Of a stretch of 64,000 bases of DNA, positions 1-64,000 are shown one piece after another (position 1 is the first letter of the stretch; each line of letters starts with the position of its first letter). This DNA is from Bryobacterales bacterium. GTDB lineage: Bacteria; Acidobacteriota; Terriglobia; Bryobacterales; UBA6623. Where the stretch lies: the NCBI GenBank assembly GCA_026713545.1, contig JAPOOG010000045.1:1-64000 (forward strand), written 5' to 3'. The notes beneath the pieces were generated by a model. It saw only the letters and a program-made list of their open reading frames with translations, was not told where the DNA came from and made no database searches. The translations under genes were made by a program, and so were the position numbers.

Positions 1-80
1 ATTCCCCATAATTCCCCACAATTCGTCGGATCCCCCCCAAGCCGCTGTCCGCGCTCCGTCCGCCGTTCTCGCTGGCAACC

Positions 81-259
81 CGTGGTGAAACCCCGCGTAG
101 CACCGAGAGCGGCCCGCATAGCACCGCTAATGGCGCTGTGCCCGGCTGACAAGGAGCGGCCAGGGAGCATATTGGACATATTCGACCGAGGAGCAACGCA
201 GTTCAGACGGGATGAATCGCCGCTTGAATGCAGCGGGGTTTTTGCCGCGGGCTGCCGGG
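81..259 (+). repeat. dispersed repeat family A, copy 1
   Basis: About 180 bases that recur at 2734-2913 with roughly 85-90% identity by eye, in the same orientation. It contains a short internal repetition of tagcaccg and the AT-rich stretch catattggacatattcgacc. The second copy sits 42 bases before the start of the second class V aminotransferase. Both copies are intergenic and non-coding as far as I can see. It could be a small mobile repeat, a structured RNA, or what is left of a duplication that also produced the two aminotransferases. Confidence 0.8.
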
Positions 260-415
260 CTTCCCGGCGCGCGCCGTCAGCCGCAACTCCCGCCGCCCTC
301 CGGGTTCGTTCCGTTGAGGAGAGCGCAAAAGGAATCCATGCTGAGAAAGGAGAACGTTCTCGATTGCACGAACAGGGGTGCTTTCTATATTCCGTGGAAA
401 CGCCCACGTGTCGGC

Positions 416-444
416 TTGTGTCGGTCCGTCGTCGGGGATAGAAT
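416..444 (+). promoter_or_regulatory. sigma-70-like promoter for the isochorismatase-like hydrolase
   Basis: A -35 box TTGTGT (416-421) and a -10 box TAGAAT (439-444) are separated by exactly 17 bases. The ATG of the downstream gene is at 469, behind a GGAGG at about 457-461, so the leader would be about 18 bases. Boxes and spacing are seen; activity is inferred. Confidence 0.6.
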
Positions 445-468
445 ACAGCCAGGATCGGAGGCTCGCCC

Positions 469-1365
469 ATGATCACTCGCCGTTCTGCTCTTGCTCTGTT
501 TGCCGCCGGTCTTGCCGGCGGCGCGCTCACGCGCCTGACCGCGCTTCCCAACCGCCCCGTGACAAGCGGTCGCCTTCTCCTGCGGGCGCGCAGCCGGGCC
601 GAGATGCCCGCATCCGATGGAATGGTCCAACCCTTCGAACGGAACCTTGACTGGAAGACGTCCGAAACAGCCTTGATCGTCTGTGATATGTGGGATGACC
701 TCTACTGCGTTTCGGCGGTGCGGCGCATGGAAGTGATGATTCCGCGCTTCAACCAGGTGCTCAAGGCGGCGCGCGGCAATGGCGTTGCGATCATCCATTC
801 ACCCAGCAATACGATGGATTTCTACAAGAACGCCCCGCAGCGCCAACGGATGATCGATGCGCCTCACGTCACCCCGCCGGTGCCGATCGCTCGGTGGTGC
901 TATCTCGACCGGGAAATGGAGGCGGCGTTGCCCATCGACGACCAGAACGAGGCTTGCGACGACGAAGTGCTCCGGCCGCGCGTACGCATGTATAGCCGCC
1001 AGCACCCCGATATCGAGATCGGTCCCTATGACGGCATCAGCGACAACGGACAGGAAATCTACAACTACTGTGAACAGCTCGGGATTCGCAACATTGTCAT
1101 GACGGGCGTTCACACGAACATGTGCGTCCTGGGTCGGCCCTTTGGCATCCGTCAGATGAAGCGGCTGGGCCGCAACGTCGTGCTCGTCCGCGACCTTACC
1201 GATGCCATGTACGATCCGCGCGATGCCCCCTACGTATCCCATGAGCGCGGTACGGAAATGGTGATCGAGCATATCGAGCAGTACTGGTGCCCGACGGTGT
1301 TGAGCGAGGACTTGCTTCGCAAGGCCGACCGGTCCAAGCCAAATGCGGTGTCTTCCGGCGTCTAG
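469..1365 (+). CDS. Tat-exported isochorismatase-like cysteine hydrolase
   Basis: A 298-residue protein of the isochorismatase-like (cysteine hydrolase) superfamily, whose members hydrolyse amides such as N-carbamoyl compounds or nicotinamide. The core motifs are visible: the Asp of VCDMWDD (Asp73) and the nucleophile Cys in TNMCVLG (Cys219), after the family's GVxT-type strand. The N-terminus MITRRSALALF followed by a hydrophobic stretch is a twin-arginine signal, so the enzyme is probably exported folded. ATG follows a GGAGG site. It is followed by two Tat-exported class V aminotransferases in the same direction. The family call is firm; substrate unknown. Confidence 0.88.
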   Translation: MITRRSALALFAAGLAGGALTRLTALPNRPVTSGRLLLRARSRAEMPASDGMVQPFERNLDWKTSETALIVCDMWDDLYCVSAVRRMEVMIPRFNQVLKAARGNGVAIIHSPSNTMDFYKNAPQRQRMIDAPHVTPPVPIARWCYLDREMEAALPIDDQNEACDDEVLRPRVRMYSRQHPDIEIGPYDGISDNGQEIYNYCEQLGIRNIVMTGVHTNMCVLGRPFGIRQMKRLGRNVVLVRDLTDAMYDPRDAPYVSHERGTEMVIEHIEQYWCPTVLSEDLLRKADRSKPNAVSSGV

Positions 1366-1495
1366 CCCACGCCCGCAGCGCCGATTGTCTCAAGGGACGG
1401 ACAAAGGGTATCGACCGGCGGCAAGCTTGCCGCGAGACCGGCCGAGGCGAAGGTTGCGTCCTGGTGAAGATATCGAAGTCTCCTGGAGGAATGCT

Positions 1496-2719
1496 ATGAA
1501 TCGACGCCGATTCCTGAGTGCGGCCGCGGCTCTGAGCGCGGCATCGTCCGCGGCCTCAGCCGCCGCGACCGAAGTTGACTTTGAAGCGGTGCGCGCTGAT
1601 TTCCCAAGAACGCGCACCGCCGCGTATTTCGACTGCGCCTCATCCCATCCGCTCAGTGTCCATTCTGCTGCGGCGCTGCACCGTTACGTCGATTGGGTGG
1701 CCCATCAGGTCGGCGCACCGTGGTGGCCGTCGTGGGCGCCGCCCCGCGACGAAGCGAAGAATCTGTTTGCCCGGCTTATCAATGCGAAATCTTCGGAGAT
1801 TGCCTTCGCCCGCAGCACGATCGAGGCGGAGAGCAACCTGTTGAACGGGATGGCGCATGTCCTGGCGCAAGGTAACGTTGTCACGAACGACCTGCACTAT
1901 ACCGCCGCCCTCTACAACTACAAGATGCGGCAACAGGAAGGGCTTGATCTGCGCATTGTCAAGAATCGAAACTGGCGCATCGACATCGACGACATGCGGA
2001 AGGCCATCGATGGCGGCACGAAGCTCGTTTCCATCACGTTGGTGTCGAACGTGAACGGCTATCTTTCCGACGTCAAGCTCATCAGCGACCTCGCTCATTC
2101 GCAAGGCGCGTACCTTTACGTCGACGTGATTCAGGCAGCCGGCGCCGTGCCGATCGATGTACGCGCCATGGGCATCGATTTCGCCGCCTGCTCGACGTAC
2201 AAGTGGCTGATGGGAGTAAAGGGCTTTGGCTTCCTCTACGTTCGTGAGGACCTCCAGCGAAAGATCGTGAAGCCGACGCAGCATTCCGGCGGCGTGCGGT
2301 TCAACTACGAGCCGTGGGTCGAGCGGCCCGATGCCGCGCTTGACGAGATCACCTTCCGGCCGAGGCCTGGGCCCGGTTGCTACGAAGTCAGTTATCCGTC
2401 CTACGAAGGAGTGATCTGTGCGCAAGAGAGCCTGAACTATATTCTTCAGCTCGGTGTGAAGAACATGCGTAAGCATGTGCGCGGTTTGACGAATCGTTTG
2501 CAGGAAGAACTGCCCAAACTCGGCTATCCATCGATCACGCCGAAGGGAAATGAAAGCCCCATCGTCGTCTTCGAGGCAAGCGATCCGTCTTCGACCATGA
2601 AAAAGCTGCGGGCTGCGGGCGTTCACGTAGCCATGCGTTTCGGCAACAAGATGCGGCTTTCGCCCTCTGTCTTCAGCAATCATCAGGATGTCGACAAACT
2701 GCTGGGCGCGCTTGCCTAG
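1496..2719 (+). CDS. Tat-exported class V aminotransferase-fold protein (paralogue 1)
   Basis: A 407-residue PLP-dependent enzyme of the class V aminotransferase / cysteine desulfurase / isopenicillin-N-epimerase fold. The frame is open further upstream, but ATG 1496 has a good TGGAGG site and begins a twin-arginine signal (MNRRRFLSAAAALSA). PLP-site residues are visible: the Asp of YVDVIQAAG and the Schiff-base Lys in STYKWLMG (Lys236). A run NVVTNDLHY is shared with the paralogue directly downstream; the two look about half identical. Members of this fold act as transaminases, C-S lyases, epimerases or decarboxylating lyases, so the reaction cannot be fixed. Export of a PLP enzyme is uncommon and agrees with Tat transport after cofactor insertion. 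Confidence 0.88.
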   Translation: MNRRRFLSAAAALSAASSAASAAATEVDFEAVRADFPRTRTAAYFDCASSHPLSVHSAAALHRYVDWVAHQVGAPWWPSWAPPRDEAKNLFARLINAKSSEIAFARSTIEAESNLLNGMAHVLAQGNVVTNDLHYTAALYNYKMRQQEGLDLRIVKNRNWRIDIDDMRKAIDGGTKLVSITLVSNVNGYLSDVKLISDLAHSQGAYLYVDVIQAAGAVPIDVRAMGIDFAACSTYKWLMGVKGFGFLYVREDLQRKIVKPTQHSGGVRFNYEPWVERPDAALDEITFRPRPGPGCYEVSYPSYEGVICAQESLNYILQLGVKNMRKHVRGLTNRLQEELPKLGYPSITPKGNESPIVVFEASDPSSTMKKLRAAGVHVAMRFGNKMRLSPSVFSNHQDVDKLLGALA

Positions 2720-2733
2720 CAGGTTTGGCCGCC

Positions 2734-2913
2734 CGTGTTGAAACCCCGCGTAGCACCGAGAGCGACCCGCGTAGCACCGTGAACGGCGCGGCGCCTGGCT
2801 GACAAGGCGCGACCATGGAGCATATTGGACATATTCGACCGATGAGCAACGCAGTTCAGCCGGGATGCATCGCCGCTTGAATGCAGCGGGGCCTTTTGAC
2901 ACGGGCTGTTAGG
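2734..2913 (+). repeat. dispersed repeat family A, copy 2
   Basis: Matches 81-259 along its whole length in the same orientation; the segments around catattggacatattcgacc and gcaacgcagttcag are nearly identical. It fills most of the space between the two aminotransferase genes and ends 42 bases before the second start codon. See copy 1. Confidence 0.8.
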
Positions 2914-2955
2914 CCGTCAGGTAGTGGGAAAACACGCTAAGAACGGGAGGAATCC

Positions 2956-4140
2956 ATGAAACTCGATCGTCGCCGGCTCATCGGAGCGGCCATGGCTCTT
3001 GGTGCCGCCGGCCTTGCCTCGAATGTCGGTAGTGCCGCCCCACGCCGTAGATCCGTCGCGTCGGCCCGTTCGGACTTTCCCTGGGCCGACCGGGAGACCT
3101 ACCTGAATTGCGCGTTGGAGCACCCCCTCGAGAAACATTCATCCGCCGCAATGCAGGAATACATCGGATACCTGACCAATGGTCCGGATGCGGGTCGGGC
3201 CAGATACGAGAACAGGGAGCTGCAGGAGAATGTCCGGGGGATGTTCGCGCGGCTCATCGGCGCGAAGCCAACGGAGATCGCGTTCGTTCCCAGCACGCAG
3301 ATTGCGGAGAATCTCGTGGTGGACGGGTTGCGCATTCATGAATCCGGAGGCAATGTCGTCACGAACGACTTGCACTACGGTGGCAGCTTGTTCAACTACC
3401 GCTCGCGAAAAGCGCGGGGCTTGGACGTTCGCATTGTCAAGCACAAGGACTACACCATTGACCTCGCTGATATGGAAAAAGCGATCGATGGCAAGACCAG
3501 GCTGGTTTCACTGGCTCTGGTTTCAAACGTCAACGGCTATTTGCATGACATCGAGGCGATCAGCGATCTGGCGCATAGGCATGGAGCATACGTCTTCATC
3601 GATGTGATTCAGGCCGCCGGCGCGGCACCGATCGATGTCCGGGAAATGGGCGTCGACCTGTTGGCTTGCTCCGCTTACAAATGGCTGATGGGGGGCCGGT
3701 TCGGGTACCTGTACGTGGCGGAAGAATTGCACGGCGGGGCTTTGCGGCCGGTGCAGTTCGGCGGCAACGGGTCGGGCGCGAAGGATGCGCGGCAGTACCA
3801 GGTCAGCACGCCGAATCATGTTGGTTTTGTGTGTCAGAACGAAGCGCTGGCCTACATACTCGAGTTGGGTGTCGAGAACATCCAGGCCCATGTGCGGCCG
3901 GTGATCGAAAAGCTGCAACGGGAATTGCCGGCAATCGGATACCCCTCGATCACTCCGCGAGGGAACCGGAGTCCCATTGCAACGTTCCTGGTTCCTGATG
4001 TGGCAAAAGCTCGTCAGCGGTTGAAGAAAGCGGGCGTGATTGTCACTTTGAGGAACGGTAAGCCCGGACAAATGAGGGTCTCGCCATCCGTCTTTAACAA
4101 CCACGCGGACGTTGACCGGCTCGTAGAGGCTCTGACTTAG
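2956..4140 (+). CDS. Tat-exported class V aminotransferase-fold protein (paralogue 2)
   Basis: A 394-residue paralogue of the protein encoded at 1496-2719, sharing the blocks NVVTNDLHY, LVSNVNGYL, DVIQAAGA and the PLP lysine motif SAYKWLMG (Lys242). ATG 2956 follows GGGAGGA and starts a twin-arginine signal (MKLDRRRLIGAAMAL). It lacks a short insert that paralogue 1 has near the substrate side after residue 270, so the two may have different substrates. It sits directly behind repeat A copy 2, which suggests duplication of an aminotransferase-plus-leader unit. proC starts 51 bases downstream and may be cotranscribed. Specific reaction unknown. Confidence 0.87.
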   Translation: MKLDRRRLIGAAMALGAAGLASNVGSAAPRRRSVASARSDFPWADRETYLNCALEHPLEKHSSAAMQEYIGYLTNGPDAGRARYENRELQENVRGMFARLIGAKPTEIAFVPSTQIAENLVVDGLRIHESGGNVVTNDLHYGGSLFNYRSRKARGLDVRIVKHKDYTIDLADMEKAIDGKTRLVSLALVSNVNGYLHDIEAISDLAHRHGAYVFIDVIQAAGAAPIDVREMGVDLLACSAYKWLMGGRFGYLYVAEELHGGALRPVQFGGNGSGAKDARQYQVSTPNHVGFVCQNEALAYILELGVENIQAHVRPVIEKLQRELPAIGYPSITPRGNRSPIATFLVPDVAKARQRLKKAGVIVTLRNGKPGQMRVSPSVFNNHADVDRLVEALT

Positions 4141-4191
4141 TTTCGACCGATGCTCACGGACTTCCGTTCGAAAGGACTGAGCGCATCATAG

Positions 4192-5013
4192 ATGCCCAAA
4201 GACCTGAGGATCGCCATTCTGGGGGCGGGACGTCTCGGCGAGGCGCTGATACGCGGCCTGTTGGACTCTGCCTTGGTGACGACTGAGAGGCTGCTGGCGA
4301 CCGTCGCGACCAGCGCACGCGCGGAACTGCTGCGGAAGAAATACGGCCTGCACGTCACCGCCGGTTCCAACGGAGCGGCGGTGGCGGGAGCCGATGCTGT
4401 CATTTTGGCCGTCAAGCCCGGGAATGTCGCGGCGGTTCTGGCCTCTGTCGGGCCTGTATTCAGCACCAGGCAGATCATGATCTCTCTTGTGGCGGCGGTC
4501 CCGGTCCGGCGCATAGAGGGGCTGCTTCCGGCAGGAACACCGGTATTCCGAGCAATGCCGAACATAGCCATGACGGTGCGCCAGAGCGCGACGGCGCTCT
4601 GCGCGAATGCTTCGGCGACCAGCGAGCAGAGATGCGCTGTCGAGCGGATGTTTCGAACCGTCGGCAGCCTGGAGTGGGTAGAGGAATCGGCGATGGACGC
4701 GGCTACCGGGCTTTCGGGAAGTGGCCCTGCTTTCGTCTTTCATGTGCTGGCCGCGCTCACGGCCGGCGGTGACAAGGCGGGACTGCCGAAGGCTGTTGCT
4801 TATCGGTTGGCCCGGCAAACGCTGCAAGGGGCGGCGCGGCTCGCGATCGAAACCAACTTGACGCCGAACGAGTGGATCGAGCAGGTCAAGACCCCGGGCG
4901 GTACGACCGTTGAGGGACTGACCGTGTTGGAGGAGGCCGAGGTGCAAGAAGCATTCGTCGAGGCGGTTGCGTGCGCATCCCGGCGCGCTGCCAGACTATC
5001 CGAGAACTTGTAA
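4192..5013 (+). CDS. proC: pyrroline-5-carboxylate reductase
   Basis: A 273-residue NAD(P)H-dependent reductase for the last step of proline synthesis (pyrroline-5-carboxylate to proline), cytoplasmic. The Rossmann motif ILGAGRLGEAL is at residues 7-17, AVKPGN closes the coenzyme domain, and the C-terminal signature SGSGPAF ... TPGGTTVEGL is complete. Length is normal for the family (about 270). It lies in line with the two exported aminotransferases, but a metabolic link between them is only a guess. Confidence 0.96.
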   Translation: MPKDLRIAILGAGRLGEALIRGLLDSALVTTERLLATVATSARAELLRKKYGLHVTAGSNGAAVAGADAVILAVKPGNVAAVLASVGPVFSTRQIMISLVAAVPVRRIEGLLPAGTPVFRAMPNIAMTVRQSATALCANASATSEQRCAVERMFRTVGSLEWVEESAMDAATGLSGSGPAFVFHVLAALTAGGDKAGLPKAVAYRLARQTLQGAARLAIETNLTPNEWIEQVKTPGGTTVEGLTVLEEAEVQEAFVEAVACASRRAARLSENL

Positions 5014-5348
5014 ATATACATATATGTATCTGAATCAATAGTATACGAGAAATAGTTCTATATCTTATTGAAGAAGAGCTGTGTGTTCGCTCGAACGCCC
5101 TAGCCTGCATGTCTCACCACGCGGCGAGGTGAAGTGCGTGAGAGGGCCGTCAGGACGAGGCGCGAGCCGCTGGGCGCGCGCAGGCGTACTTGACAACGTC
5201 GAGCACGGCAAGCAAGCGCAACGAAGTCATGGCGGTCTTATCTCGTGCTGCGGCCGTCGGGTGGGGGTGGTGAGAAATGCAGGCTGGATGAGTGAGAACC
5301 GAAAGCTCGTACAATGGAGTTTCTTTTTTCTAGCCCCGGAGTTTCCTC
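5014..5348. other. intergenic region: AT-rich stretch plus repeat B copy 1
   Basis: Positions 5014-5075 are strikingly AT-rich for this genome and include the palindrome tacatatatgta; this may be a promoter or UP-type region. From 5112 on lies a copy of repeat family B. A TACAAT (5310-5315) could be the -10 box of the following gene, though no good -35 is present. No coding frame is convincing. Confidence 0.5.
5112..5280 (+). repeat. dispersed repeat family B, copy 1
   Basis: A ~170 base intergenic unit beginning tctcaccacgcggcgaggtg, with central gccgtcaggacgaggcgcga and gcaagcgcaacgaagtcatg. Related units in the same orientation occur at 35074, 37894 and 45334, with a more diverged one near 8022. 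All are between genes. The function is unknown; a non-autonomous mobile repeat or a structured RNA are the options. Confidence 0.75.
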
Positions 5349-6662
5349 ATGGTTGCCTCTGCACGCTTCCTGCTGCTTGTCATCACTGTGTTCTTGATTC
5401 CGCTCGCTTCCGCCGAAGATTGGCCGGAATGGCGCGGCAAAGGCCGCACGGGTGTCTGGACGGAAACCGGTATTGTCGAGACGTTTCCGGCTGGCGGGCT
5501 CGAGGTGAGCTGGCGCGGCGAAATCGGCAGCGGCTATACCGGTCCCGCCGTCGCGGACGGTCGCGTCTACGTGACCGACATCGTCAACAAGCAGGGCAAT
5601 CGCGGCACGGAGCGGGCGCTTTGCCTCAACGAGAATAGCGGCGAGTTGCTGTGGAAACACGAATGGGCGGCGGACTACAGCGGCATGTCGTATGCCAACG
5701 GCCCGCGCGCGACGCCGACCGTTGACGGTGATCGCGTCTATACGTTGGGTGCAACCGGGATTCTGCATTGCCTCGATGCGAAGACCGGCGGTGTGGTCTG
5801 GAAGAAGAATTTTATCGAGGAATACAACACCAGTTTGCCCACTTGGGGCATTGCCGGGGCGCCTCTTGTTGACGGCAATCGCTTGATCTGCCTTGTCGGC
5901 GGCGAGCCCGACGCCAAGGTCGTCGCCTTCGACAAGATGACCGGCAAGGAGATATGGCGTGCGCTTTCGTCGGATTGGGAGCCGGGCTACACCCCGCCGT
6001 TTCTGATCGAGGTAGGCGGCACGAAACAGCTCATCGTCTGGCACCCGCGCGCGATCACATCAATGAATCCCGATACGGGCGCAGTCTATTGGGAACACTC
6101 CTTTGACGTGCATCATGGACTGACGGTCGCGACGCCGGTTCTCGACCGCAATCGGTTGCTCGTCACGGCATTTTACGAAGGTTCGCGGATGCTCAAGCTC
6201 AGTCCGAGCGCTCCGCGTGCCGACCTGATGTGGAAGGGGAACTCCACGAGCGAGATCGAGACCGATGGGTTGCATTCTCTTGTAAGTACTCCGGTCATCC
6301 ATGGAGACTATATCTACGGCATTTGTAGCTACGGGCAGTTCCGTTGTTTGGATGCCAGAACAGGCAAGCGGGTCTGGGAAACGATGGACGTGACGAAGGA
6401 GAATGCTCGCTGGTCGACGGGACAGATCGTGCGCCAAGGCGACCGCTATTTCATCTCGAACGATCGAGGAGAGCTGATCATCGCCAGATTGTCGCCGGAT
6501 GGCTACCAGGAGATTGATCGCACGAAGATGATCACGCCAACGTCATTTGTGAACCGCCGGCGTGAACTCGGCGCCATCAATTGGACCCATCCTGCCTATG
6601 CGAACCGTCATCTGATCACACGGAACGACAAGGAGATCGTTCGCTACTCTCTCGCTCGCTAG
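5349..6662 (+). CDS. exported PQQ-type beta-propeller protein
   Basis: A 437-residue protein with a Sec signal peptide (MVASARFLLLVITVFLIPLASA, cut before EDWPEWRG) followed by tryptophan-rich beta-propeller blades of the PQQ-like / outer-membrane BamB-like repeat type: recurring patterns such as DGRVYV, SGELLWK, DAKTGGVVWK and TGKRVWE. The WPEWRG start of the mature chain is common in predicted exported proteins of Acidobacteria and Planctomycetes. It has no visible cofactor or catalytic signature, so it may be a scaffold or binding protein. SD CGGAG precedes ATG 5349. A near-perfect hairpin overlaps its stop codon. Confidence 0.85.
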   Translation: MVASARFLLLVITVFLIPLASAEDWPEWRGKGRTGVWTETGIVETFPAGGLEVSWRGEIGSGYTGPAVADGRVYVTDIVNKQGNRGTERALCLNENSGELLWKHEWAADYSGMSYANGPRATPTVDGDRVYTLGATGILHCLDAKTGGVVWKKNFIEEYNTSLPTWGIAGAPLVDGNRLICLVGGEPDAKVVAFDKMTGKEIWRALSSDWEPGYTPPFLIEVGGTKQLIVWHPRAITSMNPDTGAVYWEHSFDVHHGLTVATPVLDRNRLLVTAFYEGSRMLKLSPSAPRADLMWKGNSTSEIETDGLHSLVSTPVIHGDYIYGICSYGQFRCLDARTGKRVWETMDVTKENARWSTGQIVRQGDRYFISNDRGELIIARLSPDGYQEIDRTKMITPTSFVNRRRELGAINWTHPAYANRHLITRNDKEIVRYSLAR

Positions 6663-6676
6663 CAAGCGAACGAGAG
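6649..6676 (+). terminator. stem-loop overlapping the stop of the beta-propeller gene
   Basis: Left arm 6649-6660 (ctctcgctcgct) and right arm 6665-6676 (agcgaacgagag) pair with one mismatch around a 4-base loop; the TAG stop is inside the hairpin. There is no U-tract, so intrinsic termination is uncertain; it may instead stabilise the mRNA end. Confidence 0.4.
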
Positions 6677-6800
6677 GAATCTCCGTGTGCCGTGAGTACA
6701 CCCGGAAGGCGGATGTGCCGGGGGTGAGTTGTTTGTTCCTGAGACGGCTGTTGCCGGAGTGGGTTACCGCGCCAGTTGCAAGGTTCCCGAAGGAAATGAA

Positions 6801-8006
6801 ATGCGGGGTCCAAGAAACGGATTCATCCACCAAAGCAGAATCATGAGGGCTTCTCGGATGGGTTTACGCCGATGGCGACTACGGTCTCACCATGTCTTGA
6901 GACTCTGTGTCTGGCTGTTTTGCGGCGCTTTCGTCTCTGCCCTGTTGGGACAGAACATCACGGTCGTATCTCGATCGACGGTATTTGAGCATCCAAACAG
7001 TGATCCCTACGATCGCACGAACCGGTTCGGTTTCAACCATGCGCCGAGCGTGACTACGCTTTCTGATGGCCGATTGCTTTGTGCCTGGTTCTCGGGTCCG
7101 TTTGAAGCTTCGGTTGATCAGGTGATCTTGGCGTCGTACTCGTCCGATGGCGGAACGACGTGGTCGGACGCGGAAGTCTTGCAGGATTTTGCTCGCACTT
7201 CGGACTTCGACCCTGCCTTCGTATCCAACGGATCTCGGACGTGGCTGTTTTTTTCGCGAGGCCGCTGGAATCGTTATCCGTTTGTTCGTGGTGAGCGCGA
7301 TGGAGGGATCGGAGTCAAGTCCTTCCAGATGTTCCATCGGTATACCGACGATTCCGGCAAGACATGGTCAGCTCCACAGGCGCTTCCCATCGAGCGTGGA
7401 TACAACTGCCGATCGAATGGAATCCGCCTTTCCAGCGGTGAACTATTGGTGCCTACGCACCTGTTGGCAGGGGAAGACTCCGGTGTCTTGAAGTCTCGGG
7501 ATAACGGGAAGACATGGACCCGTCACACCGGAGTTTCAACGCCGGCTGGGCAGGCGGAACCGACGATCGCTGAACTGAAGTCAGGTGCCGTGCTGATGTT
7601 CCTCAGGACGAACGACGGTCATCTCTGGAAGACAGTCTCCCACGACCGTGGCGAGACTTGGTCAGCGCCCGAGAAGACGGACATGCTCGCCGCCGCCGCT
7701 TCTCACAACCTCTTCCGGATGGAAGATGGAAGGCTTGTCCTGACCCATGACGAGTCTCCTCCGCCGTTCCGGTCGCCGCTAACCGTAAGGGTGTCTGAAG
7801 ATGACGGTGAGAGCTGGTCCGAGCCGTTCACCTTGGCCGCCGTTCCTCGTCCTCAACTGGGTGATGCGATCTGGGGACGTCAAGTGACCTACCCATCGGT
7901 CACCCAACTCCACGAGGGAACGATGGTCATTGTCTGGGCGCGCATCGTGCTCGGCGATGACGAGCAGTGGGGGGATATTCAATCCGCCCGGGTTCGGATC
8001 AAGTAG
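6801..8006 (+). CDS. exported sialidase-type (BNR/Asp-box) protein
   Basis: A 401-residue six-bladed propeller of the exo-alpha-sialidase family. Five Asp-box repeats S-x-D-x-G-x-x-W are visible: SSDGGTTWSD, TDDSGKTWSA, SRDNGKTWTR, SHDRGETWSA and SEDDGESWSE. ATG 6801 is chosen because AGGA sits 6-7 bases upstream; the frame opens earlier at 6729. The N-terminal region is long and basic before the hydrophobic segment (VLRLCVWLFCGAFVSALLG), compatible with a signal peptide. The family acts on terminal sialic acids or other glycan ends. A second, separate member is at 41033-42220. Enzyme class is firm; activity on sialic acid is inference. Confidence 0.85.
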   Translation: MRGPRNGFIHQSRIMRASRMGLRRWRLRSHHVLRLCVWLFCGAFVSALLGQNITVVSRSTVFEHPNSDPYDRTNRFGFNHAPSVTTLSDGRLLCAWFSGPFEASVDQVILASYSSDGGTTWSDAEVLQDFARTSDFDPAFVSNGSRTWLFFSRGRWNRYPFVRGERDGGIGVKSFQMFHRYTDDSGKTWSAPQALPIERGYNCRSNGIRLSSGELLVPTHLLAGEDSGVLKSRDNGKTWTRHTGVSTPAGQAEPTIAELKSGAVLMFLRTNDGHLWKTVSHDRGETWSAPEKTDMLAAAASHNLFRMEDGRLVLTHDESPPPFRSPLTVRVSEDDGESWSEPFTLAAVPRPQLGDAIWGRQVTYPSVTQLHEGTMVIVWARIVLGDDEQWGDIQSARVRIK

Positions 8007-8021
8007 CCGTTTTTTCGCCGC

Positions 8022-8195
8022 TTGACAGGGCGAAGTTCCTGAAGGCCCGTCAGGACGCGGCACGGTCCGCTTGGCGCCCCTTCCTTCGTCATGGGTTGAA
8101 TTTGTCGATATCTGCGAGTCCGGCGAACAAGCGCAACCAGCTCGTGGCGGCTGTTACCGTGTGCTCCCGCCGGTGGGCGGCCCAGAGGAGCTGGT
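8022..8195 (+). repeat. dispersed repeat family B, diverged copy 2
   Basis: Between the convergent sialidase and coaX genes. Shares gcccgtcaggacg, the gcttggcgc block and gaacaagcgcaac with the other copies, but is clearly more diverged, so membership is less certain than for the other copies. Confidence 0.5.
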
Positions 8196-8974
8196 CAACC
8201 CGATGAGACGGGTACGTTCCTCTCCCAGATTAAACGCAGGCCTTCAAGAGTGAGGTTTTCCTGAATCTCTTTGATGTATCGCGATCCCGGACAAATAGAG
8301 CCCGCCTGCCCGCCTGTCGCGACGAGCTTGGTATTCTTGCCGAGGACAGCCAGTATCCGCTCCAGAATGGAGTCGACCATGCCCACCGTGCCGTAGTAGA
8401 GGCCTGACTGGAGCATGGCGACTGTGTTCGTTCCGATGACTTTGTCGGGTTCGCGAACATCGATTTGCGGGAGTTGAGCCGTCTTCCGAAACAGTGCTTC
8501 CGAGGAAATGCCGATCCCCGGACAGATCGCGCCGCCGAGGTATTCTCCCGCTGCAGAAACGCAATCGAATGTAATGGCCGTACCAAAGTCAACTGAAATG
8601 CACGGTCCGCCGAAATGCGTGAACGCGGCGACGCTGTTGACGATGCGGTCCGCGCCGACCTCGGTCGGGTGGTCGGTTCTTATAGTGATCCCCGTGTCGA
8701 TGGAGGCGGTCACAAAGAGCGGTTTCGCATTGAGGTAATGGCGAGACATCTGCTCGAGCGACGAATCAAGCCGCGGTACTACCGAAGAGATGATGACCCC
8801 GCTAACCGCAGAGATATTGAGGTCAGTCAGCAAAAAAAGATTTCGAAACAGCACGCCCCAACCGTCAACGCTTTGCGATGTATCGGTCTTCAGCCGCCAG
8901 TCCGCTATCCACTCACTGCCACGATGGACCCCGAGCGTAAGGTTGCTGTTCCCGACATCGACAGCTAGCAGCAT
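8195..8974 (-). CDS. coaX: type III pantothenate kinase
   Basis: A 259-residue ASKHA-fold kinase that phosphorylates pantothenate in the first committed step of coenzyme A synthesis. The N-terminal phosphate loop DVGNSN is at residues 6-11, the second ATP-site motif DFGTAITFD is near residue 128, and GADRIVN, typical for CoaX, is present. Its start is 3 bases after the birA stop, so nadC-birA-coaX form an operon on the minus strand. Overlap with the diverged repeat at 8195 is only at the stop end. Confidence 0.95.
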   Translation of the reverse strand: MLLAVDVGNSNLTLGVHRGSEWIADWRLKTDTSQSVDGWGVLFRNLFLLTDLNISAVSGVIISSVVPRLDSSLEQMSRHYLNAKPLFVTASIDTGITIRTDHPTEVGADRIVNSVAAFTHFGGPCISVDFGTAITFDCVSAAGEYLGGAICPGIGISSEALFRKTAQLPQIDVREPDKVIGTNTVAMLQSGLYYGTVGMVDSILERILAVLGKNTKLVATGGQAGSICPGSRYIKEIQENLTLEGLRLIWERNVPVSSG

Positions 8975-8977
8975 GGC

Positions 8978-9739
8978 TTAGCGGCCGTCGATTGGCCGAA
9001 CACTACCCGCGAGAATCGGCTCGACATGTCCCTCGTCCGTCTGAAGCAGCAAAACTCCATGGGGATCGAGACCGGCGGTCGTGCCGAGCGTCTCCGAGGA
9101 GCCGTTGAGCACAGCGACTCGCCTGTCTCGGACGTAACTTGATTTCAGAGCAAAAGCCGGGACGATGGCTTCAGCGCCTTCGTCCAGAAATACTCCATAG
9201 TACCTCTCGATGCCTTGGAAGACCTGATGCAGGATTTCCTCTCGATCGTATTCACAGCCCGTTTCAATGCGTGCTGATGTAGCGATATCAGCTAGCTCGT
9301 CAGGCATGGTGACCTGGTTCACGTTCACGCCGACACCCACGATGGCATGGAGCGTCGCGCAGTCTGCCGACAACGTTTCCACGAGAATGCCCGCACACTT
9401 CTTTTCGTTGAGCAGGACATCATTGGGCCATCGAAGGTCACACTCCACGCGACAGGCTTGTTCGATGCCTTCCGCCACGCCCAGTCCAACTGCCAGCGTC
9501 AAGATCGGTAATCGGGCAGCGGTTACATTCGGGCGCAGCACGAGAGAGAAATAGAGACCGACGCCCGGCTCGGAAACCCAGGCGCGCCCCAGACGGCCGC
9601 GGCCCGCCGTCTGTGTTTCAGCGATGACCACGGTGCCCTCGGCGGCGCCCGACTCGGCAAGCCGCTGCGCCTCGATCATCGTCGAGTCAACCGACGCGAA
9701 GCGGCGCACAGGAGTGCCCATACGTCGAGAGCGTATCAC
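8978..9739 (-). CDS. birA: biotin--[acetyl-CoA-carboxylase] ligase
   Basis: A 253-residue biotin protein ligase that attaches biotin via biotinyl-AMP to the carrier AccB (encoded at 33350-33856). The adenylate-binding motif GRGRLGR and the lysine motif KCAGILVE are present. The family's N-terminal DNA-binding winged helix, found in E. coli-type BirA, is missing, so this is a ligase without repressor function. Translationally close to coaX (3-base gap) and 30 bases after nadC. Confidence 0.95.
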   Translation of the reverse strand: MIRSRRMGTPVRRFASVDSTMIEAQRLAESGAAEGTVVIAETQTAGRGRLGRAWVSEPGVGLYFSLVLRPNVTAARLPILTLAVGLGVAEGIEQACRVECDLRWPNDVLLNEKKCAGILVETLSADCATLHAIVGVGVNVNQVTMPDELADIATSARIETGCEYDREEILHQVFQGIERYYGVFLDEGAEAIVPAFALKSSYVRDRRVAVLNGSSETLGTTAGLDPHGVLLLQTDEGHVEPILAGSVRPIDGR

Positions 9740-9769
9740 GGGTTTTCTCCGATATTGCTTTTGATGAGT

Positions 9770-10603
9770 TTAGCCTTGATTCTGGTCAAGGCGGAAGCTG
9801 ATGTCGACAGCACGCGCAGAGTGCGTGATCGCTCCGGATGAAACGTAATCAGCCCCGGTTTCGGCGTACTCGCGAACGTTAGCCAGGGTAATGCCGCCGG
9901 AGACCTCGACCTCCGCGCGACCGGCTATCTGGGTCATTGCCGCCCGGACATCTGACGGCGTGAAGTTATCGAGCAAGACGTACGTCGCACCGGCGGTCAT
10001 GCAGTCTTCCAACTCGGCAAGGGAGCGGACTTCAATCTTGACCGGCAAGTCACAGTCTCGAAATCGTTCAAGAGCCGGCCTCACGCCGCCTGCCGCGGTG
10101 ATGTGGTTGTTCTTGATGAGAATGGCGTCGTACAACCCCATCCGGTGGTTCCTGATGCCGCCGGCTTGGGCCGCGAACTTTTCAAGGCGACGCAGCCCCG
10201 GGGTCGTTTTCCGGGTGTCGAGAACATGGCAGCCGGTACCCACTACCGCTTCGACGAACCGTGAGGCGAGCGTGGCGATGCCACTGAGGCGTTGCACGAA
10301 GTTCAACGCGGTTCGCTCCAGGGTAAGCAGGCGTTGCGTGGATCCCGATACTCGAGCGATGACATCGTTGGCCTCAACGGGAGCACCGCTTTCGATAAGA
10401 ATCTCAAATCTCTCTTCGGAATAGATCTGTTGCAACAGCTCGATACCAGCGACCACAAACTGCTCGCGTGCAAGGAAGGAACCGCTGGAACACGAGCCCG
10501 AAGGGACACAAGTGTCTGTTGTGACGTCTCCCGTCCCGATATCCTCAGCAAGTGCCCGCGAGGTGATGTCAGTAATCTCCGGGTGGTTCCAATTCAGTTT
10601 CAC
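9770..10603 (-). CDS. nadC: quinolinate phosphoribosyltransferase (carboxylating)
   Basis: A 277-residue enzyme that converts quinolinate and PRPP into nicotinate mononucleotide for NAD synthesis. Family motifs are present: EDIGTGDVTTD near the N-terminus, TRKTTPGLR in the middle, the active-site lysines in ILIKNNHI, and the C-terminal VEVSGGI / DYVSSGAIT. Length is standard. First gene of the nadC-birA-coaX run; valS ends about 120 bases upstream and may feed into it. Confidence 0.97.
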   Translation of the reverse strand: MKLNWNHPEITDITSRALAEDIGTGDVTTDTCVPSGSCSSGSFLAREQFVVAGIELLQQIYSEERFEILIESGAPVEANDVIARVSGSTQRLLTLERTALNFVQRLSGIATLASRFVEAVVGTGCHVLDTRKTTPGLRRLEKFAAQAGGIRNHRMGLYDAILIKNNHITAAGGVRPALERFRDCDLPVKIEVRSLAELEDCMTAGATYVLLDNFTPSDVRAAMTQIAGRAEVEVSGGITLANVREYAETGADYVSSGAITHSARAVDISFRLDQNQG

Positions 10604-10721
10604 GGATGAGTGTCAGGCTTTTAGGAAACGGCGGACGTTTCGTCGGGACCATAGCTGATTCATGTCTGTGGCACTGTTCAATGTTTGAGGACTCGCATCT
10701 TGTCGACGTTGCTCTCGAACG

Positions 10722-13385
10722 CTACCGCAGACTGTCGAGCGTTCCGCGTATACGTGTGATTTGAGAATCGTAATCCGCCAACTTGCCTCGAATGGACTCG
10801 ACGACATGAGCTGGCGCCTTCGAAACGAACTGCTCGTTGGCAAGCTGCTTCTCGGCCGAGTTGCGCGCCTTCTGAAGCGGCTTGAGTCGCTTCTCGAGAC
10901 GGTCATGCAGGGCCTGTATTCCCTCCTCCGGCAGGTGCAGGACGAGATCGAAATCCGTGGTGTGGTGCATTGCCTTGCCATGGGGCGCCGCACCGTGTTC
11001 GACTTGCATCGAGACTTGAGCGAGCCGTGTGACGGCTTTGCACTGCTTCCGGATGACCGCCGCGGAGTCATCGTTGTGGGCATAGACGATGCCCTCGAGT
11101 TCAATCTTGGGACCGACGCCGAGTGTCGCGCGTAGGTTGCGTACGGCCGTGATCACGTCCCGCAGAACGGCGACTTGGCGTTCGGCCTGTTCGTCGGCAA
11201 GTCTGGGGTTCGGCTCCGGGTACTTGGCTAGCGCGATCGACTTGGGACGGTTGACGGTATTCGCGGTCACACGTTGCCACAATTCTTCCGTAATGAACGG
11301 CATGACAGGATGCAGCAAACGCAGTGCTCGCTCGGTGGCAGCCAGCATGTTCTTCCAGCCGGGTGTAAGCCCGGAGCCATCTTGGAACGACAACTTCTTC
11401 AGCTCGATGTACCAGTCGCAGAACTCGCCCCAAAAAAAGTGGTAGAGCAGGTTGGCTGCTTCGTGATAGCGGAAGCGTTCGATGTGATCGTTCGATTGTT
11501 CAGCGACGGTGTTGAGGCGCGAAAAAATCCAACGATCTTCCAACGGAACTTGGCCGCAAGAAACTTCCGGACGGTAGCTGTCCGGGTCTTTGGGTGACCA
11601 GACATCCACACCGGACTTTTCCAAACTCAGAAACACGAAACGCACGGCGTTCCAGATCTTGTTGGCGAAGGTGCGTGTGTCAGCGATCCGTTCCTCCGAC
11701 ATAACCACGTCCGAACCCTGTCCAGCGGCTGAGACAAGGGCGAACCGGACCGAGTCCGTGCCGTACTTCTCCGTCATCTCGATCGGATCGATCACGTTGC
11801 CCTTCGTCTTCGACATCTTCTGTTTGTCTGCGTCACGAACCAGCCCGTGAATGAAAACCTTCTTGAAAGGGATGTCGCCGGCAAGCCCGATGCCGAGCAT
11901 CACCATGCGGGCGACCCAAAAGAAGAGGATGTCGAATCCCGTAACCAGCAACGATGTCGGGTAGAAGGCCTTGAGATCCTGTGTCTCGTCCGGCCAGCCC
12001 ATTGTCGAAAAAGGCCACAGCCCGGAGCTGAACCAGGTATCGAGGACGTCAGGGTCCTGTTCGATTTGATCGCTTTCGCATTTTGAGCATTCGGTTGGAT
12101 CTTCTCGCGCGACAGTGGTCTCGCCGCATGTCTTGCAGTGCCATGCGGGGATCCGGTGGCCCCACCAAAGCTGTCGAGATATGCACCAATCGCGGATGTT
12201 GTGCATCCACTCGAAGTAGTTACGGCGCCACACATCGGGGATGATCTCCATGCGCCCCGATTCAACTGCCTCGATCGATGGCTCGGCAAGCGGCTTCGTC
12301 CTGACGAACCATTGCGTCGATACACGCGGCTCGACGATCTGCCCGGAACGCTGGCTGAGACCGACATTATTGGTGTAGTCCTCGACCTTTTCAACGAGGC
12401 CGAGGACTTTCAGATCAGCCACGATCTTCTTGCGGGCCTCATAGCGCGGCATGCCCTGGTACGCGCCGCCGTTCTCGTTGATAGTGGCGTCGTCGTCGAG
12501 GACGGTTATAAAAGGCAAACCGTGTTTCTTGCCCGCCGCAAAGTCGTTCGGGTCATGCGCAGGCGTCACCTTGACGATGCCGGTCCCAAACTCGGGATCA
12601 ACGAATTCGTCGCGGATAACGGGGAGTTGGCGATCCACCAGCGGCAGCGTTACGGTCTTGTCCCACACGTGCTTGTAACGTTCGTCGCTCGGGTGAACGG
12701 CGACTGCCGTGTCGCCCAACATCGTTTCGGGACGTGTCGTGGCCACGACGACGTGCTCATCCGAGCCGGTTACGGGATAACGGATATGCCACAGATGACC
12801 TTGCTGCTCTTCGTAAACGACTTCGAGATCCGACAGTGCCGTAAGTGTTCCCGGATCCCAGTTGATCAGATACTCTCCGCGATAGATGAGTCCTTTTTCG
12901 TAGAGGCGCACAAAGGCCTCACGTACGGCGCGCGACGGGCCAGGATCCATGGTGAAGCGCTCGCGGGTCCAATCGCAGCTTGCGCCAATGCGCTTGAACT
13001 GCCTTATGATGCGCCCTCCGTATTCCTCCTTCCAGGCCCACACGTGCTCGAGGAATCTCTCTCGACCGATCTCGCGGCGGTCGATGCCCTGTTCGCCAAG
13101 GTGTCGCTCGACCAGCATTTGGGTCGCGATGCCTGCATGGTCGGTGCCGGGAAGCCACAGCACGTTGTTGCCCTTCATGCGCCGCCATCGCATCGTGATG
13201 TCGGTCAGCGCAATTTCGTACATGTGGCCGATGTGTAGTGCGCCGGTAACGTTGGGCGGGGGCGCCACCAAACTGTAGGTGGGTTCATCGCAATCGTTGT
13301 CGGCGACAAAAAGCTCGTCTTCGACCCACGACTGAGCCCAACTCGGCTCGATCTGCCGGGGTTCGTAAACCTTTTTGATTTCCAT
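10722..13385 (-). CDS. valS: valyl-tRNA synthetase
   Basis: An 887-residue class I aminoacyl-tRNA synthetase. The HIGH motif (HIGH at residues 51-54 in PPPNVTGALHIGH) and the KMSKS loop (KMSKT near residue 521) are complete, as are the editing domain and the C-terminal coiled-coil arm (residues ~820-887). The frame opens 78 codons further upstream, but those have no family similarity; MEIKKVYEPRQIEPSW is the typical start, so ATG 13385 is chosen although no strong Shine-Dalgarno site precedes it. Long open frames on the opposite strand here are shadows. Confidence 0.97.
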   Translation of the reverse strand: MEIKKVYEPRQIEPSWAQSWVEDELFVADNDCDEPTYSLVAPPPNVTGALHIGHMYEIALTDITMRWRRMKGNNVLWLPGTDHAGIATQMLVERHLGEQGIDRREIGRERFLEHVWAWKEEYGGRIIRQFKRIGASCDWTRERFTMDPGPSRAVREAFVRLYEKGLIYRGEYLINWDPGTLTALSDLEVVYEEQQGHLWHIRYPVTGSDEHVVVATTRPETMLGDTAVAVHPSDERYKHVWDKTVTLPLVDRQLPVIRDEFVDPEFGTGIVKVTPAHDPNDFAAGKKHGLPFITVLDDDATINENGGAYQGMPRYEARKKIVADLKVLGLVEKVEDYTNNVGLSQRSGQIVEPRVSTQWFVRTKPLAEPSIEAVESGRMEIIPDVWRRNYFEWMHNIRDWCISRQLWWGHRIPAWHCKTCGETTVAREDPTECSKCESDQIEQDPDVLDTWFSSGLWPFSTMGWPDETQDLKAFYPTSLLVTGFDILFFWVARMVMLGIGLAGDIPFKKVFIHGLVRDADKQKMSKTKGNVIDPIEMTEKYGTDSVRFALVSAAGQGSDVVMSEERIADTRTFANKIWNAVRFVFLSLEKSGVDVWSPKDPDSYRPEVSCGQVPLEDRWIFSRLNTVAEQSNDHIERFRYHEAANLLYHFFWGEFCDWYIELKKLSFQDGSGLTPGWKNMLAATERALRLLHPVMPFITEELWQRVTANTVNRPKSIALAKYPEPNPRLADEQAERQVAVLRDVITAVRNLRATLGVGPKIELEGIVYAHNDDSAAVIRKQCKAVTRLAQVSMQVEHGAAPHGKAMHHTTDFDLVLHLPEEGIQALHDRLEKRLKPLQKARNSAEKQLANEQFVSKAPAHVVESIRGKLADYDSQITRIRGTLDSLR

Positions 13386-13895
13386 GGAACAGGGCAGGGA
13401 AGCGTCTATGAATGACCAATATAGCAAGGGCCTCGGGAAGTACCCTTGCCGCATATCGCTTGATGCCGTCCGACGTTCGCAGGCTGAATACCTGACGCGG
13501 AACCAACGGTCGCTTGGCTGCTGAGGGGTTGGAAGAAGAGAAACAGTCGGCTGACTCGGGTGTAACCCGTCGCCATTCTCTCCATGAAAAACGCGCCTGC
13601 GGCCACCGATAGAGTCCAAAAGTAAGACCCACTGTTCCCATGTTGAGTATCCAGGTCGTCATTTGGCTCACCCTGAAACAGGCGGATACAATCAACCCAC
13701 AAGCACCAATCGGCTGACCGGCGCGACGGACAGACGGAACTTCGATACGCTCGTTGAACCCTGGCCGTCAAGAGCAGTCTGTATGCACACGGATTGCGGC
13801 AATACGATGGCCGTCAGTTTCGTCACACGCTGCCTGTGCTAGCATCTTTACGCTTTGGTCGGCTCGGCTGAGTCGACAGAGGGGAGATCCTGAGA
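13386..13895. other. intergenic region between divergent valS and MFS genes
   Basis: About 510 bases. Frames on the minus strand (for example 13406-13695) read through but have no SD, no homology I recognise and unusual composition, so I do not call a gene. A TAGCAT at about 13842 could be the -10 box for the plus-strand transporter. Nothing else is recognised. Confidence 0.4.
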
Positions 13896-15155
13896 ATGGC
13901 GGAACCTGTCGGAAATCGTTGGCGCTTTGTGGGCGCGGCGCTGGTGATGCAGCTCTGTTTGGGCGTGCTTTACTCCTGGAGCGTTTTTCGGGTTCCGCTG
14001 GAAACGCTCTATGACTGGTCGAAGGAAATGAGCATTGCTCCGTTCCGGTTCTCGCTCCTCTTCTTCACCATTGCGATGGTCATTGCCGGCTTCTGGCAGG
14101 ACAAGAAGGGACCGCGTCTTGTCGGCAGCGTGGGAGGCTTGTTGCTTGGAACGGGATGCCTGTTGGCCGCGCTGATTGGCGACACGTCGCCCGGCCTGAT
14201 CATCTCTTATGGCGTCATCGGAGGAATGGGCGTCGGGTTTGCTTACGTCACACCGATCGCCACCTGTGTGAAGTGGTTTCCTGACAAGCGCGGCATGATC
14301 GTCGGCTTGGCGGTGATGGGGTTCGGTGCCGGGTCGCTCATCTTCGCGCCCTTGCTGGAGTCGCTCATCGGTTCGGACGCAACGATGTTCGCCGAGTCGA
14401 TTCCTCGAACCTTCATGATCATGGCGGTGGTGTTCTACGTTTTCGTGATCGGTGCGGCGCAGATTTTTCGAGCGCCCCCGGCCGGCTGGAAACCTGAAGG
14501 CTGGGAGCCTCCCGCAGCCGCATCGACCGCAGGCGTGAAACAGGACTTCTCTCCGGGTGAGATGCTAAGAACCTGGCAGTTTTACGCCTTGTGGATTCTC
14601 TATGCCTTCGGAACGTCCATCGGATTCGTCGCGATCGGTCAGGCCTCCCCGATCATTCGCGAGATCGCGGTTGAAGGCGCACTGCTGACGGGCGGCGCGG
14701 CTCTGGGTGTGATGTCTTTCTTCAACGGCATTGGCCGACTCTCGTGGGGCAGTCTTTCGGACAAGATTGGCCGTAACACCACGACCGTTGCGATGTATGC
14801 GGTTTATTTCGTCGCCTGCCTTTTTCTTCTTCGATCGGCAAGTGGCTTCTGGCCGGTCTTGATCGGCCTCTGCATGGTGGGCTTCGCGTTTGGCGGCTAC
14901 CTCGCGCTGTTACCTTCCTTTACCGCGGACTATTTCGGTGCCAAGAACGTCGGCGCGAACTACGGAATCGTCTTTACGGCCTATGGTCTGTCAGGCTATT
15001 TCGTCCCAGGGTACTTCGCGAGCGTGATGGATAAGGCGCGAGCCGCCGGAGATTTGGCCGCCGGTTACAACGAGGTCTACTTGACTCTAACCGTGTTTGC
15101 CGTAGTCGGAGCGATGCTGGCGTTGATGGTCCGCAAGCCTGCGCAGACAACCTGA
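13896..15155 (+). CDS. MFS transporter, oxalate/formate antiporter (OFA)-like
   Basis: A 419-residue, about 12-helix major facilitator protein. The N-terminal GVLYSWSVFRVPL and the block YVTPIATCVKWFPDKRGMIVGLAVMGFGAG match the oxalate:formate antiporter branch (OFA), whose members exchange small carboxylates. The cytoplasmic loop between helices 6 and 7 is at residues ~190-225. ATG follows GGGGAGA. It converges with the NIPSNAP gene, with only 2 bases between stops. The branch assignment is firm; the substrate (oxalate, formate or another monocarboxylate) is inferred. Confidence 0.88.
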   Translation: MAEPVGNRWRFVGAALVMQLCLGVLYSWSVFRVPLETLYDWSKEMSIAPFRFSLLFFTIAMVIAGFWQDKKGPRLVGSVGGLLLGTGCLLAALIGDTSPGLIISYGVIGGMGVGFAYVTPIATCVKWFPDKRGMIVGLAVMGFGAGSLIFAPLLESLIGSDATMFAESIPRTFMIMAVVFYVFVIGAAQIFRAPPAGWKPEGWEPPAAASTAGVKQDFSPGEMLRTWQFYALWILYAFGTSIGFVAIGQASPIIREIAVEGALLTGGAALGVMSFFNGIGRLSWGSLSDKIGRNTTTVAMYAVYFVACLFLLRSASGFWPVLIGLCMVGFAFGGYLALLPSFTADYFGAKNVGANYGIVFTAYGLSGYFVPGYFASVMDKARAAGDLAAGYNEVYLTLTVFAVVGAMLALMVRKPAQTT

Positions 15156-15157
15156 CG

Positions 15158-15580
15158 CTATTGGATGGGTGAGTAGTCGACCGCTGCAAGGAACTGTGAT
15201 TTCACTTCCTTGACGATTTTGCCGTCTTTCTCCGATTCGGCGCGGGCCTTTTTCCAGTCAGGGTCGGCTCGAAAGGCTTTCCAAGCCGTATCTCGAGCTT
15301 CTTTGCTCTGATAACCCAGGATGTAGATCAGCGTGTTCTCCGATTCGGGACCCTCGGTCGGAGTCCAGTAGCCGATCAGTGACATGCCGTTCTTCACGAA
15401 AATGCTGTTCGTGTGTTCACGGAACCGCTTGTGGAGGGCGTCGAGTCGCCCCTCGTGCGTTGTATAGGTACGGATCTCGAACAGCCGATTCTCGGCGGTT
15501 GCCAGTGTTGGCCCGGCGGAGACCGTTGCAAGCAGCAATAGCATCGTTGCCAGGTGCCCAAGATGACTTCTGTGATTCAT
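15158..15580 (-). CDS. exported NIPSNAP-family protein
   Basis: A 140-residue protein with a signal peptide (hydrophobic LATMLLLLATVSAGP) and one NIPSNAP domain: FEIRTYTTHEGRLDALHKRF, then IYILGYQSKEARDTAWKAFRADPDW. ATG 15580 follows GGAAGGAAAA; the frame is open further upstream but lacks a signal. Bacterial NIPSNAP proteins are small dimeric alpha/beta-barrel-like (ferredoxin-fold) proteins of unknown biochemical role, frequent in Acidobacteria and Planctomycetes. Convergent with the transporter. Confidence 0.85.
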   Translation of the reverse strand: MNHRSHLGHLATMLLLLATVSAGPTLATAENRLFEIRTYTTHEGRLDALHKRFREHTNSIFVKNGMSLIGYWTPTEGPESENTLIYILGYQSKEARDTAWKAFRADPDWKKARAESEKDGKIVKEVKSQFLAAVDYSPIQ

Positions 15581-15897
15581 GTGCCATTTTCCTTCCGGCG
15601 TGACTAGGACGCCGTATCGAGTTTTATCCAGTGTGCAACGGCAGCCACATAAAAGCCAACCGGGTTGTGGACGCACAGATCCTATCCGTAAGCAAAGGGT
15701 GGGGCAACACCGTTTTCCGTTTCCGTGAGGTCTCTTTGGCAAATGCATAGGGTCGCGTCAAGGCTCGTCCGCGCAGACCTTTTACGAGGAGAATTCTCCT
15801 TCGCACGGATTGCGATGCAGATTTCCGGGTCACCAGAACGATGTGATAACATCAGCCTTGCTACACTGCCCCAAACGCAACTGTAAGGTAACGACTT
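15581..15897. other. intergenic region between divergent genes
   Basis: No gene found. It contains a short palindrome gaggagaattctcc at about 15789 and an AT-rich segment tgtgataacat near 15842 that could serve as a -10 region for the YtxH-like gene. Confidence 0.35.
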
Positions 15898-16200
15898 GTG
15901 GCTGATTCGAAGCTGTCTTGCTTCTTTTTGGGGCTGGGTATGGGGACGGCCGTCGGGTTGCTGTTCGCCCCCAAGCCAGGTGGAGAGTTGATGGGAGACT
16001 TGCGCGAGTGCGCGAGCGAGGGTCGCGACTTTCTTTGGCAACGGAGCGGTGAACTGCGCCATCAGGCGGAGGAGATTCTCGAGCGGGGCCGTAGCGGCGT
16101 AGCGGCTCAGCGCGAACAGCTCGCGGCCGCTCTCGAAGCAGGCCGCCGGGCCTATCAGCAAGCGGCTTCGGAAGAGACGGAGATAGGGGACTCGTCGTAA
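15898..16200 (+). CDS. YtxH-like small membrane-anchored coiled-coil protein
   Basis: A 100-residue protein with an N-terminal hydrophobic glycine-rich anchor (CFFLGLGMGTAVGLLFAP) followed by KPGGELMGDLRECASEG, the pattern of the YtxH / gas-vesicle-like family: a single helix, then the AP-x-x-G-x-E-x-R stretch and a long amphipathic helix. Start GTG 15898 with AAGG about 10 bases before. Together with the next gene (48 bases downstream) it forms a pair often seen in bacteria (YtxH plus DUF948-like). The role is unknown, possibly envelope stress or membrane scaffolding. Confidence 0.75.
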   Translation: MADSKLSCFFLGLGMGTAVGLLFAPKPGGELMGDLRECASEGRDFLWQRSGELRHQAEEILERGRSGVAAQREQLAAALEAGRRAYQQAASEETEIGDSS

Positions 16201-16248
16201 AGACTTCGAAAGTCCGTGCGGCCGACTCCGGTCTCCTGAGGTCAAAGA

Positions 16249-16758
16249 ATGGACAACGAGATAGTGCTGCTGCAGATTATGGCGGCCTTTACCGGCGTCG
16301 CCGCCATCGCCCTGCTCGTCCAGATGGTTTCGCTGATCGGAATCTGTTTGACAATCCGCCGCCTGAAAACTCGGGTCAATACATTCCTCGATCGCTGGGA
16401 GCCGCTGGCGGAAGAAGCCCAAAAGACTCTCGAAGATGTGGGTAGGGAATCAACCGAGATTCTGAAACAGGTACGCGAACTGACGGTAGTTGCCAAAGAG
16501 CAGGTCGACAAGGTCGATGCTACGATCGATGCACTCTCGAAGACCACGCAGCTTCAGTTGCAGAAAGTCGACGAAACCGTTCAGGTTCTGCTCGAGCGGG
16601 TGCAACAGACCAGTCTCTCGTTGCAGCAAGCCCTGCTGACCCCGGTCAAGCAGATTCGAGCGGTAGGAGTCGGCATCGCGGCGATGATCGACGCCCTCGC
16701 TGGCCGGCGCCGATCCTCGGTCGATCAAGCCACTCAGGACGAAGAGATGTTCATCTGA
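16249..16758 (+). CDS. membrane-anchored coiled-coil protein (DUF948-like)
   Basis: A 169-residue protein with one N-terminal transmembrane helix (residues ~8-35) and a long heptad-rich helix to residue ~150 (EEAQKTLEDVGRESTEILKQ, then repeats of V/L-D-K-V and L-Q-K-V-D-E-T). The arrangement resembles the DUF948 / chemoreceptor-like coiled-coil family commonly placed next to YtxH proteins. No enzymatic motif. Probably cotranscribed with the preceding gene. Family assignment is moderate, function unknown. Confidence 0.75.
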   Translation: MDNEIVLLQIMAAFTGVAAIALLVQMVSLIGICLTIRRLKTRVNTFLDRWEPLAEEAQKTLEDVGRESTEILKQVRELTVVAKEQVDKVDATIDALSKTTQLQLQKVDETVQVLLERVQQTSLSLQQALLTPVKQIRAVGVGIAAMIDALAGRRRSSVDQATQDEEMFI

Positions 16759-16805
16759 ACATCTCCCTTTCGCCTCAAAATCGATTCAATGGAGTTGATC
16801 GAATC

Positions 16806-17930
16806 ATGTCCGTGCGAGTAGCGTTGTTCGGAACGAAGTTCATGGGCAAGGCGCACAGCCAAGCCTATCGCAGTGTGAACATGTTCTTCCCCGAAGCCCC
16901 TCGAGTCGAGATGAAAGTGATCGTTGGTCGGGACCCGGAACAGACCAAAGAAGCCGCGAATGCTTATGGCTGGGAAGAGGCGTCAACGGACTGGATAGCC
17001 GTCATGCACCGCAAGGACATTGACCTAGTGGATATCTCCACGCCGGGCGATTGGCATGACCCTATGGTGCTTGAAGCGGCCAAGGCAAAGAAACACATTG
17101 TCTGTGAGAAGCCGCTCGGAAACACGCTCGAGGAAGCGATGCGAATGGCCGCGGCGGTCTCCAAAGCCGGAGTCCGGCACTTCTTGATGCACAATTATCG
17201 GCGTGTTCCCGCCGTGACGCTGGCGAAAAAGCTGATCGATGAAGGTCGGCTCGGCAGGATCTTCCATTTCCGAGCGCGTTACTTGCAGGACTGGGCCATG
17301 TCGCCGGAACTGCAAATGCTCTGGCGCTTCGACAAGAATCTCGCAGGCTCAGGCGCTCTCGGCGATCTGGGGTCGCATATCATCGACCTCGCCCACTATC
17401 TCTGCGATGACATCACGGAAGTTTCTGCCGCCATGGCTACCTACATCAAGGAGCGCCCCTCCGTACCAGGATCCGAGGAAAAGAAGTCGGTCACCGTGGA
17501 CGATGCCGTTGTCATGTGTGTTCGCTTCGCCAACGGCGCGATTGGCACTCTCGAGGCGACGCGGTTCGCGTTGGGACGCAAGAACCACAATACATTCGAG
17601 ATCAACGGCAGCAAGGGGTCGTTGTCATTCGACTTGGAGAACCTCAACAATCTCGACTTTTTGTCCGCCGACGACAATGCCGACGTCGAGGGGTTTCGCA
17701 GGATCATCGCCTGCTCGAAAGGTAAGCACCCCTATGCCGATCATTGGTGGGCGGACGGTCACATCCTCGGATATGAACACAGCTTCACGCACAGCGTGAA
17801 TGACTTTCTTGCGGCGCTGGCATCGGGGGGAGAGATTCACCCCGATTTCGAGGACGGACTGAAGAATCAGAAGGTTCTGCACGCCGTGGAGAAGGCGTCG
17901 CGTTCACGCCGCTGGGAGCAGGTCGTTTGA
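16806..17930 (+). CDS. Gfo/Idh/MocA-family oxidoreductase
   Basis: A 374-residue NAD(P)-dependent sugar or polyol dehydrogenase. N-terminal Rossmann domain (VALFGTKFMGKAHSQAYR), the family lysine in CEKPLG, and the C-terminal alpha/beta domain with GALGDLGSHIIDLAHYL, whose Asp/His are the usual catalytic and substrate-site residues. GGAG precedes ATG 16806. Family members oxidise myo-inositol, glucose or other sugars and act in glycan catabolism. No signal peptide, so cytoplasmic. Substrate not determinable. Confidence 0.93.
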   Translation: MSVRVALFGTKFMGKAHSQAYRSVNMFFPEAPRVEMKVIVGRDPEQTKEAANAYGWEEASTDWIAVMHRKDIDLVDISTPGDWHDPMVLEAAKAKKHIVCEKPLGNTLEEAMRMAAAVSKAGVRHFLMHNYRRVPAVTLAKKLIDEGRLGRIFHFRARYLQDWAMSPELQMLWRFDKNLAGSGALGDLGSHIIDLAHYLCDDITEVSAAMATYIKERPSVPGSEEKKSVTVDDAVVMCVRFANGAIGTLEATRFALGRKNHNTFEINGSKGSLSFDLENLNNLDFLSADDNADVEGFRRIIACSKGKHPYADHWWADGHILGYEHSFTHSVNDFLAALASGGEIHPDFEDGLKNQKVLHAVEKASRSRRWEQVV

Positions 17931-18505
17931 AATTTGATCGATCTGCATAGCCGTGTTCTATCGAGTTTCGACAACAGCCAGTCCAAATAACTGGTGTTCG
18001 AGATGTGCGGACGGCAGGCGAGTCCGGCGCGACCGATTTCGTTTGTTGCTTCTCGCAAAAACCGCTGCCTATTCGACAATCGGATGGCCCCTGCAGCCGC
18101 CAATGCCAAGAAAAAGCCTCGAAGCCTGGATGACCCAGACGCTGGAGAGGGCGAGTGGGAAGACGGCCAGAGTAGAGACTTGATTTTTTTAACAGACTAC
18201 CCGCTACCCTCCACTGGCGTGCTAAGCAGCAATCGACACAATTCTTGACGCGTGATTCAGGAGAACGAGTCCGGCGAGCTGCGATTTTCATGTTGGATGC
18301 GCCGCTGCTGCGCTTCATCGTGTCCGATACCCATGATATTGATCGCCGAGTTCCGGACGCCGGTCATGGCGCATCGTGGCGCAGGAAGCGCTGATAAGGC
18401 TGCGCTCAGGTTGCGAGGTAATGTCCTGGTTTGCGATGGTGGTCTTTCTCCTCTCGCACTCGGGGCACGAAGGGGAGACCCCGCTTTACCGATACCCCTT
18501 TGTAG
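17931..18505. other. gene-free stretch
   Basis: About 575 bases. I see no convincing frame. It includes a small inverted repeat (ccagt/actgg near 17980) and a T7 run at 18183-18189 without a clear stem before it. It may contain the promoter of the permease gene, but no good box pair was found. Confidence 0.4.
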
Positions 18506-19309
18506 ATGTTGAGCTTCAAGCTGTTGTCGATGGCCCTGATTCTCGGGGCAAGCGCCTTGGTCTTTTCGATGCACGGCCAGGGCGGCGGCGTACTCTATAC
18601 ACCGGTTCAGGTGTTCTTCGGCGTCGATTTCCACCTCGCTGCCGCACGCAGTCAGCTTTTTATTGTGCTTACGGCATTGAGTTCGACAATCATCTTCGGC
18701 CGTGCGGGGCGGATTGACTGGCCGATAGCGATCGTGCTCGAAATGGCCGCCGGTACGGGAGGGTTTTTGGGCGGGCTGTACGCATATCGGTTCTCGCCCG
18801 AGTTGCTGATGGTCTTTCTGGGGTCAGTCGTACTGTTGGCTGCTGTATCGATGCTCAAGAACTACGGTGGCAACGGCAGAGAAGTCGCGAGCGATTCGGC
18901 TCCCTGGCACTGGCATCGAGAGTTGGGAGGTCAACGATATGTCGTGAATCTGCTCGCCGGTCTGCCGTTGTGGTTTGTGATCGGAGTCATGAGCGGGCTT
19001 ACGGGCACTGCAGGGGGCTTTCTGAAGATTCCGTTGATGGTATTGCTATTCGGGATGTCAATCGAAATCGCCTTCGGCTCTGCATCCTTCATGGTGATGT
19101 TGACCGCGGCAAGCGGTTTCGCCGGACACATTGCGGTGTCGTCTCTGGATTGGTCCTCTACGCTCATTCCGGCCGTGTTGGTAGCGTTGGGAGCTCAAAT
19201 CGGCCCACGGATCACGCTGCGATCCGACCCACGGGTTTTGCAGCGCCGCTTCGCGTATGTCCTCTGCGTTCTCGCCGCGGTCATTTTCTACCGGATCTGG
19301 AGTTCCTGA
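18506..19309 (+). CDS. TauE/SafE-type sulfite exporter family permease
   Basis: A 267-residue integral membrane protein with about seven to eight helices and the paired glycine-rich repeats of the family (GQGGGVLYTPVQVFFG; GLTGTAGGFLKIPLMVLLFGM). Members export or import sulfite, sulfoacetate or other small organic anions. The codon before ATG 18506 is an in-frame TAG, so the start cannot lie further upstream; ATG 18530 is an alternative. A sulfatase gene follows on the opposite strand, which fits sulfur handling but proves nothing. Confidence 0.85.
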   Translation: MLSFKLLSMALILGASALVFSMHGQGGGVLYTPVQVFFGVDFHLAAARSQLFIVLTALSSTIIFGRAGRIDWPIAIVLEMAAGTGGFLGGLYAYRFSPELLMVFLGSVVLLAAVSMLKNYGGNGREVASDSAPWHWHRELGGQRYVVNLLAGLPLWFVIGVMSGLTGTAGGFLKIPLMVLLFGMSIEIAFGSASFMVMLTAASGFAGHIAVSSLDWSSTLIPAVLVALGAQIGPRITLRSDPRVLQRRFAYVLCVLAAVIFYRIWSS

Positions 19310-19419
19310 TGCTGGAGGCGTCAGCCGACTTCTTCGAAACACCGTGCTGTAACGCAGCACAAGCTCATCGGATGGTGCTCACAGTGAACCCAAAGCCTGG
19401 GTCGAACCTTCTGAACACC

Positions 19420-20829
19420 TTAGGAAGCACGGTCCTCCTGGCGGTGAGCTGGGTAGTCGCTGCCTTTGCGGCTTACGTCGCAGGACGCGCGCCATTCCTC
19501 CAGTTCCCGCCGCATTGCCGCAACAATCTCGGGGCGCTCATCCGCGATGTTTTTTGCTTCCTTCACATCGTCCACGAGATCAAAAAGTAGATCCGGTGAG
19601 TCATCCAATCGGGAGATCAATTTGTAGCGGTTGCCAATGAGCGCGAGTTTGGGAATGCGCTCACCATGACGATCAGTTTCGAAAGCGATGTTGCTGGAAC
19701 GTTCGCTCATGTCGCCTTCGATCAGGGGCAGCAGGCTGATCCCGTCAATCGGTTCAGGTTGATTCTCAGGAGTCAGGTCCAATGCATCCAGAATCGTTGG
19801 GTAAATGTCCGAGCTGACCACGGGAATGGTGGTTGCTCGGCCTTCCGGGATGCGCGAAGGCCATTCAAGCAGACCTGGGACGCGAATTCCGCCTTCGAAG
19901 AGGCTGCGTTTACGGCCTCGAAGACCACCCGTGGCCCCGGGCTGATCAGGGGACTGTTCTGCCCCTTCCGGTCCGTTGTCACTCGAGAACCAGAACATCG
20001 TGTCGTCTGCGACATCCATACGCTGCAGTTCGCGCCTCAGACGGCCGAGTTGTTCATCCATGGCGCTGATCGCGCCCCAGTAGTTCGGCGATTCGCCGGC
20101 ATGACCGCCGTAGATGGTACGGTGGTTGCCCTTTGAAATGATGGGCAAGTGGGGTGTGTGAAACCAAAGCGCCACGAAGAAAGGCGTGTGCTCATCGACC
20201 TTGCGTCGGATGCAGTCCAGCGCACGGCTCACGATATGAGTGGAGTCGTCACCCTCGAGTACATCCGTAACGGGTTCGCCGTTCGACCAATAGCCCTCCG
20301 GGTTGTACGTTGGAGTCTTGCGGACCGTGGAGAACCATTCGTCGAAACCATTGTCGGAGGGCGACGATTTTTTCTCGCCTTGAAAGTCTCCCAGGTGCCA
20401 TTTGCCGAAGTGTCCGCTGGCATACCCCAGAGTCTTGAGAGCCTCGGCGAGCGTCAACTCTTCGGGCGGGAGCGGATAGAACGAAGCGCCGTTACCGGAA
20501 TTGGCATGAAAAATGCCATAACGATAAGGATGGCGTCCGGTGAGGCAGCTGCCGCGTGTAGGTGAGCAGACGGGGGAGGCGGAGTAGAAACGGTCGAACC
20601 GCAGGCCCGTGTGTGCCATCTCGTCGAGATAGGGCGTACGCAGGTGAGGGTGGCCGTTGTAACCCGTGTCGCCCCAGCCTTGGTCGTCGCTCATGGCGAG
20701 GATGATGTTGGGCACTTCCCCGAGACGGAGGGGCTTGTTCCGGAAACTGCAGACGCTCGACGACACGGCTGCTGCTGTTGAGCCGATAGCCAGATGCGCA
20801 AAGGCACGGCGGCTGAGATGGGCCTGCAT
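19420..20829 (-). CDS. Tat-exported sulfatase
   Basis: A 469-residue formylglycine-dependent sulfatase. The activation signature C-x-P-x-R is present as SPVCSPTRGSCLTGR (Cys about residue 87); metal ligands occur in MSDDQGWGD and FSSDNGPEG. ATG 20829 begins a twin-arginine-like leader (SRRAFAHLAIG); a GTG nine codons upstream (20856) is possible. The class hydrolyses sulfate esters of carbohydrates or steroids; substrate unknown. No sulfatase-modifying (FGE) gene is within the window. A second sulfatase is at 46844-48301. Confidence 0.93.
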   Translation of the reverse strand: MQAHLSRRAFAHLAIGSTAAAVSSSVCSFRNKPLRLGEVPNIILAMSDDQGWGDTGYNGHPHLRTPYLDEMAHTGLRFDRFYSASPVCSPTRGSCLTGRHPYRYGIFHANSGNGASFYPLPPEELTLAEALKTLGYASGHFGKWHLGDFQGEKKSSPSDNGFDEWFSTVRKTPTYNPEGYWSNGEPVTDVLEGDDSTHIVSRALDCIRRKVDEHTPFFVALWFHTPHLPIISKGNHRTIYGGHAGESPNYWGAISAMDEQLGRLRRELQRMDVADDTMFWFSSDNGPEGAEQSPDQPGATGGLRGRKRSLFEGGIRVPGLLEWPSRIPEGRATTIPVVSSDIYPTILDALDLTPENQPEPIDGISLLPLIEGDMSERSSNIAFETDRHGERIPKLALIGNRYKLISRLDDSPDLLFDLVDDVKEAKNIADERPEIVAAMRRELEEWRASCDVSRKGSDYPAHRQEDRAS

Positions 20830-20898
20830 CGATAACCGCGAAGCATCATAGCGCACGCAGCATGGCAGTTGAATTTTCTTCCGTACCCGCAGTGGGGC

Positions 20899-20904
20899 TA
20901 TAAT
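20899..20904 (+). promoter_or_regulatory. -10 box for the esterase-lactonase gene
   Basis: Perfect TATAAT 18 bases before the ATG at 20922. The best -35 candidates upstream are weak (TTCTTC with a 17-base spacer, or TTGAAT at 24 bases), so the promoter call rests on the -10 box. Transcription would start only about 10 bases before the ATG. Confidence 0.4.
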
Positions 20905-20921
20905 CGCGCCGAGAGAAAAAG

Positions 20922-22664
20922 ATGCCCCGACCCGCTCTACGGATTCTGTTTCTCTGCTTTTGGCTGACGGCGATGTTGACGGGCGAGGAGTACCCGCTCG
21001 GGCCCGATTTTGAGCCTCAGGCCGGAGTGCCGACAGGGAGTGTCAACAGGTATCTGTGGACGAGCAAGATTTTCCCCGGCACAGTACGCGAATACTGGGT
21101 CTATGCACCGGCGCAGTACACAGCCGACAGGCCTGCCGCGGTGATGGTCTTTCAAGACGGGCATCGTTACGTCAGTGACGATCGGGATAAGGGTTGGTTC
21201 ACTCCGACCGTTTTCGACAACCTGATCCACAAAGGGGAGATGCCGCTGACGATCGGTATCTTCATCAGCCCGGGAGTTCTGCCCGCACTTGGCGAAAATC
21301 AACAGGCGCGCTACAACCGCAGCTTCGAATACGACGCGTTGGGTGACCGCTACGCTCGGTTTCTGATCGAGGAGATCCTGCCGGAGGTTGGCAAGAGCTA
21401 TAAGCTCTCGGACAGCCCGAATGATCGGGCGATCTGCGGTCTCAGCTCCGGGGCAATCTGCTCCTTCACCGTCGCCTGGAATCGGCCGGACGCCTTTCGG
21501 CGTGTGCTGAGCTTCATTGGGAGCTACACCAACCTGCGAGGCGGGCAAGTCTATCCCACGCTCATTCGCAAGATGGAACCGAAGCCCCTGCGCGTGTTCC
21601 TTCAAGACGGCTCGAACGACCTTAATCACTATGCAGGCAGTTGGTGGCTCGCCAACCAAGGCATGGCTGCAGCTCTCGAATTTGCCGGCTACGAAACGAA
21701 GTGGGTAGCCGGTAAGGGAGGGCACGACAACAAGCACGGCCGCTCCATCTATCCCGATGCCCTGCGTTGGTTGTGGCGTGATCATGGTGCTCCGATCAGG
21801 AAGCCGACGTCAGTAGGCGTGCGGCAGTTGATCACCGAGATGCTCCATCCGGATTCCGAGTGGGAACTTGTGAGTGAGGGGCATCGCTTTACCGAAGGTC
21901 CGGCAGCCGACAAGCGAGGGAATGTCTTCTTTGCTGACATTCCCAACAACCGCATTCACAAGGTCGACACGCGGGGGGTAGTTACAGTCTTCAAGGAGAA
22001 CACCGGTGCGGCGAGCGGGTTGATGTTCGGCCCTGACGGCAAGCTCTATGCCTGTGCGAACGGCCGTGGGAAGATCGTGGCCTACGCCCCGGACGGCAGC
22101 GAGGAAACCATCGTCGACGATGTGCAGTCGAACGATCTGGTTGTGACGGCAAAGGGCGAGATCTACTTCACGGACCCCCGAAACAAGCAAGTCTGGTTCG
22201 TCGACAACGACCGCAACAAGCGTGTCGTGCACGAAGGCATCGAGCGGCCGAACGGCATCATGCTGTCTCCGGATCAGTCGTTGTTGACGGTGGCGGATTC
22301 GTGGGGCAAATGGGTCTGGTCGTTCCAGATTCGGAGAGATGGGTCGCTGGCCAACGGACAACCGTTCTACCGTCTTGAAACGCCCGACCAGTCAAGCCGC
22401 AGCGGTGCGGACGGGATGACGATGGCAAGTGACGGTCATCTCTACGTGACTAGCCTCGTCGGGTTGCAGATTTGCGATCAGCCGGGGCGTGTGGTTGGTA
22501 TCATCGGCAAGCCTCAGCCGGGTCCGTTATCGAATGCTGTCTTCGCAGGGCCCGATCTGCAAACGCTGTATGTTACGGCTGGCGACAAGGTGTTCTGCCG
22601 GCGTATGCGCGTGAAGGGTGTGCTCCCTTGGGAGCCTGTGAAGCCGCCGAAACCGCGGCTATAG
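20922..22664 (+). CDS. exported esterase / SMP-30-lactonase fusion protein
   Basis: A 580-residue two-domain protein behind a signal peptide. Residues ~25-290 are an enterochelin-esterase-like alpha/beta hydrolase: AVMVFQDGHRY, nucleophile Ser in GLSSGAIC, and the catalytic His in GKGGHDNKH. Residues ~300-575 form an SMP-30/gluconolactonase-like six-bladed propeller: RFTEGPAADKRGNVFFADIPNN, then NDLVVTAKGEIYFTDP and RPNGIMLSPDQ, which carry the usual metal-site Glu, Asn and Asp. Such fusions are common in planctomycete and acidobacterial genomes. They probably cleave ester- or lactone-linked sugar substrates in the periplasm. Both domains look complete. Confidence 0.9.
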   Translation: MPRPALRILFLCFWLTAMLTGEEYPLGPDFEPQAGVPTGSVNRYLWTSKIFPGTVREYWVYAPAQYTADRPAAVMVFQDGHRYVSDDRDKGWFTPTVFDNLIHKGEMPLTIGIFISPGVLPALGENQQARYNRSFEYDALGDRYARFLIEEILPEVGKSYKLSDSPNDRAICGLSSGAICSFTVAWNRPDAFRRVLSFIGSYTNLRGGQVYPTLIRKMEPKPLRVFLQDGSNDLNHYAGSWWLANQGMAAALEFAGYETKWVAGKGGHDNKHGRSIYPDALRWLWRDHGAPIRKPTSVGVRQLITEMLHPDSEWELVSEGHRFTEGPAADKRGNVFFADIPNNRIHKVDTRGVVTVFKENTGAASGLMFGPDGKLYACANGRGKIVAYAPDGSEETIVDDVQSNDLVVTAKGEIYFTDPRNKQVWFVDNDRNKRVVHEGIERPNGIMLSPDQSLLTVADSWGKWVWSFQIRRDGSLANGQPFYRLETPDQSSRSGADGMTMASDGHLYVTSLVGLQICDQPGRVVGIIGKPQPGPLSNAVFAGPDLQTLYVTAGDKVFCRRMRVKGVLPWEPVKPPKPRL

Positions 22665-22715
22665 ACGTTCAGTACCTGGCTCGTGCCTAACGGGCTTGGC
22701 ATCGACGGAGAAGAA

Positions 22716-24422
22716 ATGATGAATCGACGCCGTTTTCTATCCACTATCGGGCTCGGCGCAGGAGCCGCGTCTCTCGTAAATGCGCAACAGGTCGGGGACG
22801 CGATCCGCTTTGACCACCCTCAGCTCGAGGGTAAGGCGCATCGCGTCGTTTGGGGCCGTAACGGCGCGGTGGCGACCGCTGACCAGCACGGTTCCCTGGC
22901 AGGCCTGCGCATATTGATGCAAGGCGGCAACGCCATCGATGCCATCGTGGCGGCCTCCGCTGCGCTGAACGTGGCGGAGCCTTACATGTCGGGCATGGGC
23001 GGATTCGGCGGGTTCATGCTGATCTACTTGGCGTCGGAGGGCAGAGTCGTCGGGCTCGACATGATGGGCAAGAGCCCGTCGGCAGCGCGGCTCGACATGT
23101 TCACCGAGAAGGATTGCGACCAGGGTTATCTCGCGCCGATCGTCCCCGGCGCTTTGAAGGGCTGGGCGGCGGCGCTCGACCGTTACGGCACGATGAGTCT
23201 GGGTGACGTCTTCGAGCCGGCGATTGAGTTGGCAGAACGAGGCTTTGTGATCTCGAAGTACGACGAGTTGTCATTGCGAGGCATGGCTGACAAGCTGGCC
23301 GCGTTTCCCACGTCGGCGCGCGTCTTCCTGCCGCACGGACGTCCGCCGCGCATGGGCGAAGTGATCAAGCAAAAGCACCTTGCCCGCAGCTTCCGCCGCG
23401 TCGCGCTGAATGGCGCCGACGACTTCTACAAGGGCGATCTGGGTAGTGAAGTGGTCCGGTTCTTTCAGCGCAACGGAGGGATTCTCACGAAGGGCGATTT
23501 CGAGAACTTCGATGTACGTTGGCGCGATCCGATCTCGATCGACTTTCTCGGGCACAGGCTCTACGCGATGCCTCCGGGTTCGTGCGGGCTGTCGATGTTC
23601 CAGCTCTTGAACATCATGGAGGGTTTCGACCTCGAGGATCTCGATCTCTACTCGACCGACTTCGCACATCGTTGGATCGAATCGGCGAAACTCGCGCTGA
23701 CCGACGATGATCGCTACAACACCGGCAAGGAAGACGCGGACATCCCGGTCGATCGCCTGATCTCGAAGTCCTATGCCGCCGAGCAGCGAATGAAGATCGA
23801 TGGCAAGAAAGCGGCCGCGTTTCCCGGACCGCTGCTACCGTCCGTCGGCACCACCAGCCTCGCCGCCGCCGACCGCTGGGGCAACGCGGTTGCCTTTACG
23901 CAGTCGCTGGTCAGCGGATTCGGAAGTGGTGTGATCGCCGGTGACACGGGCATCTTCCTCAACAATGGTCATCGCTACGGTTTTGTGCTCGATCCACCGG
24001 ACCATGTGAATCTGCTCGAAGGCGGCAAGCGCGCCAAAGGCGTGATGACGCCGGCCGTCGTCATGAAGGGTGACAAGCTGTTGATGGCCGTCGGCGCGGC
24101 AGGGGGGTATACGATCCCTCAGACGGTTGGGCAGGTGATTACGAAGGTTCTTGGCTTTGACATGGACGTGCAGCATGCAATCGCGTCGCCGCGCATGATG
24201 GTCAACCGCAGCGGTGGTCGAGCACCGGTTCCGTCCGACTCGAGAACGTATCTGGAATTGGGATTTCCAGCGCAGGTCGTCGAGGACCTGCGCGGACTTG
24301 GACACAAGTTGGTGAAGCCGGGCAATGCGGGTGGGGTGCAGGGCGTTTACCGTGATCCCCTCACCGGGTCGCTGGCCGGCGGGGCTGACCCGCGCCGTGA
24401 CGGGCATGCACTGACTTGGTGA
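22716..24422 (+). CDS. Tat-exported gamma-glutamyltransferase family protein
   Basis: A 568-residue Ntn-hydrolase precursor. The autoprocessing Thr that becomes the new N-terminus is in GTTSLAAADRWGNAV (about residue 380); downstream FGSGVIAGDTGIFLNN and the oxyanion-loop region match the family. ATG 22716 is chosen for GGAG at 22707-22710; the leader MMNRRRFLSTIGLGAG is a twin-arginine signal. Family members hydrolyse or transfer gamma-glutamyl groups (glutathione) or act as cephalosporin acylases, so exact activity is open. It follows the esterase-lactonase gene by 52 bases. Confidence 0.9.
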   Translation: MMNRRRFLSTIGLGAGAASLVNAQQVGDAIRFDHPQLEGKAHRVVWGRNGAVATADQHGSLAGLRILMQGGNAIDAIVAASAALNVAEPYMSGMGGFGGFMLIYLASEGRVVGLDMMGKSPSAARLDMFTEKDCDQGYLAPIVPGALKGWAAALDRYGTMSLGDVFEPAIELAERGFVISKYDELSLRGMADKLAAFPTSARVFLPHGRPPRMGEVIKQKHLARSFRRVALNGADDFYKGDLGSEVVRFFQRNGGILTKGDFENFDVRWRDPISIDFLGHRLYAMPPGSCGLSMFQLLNIMEGFDLEDLDLYSTDFAHRWIESAKLALTDDDRYNTGKEDADIPVDRLISKSYAAEQRMKIDGKKAAAFPGPLLPSVGTTSLAAADRWGNAVAFTQSLVSGFGSGVIAGDTGIFLNNGHRYGFVLDPPDHVNLLEGGKRAKGVMTPAVVMKGDKLLMAVGAAGGYTIPQTVGQVITKVLGFDMDVQHAIASPRMMVNRSGGRAPVPSDSRTYLELGFPAQVVEDLRGLGHKLVKPGNAGGVQGVYRDPLTGSLAGGADPRRDGHALTW

Positions 24423-24459
24423 CCCCCGAGCCGTTGCGTTTCCGCACAGGGACCGCTGC

Positions 24460-24465
24460 TATGAT
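24460..24465 (+). promoter_or_regulatory. possible -10 box for the membrane protein gene
   Basis: TATGAT about 58-90 bases before the candidate start codons, preceded by TTGCGT at a long 20-base spacing. Plausible but not strong. Confidence 0.3.
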
Positions 24466-24522
24466 CGTTGGTTCAAGACGCGCGTGGCGATCACAAACGC
24501 GCCTTCCTGCTAACCGGCGCTG

Positions 24523-26334
24523 ATGCCGACCGCCGGTGCTCCTTCCTGTTCCTCGATGACCGACCATTCTGCGCAGACCCGCGTCGAACGGCTGCTGGGT
24601 CGCTCACGGATCGTGGCCGGCTTGTATCTCGCGCTGGCCGTGCTGATGACTTGGCCGCTTACCGCTGACTTCATCGGTTCGGTGCCCGGAGGCGCCGGCG
24701 ATCTATGGCAGAACTACTGGAATTTCTGGTGGTGGAAGACGGCGCTGCTGGATCTTGGGCAGCATCCCTACTTCAGTCCGATGATCTTCCATCCGACCGG
24801 AGGCAAACTGATCTTCCATACGCATTCGCCGTTCAACATGCTGATCGCTCTTCCGATCACGGCCACCCTCGGTCCGGCGGCGGCCTACAACTTCTGCATC
24901 CTCCTGGCGCTCTGGATTGCCGGTTTCGGGATGTATCTGCTCGTGCGCGAACTGACCTCGGAAGCGCGCGGCGCGTTTCTGGCTGGGCTGGTTTTCGCGT
25001 TTTTCCCGCAGACGATGGAGCAGATTCTGGAGCACTTGAATCTCGTCTCTCTGCAGTTCATGCCGCTGACGCTTTTCTATTTCGTGCGGCTTGACCGCCT
25101 GGGCGGGTCGGGCAACGTCGTCCGAACCGGTCTTTGCTTTGCGTTGAACGCGCTTTGTAGCTGGCATTCCGGTTTGAAGCTGATATTGGCTCTCATGCCG
25201 ATGGCTGTTGTTGATTTCATCCGTCGGTCACGGTTGCGTCGCCTGCTGTTCCGCGACTGGGTACTGGCCGGCCTCTTGGCTTTTCTGATCATGATGCCGT
25301 TGCTGTCGCCGCTAATGGTCGAAATGGCGGTCGTGGAAGACGCTTACTATCGCAAGCCGCCGCAAGACCGAGGCATCGAAGCGGCATATCTCTTTGTCCC
25401 CCACTATGGGCACTCGCTGTGGGGTGACATGGCGTCCCAGGCGTATCTCGATCAACCCTACCGCTCCCCGGGCTTTGTCGCCTACCTGGGCTTTGTCCCG
25501 TTGCTGCTTGTCTTCCTGGCCTTGCTGCGAAGGCGTCCGGGGGCGATTTACTGGGCGCTGTTCGCGTTCGTCGCGACCGTGCTGGCGCTCGGGCGCCACC
25601 CCTATTGGGGACACGAGGTCATCGAGGACATCATCTTGCCCTTCTACCTGCTTGAGCAGCTTCCCGTTTTTGACCTGTTGCGGCTCGCAAACCGTTTCAT
25701 GATCCTCACGGGCCTGGGACTGGCGGTTTTGACCGGCTTGGGATGGACGGCGTTTCGCAAGAAACCGGATTGGAAGTTCGGCTTGCTCGCCTTGGCGATT
25801 CTGGTCGAGTATTCCTGGTTGCCCTTACCGACCCGCCCGGTCGAGACATCGCCGATCTACGATCAGTTGGCGGGTATTTCGGAAGACGCTGCTATCTTTG
25901 ACATTCCGTCGAACCAACGCAGCCGCTCGGCTCACAATCTTGTCGCTCAGACGGTTCACGGTCGTCCGATCAATGGCGGTTACGTCTCGACCATCGCTCC
26001 CCGCGCGCAATCGTTTATCGAAGAGGACCCGGCGCTCAGCGATCTGACAGGGATTCCTAGGCTGGAACGATCGGTTGATGCGGGACGACTTAAAAGTCTC
26101 GGCTTCGCATTCGTGGTGATTCACAAGAAGCGCATCCAGAGTTATCGCGAGCGCATGCTGGCGTCGTCCGATCCCGGAGACATGGTTCAGCGGAGGCAAG
26201 TAAGACGCCTGGGCGGCATCCCTGACGAGAAATATCAAGGGATGCGAGCGGATCTGTCGCAGTCTTGCGGCGAGCCGCGTTTCGAAGATGACTCTATCGT
26301 TGTGTTCGCGCTGGAAGGCTGCCCGGACGACTGA
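24523..26334 (+). CDS. polytopic membrane protein, glycosyltransferase-like (GT-C type)
   Basis: A 603-residue protein with about ten to twelve transmembrane helices and a soluble C-terminus from residue ~440. The first periplasmic loop holds GGAGDLWQNYWNFWWWKTAL, similar to the D-rich first loop of GT-C fold sugar transferases and related uncharacterised YfhO-like proteins. Start uncertain: ATG 24523 or ATG 24556 (MTDHSAQ); neither has a clear SD. No partner genes nearby suggest a substrate. Membrane topology is firm; enzymatic role is inference. Confidence 0.75.
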   Translation: MPTAGAPSCSSMTDHSAQTRVERLLGRSRIVAGLYLALAVLMTWPLTADFIGSVPGGAGDLWQNYWNFWWWKTALLDLGQHPYFSPMIFHPTGGKLIFHTHSPFNMLIALPITATLGPAAAYNFCILLALWIAGFGMYLLVRELTSEARGAFLAGLVFAFFPQTMEQILEHLNLVSLQFMPLTLFYFVRLDRLGGSGNVVRTGLCFALNALCSWHSGLKLILALMPMAVVDFIRRSRLRRLLFRDWVLAGLLAFLIMMPLLSPLMVEMAVVEDAYYRKPPQDRGIEAAYLFVPHYGHSLWGDMASQAYLDQPYRSPGFVAYLGFVPLLLVFLALLRRRPGAIYWALFAFVATVLALGRHPYWGHEVIEDIILPFYLLEQLPVFDLLRLANRFMILTGLGLAVLTGLGWTAFRKKPDWKFGLLALAILVEYSWLPLPTRPVETSPIYDQLAGISEDAAIFDIPSNQRSRSAHNLVAQTVHGRPINGGYVSTIAPRAQSFIEEDPALSDLTGIPRLERSVDAGRLKSLGFAFVVIHKKRIQSYRERMLASSDPGDMVQRRQVRRLGGIPDEKYQGMRADLSQSCGEPRFEDDSIVVFALEGCPDD

Positions 26335-26354
26335 CCGGTTTGCTCGAGACGACT

Positions 26355-28265
26355 TTAGTTGTGCGATGCGCCGCTTCGTTTCGATGCAGCGTAAACCCAA
26401 GCTGTAACGCCCAGCAGAGCGGCGATGGAGATGATGTCGCTCTCGAGTAGAGGGACTGGCAATTCCACTCCGGCAGTGCGGGGGACTGCAATCAAGATGC
26501 CCGCGATCGCTTCGCCCGCGATCAGGCCTGATCCGATCAGGATAGCCGTGTGATTCGCGGAGCCCTGCGCCTTTTCCCCCTGCTTGGCCAGGGAACGTGC
26601 GAGCACCCATGCCAGAAGGCCCCCGGCGAAGATCGGAGTCGAGAGCGAAAGGGGGAGATAGATGCCCACGGCCACAGGCATTACGTGCGCCCGGAAGAGG
26701 CTGCCGCCCTTGCGGAGGGCTTCATCGGTGACGATCAGCGCGACCGCGATGCCCATGCCGATCAGAACCATGGTCCAGGGCAGGGAACCGTCTCCGAAGA
26801 GGGCCTGTGCAATGCTGGCGAACAACGTCGCCTGGGGTGCGCGCAACGAACCTTCGGCTCCGGTTCCGATTCCGTAGCCTTGATGGAGCAGCGTCAGAAT
26901 GGGCGCGATGATCAGCGTCGGGAACAGGACGCCGACGAACTGTGTGAGTTGCTGCCGCCATGGCGTCGCCTTCACGAGGTATCCGGTCTTGAGATCTTGC
27001 GACGTATCACCCGCCGTGGCTGCAGCGCAGCAAACAACGCCCGCGACCCCTAGCGCGCCGAGCGTCCCCGCCGTGCCCGTCATGCCCAGCAACAGCAAGA
27101 CAACCGACGCAAACAGCAGGGCACAGATCGTCATTCCCGAAACGGGGTTGTTCGAGCTGCCGACCAATCCCACGATATAGCTCGACACCGCGACAAAAAA
27201 AAACGACGCGATGATCATCACCACACCGGCGACCATCGCAATGGTCATCGACCCGGTGAGGATTCGGTAGAGCACAACCGTTGCTATGCCCGCCAGCATC
27301 AGGATGATGGCCGTCTGTGCCGTCGGGAGATCCTGGTCAGTGCGCTCGCGCGAAGCAGATTTTTGAGAACGGATTCCGCTGAAAGCTTCACGTAAACCTT
27401 TTACGATGCCGCTGCGAATGCGAATCATCGACCACAGGCCGCCGATGATCATTGCCCCCACACCCATGTAGCGGATTTGTCCGCTCCAAGCCGCCCACGC
27501 CGCGTCGAGCACCTCGCCCTCCGGCAGAGGTGTCATGACGTAGTAGATCGGGATCGACACTATCCAGCCGATCGCACCGCCAGCAAACACGAGAGTCGCC
27601 ACTTCCAACCCGACGATCACGCCAACACCCAGCAGGGCTACGGACACGTCCGTTCCGAAGTAGAGCAGTGTGTTGCCCAATCGAACCGCGCCTTCCACAA
27701 CGCCGCGCAGGACGGCAACCACGCCAATAGCCGATTTGAACAACATGCCCACGATCACCGCAATCAGGATCCGCCCCAGCGAACGGCCGCCCTCCTGCCC
27801 GGCTTCGAGCACCTGAGCACAGGCGACGCCTTCGGGATAGATCAACTCCTCGTCGGCGTCGTCGGCGATGAGAGTCCGCCGCAAGGGGATCATGAACAGC
27901 ACGCCGAGAACGCCTCCCAGCAAGCCGATCATCGTCACTTGCCAGTAGAGAAACTGTGTCCAAACACCGGCGATCACAAGGGCCGGAACGGTGAAGATGA
28001 TCCCTGCCGCGACGGACTCGCCCGCCGACGCCATCGTCTGAACAATGTTGTTTTCGAGAATCGTGCCGCGCCGCAGAACGCCCCGCAGGATCCCCATCGA
28101 AACGATCGCCGCGGGAATGCTTGCCGAAACGGTCATCCCGGCGTAGAGTCCCAGATACGTGTTGGCCGCTGTCATCACCGTACCGATGGCGAGACCCAGA
28201 ATGATGGCGCGGCCGGAGATTTCCACGAGTTGCTGAGCAGGAGTTGGGTGCGGGTTCACGGACAC
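26355..28265 (-). CDS. OPT-family oligopeptide transporter
   Basis: A 636-residue integral membrane protein of the OPT (oligopeptide transporter / YSL) family with about 14-16 helices. Diagnostic blocks are present: LGLYAGMTVSASIPAA, ENNIVQTMASAGES, and GVACAQVLEAG. Family members import peptides or metal chelates with protons. Start GTG 28265 after GGGAG. It converges with the preceding membrane protein gene (20 bases between stops). Confidence 0.93.
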   Translation of the reverse strand: MSVNPHPTPAQQLVEISGRAIILGLAIGTVMTAANTYLGLYAGMTVSASIPAAIVSMGILRGVLRRGTILENNIVQTMASAGESVAAGIIFTVPALVIAGVWTQFLYWQVTMIGLLGGVLGVLFMIPLRRTLIADDADEELIYPEGVACAQVLEAGQEGGRSLGRILIAVIVGMLFKSAIGVVAVLRGVVEGAVRLGNTLLYFGTDVSVALLGVGVIVGLEVATLVFAGGAIGWIVSIPIYYVMTPLPEGEVLDAAWAAWSGQIRYMGVGAMIIGGLWSMIRIRSGIVKGLREAFSGIRSQKSASRERTDQDLPTAQTAIILMLAGIATVVLYRILTGSMTIAMVAGVVMIIASFFFVAVSSYIVGLVGSSNNPVSGMTICALLFASVVLLLLGMTGTAGTLGALGVAGVVCCAAATAGDTSQDLKTGYLVKATPWRQQLTQFVGVLFPTLIIAPILTLLHQGYGIGTGAEGSLRAPQATLFASIAQALFGDGSLPWTMVLIGMGIAVALIVTDEALRKGGSLFRAHVMPVAVGIYLPLSLSTPIFAGGLLAWVLARSLAKQGEKAQGSANHTAILIGSGLIAGEAIAGILIAVPRTAGVELPVPLLESDIISIAALLGVTAWVYAASKRSGASHN

Positions 28266-28854
28266 AAGCTCCCTATTGTAGGCGTCGAGTCCCGAGAGCG
28301 AAGCCCCATTGCTCGGATAGATCGTTTACGACTGTGGTTCTCTGCCGTGACTTCTGCGTGTCGAGTGAGAGCTAAACGACTTGAAGGCGTCGCGGCGACA
28401 TGGGAATCTGCTGTCAAATTACCTCGATTGTCAAGCTCCGTGCTGCTCGGACTAGCGAGGGTCCGGCTTGGACAAGGACGACGCGCATGGGCGCTCCGTC
28501 TGGACTCGCCGCACTCCTGCTCAGAGGGGTAATGGATCATCTATCGGCCCCTTGGTGTGGGGCGGACATGTTGACGAAGTAGCGGCGCGACCGGAAGCCA
28601 TCTTCCGTCCGGCTGATGAAGCTGGGTGTCCGCTGCACGCCGGTAAATGCGTGCGTATCGAACAAGCTGGTGTCGTAGAACGCTAGGCTCCAGCCGTTCT
28701 GCTGGATCGGCCCCGACAGGTTGGGACATCGCAGACTGGCAGCGTATCGCCTGCACGGGCTTGTCCTGGACAGATATTGAACACCACGATCCGTAGGTAT
28801 ACTACTCAATGTGCTCACTCAGACACTCCGGGACATCTAGGTTACTGTCGTGCA
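28266..28854. other. gene-poor stretch upstream of rmuC
   Basis: About 590 bases. A frame on the minus strand (28537-28818, 93 codons) has protein-like wording in its last 60 codons (SGPIQQNGWSLAFYDTSLF and SRRYFVNM) but no SD and no family I recognise; it may be a gene remnant. The end carries the promoter candidate for rmuC. Confidence 0.3.
28777..28803 (+). promoter_or_regulatory. possible promoter for rmuC
   Basis: TTGAAC (28777-28782) and TATACT (28798-28803) with a short 15-base spacer; the ATG of rmuC is 52 bases further. The -10 box is good, the spacing is not. Confidence 0.35.
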
Positions 28855-30201
28855 ATGGAATCCGTAATTGGGATCGTCGTCAGTCTCGTTGCCGGTGCTG
28901 GAGCGGCATATGCCGTACTGCGCAGCCGCTCGGTCCGACTGGAAACGCAGCTTGATGAGAGGACCAGGCAGCTGGAGACAGCCATCCAGGAACGTGATGA
29001 GGAGCGGGACAAACGGGAGGATCTGAGCGAGAAACTCTCGAATGCTCAGGCCGAACTGAGCGGCTACCAAAGTAGCCAGAAGGAACGTGAGAAGGCCAAC
29101 GAGCAGCGCCGAGCAGATCTCGACACTCATTTCAAGGGTCTCGCTTCGGAGGTGCTCAAATCGAGCACCGAAGAGTTCCGCAAGCAGGCGGCCGAACAGT
29201 TCAAGCAGCAGCAGGAGTTGGCCGATTCGGACCTGAAGGCGCGCCAAACCGCGGTTCAGAACCTGGTGAATCCGGTCCGCGAGAGCCTGGACAAGCTACG
29301 AAAGCATGTGGACGATTCCGACAAGGAACGAATAGCGGACAACACGAAGATCAGCCAGAGCGTTGACGGGCTGATGGCTGAAACGAGCGGGCTGCGGAAG
29401 ATCTTGCACAATCCTCAGTTGCGGGGCCAGTGGGGTGAGCAGCACCTGCACAACGTGCTTGTTGCGGCCGGTATGGAGCAGCACGTCGATTATTTCAAGC
29501 AGGACACTGTGGGCGACGCGCCGGACGCTGCGTTGATGCGCCCCGACGCGCAGGTGAAGATTCCAGGTGGCGCCACAGTCGTGATTGACGCCAAGACACC
29601 GCACGACAGCTACGACCAGGCAATGCGCAGCACGAACGGACAGGAACAGACGCGATTGCTTGCAGAACATGCTGCTGCCCTTGCCAAACATGCTCAAGAG
29701 CTCGCGGGTCGGAATTATGCGCAATGGGTAGAGGGCTCACCCGATTTCGTGATGATGTACGTGCCGACCGACCCGATGCTTGACGCGGCCATCAAAGTCG
29801 AGCCAGCGATCTGGCAGGAGACGTGGCAACGACACCGAGTGCTGATCACGACACCGGGCCTTCTGATCGCGTTCCTGCGGACCGTGGCGCTCGCGTGGCA
29901 GCAGCAGAACATCCACCAGAACGCACAGAAGATCGCGGAGACTGCCAGAGAGTTATACGGCCGCCTGCGTACCTATGCCGGACACCTCGACAAGATGGGC
30001 CGCGGGCTCCGCCAAGCCGTCGACGCGTACAACAGTGGCGTCGGCTCGTTCCAGTTGCGCGTGCTGGCCCAGGCGCGCCGCTTCGAGGAACTGAGCGCCA
30101 CTGGTAACACCGAGCGGATCGGTGAGCCCAAGCAGATCGAGAACGCTGTACGCCAGGTTGATGCGCCGGAGCAGCCTCACCCGACCGGTACTGGCGACTG
30201 A
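28855..30201 (+). CDS. rmuC: DNA recombination protein RmuC
   Basis: A 448-residue protein: N-terminal transmembrane helix (residues ~4-20), a coiled coil (~25-150) and the C-terminal RmuC domain, with the endonuclease-like core VVIDAKTPHDSY and the family block RGQWGEQHLHNVL. RmuC limits inversion-type rearrangements in E. coli and has a predicted PD-(D/E)XK nuclease fold. ATG 28855 (MESVIGIVV) is chosen since the 26 codons before it lack family character. Single gene, no operon partner. Confidence 0.93.
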   Translation: MESVIGIVVSLVAGAGAAYAVLRSRSVRLETQLDERTRQLETAIQERDEERDKREDLSEKLSNAQAELSGYQSSQKEREKANEQRRADLDTHFKGLASEVLKSSTEEFRKQAAEQFKQQQELADSDLKARQTAVQNLVNPVRESLDKLRKHVDDSDKERIADNTKISQSVDGLMAETSGLRKILHNPQLRGQWGEQHLHNVLVAAGMEQHVDYFKQDTVGDAPDAALMRPDAQVKIPGGATVVIDAKTPHDSYDQAMRSTNGQEQTRLLAEHAAALAKHAQELAGRNYAQWVEGSPDFVMMYVPTDPMLDAAIKVEPAIWQETWQRHRVLITTPGLLIAFLRTVALAWQQQNIHQNAQKIAETARELYGRLRTYAGHLDKMGRGLRQAVDAYNSGVGSFQLRVLAQARRFEELSATGNTERIGEPKQIENAVRQVDAPEQPHPTGTGD

Positions 30202-30415
30202 AGTTGTCCCGAGCCTGCGGGCGGGTTCACTCTTGCGGGTTCACGTCAAAACCTGCGTATGAACTTCGGTTCCTGGGATAACGACCGGCGGACATGGGCA
30301 GTCGTTGTCTCTGTAGTTCTTCGGAGCGGATCGGCTTGGCGCGCCGTCCTGCTCACTTCGCTTCGAGCGGCAACCGAAGCCCGCTGCTCCTTCTGGAGAC
30401 TTCCACCGCGAGCTG
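30202..30415. other. intergenic region with possible inverted, degenerate repeat B
   Basis: Between convergent genes. It has a direct repeat gcgggttcac (around 30222 and 30236). Positions ~30320-30370 read on the minus strand resemble the tcaggacg...gcgcgagccgct part of repeat B, but the similarity is short. Confidence 0.25.
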
Positions 30416-31951
30416 CTATGGATTTGTCTGTCGGACCAGACAGTAAAGCGTATTGCGAGTCCGAATATACAGGCGATTCTCGACGATGGCGGGCGTGGCG
30501 TAGACCTCCTCCCCGAAGTCGTGGGAAGTCAGTATCTCCCACTGAGCGCCGGCCTTGAGAACGGTGGCTTTCCCCAACTGGCTGATCATATAGACCTTGC
30601 CGTCCGCGCCCACGGGAGAGGCATAGTATTTGTCAAGTGCTTTTCTTAAACGGCCCTGCTTGAAGATCTCTCCGGTCTGGGGGTCGAGCGTCGATAGAAT
30701 GCCGCCATCCTTGATCAGATAGAGAACATTGTCGTAAATGAGCGGGGAAGGGACGTTCGGCAGAAACTTTTCCAGACTCCAGACTAGGTGATCGGTCTCC
30801 GTGAGGTTCCCGCGGCCGCCGTGACGAACGGCCATCAGGCTGCTCTTGGACGTGCGGCGAATGCGGTGAAACTCCCAGTCGCGCTGGTCAACGAGTTTGT
30901 CGTGGTCGAGGTCGATGAGATAGAGCTTGCGCTTCGGCTCTACGATCTTGAGTTCTTCCTCGTTCATGACGCCGTCGCTGTTCTTGTCGGCTTTCTTGAT
31001 CGCCTCGGCGAACGTCGGAATCGCATCCGCCGGGATCTGGCCTCCTCCTTCCCAGGAATTGGAATAGATCATGTTGCCGTGGATGATCGGCGTCGATTTG
31101 GTCTGCCAGCCGCCGCCGTTGACCCACCAGAGCTTCTCGCCCGTATCGGCGGAATAGGAGGCGAGGAAATAGGCGCTGGGTACGATCACTTCGAGAGGCC
31201 CTTCCTTCGGTTGAAAAACGGCAGGAGTCACGTAGGATCGCGTGGTTTCCGGGCGGTCGGTTTTCCAGATGACCTTACCCGCGTTCTTATCCACCGCGAG
31301 CATGTAGGGAGCCGTGTCAGAGTCGCATACCAGGATCACTTTGTCGTCAACCAGAATTGGTGAAGAGCCGTGCCCGTTGACATTGTTGAATGGCCCCAGG
31401 GGCAGCCGCCAACGCTCATCTCCTTCGACGGTGTAAGAGATCAAACCGAAGTCGCCGAAGAAGACGTAGACGTTCTCGCCGTCGGTGACCGGACTCGGCG
31501 ATGCGGGCGAGTTGGTCTTTTCGTAACGCTCCATGCGCGGTCGTGGAGCTGCTTTCTTCCAGAGAATCTCTCCGTTGCCGCGGTCGATCGCGAATGTGAC
31601 GAGTTTGCCTCCGGCGTCAACCACTTTCTCGCGCCCGGCGTCCGTTTCCTCGCCGCCTTCGGCCGCGGTCAGAAAAATACGGTTCCCGCTGATGATGGGC
31701 GAGGAATGACCCCATGGCAAAGAGATCTTCCAGAGGATATTGCGTTTATCACCGAGGTCGGCAGGCAGTCCGGTCGCATCGGCGATGCCGCTGCCGTTCG
31801 GCCCGCGAAAACGGGGCCAGTCGGTCCCGCTGGCGGGGATGGAAGCCACGCCGAGCAAAGTCAGAACACAAAATGTATACAGGCCAAGCTTGGCGATCGT
31901 TGAACAAGTCGTCACAGTTGCGAGTGTAGGCCGTCGCCCGTCCTGCCGCAA
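30416..31951 (-). CDS. exported PQQ-type beta-propeller with EF-hand insert
   Basis: A 511-residue exported protein: signal peptide (hydrophobic LGLYTFCVLTLLGVASIPASG), then propeller blades (WPRFRGPNGSG; NGEILWKK; AGKVIWKTD; TGEKLWWVN) typical of outer-membrane BamB/PQQ-like proteins. Between blades, residues ~325-370, lie two EF-hand loops, DKNSDGVMNEEEL and DLDHDKLVDQRDW, that should bind calcium. Such propeller-plus-EF-hand proteins are known from Planctomycetes and Acidobacteria without assigned activity. Start is uncertain: TTG 31951 or GTG 31915. Second propeller gene of this type in the window (see 5349). Confidence 0.85.
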   Translation of the reverse strand: MRQDGRRPTLATVTTCSTIAKLGLYTFCVLTLLGVASIPASGTDWPRFRGPNGSGIADATGLPADLGDKRNILWKISLPWGHSSPIISGNRIFLTAAEGGEETDAGREKVVDAGGKLVTFAIDRGNGEILWKKAAPRPRMERYEKTNSPASPSPVTDGENVYVFFGDFGLISYTVEGDERWRLPLGPFNNVNGHGSSPILVDDKVILVCDSDTAPYMLAVDKNAGKVIWKTDRPETTRSYVTPAVFQPKEGPLEVIVPSAYFLASYSADTGEKLWWVNGGGWQTKSTPIIHGNMIYSNSWEGGGQIPADAIPTFAEAIKKADKNSDGVMNEEELKIVEPKRKLYLIDLDHDKLVDQRDWEFHRIRRTSKSSLMAVRHGGRGNLTETDHLVWSLEKFLPNVPSPLIYDNVLYLIKDGGILSTLDPQTGEIFKQGRLRKALDKYYASPVGADGKVYMISQLGKATVLKAGAQWEILTSHDFGEEVYATPAIVENRLYIRTRNTLYCLVRQTNP

Positions 31952-31959
31952 CGTGGCGG

Positions 31960-33336
31960 CTAGTTGACGACTCGACTCATACCGGCATCGGCTCGTCGTT
32001 GGGAAAAACGGTCAAGGTAGTGCGTATCGAAGTTCCCAAGGACAAAATCCGGGTCGGCCATTACCCGCTCGTGAAAGGGGATCAAAGTGTCGATTCCCTC
32101 CATCAACATCATGCCGAGGGAGCGCTGCATGCGGCTGATGGCCTCGGTGCGGTCGCGTCCATGCGCGATGAGTTTCGCGACAAGCGAGTCGTAGTACGGT
32201 GGGACAAACCAGCCTGAGTACGCTGCCGTGTCCACACGGATGCCCGGCCCACCCGGCAGAAGCATCTGCGTGATACGTCCCGCGGAGGGCACAAACGTCT
32301 TGGGGTTTTCCGCATTGATGCGGCACTCGATGGCATGCCCTCGCGGCTCGATCTTGCCGGTCACAATTGACGACAAGGGTTCGCCTGCGGCAAGCAGTAG
32401 CTGACTCTTGACCAGATCGATTCCGGTGACCACTTCCGTGATCGGGTGCTCGACCTGGATGCGGGCGTTTAGCTCGATGAAGTAGAGTTCGCCCTCATCA
32501 TCCATCAGGAACTCCGCCGTGCCGGCATTCGAGTAGCCGACTCGTTCGAAAGCCTTTTCAAGCCGCCGGCACATTCGGTTGCGTGTTTTCGAGTCGATGC
32601 GGGGCGAGGGCGCTTCTTCGATCAGCTTCTGATGCCGTCTTTGGATCGAGCATTCCCGTTCGCCTAACGCAACGACTTTCCCATGGTTGTCTCCAAGAAT
32701 CTGGAATTCGATATGACGTGGCCCCTCGATGTACTTCTCGAGATAAACGTCGGACGATTGAAAACTCACTGCCGCCTCGTGCCGCGCCTGATGGAACAGT
32801 TTGGGCAGTTCGCTCGGCTCTCGAACGATTCGCATGCCGCGTCCCCCGCCGCCACCGGCCGCCTTGAGGATGACCGGGAAGCCGATGTCCTTCGCTAGGG
32901 AAAGAGCCTCGCGGGCGGTTTCGAGCGGATCCTCGGACCCCGGCAGGATCGGCAGACCGGCCGCGCGCGCCTGCTTGCGAGCTTCGGCTTTGTCGCCCAT
33001 CTGACGAATGGTTTCGACCTCCGGGCCGATGAACCGAATACCCGACTCACGGCAGACATCCGCGAAGCCGGCGTTCTCGGCTAGGAATCCGTAGCCGGGA
33101 TGGATCGCGTCGACGTCGGTGATTTCCGCCGCGCTGATCACCGCAGGCACGTTCAGGTAACTGTCTTTGCTGCGCGGAGGACCGATGCAGAGCGCTTCAT
33201 CGGCATGGCGGACGTGCAGCGACTCGCGGTCCGCTTCCGAGTAGACGGCGACCGTGCGAATCCCAAGATCCCTGCAGGCAGAGATGACTCGGACCGCAAT
33301 CTCACCTCGGTTCGCGATCAGAACTTTTTTGAACAT
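31960..33336 (-). CDS. accC: acetyl-CoA carboxylase, biotin carboxylase subunit
   Basis: A 458-residue ATP-grasp enzyme that carboxylates the biotin on AccB with bicarbonate and ATP, the first half-reaction of fatty acid synthesis. Typical start [16 protein letters not shown] (ATG 33336; the frame opens earlier without family similarity), glycine-rich ATP loop [11 protein letters not shown], and the catalytic block [14 protein letters not shown]. Starts 13 bases after accB ends. C-terminus is slightly longer than typical but intact. Confidence 0.97.
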
Positions 33337-33349
33337 CCGCGTAGAAAAG

Positions 33350-33856
33350 TTAGCTCGGCCGGATCGCGAACAGTGCTTCGCCGTATTCGACGGGCTGCCC
33401 GTTCGAGACGAGCTGCTTCTCGATGGTTCCCGCCACGTCGGCTTCAATCTCGTTCATCAGCTTCATCGCTTCGATGATGCAAAGCACCTGCCCCGCGGTG
33501 ACCTGTTCCCCAACCTCGACGAAGGGCTCGGCGTCAGGGCTGGGCGCCTCGTAAAAGGTTCCTACAATGGGAGACTTCACCTGCGTGAGTCCTGCATCGG
33601 AGGATTCGGACGGAGCGGCGGTTTCAGCGGTCGGATCGAGCGGTTTTCCAGGCTCTTCCCCTGCAGGGGAGGGGATTTCCTTGATCTGCTGCGGGGCTGA
33701 AACGCCGGGGGCGACGATGACGTAAGGCGGCCGGTTTCCGTCATCGGACGACCCTCGTCGGATACGAACCTTCTCGTCGCCTCTTTCGAGCTCGAATTCC
33801 TGGATGTCTCGCTCTGCGAGGGCATCCATCAGTTCCTTGATTTCGTCCAGGTTCAT
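33350..33856 (-). CDS. accB: acetyl-CoA carboxylase, biotin carboxyl carrier protein
   Basis: A 168-residue carrier: an N-terminal helix ([13 protein letters not shown]), a Pro/Ala/Glu-rich linker, and the biotinyl domain with the modification lysine in [11 protein letters not shown] (Lys132). ATG 33856 gives the normal N-terminus; a GTG 19 codons upstream (33913) with GGGAG close by is an alternative. It is the substrate of the BirA ligase at 8978. Together with accC and the upstream Xaa-Pro peptidase it forms the conserved peptidase-accB-accC operon. Confidence 0.96.
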
Positions 33857-33926
33857 CCCGTTACGTACCGTTAAAGTGAAACCTGTTCTGGTTTGGGCAG
33901 GAGAGCTCGGCACTCGCTCCCGATGA

Positions 33927-35042
33927 TCACAAGGTTCGCAGTTGTCGAGGTGTACGGCTGAGCAGTTCGCAACCTGTCTTGGTCACGAGAAGTAGGTCTT
34001 CAATCCGCACTCCTCCGACGTCTTCGACATATGCGCCCGGTTCGATCGTGATTACCATCCCCGATGCCAGCCGCGTCTGTTCGCCTGCCCCCACTCGCGG
34101 CTGCTCGTGAATCTCGAGTCCGACTCCATGACCTGTGGCGTGCGGGAAGACATCACCATACCCAAAGTCCGCAAGCACTTTCCTCGCCGCTTGATCCACC
34201 GTTGCGGCTTTGACACCGGATCGAACCTGATCTACAGCCGTTTCCTGGGCTTCCCGAACTGCTCGGAAAATCCGTCGCTTTTCGCTTCCGACGCGCCCGA
34301 AACATATCGTTCGGGTCATGTCACTGTTGTAGCCATCGAGTATAGCACCGTGATCCAGAACAACGAGTGAGTTGGGAACGATACGCTCCGTCCTGGCGCG
34401 GGCATGGGGCAGGGCAGAGTGAGGTCCGCTGGCGACGATCGTTTCAAACGCCGCACCCTCTGCGCCCAAGCTGCGGAACTCGAAGTCCAATTCGGCCGCG
34501 AAGCGGGCTTCGGTCCATTCCGCCCGGGCCCGTGAGCAGACGTTGTCGAACGCTCTTGAATTCAGCAGCGCAGCGAGCCGAATCTTGGCAATCTCGTCAG
34601 GCGTCTTCACTAGGCGAAGCTTCTCAACTAGGCCGTCGACCGGCTCGACCCGTGTCCGGCGGAGTTTGCGCCGCAGCGTTCGATAGAGGGCATGCGAAAT
34701 GCGGTTCTCTTCGACCGCGAGCCGACGGACTTGCTCCTCCTGGAGATCACTGAAGAGCAAGTCGAGCGGACTTTGCGTCGATTCGCATACATCGACACCT
34801 CGAGCTTGTGCTCTCGCTTGGGTCGTGTAACGTCCGTCGGTATAAAGCTTGGCGTGGTCGGCTGAGATCATCAGAAATCCGTAACTTCCGTCGAATCCGC
34901 AAAGGTATTGAATGTTCGATCCTGCGGAGACGAGAAAGAAGTCGTTCCCTTCGAAGCCGGCCTTCGCCAAGTCGAGACGCAACTTCCTGACGCGCTTTTT
35001 GAAGATGGGGGGCTCTCCTTGCGCTTGATGCTGTGTCGTCAC
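33927..35042 (-). CDS. M24-family Xaa-Pro aminopeptidase
   Basis: A 371-residue pita-bread metallopeptidase that removes N-terminal residues before proline or cleaves Xaa-Pro dipeptides. N-terminal creatinase-like domain (residues 1-140), then the catalytic domain with all five metal ligands: Asp in DHGAILDG, Asp in NSDMTRT, His in ATGHGVG, Glu in ITIEPGAYV and Glu in GGVRIEDLL. Start GTG 35042 (no alternative in frame nearby). Gene order peptidase-accB-accC is common in Acidobacteria and Firmicutes. PepP versus PepQ cannot be told. Confidence 0.93.
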
Positions 35043-35073
35043 TGTGCCCGCTCAGGAACTGCAAGACTGCATT

Positions 35074-35223
35074 TCTCGTCAAGTGGCGAGGTGAAGTGCC
35101 TGCCTGCTGCAGGCAGGTGTGAGAGGGCCGTCAGGAAAAGGCGCGCGCCGCTCGAGCCATCAACACGGCCTTTATCCCAGGCTGCTGAGACATCAGCAAG
35201 CGGTCTCTGACGGACGTTCGTTG
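35074..35223 (+). repeat. dispersed repeat family B, copy 3 (with palindromic insert)
   Basis: Begins tctcgtcaagtggcgaggtgaagtgc and continues gtgagagggccgtcagga, as in copy 1, but is interrupted at 35098-35116 by a perfect small palindrome (cctgcctg / caggcagg). The second half diverges from the other copies. It lies between the Xaa-Pro peptidase and the lipoprotein gene. Confidence 0.65.
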
Positions 35224-35844
35224 TCACGGCGACGTACCGGCCAGATCTTCTGCCAGCAGGCGCGCGCGTGCTGCCAGGTTTCTCGCGAGCGGCAGGTCCT
35301 CTCCGCGTACTTCCTGCGCCTGCCGCATGAAAGCTCTCACCCGCTTGATTTGTGCGCTGCGTTCCCGGAGTCCGCTGCCGTTCAGAACCCGGCTCAGACT
35401 CTCTTCAGCAGCGGCAAGATCACGGTCGATCATGCGGTTGTACTCGGAGCGTTCTTCGGAGGAAAGAATGATGCCGAGTCGAAACGGTGTCCGGGGATTC
35501 GCCGCTGGCTCGGGGGGCGTTGCGGCCTGCTCGTCCGCCGTCGGCTCATTGTCAGCAACCGGCTCGGACCTTTCCTCGTCGGCCTGATCGGACCGCTCGA
35601 CTCTCAATGGGATGCGTTCGGATGAGATGGCTTCCGGCGGAATGGGCTGCGGAGGTGGCAGTTTCTCCTGCGTTTGCGGTTCCCAAGCCACGCCGGCCGG
35701 ACGCTCCGGGGGGGCAGCCGCCGGCTCAGCGGCCACCGGAGCCGGAGGAGGCGCCGCGGTTGTCTTCCTTCCGCACCCTGCCTGCGTGATCATTGCGGCA
35801 AGCAACAAGCCCGCTCCCAGCATTCGAACTGCTTGTATGCGCAT
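35224..35844 (-). CDS. proline-rich lipoprotein of unknown function
   Basis: A 206-residue protein. ATG 35844 (AAGG upstream) begins a lipoprotein signal ending ITQAGC, so it should be lipid-anchored. Then a Pro/Ala/Glu-rich linker (residues ~25-115) and a helical C-terminal domain (~120-206) with EERSEYNRMIDRDLAAAEESL. Such an architecture fits a tether between the membrane and a partner. It is downstream of the histidine kinase (92 bases) and may be in the same operon as the two-component genes. I do not recognise a family. Confidence 0.75.
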   Translation of the reverse strand: MRIQAVRMLGAGLLLAAMITQAGCGRKTTAAPPPAPVAAEPAAAPPERPAGVAWEPQTQEKLPPPQPIPPEAISSERIPLRVERSDQADEERSEPVADNEPTADEQAATPPEPAANPRTPFRLGIILSSEERSEYNRMIDRDLAAAEESLSRVLNGSGLRERSAQIKRVRAFMRQAQEVRGEDLPLARNLAARARLLAEDLAGTSP

Positions 35845-35936
35845 TCCCGGCCTTGAAGCGAACGCTCCAACCGGATCGGCGCTGGAGGGGAATAACATGA
35901 GATCCATCGCCCTGGCGGACGCCGCTCCGAACTCTT

Positions 35937-37856
35937 TCAGGCGCCGTTTGCTCCCATCCGCGATTCGGCCCGCTTTTCGGCGTCAGACGCGCCGCCGGAC
36001 TGTCCACTCCGGTCACGCGGGAAGCGCAACCGAAACGTTGTGCCCTCATTTTGTTTGCTAGTGAAGTCGATTGTACCACTGTGCAGTTGCACGACCCGAA
36101 AGGTCATGGCGAGCCCGATACCGGTGCCCTTGCCCTTTGTCGAGAAGTACAGGTTGTAGATCTTCTCTTGTAACTCCACAGGGATGCCTGTGCCTTCATC
36201 CTGCACCTTGAGCAGCCACATGCCGGCTGATTCTTCGACGGAGATGGTCAGCTTTCCACCGTTCGTCATCGCTTCCACACCGTTGACGACGACGTTGAGG
36301 ATGGCCTGCATGAGCAGGTCACGATCGCCCTGCATCCGAGCGCTCTCGACTTTCTTGTCGACGACGACTTCTACCGGCTGACCGGCAGCTTCGGTGCGAA
36401 CGAGTGTTGCGACCTCGGACGCGGTCTCGACCAGATCGATCACAGCCATGTTCAACTCGACGGGACGCGTGAAATCCAGGAAGCTTTTGACGACGCGGTC
36501 CAGGCGTGTGATCTCTCGTGAGATTACTCTCAGCTCGGTTTCTGCTTGCGAGTCGCTGTCTTGCAACTTGTTCTTGAGCACTTCAAGATGCAGCACGATC
36601 GAGTTGAGGGGATTCTTGATTTCATGGGCGGCCCCGCTCGTAAGCCGGCTGATGGCGGCCAAGCGCGTCGAGATATCAAGCTGCGACTCGATTTGGCGTC
36701 TTGGCGCAGCCTCGCGGATGGTCACCAGGGTCCCGGCGCGCTCACGGCTCGGAAAGTCCTCCACAACTTCGACCGTCAGCAACACTTCGACTGTCGAACC
36801 GTCGGGTCGCTCCAGCACGAGTGGGCGGTCGCGCACTTCCCGCTGCACGTGGACCGCGCCTTGAACGATGGCCCCCATCTCCGTCGAGGAAGGGAAGACG
36901 TCATGGAGATGCTTGCCCATGACTTCCCAGCGCCCCCGGCTCAGCAGCCGCTCCGCTCCGCGGCCCGCCAGCGCAAGGCGATCGTTGCGTCCGAACAGCA
37001 AAACCGCCTCTTCCATCCGATCCATCAGTTGATCGAGGTTCGACCGCAGTTCCGCGACATCGGCCTGCGCGCCGTGGAACTGCTTGCCGAGTAGACTGAG
37101 CTTCGATTCGACGACCGCTTCTTCCCGCGAGACGCTCCGTGACTCCTCACGACCTGTCTCGCCGCGGGCGATGCGGTCGATAACCTCTCCGATGCGTGCG
37201 AGCGGCTTGAATGCCCACCTCGAGGCAATGGCGGCAACCACAACGGAGATCAGCAGAGCGATCGCTGAAACGAGTCCGAGGTTGATGATTTGCGGAAGCA
37301 CTTCGTTCCGGAGAAGAACAGTCGACACGATCACGTGGACCGCGAGGATGGGGTCGTCTTGCCCTTGCAAGCCGAGTTTCCGTGTCACGCGGTAGTCTCT
37401 GTTCGGCGACACGATCTCGTTGACCCGGTCTGTCAAGGTTCTCGACGTGAACTGAGTCAGCTCGGGAGGCAGGTCCAGCTTTTGACCCTGACGCGACGGC
37501 AGCGAAGCTGCGAGGATGCGGTGGTCTTCGCCGGTGATGACGATCTCGACGATGTAGCGCGCGCCGCCCGTCATCCGCTGCAGAAACAGAGCAAGATCAG
37601 CGTCGAGTTCGACGATCTGAGTCCAGACACGCTTCATCTCGTCGAGCGTCTGCGGTTGCGGTATCCGGCGCGATGCCTTTTCGTTGACGAGCGGGATGAG
37701 AAAGCTTTCGACGACCTCCGCATTGCTCGTGGCGAGATACAGGGCGTCGTTCAGCCGCGTTTCAATCGCGTCTCGGACGTTGATGACTGAGAGTACGCCG
37801 ACAACGACGGCTACGAGCAGAATGATGAACGTTCGAAGACGCGCTCGAAGAGACAT
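35937..37856 (-). CDS. membrane-bound sensor histidine kinase (NtrB-like)
   Basis: A 639-residue sensor: TM helix at ~8-28, an extracytoplasmic region to ~195, second TM helix (~195-220), HAMP-like segment (~220-270), a PAS domain (~275-390), then HisKA with the phospho-acceptor AAHEIKNPLNS (His411) and HATPase (NVVNGVEA, DEGTGIP, GKGTGIGLA). The HEIKNPL box matches kinases paired with sigma-54 regulators. Partner gene lies directly upstream (240 bases, repeat B between). Signal unknown. Confidence 0.93.
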   Translation of the reverse strand: MSLRARLRTFIILLVAVVVGVLSVINVRDAIETRLNDALYLATSNAEVVESFLIPLVNEKASRRIPQPQTLDEMKRVWTQIVELDADLALFLQRMTGGARYIVEIVITGEDHRILAASLPSRQGQKLDLPPELTQFTSRTLTDRVNEIVSPNRDYRVTRKLGLQGQDDPILAVHVIVSTVLLRNEVLPQIINLGLVSAIALLISVVVAAIASRWAFKPLARIGEVIDRIARGETGREESRSVSREEAVVESKLSLLGKQFHGAQADVAELRSNLDQLMDRMEEAVLLFGRNDRLALAGRGAERLLSRGRWEVMGKHLHDVFPSSTEMGAIVQGAVHVQREVRDRPLVLERPDGSTVEVLLTVEVVEDFPSRERAGTLVTIREAAPRRQIESQLDISTRLAAISRLTSGAAHEIKNPLNSIVLHLEVLKNKLQDSDSQAETELRVISREITRLDRVVKSFLDFTRPVELNMAVIDLVETASEVATLVRTEAAGQPVEVVVDKKVESARMQGDRDLLMQAILNVVVNGVEAMTNGGKLTISVEESAGMWLLKVQDEGTGIPVELQEKIYNLYFSTKGKGTGIGLAMTFRVVQLHSGTIDFTSKQNEGTTFRLRFPRDRSGQSGGASDAEKRAESRMGANGA

Positions 37857-37893
37857 TCGCGTGCTCGGCGGACCGACAGCCCGGCCCGCATTG

Positions 37894-38060
37894 TCTCACC
37901 ACTCGGCGAGATGAGAGGTTCGTAAGGACGAGGAGCGGACCGCTTGCAGCGAGAAGGTGCACGTGAGAGTACATCGGCCACGGCAAGCAAGTACAACGAA
38001 GTCATGCGAGAGTGGCCGGTTTTCCTTTCCTTCCTGACAATGGGCCACTGGCGGCTGGCC
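37894..38060 (+). repeat. dispersed repeat family B, copy 4
   Basis: Starts tctcaccactcggcgagatg and carries the block acggcaagcaagtacaacgaagtcatg, close to copies 1 and 5. It lies between the response regulator and the kinase gene and therefore may separate two cistrons that are usually adjacent. Confidence 0.7.
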
Positions 38061-38096
38061 GCTGATGTCAGGCTGTCGGACTTCCATCTTGGTGGC

Positions 38097-39515
38097 TCAG
38101 TCCCGGCCCGCTGCCTCCCGCGCCGGCTCGGAACCGTATTCCTTGAGCTTGTTGTGGAGCGTCTTGAGGCTGATCTCCAGAATGCGGGCGGCGCGCGTCT
38201 TGTTGTTGTTCGTGTGCGCGAGAGTCTTCAGAATCAGGGCCTTCTCGGCTTCCCGCACGGTTGTTCCCACTCGTAGCGGCACATCATGCGGATCGCTGGA
38301 AACGGCAGAGGCTGGTTCTTTCTCGTCCAATGCTCCGATCAAATGGACCGGCCGGATCGTTCCCTCGCCGGCCAGGATGATCGCTCGCTCCAAAATGTTG
38401 CGCAGTTCACGGACGTTGCCGGGCCAGCGATACCGCCGGAGCTTTTCGGCGACCTCGGGATGAATGTCGACGACCTTGCATTCGTGCTTCTCGTTCATCC
38501 CACGGATGAGGGCTTCGGTGATGGGCAAGACATCGTCGGAGCGTTCCCGCAGTGGCGGCAGGTGAACATGAAAGACGTTGAGTCGATAGAAAAGGTCCTG
38601 GCGCATCCCGCCTTGTTTGAGCTCGTCGGCGAGGTCCTTGTTGGTGGAAGCGATTACGCGGGTATCGACCCGCAGTTCCCGGCTGCCGCCGAGTCGACGA
38701 ACTCGTGAGTCTTCCAGAACGCGCAGCAGCTTGGCTTGCGTGCCGACAGGCATGTCACCGATCTCGTCGAGCAGCAGCGTCCCCCCGTGAGCAAGCTCGA
38801 AGCAGCCGGGACGCCGCTGCAACGCGCCCGTGAATGCGCCCTTTTCGTGGCCGAACAGTTCGCTTTCCATGAGCGTTTCAGGAAGAGCCGCGCAATTGAC
38901 GGCCACGAATGGCCCAGCTCTGCGTCGGCTGAGCTTGTGGATTGCACGCGCGACGAGCTCCTTGCCGGTGCCGCTTTCACCCGTGATCAGCACGGCGGCC
39001 GTGCTGTCCGCGATCTGCCGGACGAGCGAAAAGACCTCCTGCATGGCCTTCGAGGGGCCGACGAGATCTTCGAGAACACCGCGATAGCTCAACTCTCGTT
39101 GCAGCCGCTCCGTCTCGCTCGCGAGACGGCCCTGTGCGGCGGCCCGCGAGAGTAGGACCTTCAGGGCGTTGGCTTGAATCGGCTTTTCGAGAAACCAGAA
39201 CGCGCCGAGATCGTGAACCGTCTTGAGCGCATTCTCGATGCTGCCGAATGCGGTGAGGACGATGGACACTGGTCTGCTGCCGTCGCTCGAGAGCTTTTCC
39301 AGTAAAGCGAAGCCGTCCATGCGCGGCATGTTGAGGTCGGTGACGACGACCTGCGCCGGGAACGTCTGAAGTTTGTCGAGCGCATCCTGCCCGTCAAGCG
39401 CCGTCTCGACGGTGAAGCCCCACGAGGAGACGAGACTCGCCAGACCGTTGCGTTGATCCTCTTCGTCGTCGACGATCAACACACGAGCCGACGTGGATTC
39501 CCGAGCCTCCGCCAT
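38097..39515 (-). CDS. sigma-54-dependent response regulator (NtrC family)
   Basis: A 472-residue regulator: receiver domain (phospho-Asp60 in VVVTDLNMPRMDG), AAA+ domain with Walker A GESGTGKE, the sigma-54 contact loop ESELFGHEKGAFTGA, Walker B LLLDEIGDMP, and a C-terminal Fis-type helix-turn-helix (RAARILEISLKTLHNKLKEYG). AAGGAG precedes ATG 39515. Paired with the kinase at 35937. Target genes not visible; no clear -24/-12 promoters were found in the intergenic parts of this window. Confidence 0.96.
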   Translation of the reverse strand: MAEARESTSARVLIVDDEEDQRNGLASLVSSWGFTVETALDGQDALDKLQTFPAQVVVTDLNMPRMDGFALLEKLSSDGSRPVSIVLTAFGSIENALKTVHDLGAFWFLEKPIQANALKVLLSRAAAQGRLASETERLQRELSYRGVLEDLVGPSKAMQEVFSLVRQIADSTAAVLITGESGTGKELVARAIHKLSRRRAGPFVAVNCAALPETLMESELFGHEKGAFTGALQRRPGCFELAHGGTLLLDEIGDMPVGTQAKLLRVLEDSRVRRLGGSRELRVDTRVIASTNKDLADELKQGGMRQDLFYRLNVFHVHLPPLRERSDDVLPITEALIRGMNEKHECKVVDIHPEVAEKLRRYRWPGNVRELRNILERAIILAGEGTIRPVHLIGALDEKEPASAVSSDPHDVPLRVGTTVREAEKALILKTLAHTNNNKTRAARILEISLKTLHNKLKEYGSEPAREAAGRD

Positions 39516-39917
39516 GGCTCCTTAATTCTATCCGAAGGACTACCGCCCATCCGGCGTGGGTGCGGTTTGTTAGCCCCGGCCTTTCAATGACCTGAAAGCT
39601 CTACACACTTTCTTGAGGCATACTTCGCGGCGTGCGGCATGGGCCACCGGAGGAAGTTTGACCACTTCGTGGTGTCCGGCTTTTCACCGGGTACTTCGCC
39701 ATTCGGGAGATTCCGCGGACCCTCGCCAACAGGAGTCAGGTCATTGCCGTTCTGCTCGTCGGCGGACTGCTTGCGGACTACGATACCGCTGGGAAGTTTA
39801 CGATTCTCGGTTTTACGGGCAGCTCGGCTTGCCGGCTACATCGACCACCTTCACAAGATCAAGGAACGGCTGAAGCGCATGGCGATGTAACACGCCGCGC
39901 TACGAACGTGTTCCCCG
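39516..39917. other. gene-free stretch
   Basis: About 400 bases. A frame at 39639-39890 (83 codons) has no SD and no homology I recognise; another frame has a protein-like stretch (VIAVLLVGGLLADYDTAG). This might be an eroded gene, but nothing is firm. Confidence 0.3.
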
Positions 39918-40508
39918 TCACCGGTCGGGCTCGGCTTCTTCTTTCTTCTCCGTCGGCTCCAGATCGGATGTGTCCCAACCCTTCTCGATGTTGACGTCTG
40001 GGAGCTTCGCCTGCAGTGCCTCGATCCCTTTGTCGGTCACTTTGGTTTGCCAGACATAGAGCTTTTTGAGATTCTCCAGGCTGGCGAGCTTCTTCAACCC
40101 GGCGTCGCTGATAGCTGTCCCGTACAGGTTCAGGTACGTCAGGGTCTTGAGGCCGGCAACGACCTCGAGCCCGGCGTCCGTCACCTTTGTTCTTTCAAGA
40201 TGCAGGTACTCGATCGAGTCCATCCCTTTCAGGTGCTTCAGCCCCGCGTCGGTGACACTGGTCCCCCCGAGATGTACACGATACACTCCGGTAAGCTTCG
40301 GAAGCGGAGAAAGATGTTCGTTTTTGGCGTCTTCGCGGATCAGGTGAAAGTCGACCTCGATCCGATCATCATTCGCTGCAATCTTTCGAACGGCGCCGCC
40401 GGATTCCTCGATCGACTTTGCCGCTTGGTCGTGGGCCTCATCGGCTGACAGCATGCTGCCGCTGAAAGCGGGTATCAACAGCAGCCAGACCGCAATGATT
40501 TTGTTCAT
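39918..40508 (-). CDS. exported leucine-rich-repeat protein
   Basis: A 196-residue protein with a signal peptide (MNKIIAVWLLLIPAFSGSMLSA) and about five leucine-rich repeats of the VTDAGLKHLKGM-type (RNI/GALA-like, 24-26 residues each): SVTDAGLKHL, KVTDAGLEVV, AISDAGLKKL, KVTDKGIEAL. GGAGG precedes ATG 40508. This repeat type is frequent in Planctomycetes and Acidobacteria and probably mediates binding. No enzymatic domain; charged C-terminal tail. Confidence 0.85.
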   Translation of the reverse strand: MNKIIAVWLLLIPAFSGSMLSADEAHDQAAKSIEESGGAVRKIAANDDRIEVDFHLIREDAKNEHLSPLPKLTGVYRVHLGGTSVTDAGLKHLKGMDSIEYLHLERTKVTDAGLEVVAGLKTLTYLNLYGTAISDAGLKKLASLENLKKLYVWQTKVTDKGIEALQAKLPDVNIEKGWDTSDLEPTEKKEEAEPDR

Positions 40509-41032
40509 TGAAATCCTCCACTGAAGGAAGCCGGATGGCTTCAAGGAATTTGCCAGTGAAGAATATAGCGGGCCGCGCCCATCGATTCAAGCCCGGGCGG
40601 TAATCCAGATCCGTCCATGGTCCGTGATGCCTGCGTTCCGGCAGTGGTAGTTCCAGCGCTGTACGGTCAACATGAATAAGAAGACACTCCGCTCCCTCGC
40701 TCCCCTATCTGACGCCGCATCGGAGCGCTAGGGGGGAAATCCGCGCGATCTGTACCGGGCCTTCTCTCAAAAAAGTGCTATTTTCAATCACCGGAAGTGC
40801 GCAATTTGGGGTTGCCATTGACAGGCGGTTGTGGCTTCCGGTGAATGGCCTATGCCACGACGGGCAGAATGGCCGCGATTCGAGATGTGTGGCGTGGGCG
40901 TCTGCAGATTGCGGCAACAGGCCTCCGGCTCGGCAGGAAGGGAAAGGATTTTTGCGAGACCCGAGACACGAATCACGGCCACGAAGGCCTACCTGATCCT
41001 TGCGTGTAAGAGCGTAGGACGTAAGCTCAGCG
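40509..41032. other. gene-free stretch between two minus-strand genes
   Basis: About 520 bases. I see no gene. Around 40690-40740 there are short self-complementary segments (cgctccc...ggagcg; cccct...agggg) but no U-tract. Confidence 0.35.
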
Positions 41033-42220
41033 TTACGCGTCCTCGGGCCACATTGACAAGTCCCAGCGGGAGGCACCCATGTGATATCGCTGGTGCCACG
41101 GCAGGCCATGCGCGGCCCACTCCGGCTTTCTGGGCCCGAAGTAATACGCCGTGACAATCGTCCCATCATCGAGTTGAACGCTGGACGGATAACCGGCGTC
41201 CGTTTTGTGCCAGTCGTAGGCCGGTGTGGAGAGCAGAGTTACAGGATACGACCAGCTATCGCCACCGTTGCTGCTCATCCGAAGCACGATGCCGAACAGA
41301 CCGGGGATGCGGCTCGTGAAGGAGCACAGCAGGCGGCCGTCGGATAGTTCGAGCAGGTGAGCGTTCTCCTGGCCTTGCGGCGAGAGCAGTTTTGGTTCGG
41401 ACCAGGACCGGCCCTCGTCCTCCGATCTGAGCAGGACTTCGCCGGAACCGTGCGGAAGTACCTCGTCCATTCTGTCGACGCAGTTGGTGCGCCCCACCGC
41501 CAGCCATACGCCGTCACTGCGGCGTAGAACAAAAGTTTCGCCGATGCCAGTGGCGACCGGGCGTGGATGATCCCAGGTCCGGCCGCCATCGTCGCTGAAA
41601 TTGACAGACGAACGAGAGCGTCTCGGTTTCGTGCTGACGCCAATATAGGTCGAGCAAACGAGTCGTCCGTCGGGAAGCGGAAGGATGTCGCCATGCGGTA
41701 CCTCGCTTAGATCGGGCAAGGTACGTTGCCACGTGTGTCCCTGGTCCTTGGAAATGCAGCACTGCGTTGGCAGAAAAGGCCTCTTTTGCCCCTCGTGGTA
41801 ACCGCTGACGAGAGCGACAAGCTCGCCGGCGGCGTTCAAGCCCACAGCGTGATTCATCCGGATCGCGTTGGGCTCCTCCGGATGGTCGGTGACTTGGCTG
41901 CGGAAACTCCAGCTCACTCCACCGTCTTTGCTGATCCAAAGCTCGATATCGCTGTTACTGCCGAAACCGTGACTTGGATGGTTGTATACGGCAGCCGCAA
42001 GTTCGCCGCCGGGTAGTTTCGTGAGATTCGGCCAGAGCCCCTTGTTGTCGATGCCCACGTAGAACTCCGCCCCCGGCAGCAGTTGACAGCCGTTGAGTCC
42101 GCCAGCCGAGTAGGCCCGGCCGGCGGCGCTTGCGGATGCTGTGTTGCCGAGGAAGAGAGGAGTAGCCAACGCAGTGGGAGCATGTTGAAGCAATCGACGG
42201 CGGTTGATGCGATGGGTCAT
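41033..42220 (-). CDS. Tat-exported sialidase-type (BNR) protein
   Basis: A 395-residue propeller of the exo-alpha-sialidase-like family. ATG 42220 opens a twin-arginine leader (MTHRINRRRLLQHAP), although the frame continues upstream. Asp-boxes are visible: SKDGGVSWSF, SKDQGHTWQR, SDDGGRTWDH, SEDEGRSWSE and SSNGGDSWSY. Like its relative at 6801, it lacks a carbohydrate-binding domain. Likely removes terminal sugars or is a lectin-like propeller. A good promoter sits 42-70 bases upstream. Confidence 0.88.
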   Translation of the reverse strand: MTHRINRRRLLQHAPTALATPLFLGNTASASAAGRAYSAGGLNGCQLLPGAEFYVGIDNKGLWPNLTKLPGGELAAAVYNHPSHGFGSNSDIELWISKDGGVSWSFRSQVTDHPEEPNAIRMNHAVGLNAAGELVALVSGYHEGQKRPFLPTQCCISKDQGHTWQRTLPDLSEVPHGDILPLPDGRLVCSTYIGVSTKPRRSRSSVNFSDDGGRTWDHPRPVATGIGETFVLRRSDGVWLAVGRTNCVDRMDEVLPHGSGEVLLRSEDEGRSWSEPKLLSPQGQENAHLLELSDGRLLCSFTSRIPGLFGIVLRMSSNGGDSWSYPVTLLSTPAYDWHKTDAGYPSSVQLDDGTIVTAYYFGPRKPEWAAHGLPWHQRYHMGASRWDLSMWPEDA

Positions 42221-42640
42221 GTCGGGTACCGTTCCGTTGAGCGTGAATGCTTGGAAACACAAATATACTAGGACTTGCGGAAGCAGTGAACAACAAACGC
42301 GAATCGAGACTAACGCAGGAAGTGAGCGAAGGAGCACTCTGAAAGAGGAGAAAGTTCCCCGATCTCTTGGCTATGGATCGCCAGCGCGTTTCAAGCTGTC
42401 TCCGTTTCATGTGGGAGCTTCTGTTCCTGCTCGTAACGCCCGAAGAAGGTCAGCGTGAGCGGAATCGGCTTCTCCTCTACTTTCCAAAGGCGGAACTCGG
42501 TTGCCTAAACGTTCCAAGCATCTCCTCGTCAATGCCCCAAGGGGATGAGCTGGGTAGCTCGAAAGTTGTACCGAAATTCACGGCGCTTACGTCCCATAGA
42601 GCATCAGGACAGGTGCTCCCCCAGGAGGAGGGTTAATCAA
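42221..42640. other. intergenic region between divergent sialidase and M48 protease
   Basis: Contains the sialidase promoter (42262-42290). No coding frame is convincing; the plus-strand frame preceding the protease lacks a signal and is left out. Confidence 0.4.
42262..42290 (-). promoter_or_regulatory. promoter for the second sialidase gene
   Basis: Read on the minus strand: -35 TTCACT (42285-42290), 17-base spacer, -10 TATATT (42262-42267). The ATG is at 42220, so the leader is about 35 bases. Confidence 0.45.
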
Positions 42641-43666
42641 ATGCGCAGGTTCATCACGATTTTGCTGGTATCGCTGTTGGCTTTTCCGTCCAGCGGCTTG
42701 GCGGTCTTCGACCCTTCAAAAAACGAGAAGCACGATGTGTCGGCGATTGGTGAAAGGGACGTTGACGGCGCTGTCAACTTTTACTCGCTCGAAAAGGAGA
42801 TCGCTCTCGGCAAGCAGCTTGCCGAGGACGTCGAGCGTCACTCGAAGATCGTCGATGACCCGGTGATCAGCGAGTATGTCAATCGTGTTGCACAGAACAT
42901 TGCGCGGAATTCGGATCTCCAGGTCCCGCTTTACGTAAAGGTTGTCGATAGCGACGAAGTGAACGCCTTCGCGCTGCCCGGAGGATATTTTTTCGTCAAT
43001 ACCGGTCTGGTTCACCTGGCGGAGAGCGAAGCGGAGTTGGCCGGTGTGATGGCGCACGAGATTGCCCACATTGCGGCCCGCCACGGCACACGACAAGCTT
43101 CCAAAGGTCAGATTGCGAATCTGGCGACGATCCCATTGGTCTTCCTCGGAGGGGGCTGGGCGGCATACGGGATCAAGCAGGCGGCCAATTTCATCATTCC
43201 GGTCACCTTCCTGAAGTTCTCGCGGAACTTCGAGAAGGAAGCCGATTTACTCGGGATGCAATACCTCTGGAAGTCCGGCTACGACCCTACGGCGATGATT
43301 ACCTTCTTCGAGCGGCTCCAGTCGCAGAAAAAGAAGAAATCCGGCCGCGGTTTCTCCGCGCTGTTCCGAAGCCACCCGCTGACGGAGAAGAGGATCGAGT
43401 TGGCCCAGGAGGCGATCGATCAGATTCTGCCGGCCAGGCCCGAATATGCGCTGGGGGGCAGCGAGTTCACTCGTGTCAAGGAAGCACTGATGATCTTGAC
43501 CTCGAGCACGAGCCGCCAGGAGAAAGACCCCAACCGGCCGACGCTCAGGAGGAGCGCTCCGGACGATGAGATCCCCGTCAACGCCGAACCGATCCCTGAA
43601 AACGGGGAAGAGGACGAGCGTCCGAAGCTCGAACGGAAGCACGATGTGATGGCCGATAGCGTTTAG
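42641..43666 (+). CDS. exported M48-family metalloprotease
   Basis: A 341-residue zinc protease with a signal peptide (MRRFITILLVSLLAFPSSGLA) and the HEXXH zinc site in GVMAHEIAHIAARHG (His138/His142), plus the third ligand in FSRNFEKEADLLG. No transmembrane helices after the signal, as in BepA/YfgC-type periplasmic M48C peptidases that assist outer-membrane assembly. A strong GGAGGAGGG precedes ATG 42641; the frame opens upstream but without a signal. The C-terminal ~60 residues are charged and disordered. Confidence 0.93.
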   Translation: MRRFITILLVSLLAFPSSGLAVFDPSKNEKHDVSAIGERDVDGAVNFYSLEKEIALGKQLAEDVERHSKIVDDPVISEYVNRVAQNIARNSDLQVPLYVKVVDSDEVNAFALPGGYFFVNTGLVHLAESEAELAGVMAHEIAHIAARHGTRQASKGQIANLATIPLVFLGGGWAAYGIKQAANFIIPVTFLKFSRNFEKEADLLGMQYLWKSGYDPTAMITFFERLQSQKKKKSGRGFSALFRSHPLTEKRIELAQEAIDQILPARPEYALGGSEFTRVKEALMILTSSTSRQEKDPNRPTLRRSAPDDEIPVNAEPIPENGEEDERPKLERKHDVMADSV

Positions 43667-44083
43667 CAACTCGTGAAGCAAGTCCCATGGACGGGGCGGC
43701 GGGCTGTTGCGGTCGCTCGCCGCTGCGTTTCGGCAGCGTCCAGGCGTTGCGTCATCAGCCCAGGTCGCGGAACGCCGGTTGTGTGACTGTCACTACGGGC
43801 TGTTGGGGCTCGCAGCAGCCTTGCCTCCGGCACGTTGAACCGTGACCCTTCCGTTTCGCGCCACAGTTGATCATTGGGAGCTTCATCAGGATCGGCGCGC
43901 CCCCCGTTTTCATGGTTTCGACAGCATTTGCAGCTTTGCAATTTCGGCGTCTACCTTCGTGCCGCAGCGATAGGCGATGCGGTGCTCTACTTGTCGGGGG
44001 CACTGGCCACCCTCCAAACCAGGGTATTTCTAAAGAAGCGCCGGTCTGGAGGACGCGCTCGCATCGCCAGACGGGAATCAAAG
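43667..44083. other. gene-free stretch with one repeated segment
   Basis: About 420 bases. A minus-strand frame holds a short Cys-rich word (NCGAKRKGHGSTCRRQGC) reminiscent of small phage zinc-ribbon proteins but ends soon after and has no full domain. Positions 43763-43804 are about 75-80% identical to 46591-46633 in the same orientation. Confidence 0.3.
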
Positions 44084-44353
44084 CTACTTGCGACCGCAAT
44101 CAATGCTGTCGGGAGGCGTATTCGTGCACTGAATGCTTTCCGTCATCCCCGAGGAGATCGGCGCGCAAGCAACGTCGGTGGCCGTCCGGACTGCTTCTTC
44201 TTCCGTCGGAGCCGAAGACGTCGAGCAGTTCTGCTGTCCGTTGTAGGTGATGCACACCTCACAGGAATACTGACTCAGACCTACGGTCGAGTAGATCAGC
44301 ACACCGAGCACGACAAGCCCGAATACGAGCCCTGCCAGAGCGGGTTTCGACAT
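44084..44353 (-). CDS. small membrane-anchored Cys-rich protein
   Basis: An 89-residue protein: N-terminal hydrophobic helix (PALAGLVFGLVVLGVLIYSTVGL) followed by a small domain with five or six cysteines: YSCEVCITYNGQQNCSTSS, then DVACAPISSGMTESIQC and DSIDC. The spacing suggests disulfides outside the cytoplasm. I recall similar uncharacterised proteins in Acidobacteria and Deltaproteobacteria with the pattern CEVC-x-x-x-x-G ... C ... C-x-N-x-P-P. A perfect TATAAT (44365-44370, minus strand) is only 11 bases before the ATG, so the transcript would be almost leaderless. Function unknown. Confidence 0.7.
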   Translation of the reverse strand: MSKPALAGLVFGLVVLGVLIYSTVGLSQYSCEVCITYNGQQNCSTSSAPTEEEAVRTATDVACAPISSGMTESIQCTNTPPDSIDCGRK

Positions 44354-44411
44354 GAGAACTCGTCATTATAGAGGACGCTGTGCTCTCAGCCGATTCACCG
44401 TCTTACGATGA

Positions 44412-45074
44412 GTGATGGTGGCCCCGACCGACATACTCTTCGACTTCGATTACACCTTGGCGGACTCCTCCGATGCCGTCGTGGAGTGCGTTCGTGTGGC
44501 CTTTGAGAAGATGAAGTTGCCAACCGTGCCTGCCGATCAGGTTCGGCGCACCATCGGTCTGTCCCTTCCGGAGACGTTCCGAGTTCTGTCGGGCTTGGAC
44601 GGAACCGATCAGGTCGAGGAGTTTCGGTCCCACTTCCGAGCGAGGTCGAACGAGATCATGGTCGACTGGACACACTTCCTGCCAGACATACCGGAGACGA
44701 TCCGCGAACTTGTTCGGCGCGGGTTCAGACTCGGTATCGTCTCGACGAAGTACCGCTTCCGCATCCGGGAGACTCTCGGCCGTGATGGCCTGCTCGGCCT
44801 GTTCGAGGTCATCGTCGGCGGGGACGACGTGTCGAACTACAAGCCCGATCCCGATGGACTTCTGATTGCAGCGCGGCAACTTTCGCTGAACGTCGAGCAA
44901 CTTGTCTACGTCGGAGACAGCCTTACTGACGCAGAAACGGCCAAACGCGCCGGCATGCCTTTCGTCGGCGTCACCACGGGGTGTACAACCCGCGAAGAGT
45001 TCGCCGAGTACCAGCCACAGATCGTTCTCGAAAGGCTGATGGATCTGCTTGACTATCTGGCTTGTCGCCGTTGA
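44412..45074 (+). CDS. HAD-family phosphatase (phosphoglycolate-phosphatase-like)
   Basis: A 220-residue haloacid-dehalogenase-type hydrolase. Motif I is DFDYTLADSSD (nucleophile Asp11, Asp13), motif II Ser/Thr in GIVSTKYR, motif III Lys in NYKPDPDGL, motif IV YVGDSLTDAETAKRAG. A helical cap lies at residues 18-90. Closest in type to phosphoglycolate or pyrophosphatase PpaX-like HADs. Start GTG 44412 or ATG 44415; divergent from the small Cys-rich gene. Confidence 0.9.
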   Translation: MMVAPTDILFDFDYTLADSSDAVVECVRVAFEKMKLPTVPADQVRRTIGLSLPETFRVLSGLDGTDQVEEFRSHFRARSNEIMVDWTHFLPDIPETIRELVRRGFRLGIVSTKYRFRIRETLGRDGLLGLFEVIVGGDDVSNYKPDPDGLLIAARQLSLNVEQLVYVGDSLTDAETAKRAGMPFVGVTTGCTTREEFAEYQPQIVLERLMDLLDYLACRR

Positions 45075-45513
45075 AGCGTCTCGACTCGTCTGCTCTCGTC
45101 TGAATCCCTTCCGTAAACCGGAGTTATCAACGGATCGTGGCTCCGTGATGAAACAGGAAGGGCCGTGACGATGCTCAGTTGAACATCGCGATCAATCCGG
45201 CAATGTGGGCATCCCGGTCAGTACTGTGACTGCAAGTCCGAGTGCTGATGAAGAAGTCAAGAACCTCAGCGTTCCTGAAATCTGGAATCCGCCTGAGGCC
45301 TTGACAGGAGCACTGTTAGGGTTAACCTGCGTTTCTATCAGGTGGCGAGGTGGAGTGCGGGAGAGGATCGTCAGGACGAGGCGCAAGCCGCTCGGCGCAT
45401 GCAGTTGCACTTGAAAGTACATCGAGCACGCCGGGCAAGCGCAACGAAGTCATGTCGGTCGTATCGCGTGCTTCATATGTCATGTGGTGGGAAGTGCGGG
45501 TTAAGATATCTCC
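45075..45513. other. intergenic region containing repeat B copy 5
   Basis: No gene. Positions 45334-45503 hold repeat B. The remaining part shows nothing I recognise. Confidence 0.5.
45334..45503 (+). repeat. dispersed repeat family B, copy 5
   Basis: Begins tctatcaggtggcgaggtgg, then cgtcaggacgaggcgcaagc and gcaagcgcaacgaagtcatg, the last 20 bases being identical to copy 1. It ends about 10 bases before the VOC gene start. Confidence 0.75.
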
Positions 45514-45996
45514 ATGGCAGTAAAAGCAGTCCCGGATGGATACCACACCGTTACTCCTTACCTCATCGTCGACGGTGCAGCCGAGGCGCTGGAGTTCTAT
45601 AAGAATGCTTTTGGAGCAACAGAAAAGCTGAGGCTCGACATGCCGGACGGCAGCAAGATCGGGCATGCGGAAATCGTGATCGGTGACTCGACGGTCATGA
45701 TTGCAGACGAGTTCCCGGAGTTGGACGCCTTGGGGCCGAAGTCTCGGGGCGGCACGACGGTTTCACTGTGTGTCTACTTCGACAACGTCGACGAAAGTTT
45801 CGCTCGTGCAGTCGAGACAGGCGCGACGGTCGTAAGGCCGATCCAGAACCAGTTCTACGGGGATAGGTCAGGAACGTTGCTGGACCCATACGGCCATATG
45901 TGGACGATTGCGACCAATGTCGAGGACGTCCCTCCGGAGGAACTCGAGAGGCGCATGGCCGAGGCCATGCAGCAGGGCGATCCTGAGGGGGAATAG
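45514..45996 (+). CDS. VOC-superfamily (PhnB/glyoxalase-like) protein
   Basis: A 160-residue vicinal-oxygen-chelate fold protein of the PhnB type: YHTVTPYLIVDGAAEALEFYKNAFGA at the start, GHAEIVIGDSTVMIADEFPE in the middle, and the C-terminal DRSGTLLDPYGHMWTIAT with the metal-type ligands expected near the end. These proteins bind metals or bleomycin-like drugs, or are of unknown role. Cytoplasmic. The gene lies right behind repeat B copy 5. Confidence 0.9.
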   Translation: MAVKAVPDGYHTVTPYLIVDGAAEALEFYKNAFGATEKLRLDMPDGSKIGHAEIVIGDSTVMIADEFPELDALGPKSRGGTTVSLCVYFDNVDESFARAVETGATVVRPIQNQFYGDRSGTLLDPYGHMWTIATNVEDVPPEELERRMAEAMQQGDPEGE

Positions 45997-46843
45997 CTCG
46001 CGCTGGCAATTGCGCAGTCTGCTGCAATTCGCAGCTGACACCGCGACACCCTGCCTGATGTTGCCGATTGGGCGCGGGGAACGTGAAGGGCTCTCGCACG
46101 CATAGTGTCAGTGCGTTTCCCCCAACCGAAGGGCGCACAGCGGCTAACCAACCTTCGGGGACATTGAAGGGAAGGAAACGAGATCGATCTTGGTCAGCTC
46201 GAAAACATGAACGGCAATCGTGTCGATGATGACGAATAAGCTCAGCGACGCGAACGGTTCCTCTTTTTCGCAATCGGTCTTACAGCGCGTGGTGGAAGTC
46301 CCGTGATACGAAGGAAAAAGCGAGGCGGGCTTCTACGGAAGCTCTGCGCGAAGTGAGGAGAAAGGCGATCTGGGTCGATCTCCTCCTTGCGAAGAAAAAA
46401 GCCAACGACAAAGCCGACAGCCTTAGGCGGTCGCCTCCGTGGTCACGCAAGGCAGCGATCTCGGAACTGCCGTTGGAACAATAAAACGTCAGTCGCCCAA
46501 AGGGTTACACGCGGCTTCCGGCCTACGAAGAAAAACGAAGAGAGCACGGTGCCGCGCTCCTGGAGCGAACACATGTTACTCCCTCGGCCCCGCGGTGCGT
46601 AACGCCGCTCGTGTGATTTGCGCTACGGCTGTTAACCAGCCCCCCGCTGGAGTTCGGCGAGACCGCCGCAATATTGCCGCAGATCGGGGTCGGGGAGATC
46701 GAAGGAGGATGCAGCCCTCAAGCGATCCAGCGAGGGTCACTGCCGCCGATAAAAACTGCTACAAGGCGGATCAGGTGATGTTCAGGCACGGCGTAATTGG
46801 GGATGAACTTCTTGGTCCGCGTCTGGCTCTCTCGGAAGTGCCT
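45997..46843. other. long gene-free stretch (about 850 bases)
   Basis: No frame is convincing on either strand; there are many stops, no SD-start pairs and purine-rich segments (gaaggaaaaagcgaggcggg; gaagaaaaaagcc). 46591-46633 resembles 43763-43804, hinting at decayed repeat or mobile material. It is the second-longest gap in the window. Confidence 0.4.
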
Positions 46844-48301
46844 TCAACGGCTCCTGCCTTTGGACCGTAGATCGGCGAATGCCTTCTCCAGTCGCTCCGC
46901 CACCTCGGCGTGCTGAGCAATGACATTTGTGCGCTCCCCGATATCGGCAGACAAGTCAAAAAGCTGGTAGGGCTTTCCAAATGGCGCCCCAACAGGCTTC
47001 TCCCGGCCGCCCGACCCGTTGCCGAGCACGAGCTTCCACTTGCCCTCGCGGACCGCGAACATCCCCCTCGACGAATGGTGAATCACCGGTGCGCGGGGCG
47101 TCTTCTTCCGGCTGCCCTTGATCTGCTTCAGGAAGCTGAAGCTGTCTTCCGCCGCCTCATCCGGCAGGTTTTCTCCCAGGATCTCCGATACCGTACTGAA
47201 GAAATCCGTCAGGCAGATCGTGTCTGCGGTTTTCGAGCCCGGCTGGATCCTCCCCGGCCAGCGAGCAAAAAAAGGTACGTGATGCCCGGCTTCCCAGATA
47301 TCGGCCTTCGTGCCGCGGAAGACGTAGTTGGCCCGGTGGCGGTCGGAGCGGTAGGCCTGGATCGTCTCATCGTCCACGTGGTCTACGTTGTCGCTGCGAT
47401 CCAGTCTGTACATGAACGAGCCATTGTCGCTGGTATAGATCACGAGCGTGTTGTCTGCGGCCCCAGAATCGTCCAAGGATTTGAGAACGTCGCCGACCGT
47501 GGCGTCCACCTGGGCCACGAAGTCGCCGTACGGACCACCGGTCGTGCGGTCGCGGAAGCGCCGGTGGGGTAATACCGGCTTGTGTGGCGCTGTCAGCGCC
47601 AGGTAAAGGAAGAACGGCTGATTCACTGCCGCCTGCTGCTTGATGTAGCGGACGGCCTCGAAAGCGAGATCGTCGAGAACGTTCTCCATGATCAGGTCCG
47701 ATTGGCGCTCGCCGTGCCGTAGAAAAGCCGGGAACTTCTGAGCCGGTTGCGTTACCAGGGGGAATCTCTCGATCGCGCCGTCTCGGATGTAAATGTATGG
47801 CGGAAAGTCCAGTGATGCCGGAATGATGAAGGAATACTTGAATCCTCGCGTGTGCGGCCCGTCAGAAACGGGCTTCGAGAAGTCGAAGGAGCCGTCCGCG
47901 GTCTTGGCGAAACCTAGTCCCAGGTGCCACTTGCCGACCATCCCCGTGTGGTAGCCATGTCGCTGTAGGAACGACGCCACAGTCTGTCGTCCCGGCTCGA
48001 TCAGGGCCTCGCCATAGCCGTTGAGAACACCCCGTTTCAGCCGCGTGCGCCAGGCGTAGCGGCCCGTGAGGAGGCCGTAGCGTGTTGGGGTGCAGACGGC
48101 CGAGGGCGTATGGGCGTCGGTGAACGTGATCCCCTGAGTGGCAAGACGGTTCAGGTGGGGCGTCGGGATATGTGAGTCCGGATTCAACGCTTGCACATCG
48201 CCGTAGCCCATATCGTCCGCCAGGATGAAGACGATGTTCGGAGGCGCGCCGGGGAGGGGAAGCAGCGCGAGTGCCAAGATAACGGTGAGTCGGACCAGCA
48301 T
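46844..48301 (-). CDS. exported sulfatase
   Basis: A 485-residue formylglycine sulfatase with a Sec signal peptide (MLVRLTVILALALLPLPG). The activation site is SAVCTPTRYGLLTGR (Cys69); metal residues are in FILADDMGYGD and YTSDNGSF. The wording FRDRTTGGPYGDFVAQVDATVGDVL and RPVIHHSSRGMFAVREGKWKLV type blocks match arylsulfatase-A-like enzymes. Related but decayed fragments lie at 48370-48496 and 52981-53090, so a second copy once existed next to it. Substrate unknown. Confidence 0.93.
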   Translation of the reverse strand: MLVRLTVILALALLPLPGAPPNIVFILADDMGYGDVQALNPDSHIPTPHLNRLATQGITFTDAHTPSAVCTPTRYGLLTGRYAWRTRLKRGVLNGYGEALIEPGRQTVASFLQRHGYHTGMVGKWHLGLGFAKTADGSFDFSKPVSDGPHTRGFKYSFIIPASLDFPPYIYIRDGAIERFPLVTQPAQKFPAFLRHGERQSDLIMENVLDDLAFEAVRYIKQQAAVNQPFFLYLALTAPHKPVLPHRRFRDRTTGGPYGDFVAQVDATVGDVLKSLDDSGAADNTLVIYTSDNGSFMYRLDRSDNVDHVDDETIQAYRSDRHRANYVFRGTKADIWEAGHHVPFFARWPGRIQPGSKTADTICLTDFFSTVSEILGENLPDEAAEDSFSFLKQIKGSRKKTPRAPVIHHSSRGMFAVREGKWKLVLGNGSGGREKPVGAPFGKPYQLFDLSADIGERTNVIAQHAEVAERLEKAFADLRSKGRSR

Positions 48302-48369
48302 GGCCCACCATTATGGAGGATCGGCGCCCCACAGTCTTTTCCTAGGTACCCGATTCCTTACCGATCACA

Positions 48370-48443
48370 CGCTTTCACTTGCCCTTGCAAATCGTGAACA
48401 TCCCGCTGGAAGAATGGTGAATCACCGGGGCGCGGGCGTCTTC
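48370..48443 (-). pseudogene. sulfatase gene remnant, C-terminal piece
   Basis: Read on the minus strand it gives VIHHSSSGMFTICKGK then a stop, against VIHHSSRGMFAVREGKWKLV of the intact sulfatase (47033-47106); nucleotide identity is about 80% over 74 bases. A frameshift and a stop destroy the frame. It is followed at once by a piece in the opposite orientation. Confidence 0.7.
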
Positions 48444-48458
48444 GGCTTGCCGCCCGTG

Positions 48459-48496
48459 GTTTGCCAGACGGATTTCTTCGGTACGGTATCGGAGAC
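48459..48496 (+). pseudogene. sulfatase gene remnant, inverted piece
   Basis: Plus-strand reading VCQTDFFGTVSET matches ICLTDFFSTVSEI of the intact sulfatase, whose gene lies on the minus strand; so this ~38-base piece is inverted relative to both the intact gene and its neighbour remnant. It is in frame with, but upstream of, the deacetylase start. Confidence 0.6.
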
Positions 48497-48605
48497 AGTA
48501 TCAAGGGTTGCTTCGTCAATGGAGAAGGTCTTCGAGGGCATGGAGAAGCTGGTTCTTCCTGGTTCAAGTCAACAGCACGTTTCCGCGAGTACACTGGAGG
48601 CGGCG

Positions 48606-49460
48606 ATGGGATGGAAGCATAGCTTGGCCGTCGCATTGCTGGTTGCTGCTGTTTGCGCCTGCAACGCACCATCGGAATCCGGACTGGCCCCCATTCCGGA
48701 CGGCCTTGTCGTATTGACGTTTGACGATGGCAACAAGTCGGATATTTCGTTTGTCGCTCCCAAACTGGTGGAATACGGTTTCGGAGCGTCCTTCTATATC
48801 ACCGAAGGTCTCGGGTACGAAGATGACCCGAATAAGGAGCGCTACGTCTCGTGGCAAGACGTCCGTCAACTGTATGAACTCGGGTTCGAAGTCGGTAACC
48901 ATACTGGCTCCCATCCCGACATGACCAAGCTCTCCAAAGATGAGATCCGCTCTAATCTCGAACTCATCGAGCAGCGTTGCGAGCAGTACGGCATTCCCAG
49001 ACCTGTTACCTTCGTGTATCCAGGATGGCGTCACAGCTTACCCGTGGTCGAAGTTCTCGCCGAAAGACAATACATTTTTGCGCGCCGAGGAGTGGGTCCC
49101 GAGTACCCTGACGCCGGCAGCGGGGCTCGCGGGCTCCCGTATGACCCTGCTCAGGATCATCCCTTCCTGATTCCGACGACCGGCTACGCAGGTCCTGAAT
49201 GGGGGTTCGAGGACCTCGTATGGGCAGTGGATCAAGCAAAAGACGGCAAGATTGCCGTGCTGACGTTCCACGGAGCCCCTGCGATCGAGCACCCTTGGGT
49301 TCACACCGACCCTGAAGACTTCATTCGTTACATGGATTACCTGAAGGAGCAGGGCTGCACGGTGATCGCTATGCGGGATCTGCTGCGATATGTCGATCCG
49401 AATGTTGGTCCGGACGATCCTTACGCGCCGATACGCAACAGACTCGCCAAAGCAGAGTAG
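48606..49460 (+). CDS. exported polysaccharide deacetylase
   Basis: A 284-residue NodB-homology protein of the CE4 type. Signal peptide HSLAVALLVAAVCACNAP, possibly a lipoprotein. Motif 1 is LTFDDG (catalytic Asp, first metal Asp), motif 2 NHTGSHPDM (metal His pair), motif 3 FVYPGWRHS in place of the usual RPPYG, and a C-terminal LTFHG with the last His. Such enzymes remove N- or O-acetyl groups from chitin, peptidoglycan or other glycans. TGGAGG precedes ATG 48606; the open frame upstream consists of sulfatase debris. Confidence 0.9.
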   Translation: MGWKHSLAVALLVAAVCACNAPSESGLAPIPDGLVVLTFDDGNKSDISFVAPKLVEYGFGASFYITEGLGYEDDPNKERYVSWQDVRQLYELGFEVGNHTGSHPDMTKLSKDEIRSNLELIEQRCEQYGIPRPVTFVYPGWRHSLPVVEVLAERQYIFARRGVGPEYPDAGSGARGLPYDPAQDHPFLIPTTGYAGPEWGFEDLVWAVDQAKDGKIAVLTFHGAPAIEHPWVHTDPEDFIRYMDYLKEQGCTVIAMRDLLRYVDPNVGPDDPYAPIRNRLAKAE

Positions 49461-50515
49461 AAGCTGAAGTTTGGATCGGAGGTGCAGGCCACGAAGGCCG
49501 GTAACACTCCCTTGGTTGCCCTCGATACATTCCCGGACACCGCTCGCAGTTGGGCTACAGGGCCAGTCAAAAGGAAGAATGGAATCACCTCTGCCGGCTA
49601 CCTTCTGACGTGCCCACCGACATCCTTAACGGCGTTCCCGGGACGATTTCAAATCCCGACGTGCTCCTAAAAACAACACTGCTGGAGCTTGCTCGGCGGA
49701 TCGCAATGAAGAGTTAGGGACTCGCTGGAGCGCGCGCAGGCACGGCTCACCGAGTGCAATCACCCGGCAAGGGCTGGCGAGGCTCAGTCTGAGACCGACA
49801 AGCAGGACAACTGATCGTCGCGTCAACTGACTAAAATTGAACCTTGGCCAGGGACAAAAAACTAGCCACACCCTCGCAACCAGTTGAACAGACGCGACCC
49901 TTCGCGTCGCGACGAAGCACGAGACAGATCGACTACGCTGCGTTCGGCGGTTCTATTGGGTTCAATTTCGTCCGTTGCCCTGGTGAACCAGGGAGAATGT
50001 CCCTTGTTGCCTCGAGGTACTGAAGCCCTTCAGTCTTTTTTTTCTGCCCCGGCCGGCATAGCATGAGAATATCGAGGCGGGATTCTTGGCCGTGCGGAAT
50101 AAGCGGAGAAAAAATCAAGAAGGTGGTATCACGCCAATGCGTCTCCAACCAGGGCTGCACCGGCAACTCCGGCCGGCGGCATGAGCCGCGAGCCGCCCGC
50201 GTCGGCAACACGGCCTTTAAGGTTTTTCCCGAATCACGAGTCATGAAACACGAATCGCGAATCAAGGACTTTACGGCCGTCTTGGTCGCCGGAGGTGCGA
50301 AAGGGCCGCCAAACCAAAAACCGCCGCCCCGACCGCTGTGCTTGCCCACAAGTCACTGCTTGTCTGCGCTCGTTTGCGCGGCAAGGAGCGGCAAGGATCG
50401 GCAATCGTTCCGGTTTTATGGAAGACGGGGCGACAAATAGTTGGAAATGTTCTTGACAGTCCCAGGTAACGGCTTCAAACGGTGTACCCGCTTACCGATC
50501 TTGGATTGACCCCAT
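49461..50515. other. longest gene-free stretch, upstream of cobT
   Basis: About 1055 bases. An open frame without start (about 49505-49717, ending LLELARRIAMKS) may be a gene end fragment. It also holds a hairpin at 49889-49906 (gacgcga/tcgcgtc), the terminator-like stem at 50019, a run of the near-repeated 8-mer around 50228-50262 (gaatcacgagtcatgaaacacgaatcgcgaatc), and TTGACA at about 50453 lacking a good -10. I found no cobalamin riboswitch here. Confidence 0.4.
50019..50043 (+). terminator. intrinsic terminator-like stem with T-tract
   Basis: actgaag cc cttcagt is a 7-base-pair stem with a minimal loop, followed by C and eight T. It looks like a Rho-independent terminator on the plus strand but lies 560 bases after the deacetylase stop, so it may end a decayed transcription unit or a small RNA. 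Confidence 0.45.
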
Positions 50516-51604
50516 ATGGAACAGATCACTCTTGACAAAGCCATAAAGGAGATTGGTCCTCTAGATGGTGCGGCCGTGCGCCGTGCCGAGGCCAGACAAA
50601 GCAGTCTCACCAAACCTCCAGGCAGCCTGGGACGGCTTGAAGACGTTTCGGTTCAACTGGCCGGCATCTTCGCCACAGAGAAGCCTCAGATCCGCGGCAA
50701 GGTAGTCATCGTTGCGGCGGCGGACCACGGCGTCGTGGCTCAGGGGGTTACAGGCTATCCCCAAGAGGTCACCACACAGATGGTGCGAAACTTCCTGCGG
50801 GGCAGCGCGGCGGTTAGTGTCATGTCAAGTCTGCTCGGCGTTCGACAGATCATTGTTGATGCCGGGATAGCAAACCATATCCAACACCACCCTGACCTCC
50901 GCACTACGTGCGCTGGACGAGGTACGTGCGACATCACTCGAGGGCCGGCCATGTCCGCTCAGCAGGCGGAGCTTTGTGTTACGGCTGGCGTGAACCTTGC
51001 GCTTGAAGCTGCCGGGTCCGGTGCGGACCTGATCGCCACTGGTGACATGGGCATCGGCAATACCACTCCTGCAAGCGCAATCACAGCCGCCATTACCGGC
51101 AGATCCCCAGAGGAAACGACGGGACGGGGGACAGGCCGTACGCCCGATCAATTGGAGAGAAAGATTGAGGTGGTGCGGAGGGCGCTGGAAGTCAACCGGC
51201 CGGACCGCCATGACCCTCTGAACCTGTTGGAGAAAGTGGGAGGGTTCGAGATCGGTGTGCTGGCCGGCGTCGTATTGGGAGGGGCCATGATGCGGCGCGC
51301 CGTGGTTTTGGACGGTTTCATCTCCGGAGCGGCCGCGCTTCTGGCCCAACTACTGTGTCCTGCCGCGCGAGATTACATGATTGCCTCTCACAGATCGGAG
51401 GAGCGGGGACACCAAGCGGTCCTGTCGCACCTGAAGCTGTTCCCGCTTCTGGATCTGGGGATGCGTCTGGGCGAGGGAACCGGCGCCGTACTGGCGATGC
51501 CCATCATCGAAGCGGCTGCGGCATGTCTTGCCAGAATGGCCACATTTGATGAGGCGGGCGTCACGGACCGCGACAGGAAAACTCGGCCGGAGGAGGGCCA
51601 ATAG
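50516..51604 (+). CDS. cobT: nicotinate-nucleotide--dimethylbenzimidazole phosphoribosyltransferase
   Basis: A 362-residue enzyme that makes alpha-ribazole phosphate from a benzimidazole base and nicotinate mononucleotide, for the lower ligand of cobalamin. Signature KPPGSLG at residues 33-39, DHGVVAQGVTGYP, TGDMGIGNTTPAS, and the catalytic Glu in LGEGTGAV (about residue 320). Length is standard. cobS begins 2 bases after its stop. With cobS and cobU it forms a three-gene lower-ligand operon flanked by sulfatase debris. Confidence 0.97.
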   Translation: MEQITLDKAIKEIGPLDGAAVRRAEARQSSLTKPPGSLGRLEDVSVQLAGIFATEKPQIRGKVVIVAAADHGVVAQGVTGYPQEVTTQMVRNFLRGSAAVSVMSSLLGVRQIIVDAGIANHIQHHPDLRTTCAGRGTCDITRGPAMSAQQAELCVTAGVNLALEAAGSGADLIATGDMGIGNTTPASAITAAITGRSPEETTGRGTGRTPDQLERKIEVVRRALEVNRPDRHDPLNLLEKVGGFEIGVLAGVVLGGAMMRRAVVLDGFISGAAALLAQLLCPAARDYMIASHRSEERGHQAVLSHLKLFPLLDLGMRLGEGTGAVLAMPIIEAAAACLARMATFDEAGVTDRDRKTRPEEGQ

Positions 51605-51606
51605 CC

Positions 51607-52359
51607 ATGAACGGCCTACGGTCCGCCATTGGTTTTCTGACGATTCTCCCCATTGCGCCGAGGGGCTCAGCGGAAAATTTCGCCGCGGCCCGCACTTGGT
51701 TTCCACTAGTGGGACTCTTGCTTGGAGCGATACTGGCGGGGGCAGACCTGCTGATGAATGGGCCTTTCCCGCTTCTTTTGGCCAGTGCCCTTCTGACGGT
51801 TGCTCTTGCGTTGATGACCCGGGCCTTGCATCTGGACGGCTTCATGGATACCTGCGACGCGCTGTTTGGAGGTTTCGAGCGCGAGCGGCGACTGGAGATA
51901 CTCAGAGACCCTCATGTGGGAGCATTTGCCGTGGTGGGAGTCATCAGTCTGTTGCTCATCAAGTTTACGGCTATCGCCGCACTGCCCCAGGTGAACAGGA
52001 CGGCAATTTTGATGCTCTTTCCCTGTCTGTCTCGCTGGGGGATGCTGCTGGTGATGGAACTGTTTCCCTACGTCAGAAGCAAAGGTCTGGGCACGATGTT
52101 TCTGGGGGCACGAGGCAAGTGGCCTTTGATCGGAGGGCTTGGCATTACTCTATCGGCCGCCATTATGCTCGCTGGAATACCGGGAGTCGTTCTTTTCGTC
52201 ATGGCCAGTTTCATCGCCTGGGCTGTCGGGTCGTGGGCCGCCAGGTTGCTGGGCGGTCTCACGGGAGACATCTATGGAGCCGTCAACGAGGTCTCTGAAG
52301 CATCCGTGCTTATTCTCGTCGCGGTCCTGTCCGCCGGCTCATCGATATGTCAGGGTTGA
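51607..52359 (+). CDS. cobS: adenosylcobinamide-GDP ribazoletransferase (cobalamin synthase)
   Basis: A 250-residue integral membrane enzyme that joins adenosylcobinamide-GDP and alpha-ribazole (or its phosphate). The N-terminal MNGLRSAIGFLTILPI, the metal motif DGFMDTCDALFGG with the catalytic Asp residues, and RDPHVGAFAVVG are typical; six to seven helices follow. Two bases after cobT; cobU starts 4 bases after its stop. Confidence 0.96.
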   Translation: MNGLRSAIGFLTILPIAPRGSAENFAAARTWFPLVGLLLGAILAGADLLMNGPFPLLLASALLTVALALMTRALHLDGFMDTCDALFGGFERERRLEILRDPHVGAFAVVGVISLLLIKFTAIAALPQVNRTAILMLFPCLSRWGMLLVMELFPYVRSKGLGTMFLGARGKWPLIGGLGITLSAAIMLAGIPGVVLFVMASFIAWAVGSWAARLLGGLTGDIYGAVNEVSEASVLILVAVLSAGSSICQG

Positions 52360-52363
52360 AACC

Positions 52364-52963
52364 TTGAAAAAGGAACTCATTCTCATCCTCGGTGGCGCAC
52401 GTTCGGGCAAGAGCGCCTTTGCCGAAAGACTTGCCCGTCAGGGTAGGCGCGTGCTGTTCGTCGCCACAGCGGAGGCACGTGACGAAGACATGAAACGCCG
52501 TATAGCCTTCCATCGTGAGCGGCGTCCTTCGGCCTGGGACACTCTGGAGGAACCTGTGGATCTGGTTGCGGCGCTTCGCCCCGTCCTGGATCGCTATGAC
52601 ACGTTTCTGCTGGACTGCCTCACCCTCTGGGTCAGCAACCTGCTGCTCAGCAAGCAGAACAACACGAACGCGAGCACTGAAATTCTGGACTCTACCGGAC
52701 GATTGATGGATCTTATCGAAGAGACGGAGGCAACCTGGATACTTGTCAGCAACGAAGTAGGCTTGGGCATCGTGCCGCCTTCAGTGCTGGGTCGCGCCTA
52801 CCGTGACACTCTGGGACAAGTGAATCAAGCCGCGGCATCCCGCGCAAACAGAGTCTGTCTCATGACAGCAGGGCTGACCCTGGAATTGAAGTCCTTGGGT
52901 GCTCGTCCTTACACCGAATGGGACTTCGACCCGTTATCGGTTGATACGGAAGCCGGTCAATGA
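52364..52963 (+). CDS. cobU: adenosylcobinamide kinase / adenosylcobinamide-phosphate guanylyltransferase
   Basis: A 199-residue bifunctional enzyme (CobU/CobP) that phosphorylates adenosylcobinamide and transfers GMP to it. Walker A GGARSGKS at residues 10-17, the guanylylated His in RIAFHRERRP (His50), LLDCLTLWVSNLL, and NEVGLGIVP match fully. Start TTG 52364 follows AGGG; the frame is open further upstream but overlaps cobS. Kinase activity on cobinamide is the hallmark of corrinoid salvage. A sulfatase remnant begins 17 bases after its stop. Confidence 0.95.
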   Translation: MKKELILILGGARSGKSAFAERLARQGRRVLFVATAEARDEDMKRRIAFHRERRPSAWDTLEEPVDLVAALRPVLDRYDTFLLDCLTLWVSNLLLSKQNNTNASTEILDSTGRLMDLIEETEATWILVSNEVGLGIVPPSVLGRAYRDTLGQVNQAAASRANRVCLMTAGLTLELKSLGARPYTEWDFDPLSVDTEAGQ

Positions 52964-52980
52964 GTAAAACGACCTTATTC

Positions 52981-53090
52981 AGACACGTGTGCCATGGGTA
53001 GTGGTCCCTGAGCAGGCCGTAGCGAGTTGTGTGTAGACGGCCGAAGGCATATGGGCGTCGGTGAACGTAATCTCATGGGCGGCCTGGCCG
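52981..53090 (-). pseudogene. sulfatase gene remnant, N-terminal piece
   Basis: Minus-strand reading gives HEITFTDAHMPSAVYTQL, against QGITFTDAHTPSAVCTPTR of the intact sulfatase; about 75% nucleotide identity to 48045-48160. The formylglycine Cys is replaced by Tyr and the frame is broken right after. The orientation matches the C-terminal remnant at 48370 and would allow one ancestral gene split by the deacetylase-cob segment. Confidence 0.7.
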
Positions 53091-53162
53091 AGATACCGGG
53101 ATCGTTCACGGACGCCGAGCGGCCCCAAACCAGGGGATTCCGGTGTCCCGAAAATGTTGAGA

Positions 53163-53168
53163 TAGAAT
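53163..53168 (+). promoter_or_regulatory. -10 box for the class III aminotransferase gene
   Basis: TAGAAT 29 bases before the ATG at 53198; no convincing -35. It overlaps the edge of the sulfatase debris. Confidence 0.4.
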
Positions 53169-53197
53169 GAACGTTTTTTCTCCCTCGTGAGGTAGCC

Positions 53198-54589
53198 ATG
53201 CCTGCCTACTCCCTTGAACCACGGACCGTCCCACATGTCGAGACCGAGTTCCGTCGGATCGCGACCCCGCTGCCTGTCCCCGAGTCGGTACCTCTGATCC
53301 AGCGTTTGCAGGCCGCCGAACCCCGCGCGATGCAGGGTCAGCCACCAGTGATCTGGGACCAGGCAGAGGGCTTTCTGGTTCGGGATCGCTGGGGTAACCA
53401 ATGGATCGACTGGTCGTCGGGTGTCCTCATTGCGAATGCCGGCCACAACGCTCCACACGTCAACGAGGCGATCCGAAAGCAGGTCGAGCACGGCCTGCTC
53501 ACGAACTATTGCTTCCCGAGCGAAGCCCGTTTGGCCCTTGTCGAGCGGCTGGCTTCACTGCTTCCGGAACCGTTGAAGAAGATATTCCTTCTCACGACGG
53601 GCTCTGAAACGGTGGAGTGTGCGATCAAGCTTTGCCGCACCTACGGCGCGAGTGTCGGCAGCTCACGGAAGAACTTTATCGTCTCGTTCGCGAACGCCTT
53701 CCACGGAAGGACCCTGGGCTCCCAGCAGGCAGGCGGAATCCCGGCGCTGAAGGAGTGGATCGGCCATCTTGATCCGGGTTTCGTCCAACTCCCGTTTCCT
53801 GACGGCTTTCGGCAAACGGATACGAGCTTTGAGGCGTTCGAGCGGGGACTGCGGGAGCAGGATGTTGACTTCGATACAGTTGCGGGTGTGATACTCGAGA
53901 CCTATCAGGGAGCAGAAGCAGCGTTTGCACCCGTAGACTTCATGAAAAACTTGAGGAAGTGGTGTGATCGCCACAAGGCATTGCTTGTGTGCGATGAGGT
54001 GCAAGCGGGCTTTGGCCGTACGGGTACCTTCTGGGGCTTCGAACACTACGGCATAGTGCCGGATCTGGCCTGCTTCGGAAAGGGAATTACCGGTTCACTA
54101 CCCTTGGCGGCTGTGGCGGGCCGCTCAGACGTGATAGATCTGCATTCTCCGGGCAGCATGACTTCGACTCATACGGGCAACCCGGTTTGCTGTGCCGCCG
54201 CGCTTGCGAGTATCGAGACAATTATCGATGAGGACTTGACGGGAAATTCGCACCGAATGGGCGAGGTTCTTCACAGTAAACTTCACGACCTGAAAAAGGA
54301 ATACGAAGAGGTAGCCACGGTGTTGGGCAAAGGCTTGGTCGCGGGATTCGTGATTGAGGATCCACAAACAGGTTCACCGGATGGCGCTTTGGCATTCGAC
54401 ATCGTGAGGCGTTCGGTCGAGAAAGGCCTCTTGATGTTCAGTCCTGTCGGTCCCGGTGGAGGCACGGTCAAGATCTGTCCTCCTCTGATGATTATCGAGG
54501 AGGCTCTTGACGACTCGCTGGCTGCATTTCGAGAGGCGGTCAAGGAGGCAGTAACAGCCCGTAGCGCTGAACCGATTAGTGTCACGTAG
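53198..54589 (+). CDS. class III aminotransferase (4-aminobutyrate/ornithine-type)
   Basis: A 463-residue PLP-dependent enzyme. The cofactor motifs are TTGSETVECAIKL, the Asp of LLVCDEVQAGFGRTG, and the Schiff-base Lys in CFGKGITG (about residue 295). The N-terminal 50 residues contain a long extension before DRWGNQWIDWSSG. This subfamily uses omega-amino acids such as 4-aminobutyrate, and some members act on other amines; the exact donor cannot be told. No signal peptide. GAGG precedes ATG 53198. Not part of a visible operon. Confidence 0.93.
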   Translation: MPAYSLEPRTVPHVETEFRRIATPLPVPESVPLIQRLQAAEPRAMQGQPPVIWDQAEGFLVRDRWGNQWIDWSSGVLIANAGHNAPHVNEAIRKQVEHGLLTNYCFPSEARLALVERLASLLPEPLKKIFLLTTGSETVECAIKLCRTYGASVGSSRKNFIVSFANAFHGRTLGSQQAGGIPALKEWIGHLDPGFVQLPFPDGFRQTDTSFEAFERGLREQDVDFDTVAGVILETYQGAEAAFAPVDFMKNLRKWCDRHKALLVCDEVQAGFGRTGTFWGFEHYGIVPDLACFGKGITGSLPLAAVAGRSDVIDLHSPGSMTSTHTGNPVCCAAALASIETIIDEDLTGNSHRMGEVLHSKLHDLKKEYEEVATVLGKGLVAGFVIEDPQTGSPDGALAFDIVRRSVEKGLLMFSPVGPGGGTVKICPPLMIIEEALDDSLAAFREAVKEAVTARSAEPISVT

Positions 54590-54860
54590 CTTCTTCACGG
54601 TACTATCGGATAGCTTCCAAACTCTCCCAACCGTCCGCGCTCTAGATACGCTCGGGTTATGACTCCGGTTTCTGCGGGCGCAACTTCACGTAGGTTCAGG
54701 GCTTCGGCATGGGCCCTCTGTTGCGGCATTGCTGACTGCCTCGAAGTGAAGACGTCAACGGGGCGACGAACAATTGATTGAGCGGCCGGGCGTTTTCTCC
54801 GAAAGCAGTATCGCCCAGGAATCGGGACAGCCATACTATCGCCCTGTCCCCGAACAGATC

Positions 54861-55757
54861 CTATTCGACCCCGAAAGTTTTCCGCTCCTCGTAGGTTTGC
54901 TCGCCCAGACGATCGTTGATCCTCAGGGCGATCTGATAGCGTCCCGGCAAGAGCGTCTTGTCGAGGTCGAGACGGAACGTGGCCGGCAGCCAGCGGCGGG
55001 GATAGAATGGCGCGCCCTGCTCGTCTTGCGGCCGAAAGTTGAACAGCACCTTGCCCTCGTTGTCCAAGAACTGCAACGTGGCGTGAACATCGAAGGAGTT
55101 CGTTTCCGTCAGCTGATAGCCCGTGATGAAGAACTCTCCCCAGATCGTGTCTCCCGGACGAAAAAGGGCTTGCTCGTAAGGTGCGCCTCCTTCTGTCCTT
55201 GTCAGTACAAACCGTCGAATGGTCAATTCTCTTCCAGGCGAGACGCTCTCGCCGTGCACGCGAATCGCCACCTTGCGCTCGACCGTTACTGGCTTCAGTT
55301 CGTCGGTCACTCGGACGGTAACGGTGTAGAGGCCTTCCTCTGCGTGGCCCGGAATCGCAGGCGAATGCCGAATGATCGGCCGCCAATTCTTGTCCTGCGG
55401 AGCGAGTTCGGTGTCGACACTCCCTGCCTCGGCCATCACAAAGCGGTCCCCGGAAGGCCCGAATGAATCGATGCGCCAGGTGATCCACACCCGGTCGAAT
55501 TCGCCGCGGCTATAGCCGTCCACTAGGAACCGCAGATGCACCGTCTCTCCCGGAAAAAAATCACTGTCAAGAGGGATCGGGTAGCCGTTCTCACTATCGA
55601 GGATGTCAGCCTGAGTGATGGAGAAGGGCTTGGGAGGCTTCTGGCGGCGCTGGGCTTCCGCCGGATTCGTATACACCAAACCAGCCAGCATCACGGCCAG
55701 CGTCATCAGCGCCGCCAAGCTACGCCTGAACGACCATTCCTGCCGGAGCAGTCTCAT
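54861..55757 (-). CDS. exported beta-sandwich protein of unknown function
   Basis: A 298-residue protein with a signal peptide (RRSLAALMTLAVMLAGLVYTNPAEA). The mature part shows two or three beta-rich, Ig-like domains (PGETVHLRFLVDGY, EGLYTVTVRVTDEL, PGDTIWGEFFITGY, LLPGRYQIALRINDRL) with alternating hydrophobic strands. No catalytic motif. I do not recognise a family. Its start ATG 55757 lies 38 bases inside the 3' end of thiI, implying translational coupling; a start at 55706 would avoid the overlap but lose half of the signal peptide. Confidence 0.75.
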   Translation of the reverse strand: MRLLRQEWSFRRSLAALMTLAVMLAGLVYTNPAEAQRRQKPPKPFSITQADILDSENGYPIPLDSDFFPGETVHLRFLVDGYSRGEFDRVWITWRIDSFGPSGDRFVMAEAGSVDTELAPQDKNWRPIIRHSPAIPGHAEEGLYTVTVRVTDELKPVTVERKVAIRVHGESVSPGRELTIRRFVLTRTEGGAPYEQALFRPGDTIWGEFFITGYQLTETNSFDVHATLQFLDNEGKVLFNFRPQDEQGAPFYPRRWLPATFRLDLDKTLLPGRYQIALRINDRLGEQTYEERKTFGVE

Positions 55758-56997
55758 ACCTTGATCTTCGTTCCTCCGAGCGCTGTAGGTTCACCTTCCC
55801 CGCACGATACTCGTATACCTCTTTACGCCGCGCATAGAATGCGCGTTTCACCAATGCCGGAATATCGAGTGCGGACTCCGCTGCATCAAGTTCTCCGACT
55901 GTCGAAAAGATACGCGGGCTCTTTGGAAGATAGAGCGGACAGCAATCTGTGAACGGCTCGCTCGAGATTTCGTAGGTGCCGATTCTACGTGCAGTGTCGA
56001 GGATTTCCTGTTTATCATCGCCAGCGAGCGGACGGTAGACAGGCATCGTCGCGACCCCTCCAACGGCCTCCATGTTCTGCAGAGTTTGGGAAGCGACTTG
56101 CGCGATGCTGTCGCCGGTAACAGTACCGTGTGAACGGGTGTGGCGGGCGATGCGCTCGGCGATGCGCAGCATGAGCCGACGATAAAGCAGAATCCGCAAG
56201 GCCTGAGGCGCCAACGCTACGACCTGCTGTTGCACTTCGGTGAAGGGAACCAAGAAGAGCTGTGATCTCCCCTGGTAAGGCGTCAGAACTTGGACCAACT
56301 TTTGAGCGATCGGCGGGCTGTCTTCGCCCGGTTGCGCCGGGTTGCCATAAAAATGGACAAAACAAAGTCGCACGCCGCGACGCAGGATCTTGTAAGCGGC
56401 TACGGTCGAGTCGAAGCCACCGGACAGCAGACATACCAGCTTGCCTGCGGTGCCGGTCGGCAGCCCGCCCAAGCCGGGAATCTTCTCGGTGTAGACCAAT
56501 GCGCGCTGATTCAAGATTTCCACATGGCAGGTGCTGTCTGGGTGGTCGAGGTCGACCTTGACGGGTCGGCCGGCCTCACGCGCTCTTTCCTCGATACGGC
56601 GTCCGAGTTGGTGATGGATATCGGCCGCCCGGAACGGTATATCTTTCCGCGAACGCTTGGCGCGGACAGCAAAGGTCTGGAACGGGGCCTTGAGCATGAG
56701 TTCCGCGCCGCGTTCGACAATCTGGTCGAGTTGGGGTGGGAACTCCTGAGCAATTGCCAGGTAAGCAATGCCCGGAATCTTCGTCAGCCGTTGAACAGCC
56801 TCCTGCGTAATCGTCTCAGGGGCATGGTCGCCGCTGGCGTCAAGCCAAGCTAGTATGCGGTTCTCTTCATGACGGACGGTCCGGATCGGAAGTCCATCCA
56901 AAGCATATTCAACAGCTTCTTTTAGTTTTGAAATGAAAAACTTACGGTTGTATCCTTTGAGCCAGATCTCATGGTAGTGAAGAATCAGGACCGGCAT
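55720..56997 (-). CDS. thiI: tRNA 4-thiouridine synthase ThiI
   Basis: A 425-residue enzyme that adenylates U8 of tRNA for sulfur insertion. N-terminal ferredoxin-like and THUMP domains (residues ~1-165), then the PP-loop pyrophosphatase motif CLLSGGFDST (around residue 190). The C-terminal rhodanese domain of E. coli ThiI is absent, as in Bacillus-type ThiI, so a partner (NifS-like) must supply sulfur directly. A conserved Cys follows at SEPFTDCCPLYLP. TATAAT (57033-57038) lies upstream. Its stop end overlaps the next gene by 38 bases. Confidence 0.95.
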   Translation of the reverse strand: MPVLILHYHEIWLKGYNRKFFISKLKEAVEYALDGLPIRTVRHEENRILAWLDASGDHAPETITQEAVQRLTKIPGIAYLAIAQEFPPQLDQIVERGAELMLKAPFQTFAVRAKRSRKDIPFRAADIHHQLGRRIEERAREAGRPVKVDLDHPDSTCHVEILNQRALVYTEKIPGLGGLPTGTAGKLVCLLSGGFDSTVAAYKILRRGVRLCFVHFYGNPAQPGEDSPPIAQKLVQVLTPYQGRSQLFLVPFTEVQQQVVALAPQALRILLYRRLMLRIAERIARHTRSHGTVTGDSIAQVASQTLQNMEAVGGVATMPVYRPLAGDDKQEILDTARRIGTYEISSEPFTDCCPLYLPKSPRIFSTVGELDAAESALDIPALVKRAFYARRKEVYEYRAGKVNLQRSEERRSRYETAPAGMVVQA

Positions 56998-57032
56998 AGG
57001 GAAAGATCCGGTTCGGTAGAGGTCGGCAACTC

Positions 57033-57038
57033 ATTATA
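57033..57038 (-). promoter_or_regulatory. -10 box for thiI
   Basis: Perfect TATAAT on the minus strand 36 bases before the thiI ATG; the matching -35 region is weak (GAAACG). Plausible thiI promoter. Confidence 0.4.
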
Positions 57039-57151
57039 ACGACGGATCATATATGCGTTTCCGTGCGTTGCAGGCTGTTGGAGAACATCGGAGTGCGGTG
57101 CCGCTCATGCCTCGTGCGCTAGGATAGGGATGAGGCGAGTCAGGGTTCACC

Positions 57152-57433
57152 ATGGAACAAAACGATTTCATGCAGGGTTCCGCTTCTACGGGGCTGGCGG
57201 TTCTGGATCAGTTGGAGAACAGGTTGCAGGGCGTAATCGAGCAATTCCGGGGTTCCCGTCAGCGACAGATGGCTGCTGAACAGGACGCAGCCAAAGCCAA
57301 GAATCAGTTGGCCCAAAAGGAAGAGGAAATCCAGCGTCTGGCCCGGGAAGTAGAGGAGTTATGCTCCGAGCGCGACCAGGTACGACAGCGCATCGAAACT
57401 TTGCTTGGCCAAGTCGAGGCTCTAGGAGCTTAG
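57152..57433 (+). CDS. small coiled-coil protein upstream of zapA
   Basis: A 93-residue acidic, almost fully helical protein with a heptad-rich coiled coil (NRLQGVIEQF, then KEEEIQRLAREVEELCSERDQV). In many bacteria a similar short coiled-coil gene sits just before zapA and is annotated as a cell-division ZapB-like protein; that name is only by position and shape. Probably cotranscribed with zapA (51 bases). Confidence 0.75.
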   Translation: MEQNDFMQGSASTGLAVLDQLENRLQGVIEQFRGSRQRQMAAEQDAAKAKNQLAQKEEEIQRLAREVEELCSERDQVRQRIETLLGQVEALGA

Positions 57434-57484
57434 TTCTGAAATCCGTCGACGTGCTCGCAACCCCTTTTTGAGGGCAGGAGTCGT

Positions 57485-57793
57485 ATGAGTGCCAGTAGCA
57501 CTACTGAAGTCAGCATCTTCGGTCAGACCTATTACATTCAGGCTGGCGGGGACGAAGATCAAGCCCGCCAAGCGGCCAATCTCGTGGACAAGAAGATGAA
57601 CCTGATCGCCTCTCAAGTCCTTACCTCCGATCGATTCCGCGTGGCAGTCCTCGCGGCTCTGCACTTGGCGGATGAATTCCTCACTGTGCAGAATCGCTTG
57701 GTCGGTCTCGAACAAGGGGTTGCGGCGAAGAGCGATAGGCTCACGGTGCTCTTGGACGAGCTCGACAAGGCTGACGAGGCAGCGTCCGGTTAA
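57485..57793 (+). CDS. zapA: cell division protein ZapA
   Basis: A 102-residue FtsZ-associated protein. The N-terminal beta-hairpin domain (EVSIFGQTYYIQAGGDEDQARQAANLVDKKMN) and the C-terminal coiled coil match ZapA, which bundles FtsZ filaments at mid-cell. AGGAG precedes ATG 57485. Neighbours: coiled-coil gene before, YmdB-type phosphodiesterase after, an order seen in Acidobacteria and Firmicutes. Confidence 0.92.
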   Translation: MSASSTTEVSIFGQTYYIQAGGDEDQARQAANLVDKKMNLIASQVLTSDRFRVAVLAALHLADEFLTVQNRLVGLEQGVAAKSDRLTVLLDELDKADEAASG

Positions 57794-57886
57794 CCTGCTC
57801 CGGTGAGGCGCCGTATCCATCAATGTGCTCGCCGGGTATGGCTCAAAGCGGCCTTCCGGTAGCCATCGGATTGCTCCCTATGCATT

Positions 57887-58663
57887 ATGAAAATCCTCTT
57901 TATCGGAGATATCGTGGGCAAGCCCGGGCGCCGTGTCGTAAAGGAGCGCACTGCCGACCTCGCTCAGCGGGAAGACATCGACCTCGTCATCGCCAACTGT
58001 GAAAACAGCGCTGCGGGCTTCGGCGTCACGCCTCCGTTGGCTGACGAATTGCTCCACGCCGGCATCGATGTCCTCACGAGTGGCAATCACATTTGGGACA
58101 AGCGCGAGATTATCAGCTATCTCGATTCTGAACCGCGCATTCTGCGTCCTGCTAACTACCCCGTAGGAGCGGCAGGACACGGAGTCTATGTCGGCACAAC
58201 GGCTCGAGGCGTCCGCTACGCCGTTCTGAATCTGCAAGGGAGAGTTTACTTGCCTTACATCGACTGCCCGTTTCGCAAAGCCGACGCTCTGTTGCAGTCG
58301 ATTGAACCGGAAGTGAAAGTCCGCGTCGTCGATTTTCATGCCGAGGTCACAAGCGAGAAGATCGCCTTCGGCTGGTACCTCGACGGACGTGTTGCGGCGG
58401 TGATCGGCACTCATACGCATGTGCCCACGGCTGACGAGCGTGTCCTGCCGCAAGGCACGGCTTACTTGACGGACGTCGGAATGACAGGTCCTTACAACTC
58501 CGTTATCGGTATGGAAAAGGAAGCCTCAATCGCCCGCTTCCTCAGTGCGCTCCCTAGACGTTTCGAACCGGCGCGCGGCGACGTTCGCTTTTCTTCTGCC
58601 ATCATCGACGTGGACGAAACCAGTGGCACGGCACGGTCGATCGAACGAAGAGTTCTGAGATAG
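57887..58663 (+). CDS. YmdB-family metallophosphoesterase
   Basis: A 258-residue calcineurin-like phosphoesterase of the TIGR00282 / YmdB family: MKILFIGDIVGKPGRRV (metal Asp8), ANCENSAAGFGVTP, TSGNHIWDKRE, and the late HTHVPTADERVLPQGTAYLTDVGMTGP block. In Bacillus the relative hydrolyses 2',3'-cyclic nucleotides or cAMP and influences sporulation or biofilm development. Cytoplasmic. 93 bases after zapA and possibly cotranscribed. Confidence 0.93.
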   Translation: MKILFIGDIVGKPGRRVVKERTADLAQREDIDLVIANCENSAAGFGVTPPLADELLHAGIDVLTSGNHIWDKREIISYLDSEPRILRPANYPVGAAGHGVYVGTTARGVRYAVLNLQGRVYLPYIDCPFRKADALLQSIEPEVKVRVVDFHAEVTSEKIAFGWYLDGRVAAVIGTHTHVPTADERVLPQGTAYLTDVGMTGPYNSVIGMEKEASIARFLSALPRRFEPARGDVRFSSAIIDVDETSGTARSIERRVLR

Positions 58664-58685
58664 GATCGACAGGTACCCAGCCATA

Positions 58686-59162
58686 TCAATCCAGCCATGC
58701 GGCTGAACCACGTGCCGCGATGTCCGCATCCTTCTCCGATAATCCCACCACTCCCATAACCCAACGCCCCTTCTGTAACACGAGCACGTCGTCATTCCCG
58801 TCCTTGCCGAAGTATCCACCCATGTGGGCCAGGTATTTCGGTTCTGTCATTGCTGCCCGGTAGTCATTCAGCAGCAATGCCGCTGCCGTGGCGGAGTCCG
58901 CTTGTACGAGAAACTGTCGCCACTTCTTGCCGTTGCGTTCATAAAAGGCCAGGTTGCCCCCGGGCAGGAACTCTTTCCCCTGTATCTGATCGTCGATGAT
59001 TTCGACGCGGATGCGATCTTGCGAGGGGAAACGCCGTGTCTCGTCTCGCGGCTTCTGAACGGGATGCGACGCGTTGTCCATCTTCGGTTTCTTTGGCGCC
59101 TCGCTTGGGATGTCGCAGGCCGCAAAAAGGACAACCAACGCCGCTAGAGCCGGCTTTCGCAT
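58686..59162 (-). CDS. lipoprotein of unknown function (DUF6599-like)
   Basis: A 158-residue lipoprotein (MRKPALAALVVLFAAC lipobox), a charged linker, then a compact C-terminal domain with KEFLPGGNLAFYERNGKKWRQFLVQA and MGGYFGKDGNDDVLVLQKGRWV. The pattern resembles small acidobacterial lipoproteins of the DUF6599 kind, but I give that family name only tentatively. It starts 19 bases inside the MOSC gene behind GGAGGAAGAACC, so translation is coupled. Confidence 0.65.
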   Translation of the reverse strand: MRKPALAALVVLFAACDIPSEAPKKPKMDNASHPVQKPRDETRRFPSQDRIRVEIIDDQIQGKEFLPGGNLAFYERNGKKWRQFLVQADSATAAALLLNDYRAAMTEPKYLAHMGGYFGKDGNDDVLVLQKGRWVMGVVGLSEKDADIAARGSAAWLD

Positions 59163-59611
59163 GGTTCTTCCTCCGCATGCTCTACAAGTTCGACCGATGT
59201 TCCGATGGAAACAACTCCGCCTTCGACAACCTTCCCATAGACGCCCCCTCGACAGTCCGGCGAAAGCGCTTCTTGCAAACCCGCCGCCGCGTCGTCCATC
59301 AATCGGCAGGGCCGCGTCTCGCCCATCACGTGGATCATCACGTCGCCCAAACGCAGCCGACCTCCGATGGACTTTGAGAGCGAAAGTCTTTCGACGACCA
59401 CGTTCGCCCGACGCGTTCCGCCGCTCAGTTTATGCCCAAGATCGTGGCAGGCAGCGCGCCACTTCTCCTCCTCGATAAGGGTCACTTGGCGGTTTCCGCC
59501 TCCGGCATGGTCGCCTTTCAGCCCCTTGCCGACAATGGCTTCCGCCGATTCGACCGAGCGAACCGCGGTACGTGCTGAAGGTCTCAGATAAATTCCAATG
59601 ATTCTCCCCAT
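59144..59611 (-). CDS. MOSC-domain protein
   Basis: A 155-residue MOSC (MOCO sulfurase C-terminal) domain protein, a stand-alone type that may bind molybdenum cofactor or carry sulfur. Blocks: VGKGLKGDHAGGGNRQVTLIEEE, GTRRANVVVERL, and the conserved Cys in GETRPCRLMD. ATG 59611 is chosen; the frame is open upstream but passes through the small gene at 59685. Middle gene of a three-gene minus-strand operon. Confidence 0.9.
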   Translation of the reverse strand: MGRIIGIYLRPSARTAVRSVESAEAIVGKGLKGDHAGGGNRQVTLIEEEKWRAACHDLGHKLSGGTRRANVVVERLSLSKSIGGRLRLGDVMIHVMGETRPCRLMDDAAAGLQEALSPDCRGGVYGKVVEGGVVSIGTSVELVEHAEEEPCESRL

Positions 59612-59684
59612 CGTTTTTGTGCCCTCAAGAACTCTATGCTGATCGTAACTCCGATGCTGCCTCGATGATCGGGACCATTCCACG

Positions 59685-59852
59685 CTATTCCCCGACGCAG
59701 TGCAACATGTGCTGCCAGAACTCTTCGCCCTCGATCGACTGCTCGGTTTTGCCGAAACCACCCTCCTCGTAGCGGGTAACGGCGACCATCTCGATCTTCG
59801 CGCCGCAATCACAAATGATGACGTGTTTGAAACGCTTTTCCTGCAGTGCCAA
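59685..59852 (-). CDS. small conserved-looking protein with CxC and HC motifs
   Basis: A 55-residue protein starting TTG 59852 behind a strong AGGAGG (spacing about 10 bases). Sequence landmarks: KRFKHVIICDCGAKIE near the start, then TEQSIEGEEFWQHMLHC at the end. The Cys-x-Cys plus His-Cys pair suggests a small metal (zinc or iron) site, much like a stand-alone zinc ribbon knuckle, but only three Cys and two His are available. It ends 73 bases before the MOSC gene. I do not recognise the family. The strong SD and sensible codon use support a real gene. Confidence 0.55.
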   Translation of the reverse strand: MALQEKRFKHVIICDCGAKIEMVAVTRYEEGGFGKTEQSIEGEEFWQHMLHCVGE

Positions 59853-60025
59853 AATTCTATTTCCTCCTGTTGGTTGCCGTGGTCGAGTTGAACCTCAACT
59901 CAAAGTGCCGTGTACTTCTAAGGTGTCTTTCACTTCATTTCCTGCGGCTGTGACATCAGCAACTTGCTGACGCTTTCCAATGAAAAAAGCTGACTGCCGC
60001 CAGAGCGCACCTCAACTTCTCACCT

Positions 60026-60931
60026 CTATGGGTGCAGCGCTGCCACACCATCTTGCAACTTGTGTAGAGCCGTCACCTCTTCTTGCGAAAGCGCACGGTC
60101 GAACAGTGCCGCCTCATCGAAAAGGCCCACGTAATTCATCCCAATGCGAAATGCCGCCTTCTGCATATCCCACGTGAAAGCCTCGTCAATGCCTTCTGAT
60201 GAGCCCTGCAACTGTCCGTCGAGATACAGCTTCGCGACGCCCGCGCCCGTTCCAAGGTCGGAATAGGTGGCCACCACTTGCGTCCACTTGCCTTGCTCGA
60301 AAGGATGCTGCGAGACCACGACCAAACGGTTCAGGAAATCGGGGTTGTCGTTCGGTTGGAGTTCTTCGGGGTTCCACGCCTTCAGATCGCCAAAAATCCC
60401 TAACCGGAAGTGCCGTGGCGTGTCGTCTCTTGTAAAGTCCACCCAAACCGCGCTGTCATTGTAGGCCGAATCGGTAATTTGAATCGGGTCGCAGTAGCCC
60501 GGTTCCAGGTCCTCGTCGGGATTCAGGTTGAGCCAGAACGAAACCGACCCGGTCCAGTTCCCTTCCGTAAAGCTCACGTTGTCTTCACCTCGATAGAAGA
60601 TCGCGTGAACATTCTTTTTATTGAACTTGAGCGCATAACCGAAACGGCCGCCTTCGACGATCTCCACATCCGGATTGCCGATGCCCGGCAGCGCTTTGTC
60701 TTGCTCGTCATAGCTCGGCGCGGTGTAGATGCGCCGGTCTCCATTGGCGAAAGCCGCGTCCGGCCCATCGTCGAAGGACGCGTGGAAGGTGAGGGCCTGC
60801 TTCAATGCGTCGACAGCCGATGAAGCTGTCATTGAGGATTCTGAAGCGCTTTCAGCTTCCTCTGTCGGCGAACAACCGATCAAGACCAGAACAGCAGCCA
60901 CTGACGGAATTGCTAACCTTCTCCATCCCAT
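60026..60931 (-). CDS. lipoprotein with LamG-like (concanavalin-type) domain
   Basis: A 301-residue lipoprotein: lipobox in AAVLVLIGC, a Ser-rich linker, then a LamG/jelly-roll domain (TFHASFDDGPDAAF, GRFGYALKFNKKNVHAIFY, WTGSVSFWLNLNPDEDL, WTQVVATYSD, AKLYLDGQLQGSSEG, YVGLFDEAALFDRALSQEEV), which binds carbohydrates in related proteins. ATG 60931 follows GAGGAGG; TTG 60952 upstream is less likely. It has a good promoter of its own. Likely a surface or periplasmic sugar-binding protein. Confidence 0.85.
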   Translation of the reverse strand: MGWRRLAIPSVAAVLVLIGCSPTEEAESASESSMTASSAVDALKQALTFHASFDDGPDAAFANGDRRIYTAPSYDEQDKALPGIGNPDVEIVEGGRFGYALKFNKKNVHAIFYRGEDNVSFTEGNWTGSVSFWLNLNPDEDLEPGYCDPIQITDSAYNDSAVWVDFTRDDTPRHFRLGIFGDLKAWNPEELQPNDNPDFLNRLVVVSQHPFEQGKWTQVVATYSDLGTGAGVAKLYLDGQLQGSSEGIDEAFTWDMQKAAFRIGMNYVGLFDEAALFDRALSQEEVTALHKLQDGVAALHP

Positions 60932-60950
60932 GCTCCGCCTCCTCAAGCGC

Positions 60951-60979
60951 AATATACGCCAAGCAACCGATCAGTGTAA
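60951..60979 (-). promoter_or_regulatory. promoter for the LamG lipoprotein
   Basis: On the minus strand TTACAC (60974-60979), 17-base spacer, TATATT (60951-60956). The ATG is at 60931, giving a short leader that still holds the SD. Confidence 0.6.
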
Positions 60980-61144
60980 CGCGGACGTCACGAAGTCGGA
61001 GAAGCCCGAATACGGAACTGTCTCATTCAAAGCGGTCCGTAAGCAGGTACTACGCCAACAGAGCTGCGAACCGACCCTTGGGGGTACATCATGGAGTGTC
61101 AACAATAGTGGTTCCGTCCGGCATCACCCTTGACAATGTGCCAG

Positions 61145-63625
61145 CTAGAACTCGAACGCCAGACCAACAGTGCCCCAAATGCCTGCTGAACGGAACCCGT
61201 TCTCGAAATACTCCCGGTCAAATACGTTTTCGATCTTGCCGAAGACTCTCAAACTCCGTCGGTCCGTAAGCGGCCACTTGTAACTTGCCGTCACATCCGC
61301 TTTCATGGGCCCATCGAAGAGAAAAGCCCGTGTACCGAAAGACGTAAAGAACGGAGCAGGGAACTCCGACGCCGCAAAAAAGTCGAATGCGACATCTACC
61401 CTCTGGCCGAATCTTTGCAGCAAGTTCAACGTGAACATGTGGTCGGAGACGAGGAACCTCTTGAAGAAATCCCCCGTCGCCACCGAAGAAGTCGCCTCGT
61501 CGGCGTTCGTGTAGGTGTAGGAAGCTCGCAAGTCGGTTCCGCTGGACGGAGCAGCCGCCAGACTCACTTCCACTCCCCTCGTGAGCCCACCGCCCGAATT
61601 TCGGTATCCACCGAAGCGTCCGAATGGATCGGTTGCCGGGTTGATGCCGCCCGCGAAGTCGAAGATGATGACCTCTTGCAGGCGTGTATAGAAGTATGTG
61701 GCGCTCAAGCGGACCCGGTTTCCGGCGAGCCATTGATCCAGTCCCGCGTCAAACGCCACGGTCCGTTCCGGGCTGAGGCGCGGGTCGCCGAAGGGACTGA
61801 AGGAACCGAAAAAAAATGACGCCCCGAACCGTTGAAACAGTGACGGAGCTTTGAAGGCGTTTCCTGCATGCGCACGCACTTTGGTCCCCGACTCCGAGAA
61901 ATGATAGGCAACCGACATGTCTCCGGTGTAGGCAGACTTAGGCGCGTTCAGTGAGAATCCGGCAAACGGTGATGCGCCTCCCGAAAATTCTGGCTCCGAC
62001 ACACGGATAGTCTGAATACGCCCACCGAGAGAGAATTGCAATCGGCTGTCGAGCCAGCGGAATTGGTCCTGGGCAAAAACGGATTGGTGCCTCTGCTCAC
62101 TCCTGATGCTCGTCTTCACTCGCAAAGACGGATCGGGGTTTTCGTCGGACGACGGCGAATCGTAAAGTTCCCGCTCGAACTCATACCCGAAAGAAAAGAG
62201 TTGGTGCCGGCCCTGTTCCCAGTCGGCCCGTACTTGCAGCGTATCGATGTTCGCATTGAAGGAGCTTGAATTGTTGAACATCGGTTCGAACCGGATACCT
62301 CCCGGTCCGTCTCTGTAGTTGCGGTTCGTCTCCAGCCCCTGATAGCCGATGCGGAACGAACCTCGAGTGCCGAGTTGCTGCGTGAATTGCACGGCGCCGA
62401 CGAAGAACGAGGAAGAATGTCTGCTGTCCGGGTCGTTCAAGTCAGGAACGAACGTAGAGCTGCCGATCTGGAATGGTTGTCCTCTTTCCAGAAGACGTTG
62501 CTGATCGACCGGCAAGGGTATCGCTCGGGACAATCCGTTTGCTGGCAGGTTCACTTGTGCTTCAGAGGGTATGAATCCACTGTCGTTCAACTGCAGGAAT
62601 CCGTCCGAAGCCATAATGCGCCCGCTCAGGCTGGCCGACGGGCTCAGCACGTATTGCGCCGCTCCGTGTATGCCGGAGTTGCGGTGCGCATCTTGGCCGT
62701 CAATCCCGTTGGTCACGTTCAGATGGGTAAGACCAGCGCTGAAGTTCAGCCTGTCTTCGAGCGCTCCTCCACCGAATCGCGCCAAGCCTCGCGTCATTCC
62801 AAGCCCGCCGCCTTCACTCAGAATCTCGCCGTGAAGCCGTCCGCCGCCGTGGTCGGTGACGACGTTGATCGCTCCACCAGTCGATCCGGAACCATAGATC
62901 GTCGAGCCACTCCCACGGAGCACCTCTACTCGATTCGTGCTCACCACCATCAGGTCATCCAGCAATGGTGATGCCGAGCCACCAATATCAGCGCCGTCGC
63001 GCAGCCGGAACCCATCGAGCAGCACCGCTGTGTCTTCGGCCCGCATTCCCCGGATCTGAATCGCCGTTTGGCCACCCGGCCCTCTTTGCCGCCTCACGCG
63101 CAGCCCCGGGATCAGCCGCAGGCTCTCTGCCAGAGAGTACTCGTCACGCGCATCTATCTCTGCCCGATCTACCGTATCGAGTGCTTTGGACGTCTGCTCA
63201 ACCGTCAGTGGCGTCGTTGAGGCGGTGATGATGACTTCTTCACGGAGTTGATCGAGCGGGAGGCTGATGTCGAGTGGGTCGGCATCCGAGCCTACAACGA
63301 CTGAACGTGAAACCGCACGAAATGAGTCAGGGCCCGCCACTTCGACGATGTACTCACCTGGTGCAATCGCGCCGAATCGATACCTGCCCAGCCCGTCTGT
63401 TGAGGTTGAGAGCTGAAAGCTCCCATCGCGGGCATGGATTGAAACCGTTGCTTGAGCAATCGACGCTCCCGACGGATCGGTGACGATCCCTTGAAGAGAT
63501 CGAGCTTCTTGTGCCAAAGCCGCCGACAGAGCTGTGAGCAAAAAGAAAACGCCTAGCGCGAAAAGAAAACGAATCCTACCCCGGCGGGATGTACCTCGCA
63601 TCCCGCGGGCGTCCTGCATGGCCAT
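61145..63625 (-). CDS. BtuB-like TonB-dependent receptor
   Basis: An 826-residue outer-membrane receptor. Signal peptide (FLFALGVFFLLTALSAALA), an N-terminal carboxypeptidase-regulatory-like domain (QGIVTDPSGASIAQATVSI ... GEYIVEV), a TonB-box-like EEVIITAS, plug domain (IQIRGMRAEDTAVLLDGFRLRD; VEVLRGSGSTIYGSGSTGGAINVVT) and a ~22-strand barrel ending in Phe (TVGLAFEF). The gene lies behind a cobalamin riboswitch, so its substrate is most likely a corrinoid (vitamin B12 or cobinamide). No btuC/D/F genes are in the window. Confidence 0.92.
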   Translation of the reverse strand: MAMQDARGMRGTSRRGRIRFLFALGVFFLLTALSAALAQEARSLQGIVTDPSGASIAQATVSIHARDGSFQLSTSTDGLGRYRFGAIAPGEYIVEVAGPDSFRAVSRSVVVGSDADPLDISLPLDQLREEVIITASTTPLTVEQTSKALDTVDRAEIDARDEYSLAESLRLIPGLRVRRQRGPGGQTAIQIRGMRAEDTAVLLDGFRLRDGADIGGSASPLLDDLMVVSTNRVEVLRGSGSTIYGSGSTGGAINVVTDHGGGRLHGEILSEGGGLGMTRGLARFGGGALEDRLNFSAGLTHLNVTNGIDGQDAHRNSGIHGAAQYVLSPSASLSGRIMASDGFLQLNDSGFIPSEAQVNLPANGLSRAIPLPVDQQRLLERGQPFQIGSSTFVPDLNDPDSRHSSSFFVGAVQFTQQLGTRGSFRIGYQGLETNRNYRDGPGGIRFEPMFNNSSSFNANIDTLQVRADWEQGRHQLFSFGYEFERELYDSPSSDENPDPSLRVKTSIRSEQRHQSVFAQDQFRWLDSRLQFSLGGRIQTIRVSEPEFSGGASPFAGFSLNAPKSAYTGDMSVAYHFSESGTKVRAHAGNAFKAPSLFQRFGASFFFGSFSPFGDPRLSPERTVAFDAGLDQWLAGNRVRLSATYFYTRLQEVIIFDFAGGINPATDPFGRFGGYRNSGGGLTRGVEVSLAAAPSSGTDLRASYTYTNADEATSSVATGDFFKRFLVSDHMFTLNLLQRFGQRVDVAFDFFAASEFPAPFFTSFGTRAFLFDGPMKADVTASYKWPLTDRRSLRVFGKIENVFDREYFENGFRSAGIWGTVGLAFEF

Positions 63626-63724
63626 GGAAGATACCTTTCTCCGCGCAGAAGAATGGTATCGGTGGTGTGAATGTTGTTCCTGAACCGATCATTCCGTCTC
63701 CTCGCGGAATCCGAATCATGAATG
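63626..63724 (-). other. leader between riboswitch and receptor gene
   Basis: About 100 bases of 5' leader. It contains a hairpin ATTCCG / CGGAAT (63692-63711 region) whose loop carries GAGGAG, and the SD GGAGAAAGG before ATG 63625. Together with the riboswitch this could control translation by SD access rather than termination. Confidence 0.4.
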
Positions 63725-63907
63725 CTTGCAGGTAGGTCTCCTGGCTCGTGGGTCTAGAAGGCTCAAAACCTTCTGTGCGTGCGCCGACCTTCCCCAGCCG
63801 TAACCGGCCAAGTGGTGATTTAGCGACCGCTTCCCACTTACAGTGGCGGGACCGCGCCGGATTTCACACCGGACTTCCCTGTTACGCCCAAATGGGCACC
63901 TGCAAGC
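63725..63907 (-). promoter_or_regulatory. cobalamin riboswitch
   Basis: Read on the minus strand all hallmarks are present: P1 arms CTTGCAGG and CCTGCAAG at the two ends, GGTGCC, the GGGAA...CCGGTG segment, AATCCGG, GGTCCCGCCACTGTA (the B12 box core), and the end GAGCCAGGAGACC. It precedes the TonB-dependent receptor by about 100 bases. Adenosylcobalamin (or aquocobalamin) binding should turn the receptor gene off, as in E. coli btuB. This is one of the best-supported RNA features of the window. Confidence 0.95.
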
Positions 63908-63955
63908 CTGAAGCGCCGGAGTGGGGCAAACGAGTGCCTCACCCAGACTTGTTTG

Positions 63956-63984
63956 ATGTTATCGGCCGGATTCATGTGTGTCAA
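63956..63984 (-). promoter_or_regulatory. promoter of the riboswitch-receptor transcript
   Basis: Perfect -35 TTGACA (63979-63984), 17-base spacer, -10 TAACAT (63956-63961) on the minus strand. Predicted start near 63949, some 40 bases before the riboswitch. Confidence 0.75.
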
Positions 63985-64000
63985 GCGCGGGCGAGGGCCT

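Follow-up and report, generated by a model that had tools for sequence, protein, structure and literature searches.

Predicted Tat-exported PLP enzymes and the ISO-AT1-AT2 locus

Precedents for Tat-exported PLP enzymes are PvdN and PtaA of fluorescent Pseudomonas, which cross by the Tat pathway already loaded with PLP and whose substrate is periplasmic pyoverdine (PMC6206403). Their pathway includes the Ntn hydrolase PvdQ and TonB-dependent uptake, and in the available text of that article they are the only Tat-exported PLP enzymes named (PMC6206403). Accordingly, the statement in the first-pass annotation of the present DNA that no system with such an arrangement had been described was too strong, given what that text reports of these two periplasmic enzymes (PMC6206403). 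Searches of an open-access library listed no paper on the class-V family with Tat-type signals discussed below.

The window, i.e. the whole stretch of DNA analysed, covers 64,000 nucleotides of a Bryobacterales bacterium (assembly GCA_026713545.1, contig JAPOOG010000045.1). It opens at base 1 of its contig in a genome of 5.6 Mb, so that the upstream context of the locus comes from sister genomes only. Three genes on the + strand, in the order ISO, AT1 and AT2, form the locus, together with the following features:

86..251, + strand: copy of a dispersed repeat of ~166 bases upstream of ISO, not part of the enzymes
469..1365, + strand: ISO (298 aa), Tat-type exported isochorismatase-like hydrolase, fold nearest RutB, TrtA and BiuH
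1496..2719, + strand: AT1 (407 aa), Tat-type exported class-V PLP enzyme with K236, sister of a leaderless clade from other phyla
2738..2905, + strand: second copy of the ~166-base repeat, between AT1 and AT2
2956..4140, + strand: AT2 (394 aa), Tat-type exported class-V PLP enzyme with K242, its clade elsewhere linked to a C45 acylase and a propeller-metallohydrolase
4192..5013, + strand: proC, pyrroline-5-carboxylate reductase, neighbour of the trio, the link not being kept in sister genome G002

The region 81–4140 had been described as a hydrolase plus two aminotransferases. The three genes are intact, with no internal stops in the open reading frame listing, but base 81 is apparently not genic: bases 81–468 hold the first repeat copy and no recognised gene. 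The open frame of AT1 spans 1343–2719 (+), and its true start is likely at 1496, because the Tat motif lies there with GGAGG just upstream. Overall, the original observation is real but in part misread, and it is more interesting at the level of the enzyme family than as a trio.

The hydrolase ISO

Profile and fold both place ISO in the isochorismatase superfamily. It scores 48.8 bits against Pfam Isochorismatase (PF00857; cut-off 27), and its predicted structure (pLDDT 85.6) matches the RutB/BiuH/TrtA set with Z 16.9–18.2, including RutB (Z 18.2, 2.6 Å over 176 residues) and TrtA (Z 17.7, 3.2 Å over 177 residues). RutB and TrtA are amide/carbamoyl hydrolases, and isochorismatase-like cysteine hydrolases use an Asp-Lys-Cys triad. 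ISO has the fold, Asp73 and Cys219 in common with these amidohydrolases, both residues being invariant in 21 aligned rows, but differs from them in its signal peptide, in the lack of a conserved lysine and in its weak matches to the RutB and BiuH equivalog models of NCBIfam (14.8 and 17.4 bits, far below cut-offs of 378 and 370; E-values 0.016 and 0.002). Every alignment column has Lys in 7 or fewer of the 21 rows; Arg177 is present in 20. Since the family has no conserved triad lysine, the Asp-Lys-Cys triad was not recovered in ISO and looks incomplete, and amide hydrolysis by ISO is not assured. The catalytic residues had been called intact; K236, K242 and C219 are indeed exactly where they had been placed, but this description does not extend to the ISO triad.

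Fold and active site of AT1 and AT2

Both enzymes have the class-V fold and its PLP lysine (position 236 in AT1 and 242 in AT2), with Aminotran_5 (PF00266) scores of 149.8 and 142.1 bits against a cut-off of 21.5. The predicted structure of AT2 (pLDDT 86.8) is nearest, among the matches listed, to cysteine desulfurases (Z 40.3, 2.5 Å over 359), with kynureninase close behind among the same matches (Z 38.6, 2.6 Å over 354). No PvdN or CefD entry is among the 50 fold matches listed for AT2, an absence that excludes nothing. His140, Asp216, Gln219, Tyr241, Lys242 and Arg374 are invariant in 24/24 rows of the PLP family, and we take their roles to be those of the corresponding residues in SufS and kynureninase. 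The amino-acid-type substrate first suggested for these enzymes gains support from this pattern, in which the invariant Arg374 and PLP-site residues would suit such a compound.

SufS/CsdA-type desulfurases and C-DES are the nearest relatives in fold and sequence and have similar His, Asp, Gln, Lys and Arg site residues. AT1 and AT2 differ from this group in carrying a signal peptide and in missing the persulfide Cys loop, where the alignment to E. coli SufS shows a gap of 10 residues; the SufS model gives 117.9 and 117.4 bits against a cut-off of 475.1. Because the loop with the catalytic Cys is missing, AT1 and AT2 are unlikely to be persulfide-forming cysteine desulfurases.

Kynureninase resembles the two enzymes in fold and in a Tyr-Lys motif, presumably a kynureninase feature, which appears as YKWL in the family alignment. 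In one alternative, AT1 and AT2 would be exported catabolic enzymes of the kynureninase or C-S-lyase type, the PLP step would be the whole pathway and ISO would be an unrelated amidase. The YKWL motif, the presence of kynureninase among the structural matches and a KYNU_C match of AT2 that stays below cut-off (22.6 versus 27 bits) all speak for it; the kynureninase model TIGR01814, with 52.5 and 41.5 bits against 246.4, places both enzymes well outside the NCBIfam family, and we regard this alternative as quite unlikely.

Export signals

The N-termini of ISO, AT1 and AT2 (MITRRSALALF, MNRRRFLSAAA and MKLDRRRLIGAA) each lead into a hydrophobic stretch. Tat-type calls here are rule-based (twin Arg, hydrophobic h-region and TatC in the genome). 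A TatC gene is present (E 1.9e-60), and all three proteins pass by this rule, as do 10 of the 49 window genes in all, trio included. A similar rule also flags 194 of the 1404 other genes called across the loci examined; some of these are surely real Tat proteins, and the RR rule alone is thus no proof for a single gene. Conservation of the pair across the family, with the twin Arg invariant in 24/24 aligned PLP-family members, argues more strongly for Tat than the rule by itself. The twin-arginine signals assigned to all three proteins by the first-pass annotation therefore hold, and the rule-based check made here rejects Tat for none of them.

Conservation of the trio among genomes

The order ISO-AT1-AT2 is kept in all three available genomes of the genus (the window genome and sisters G001 and G002). 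In G002, protein identity is 75–80%, both flanks are different and proC is not beside AT2, so the suggested link to proC, found beside the trio in 2/3 genus genomes, was rejected. Conservation of the neighbourhood elsewhere, on which the module idea had been made to depend, is accordingly found in part: 3/3 genus genomes have the trio, but among the genomes searched it occurs together only there.

Relatives of the class-V enzymes were scanned in a one-genome-per-species collection, the best 80 of 522 stretches being kept, in 73 loci. No ISO gene was found in 71 of these 73 loci, many of which have short flanks and three of which are other sister-genome loci; the two exceptions are the sister trio loci. 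Apparent ISO genes beside leaderless AT1 relatives in L146, L150 and L155 were an artefact of single-linkage clustering and have no match to ISO; the one in L150 encodes a beta-lactamase-family protein. Conversely, no class-V family member was found in 19 ISO loci outside the genus (20 were fetched; L096, in which no ISO gene was called, was left out of the count).

At the genome level, ISO occurs in 26/61 relatives, own genome included, and in 5/396 genomes across the phylum (E <= 1e-40), the class-V family in 12/61 relatives (E <= 1e-90) and 19/396 phylum genomes (E <= 1e-120); among the 396, both were found together in the own genome alone. Outside the genus, the ISO and class-V genes lie on different contigs or, in G022, ~3 Mb apart.

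These distributions bear on whether the three enzymes belong together. Three functionally unrelated exported enzymes might share a site by chance: the genus has 21–24 SelA/DgaE-like and 5–7 class-V genes per genome, and with so many exported PLP genes and Tat proteins, which include the 10 Tat-type genes of the window, a cluster could arise by chance with no common pathway. The class-V family is also missing from 16 of the 26 ISO-bearing genomes, and flanks and proC change between genus genomes. Against this stand the gene order, which persists in G002 despite its divergence and different flanks, the operon-like AT1-AT2 gaps of 48 and 19 bases in the two sister genomes (236 bases in the window, where a repeat copy lies inside) and the presence of ISO in 10 of the 12 class-V genomes among the 61 relatives, 7/9 outside the genus (Fisher p 0.002 for all and 0.02 outside the genus, relatedness not corrected). 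A chance assembly is thus unlikely, though it retains appreciable weight.

A family with export signals and a leaderless branch

To judge from their sequences, AT1 and AT2 are members of a large, uncharacterised class-V PLP family of Bryobacterales and other Acidobacteriota that bears Tat-type signals. They had been taken for tandem paralogues. They are adjacent and of the same family, but they are only 49% identical and fall into separate clades, which rules out a recent tandem duplication.

Among the best 80 of 522 relatives and the loci from genome searches, 104 of 119 family members carry a Tat-type signal and 15 do not; in the non-redundant set, the counts are 84 and 15 of 99. The signal is present in every sampled acidobacterial member. 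The 15 leaderless members are exactly those labelled Poribacteria, Latescibacterota, Gemmatimonadetes/Gemmatimonadaceae/Gemmatimonas and Handelsmanbacteria. Some of these phylum labels may reflect misassigned bins; the row labelled Gemmatimonas falls among those of Latescibacterota.

A quick tree was built from the 99 non-redundant members, with 5 of the 10 outgroup loci listed; loci with stops in their translation, probably a matter of strand, dropped out. For a more careful tree, L066_out was left out (104 to 103 rows), rows >93% identical were removed (103 to 86) and three long rows (L116_2, L175_8 and L172_4) were dropped, leaving 83 rows (68 Tat, 11 leaderless and 4 outgroup). The leaderless rows form a single clade (97/86), recovered in 96% of the 200 bootstrap trees. 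This clade has as its sister the AT1 of the window genus (13 rows, 100/97) and lies within the exported AT1 clade (22 rows, 100/100). The AT2 clade, with 12 rows, has SH-aLRT 98 in the quick tree. Because the leaderless clade is nested in exported AT1 in an outgroup-rooted tree, the simplest reading is one loss of the signal after horizontal transfer to other phyla. Support is good both for the signals and for the evolutionary pattern. With signals in every sampled acidobacterial member and none in one nested clade, the family allows a direct test of the reason for exporting a cofactor enzyme, of whether PLP is regenerated outside the cytoplasm and of what the loss of export does.

Neighbouring genes in the wider family

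Neighbour counts refer to same-strand adjacency unless stated. In the AT2 clade, a C45 acylase adjoins 8/12 loci; of the other four, 3 belong to the genus and the fourth has PD40a as its neighbour. PD40a lies within three genes in 8/12. In the exported AT1 clade (14 loci, 3 of them from the genus), PD40a adjoins 8, a TonB-receptor-like barrel 6 and ISO the 3 genus loci. Of the 58 other exported members outside duplicate loci, 32 have PD40a and 15 have the barrel at a distance of three genes or less. In the leaderless loci, a CocE/NonD hydrolase adjoins 7/15 and a GH42-like protein 5/15; five of the 8/15 loci with no adjacent CocE/NonD gene have the GH42-like one. PD40a contains both a TolB-type propeller and a metallohydrolase domain of the CehA/McbA kind (NCBIfam, one member), the latter matched in BLAST by 53/55 members of the PD40a cluster. 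The C45 and CocE/NonD names rest on one to three members each, and the TonB-like label on one (OMP_b-brl_4 693 bits, TonB_dep_Rec below cut-off). By rule, each of the 9 C45 genes called has a Tat-like signal, a count that includes one gene twice.

ISO, C45, CehA/McbA and CocE/NonD are four unrelated hydrolase kinds, all of which attack amide, carbamate or ester bonds. As all four adjoin family members, a two-step scheme, with a hydrolase acting before the PLP enzyme, suggests itself. Such partner hydrolases are common, and being of differing kinds they need not share one substrate. Two other themes were dropped. An ergothioneine-type (SUMF1/EgtE) reading of neighbour c13 fell when the two members tested proved to be PD40/PQQ propellers, and a beta-lactam theme (C45, CocE, beta-lactamase, CefD-like) found no support beyond family names.

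The related clusters in which a Tat-type PLP enzyme occurs with a C45 acylase of the Ntn type and with a TonB-receptor-like barrel recall PvdN, PvdQ and FpvA as far as these are described in the available text of PMC6206403. In that system, as in these clusters, an Ntn-type hydrolase occurs with a TonB receptor or TonB-like barrel; AT1 and AT2 have twin-arginine export in common with its PLP enzymes and match the NCBIfam model of PvdN weakly. By this analogy, AT1 and AT2 would tailor a secreted peptide or metallophore in the manner of PvdN and PtaA, with the hydrolase comparable to the deacylase PvdQ. Such a role seems improbable for the trio: the PvdN model NF051467 gives 47.8 and 47.9 bits against a cut-off of 650, and the genes called beside the trio include none that is TonB-receptor-like. 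The family further differs from PvdN/PtaA in its gene context, its larger paralogue set and its signal-less branch.

The genome-wide PLP set

In the own genome, 27 of the 46 PLP genes examined (PF00266 and PF03841 matches plus family members) pass the Tat rule. In this count, C5b was read in an incorrect frame; in the proper one it likewise starts with a Tat-type signal. C102a is uncertain, and the RR signals of L199, L205 and L214 fall below the threshold. The three genus genomes carry 24, 23 and 21 SelA/DgaE-like genes, most of those examined having Tat-type signals, whereas the 58 others have a median of 2 and a maximum of 14, with at most 30 candidates scored per genome; each genus genome also has 5–7 class-V family genes. 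The twin Arg is present in 14/14 rows of the SelA/DgaE-like profile, the rows having been chosen from the own genome. SelA-like genes also lie near ISO in 5/19 loci outside the genus versus 2/71 class-V loci with no ISO (p 0.004, relatedness not corrected), and three of those five carry an RR signal. Collectively, the Tat-rule counts, the abundance of SelA/DgaE-like genes and their proximity to ISO make the trio one piece of a wider exported PLP set.

It is possible, though doubtful, that the genus runs an extensive periplasmic PLP economy, in which about two dozen enzymes or more of the class-V and SelA/DgaE-like kinds, exported by Tat and partnered by exported hydrolases, would dismantle acylated amino-acid or amino-sugar-acid compounds. 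One of these enzymes would have moved to other phyla and lost its Tat signal once, and would now be cytoplasmic, partly beside a CocE/NonD hydrolase. If so, the leaderless branch is a natural compartment swap for the same chemistry.

A proposed function for the trio

For the trio itself, the reading that we prefer, tentatively and a little short of even confidence, is a small periplasmic unit in which an acyl/carbamoyl-type hydrolase is partnered with exported class-V PLP enzymes. ISO, AT1 and AT2 would fold in the cytoplasm, where the PLP enzymes would bind their cofactor, and would leave it by the Tat route, like PvdN. Once in the periplasm, ISO would split a conjugate, imported or extracellular, at an amide or carbamoyl bond and free an alpha-amino-acid-like compound. 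This compound could next undergo beta-cleavage (C-S or kynureninase-type C-C), epimerisation or transamination by AT1 and AT2, two paralogues that diverged long ago and probably differ in substrate. A periplasmic pathway for an amino-acid-like compound had been proposed at the outset; the signals, the PLP site, the other hydrolases beside other family members and the SelA-like genes near ISO favour it, but among the genomes searched the trio occurs in one genus only, and the proC component does not survive. As far as searched, ISO stands beside class-V enzymes in one genus only, and this counts against a periplasmic unit. Through the family and its leaderless branch, vitamin-B6 chemistry beyond the cytoplasm becomes open to study.

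The dispersed repeat

The repeat copy between AT1 and AT2 has no counterpart at the trio of either sister genome. No RNA family reaches the gathering score there (bases 1–6000), and as single-stranded DNA the repeat folds no better than shuffles (z 0.17); its bare RNA fold is -63 kcal/mol, a value that comes with no control. The notion that the repeat is confined to the species of the window was dropped, as G001 carries 29 matches and G002 none.

Neighbours of the hydrolase

The gene of ISO, the isochorismatase-like hydrolase of the trio, has a propeller gene in its neighbourhood:

5349-6662, PQQ-like beta-propeller protein

In another genus of the same family, relatives of this propeller adjoin ISO at three loci (L089, L092 and L093), and therefore the link between ISO and the propeller may predate the trio. 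At five further loci (L098, L101, L103, L105 and L106), oxidoreductase genes, named GFO/IDH/MocA-type on the basis of two members, adjoin ISO relatives or lie two genes away.

A dispersed repeat and a row of class-V genes

Two copies of a dispersed repeat of ∼166 bases occur at the trio:

86-251, repeat copy upstream of ISO
2738-2905, repeat copy between the class-V PLP genes AT1 and AT2

In the window's own genome, where 40 of the 71 candidates were scored, the repeat has at least 41 matches; sister genome G001 has 29 and sister G002 has none, and at the trio loci of both sisters it was not found. Comparison with Rfam gave no match, and the foldability of the repeat as DNA is no higher than that of shuffles. 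Another copy lies between class-V genes on contig C101 of the own genome, which carries:

C101:32636-38727 (within locus L069), row of four consecutive class-V family genes

In this row, the Tat-type signal is followed by a Cys, as in lipoproteins. After the row come PD40a (a TolB-type propeller with a CehA/McbA metallohydrolase domain) and a gamma-glutamyltranspeptidase starting with RR.

Expansion of SelA/DgaE-like enzymes

A set of PLP enzymes, SelA/DgaE-like, is expanded in the window genus, with 21–24 genes per genome versus a median of 2 in relatives (n = 58). Most of those examined have Tat-type signals by rule.

C3, C11, C18, C20, C39, C48, C49, C58, C61, C76, C88, C101, C102, C132 and other contigs of the own genome, SelA/DgaE-like genes
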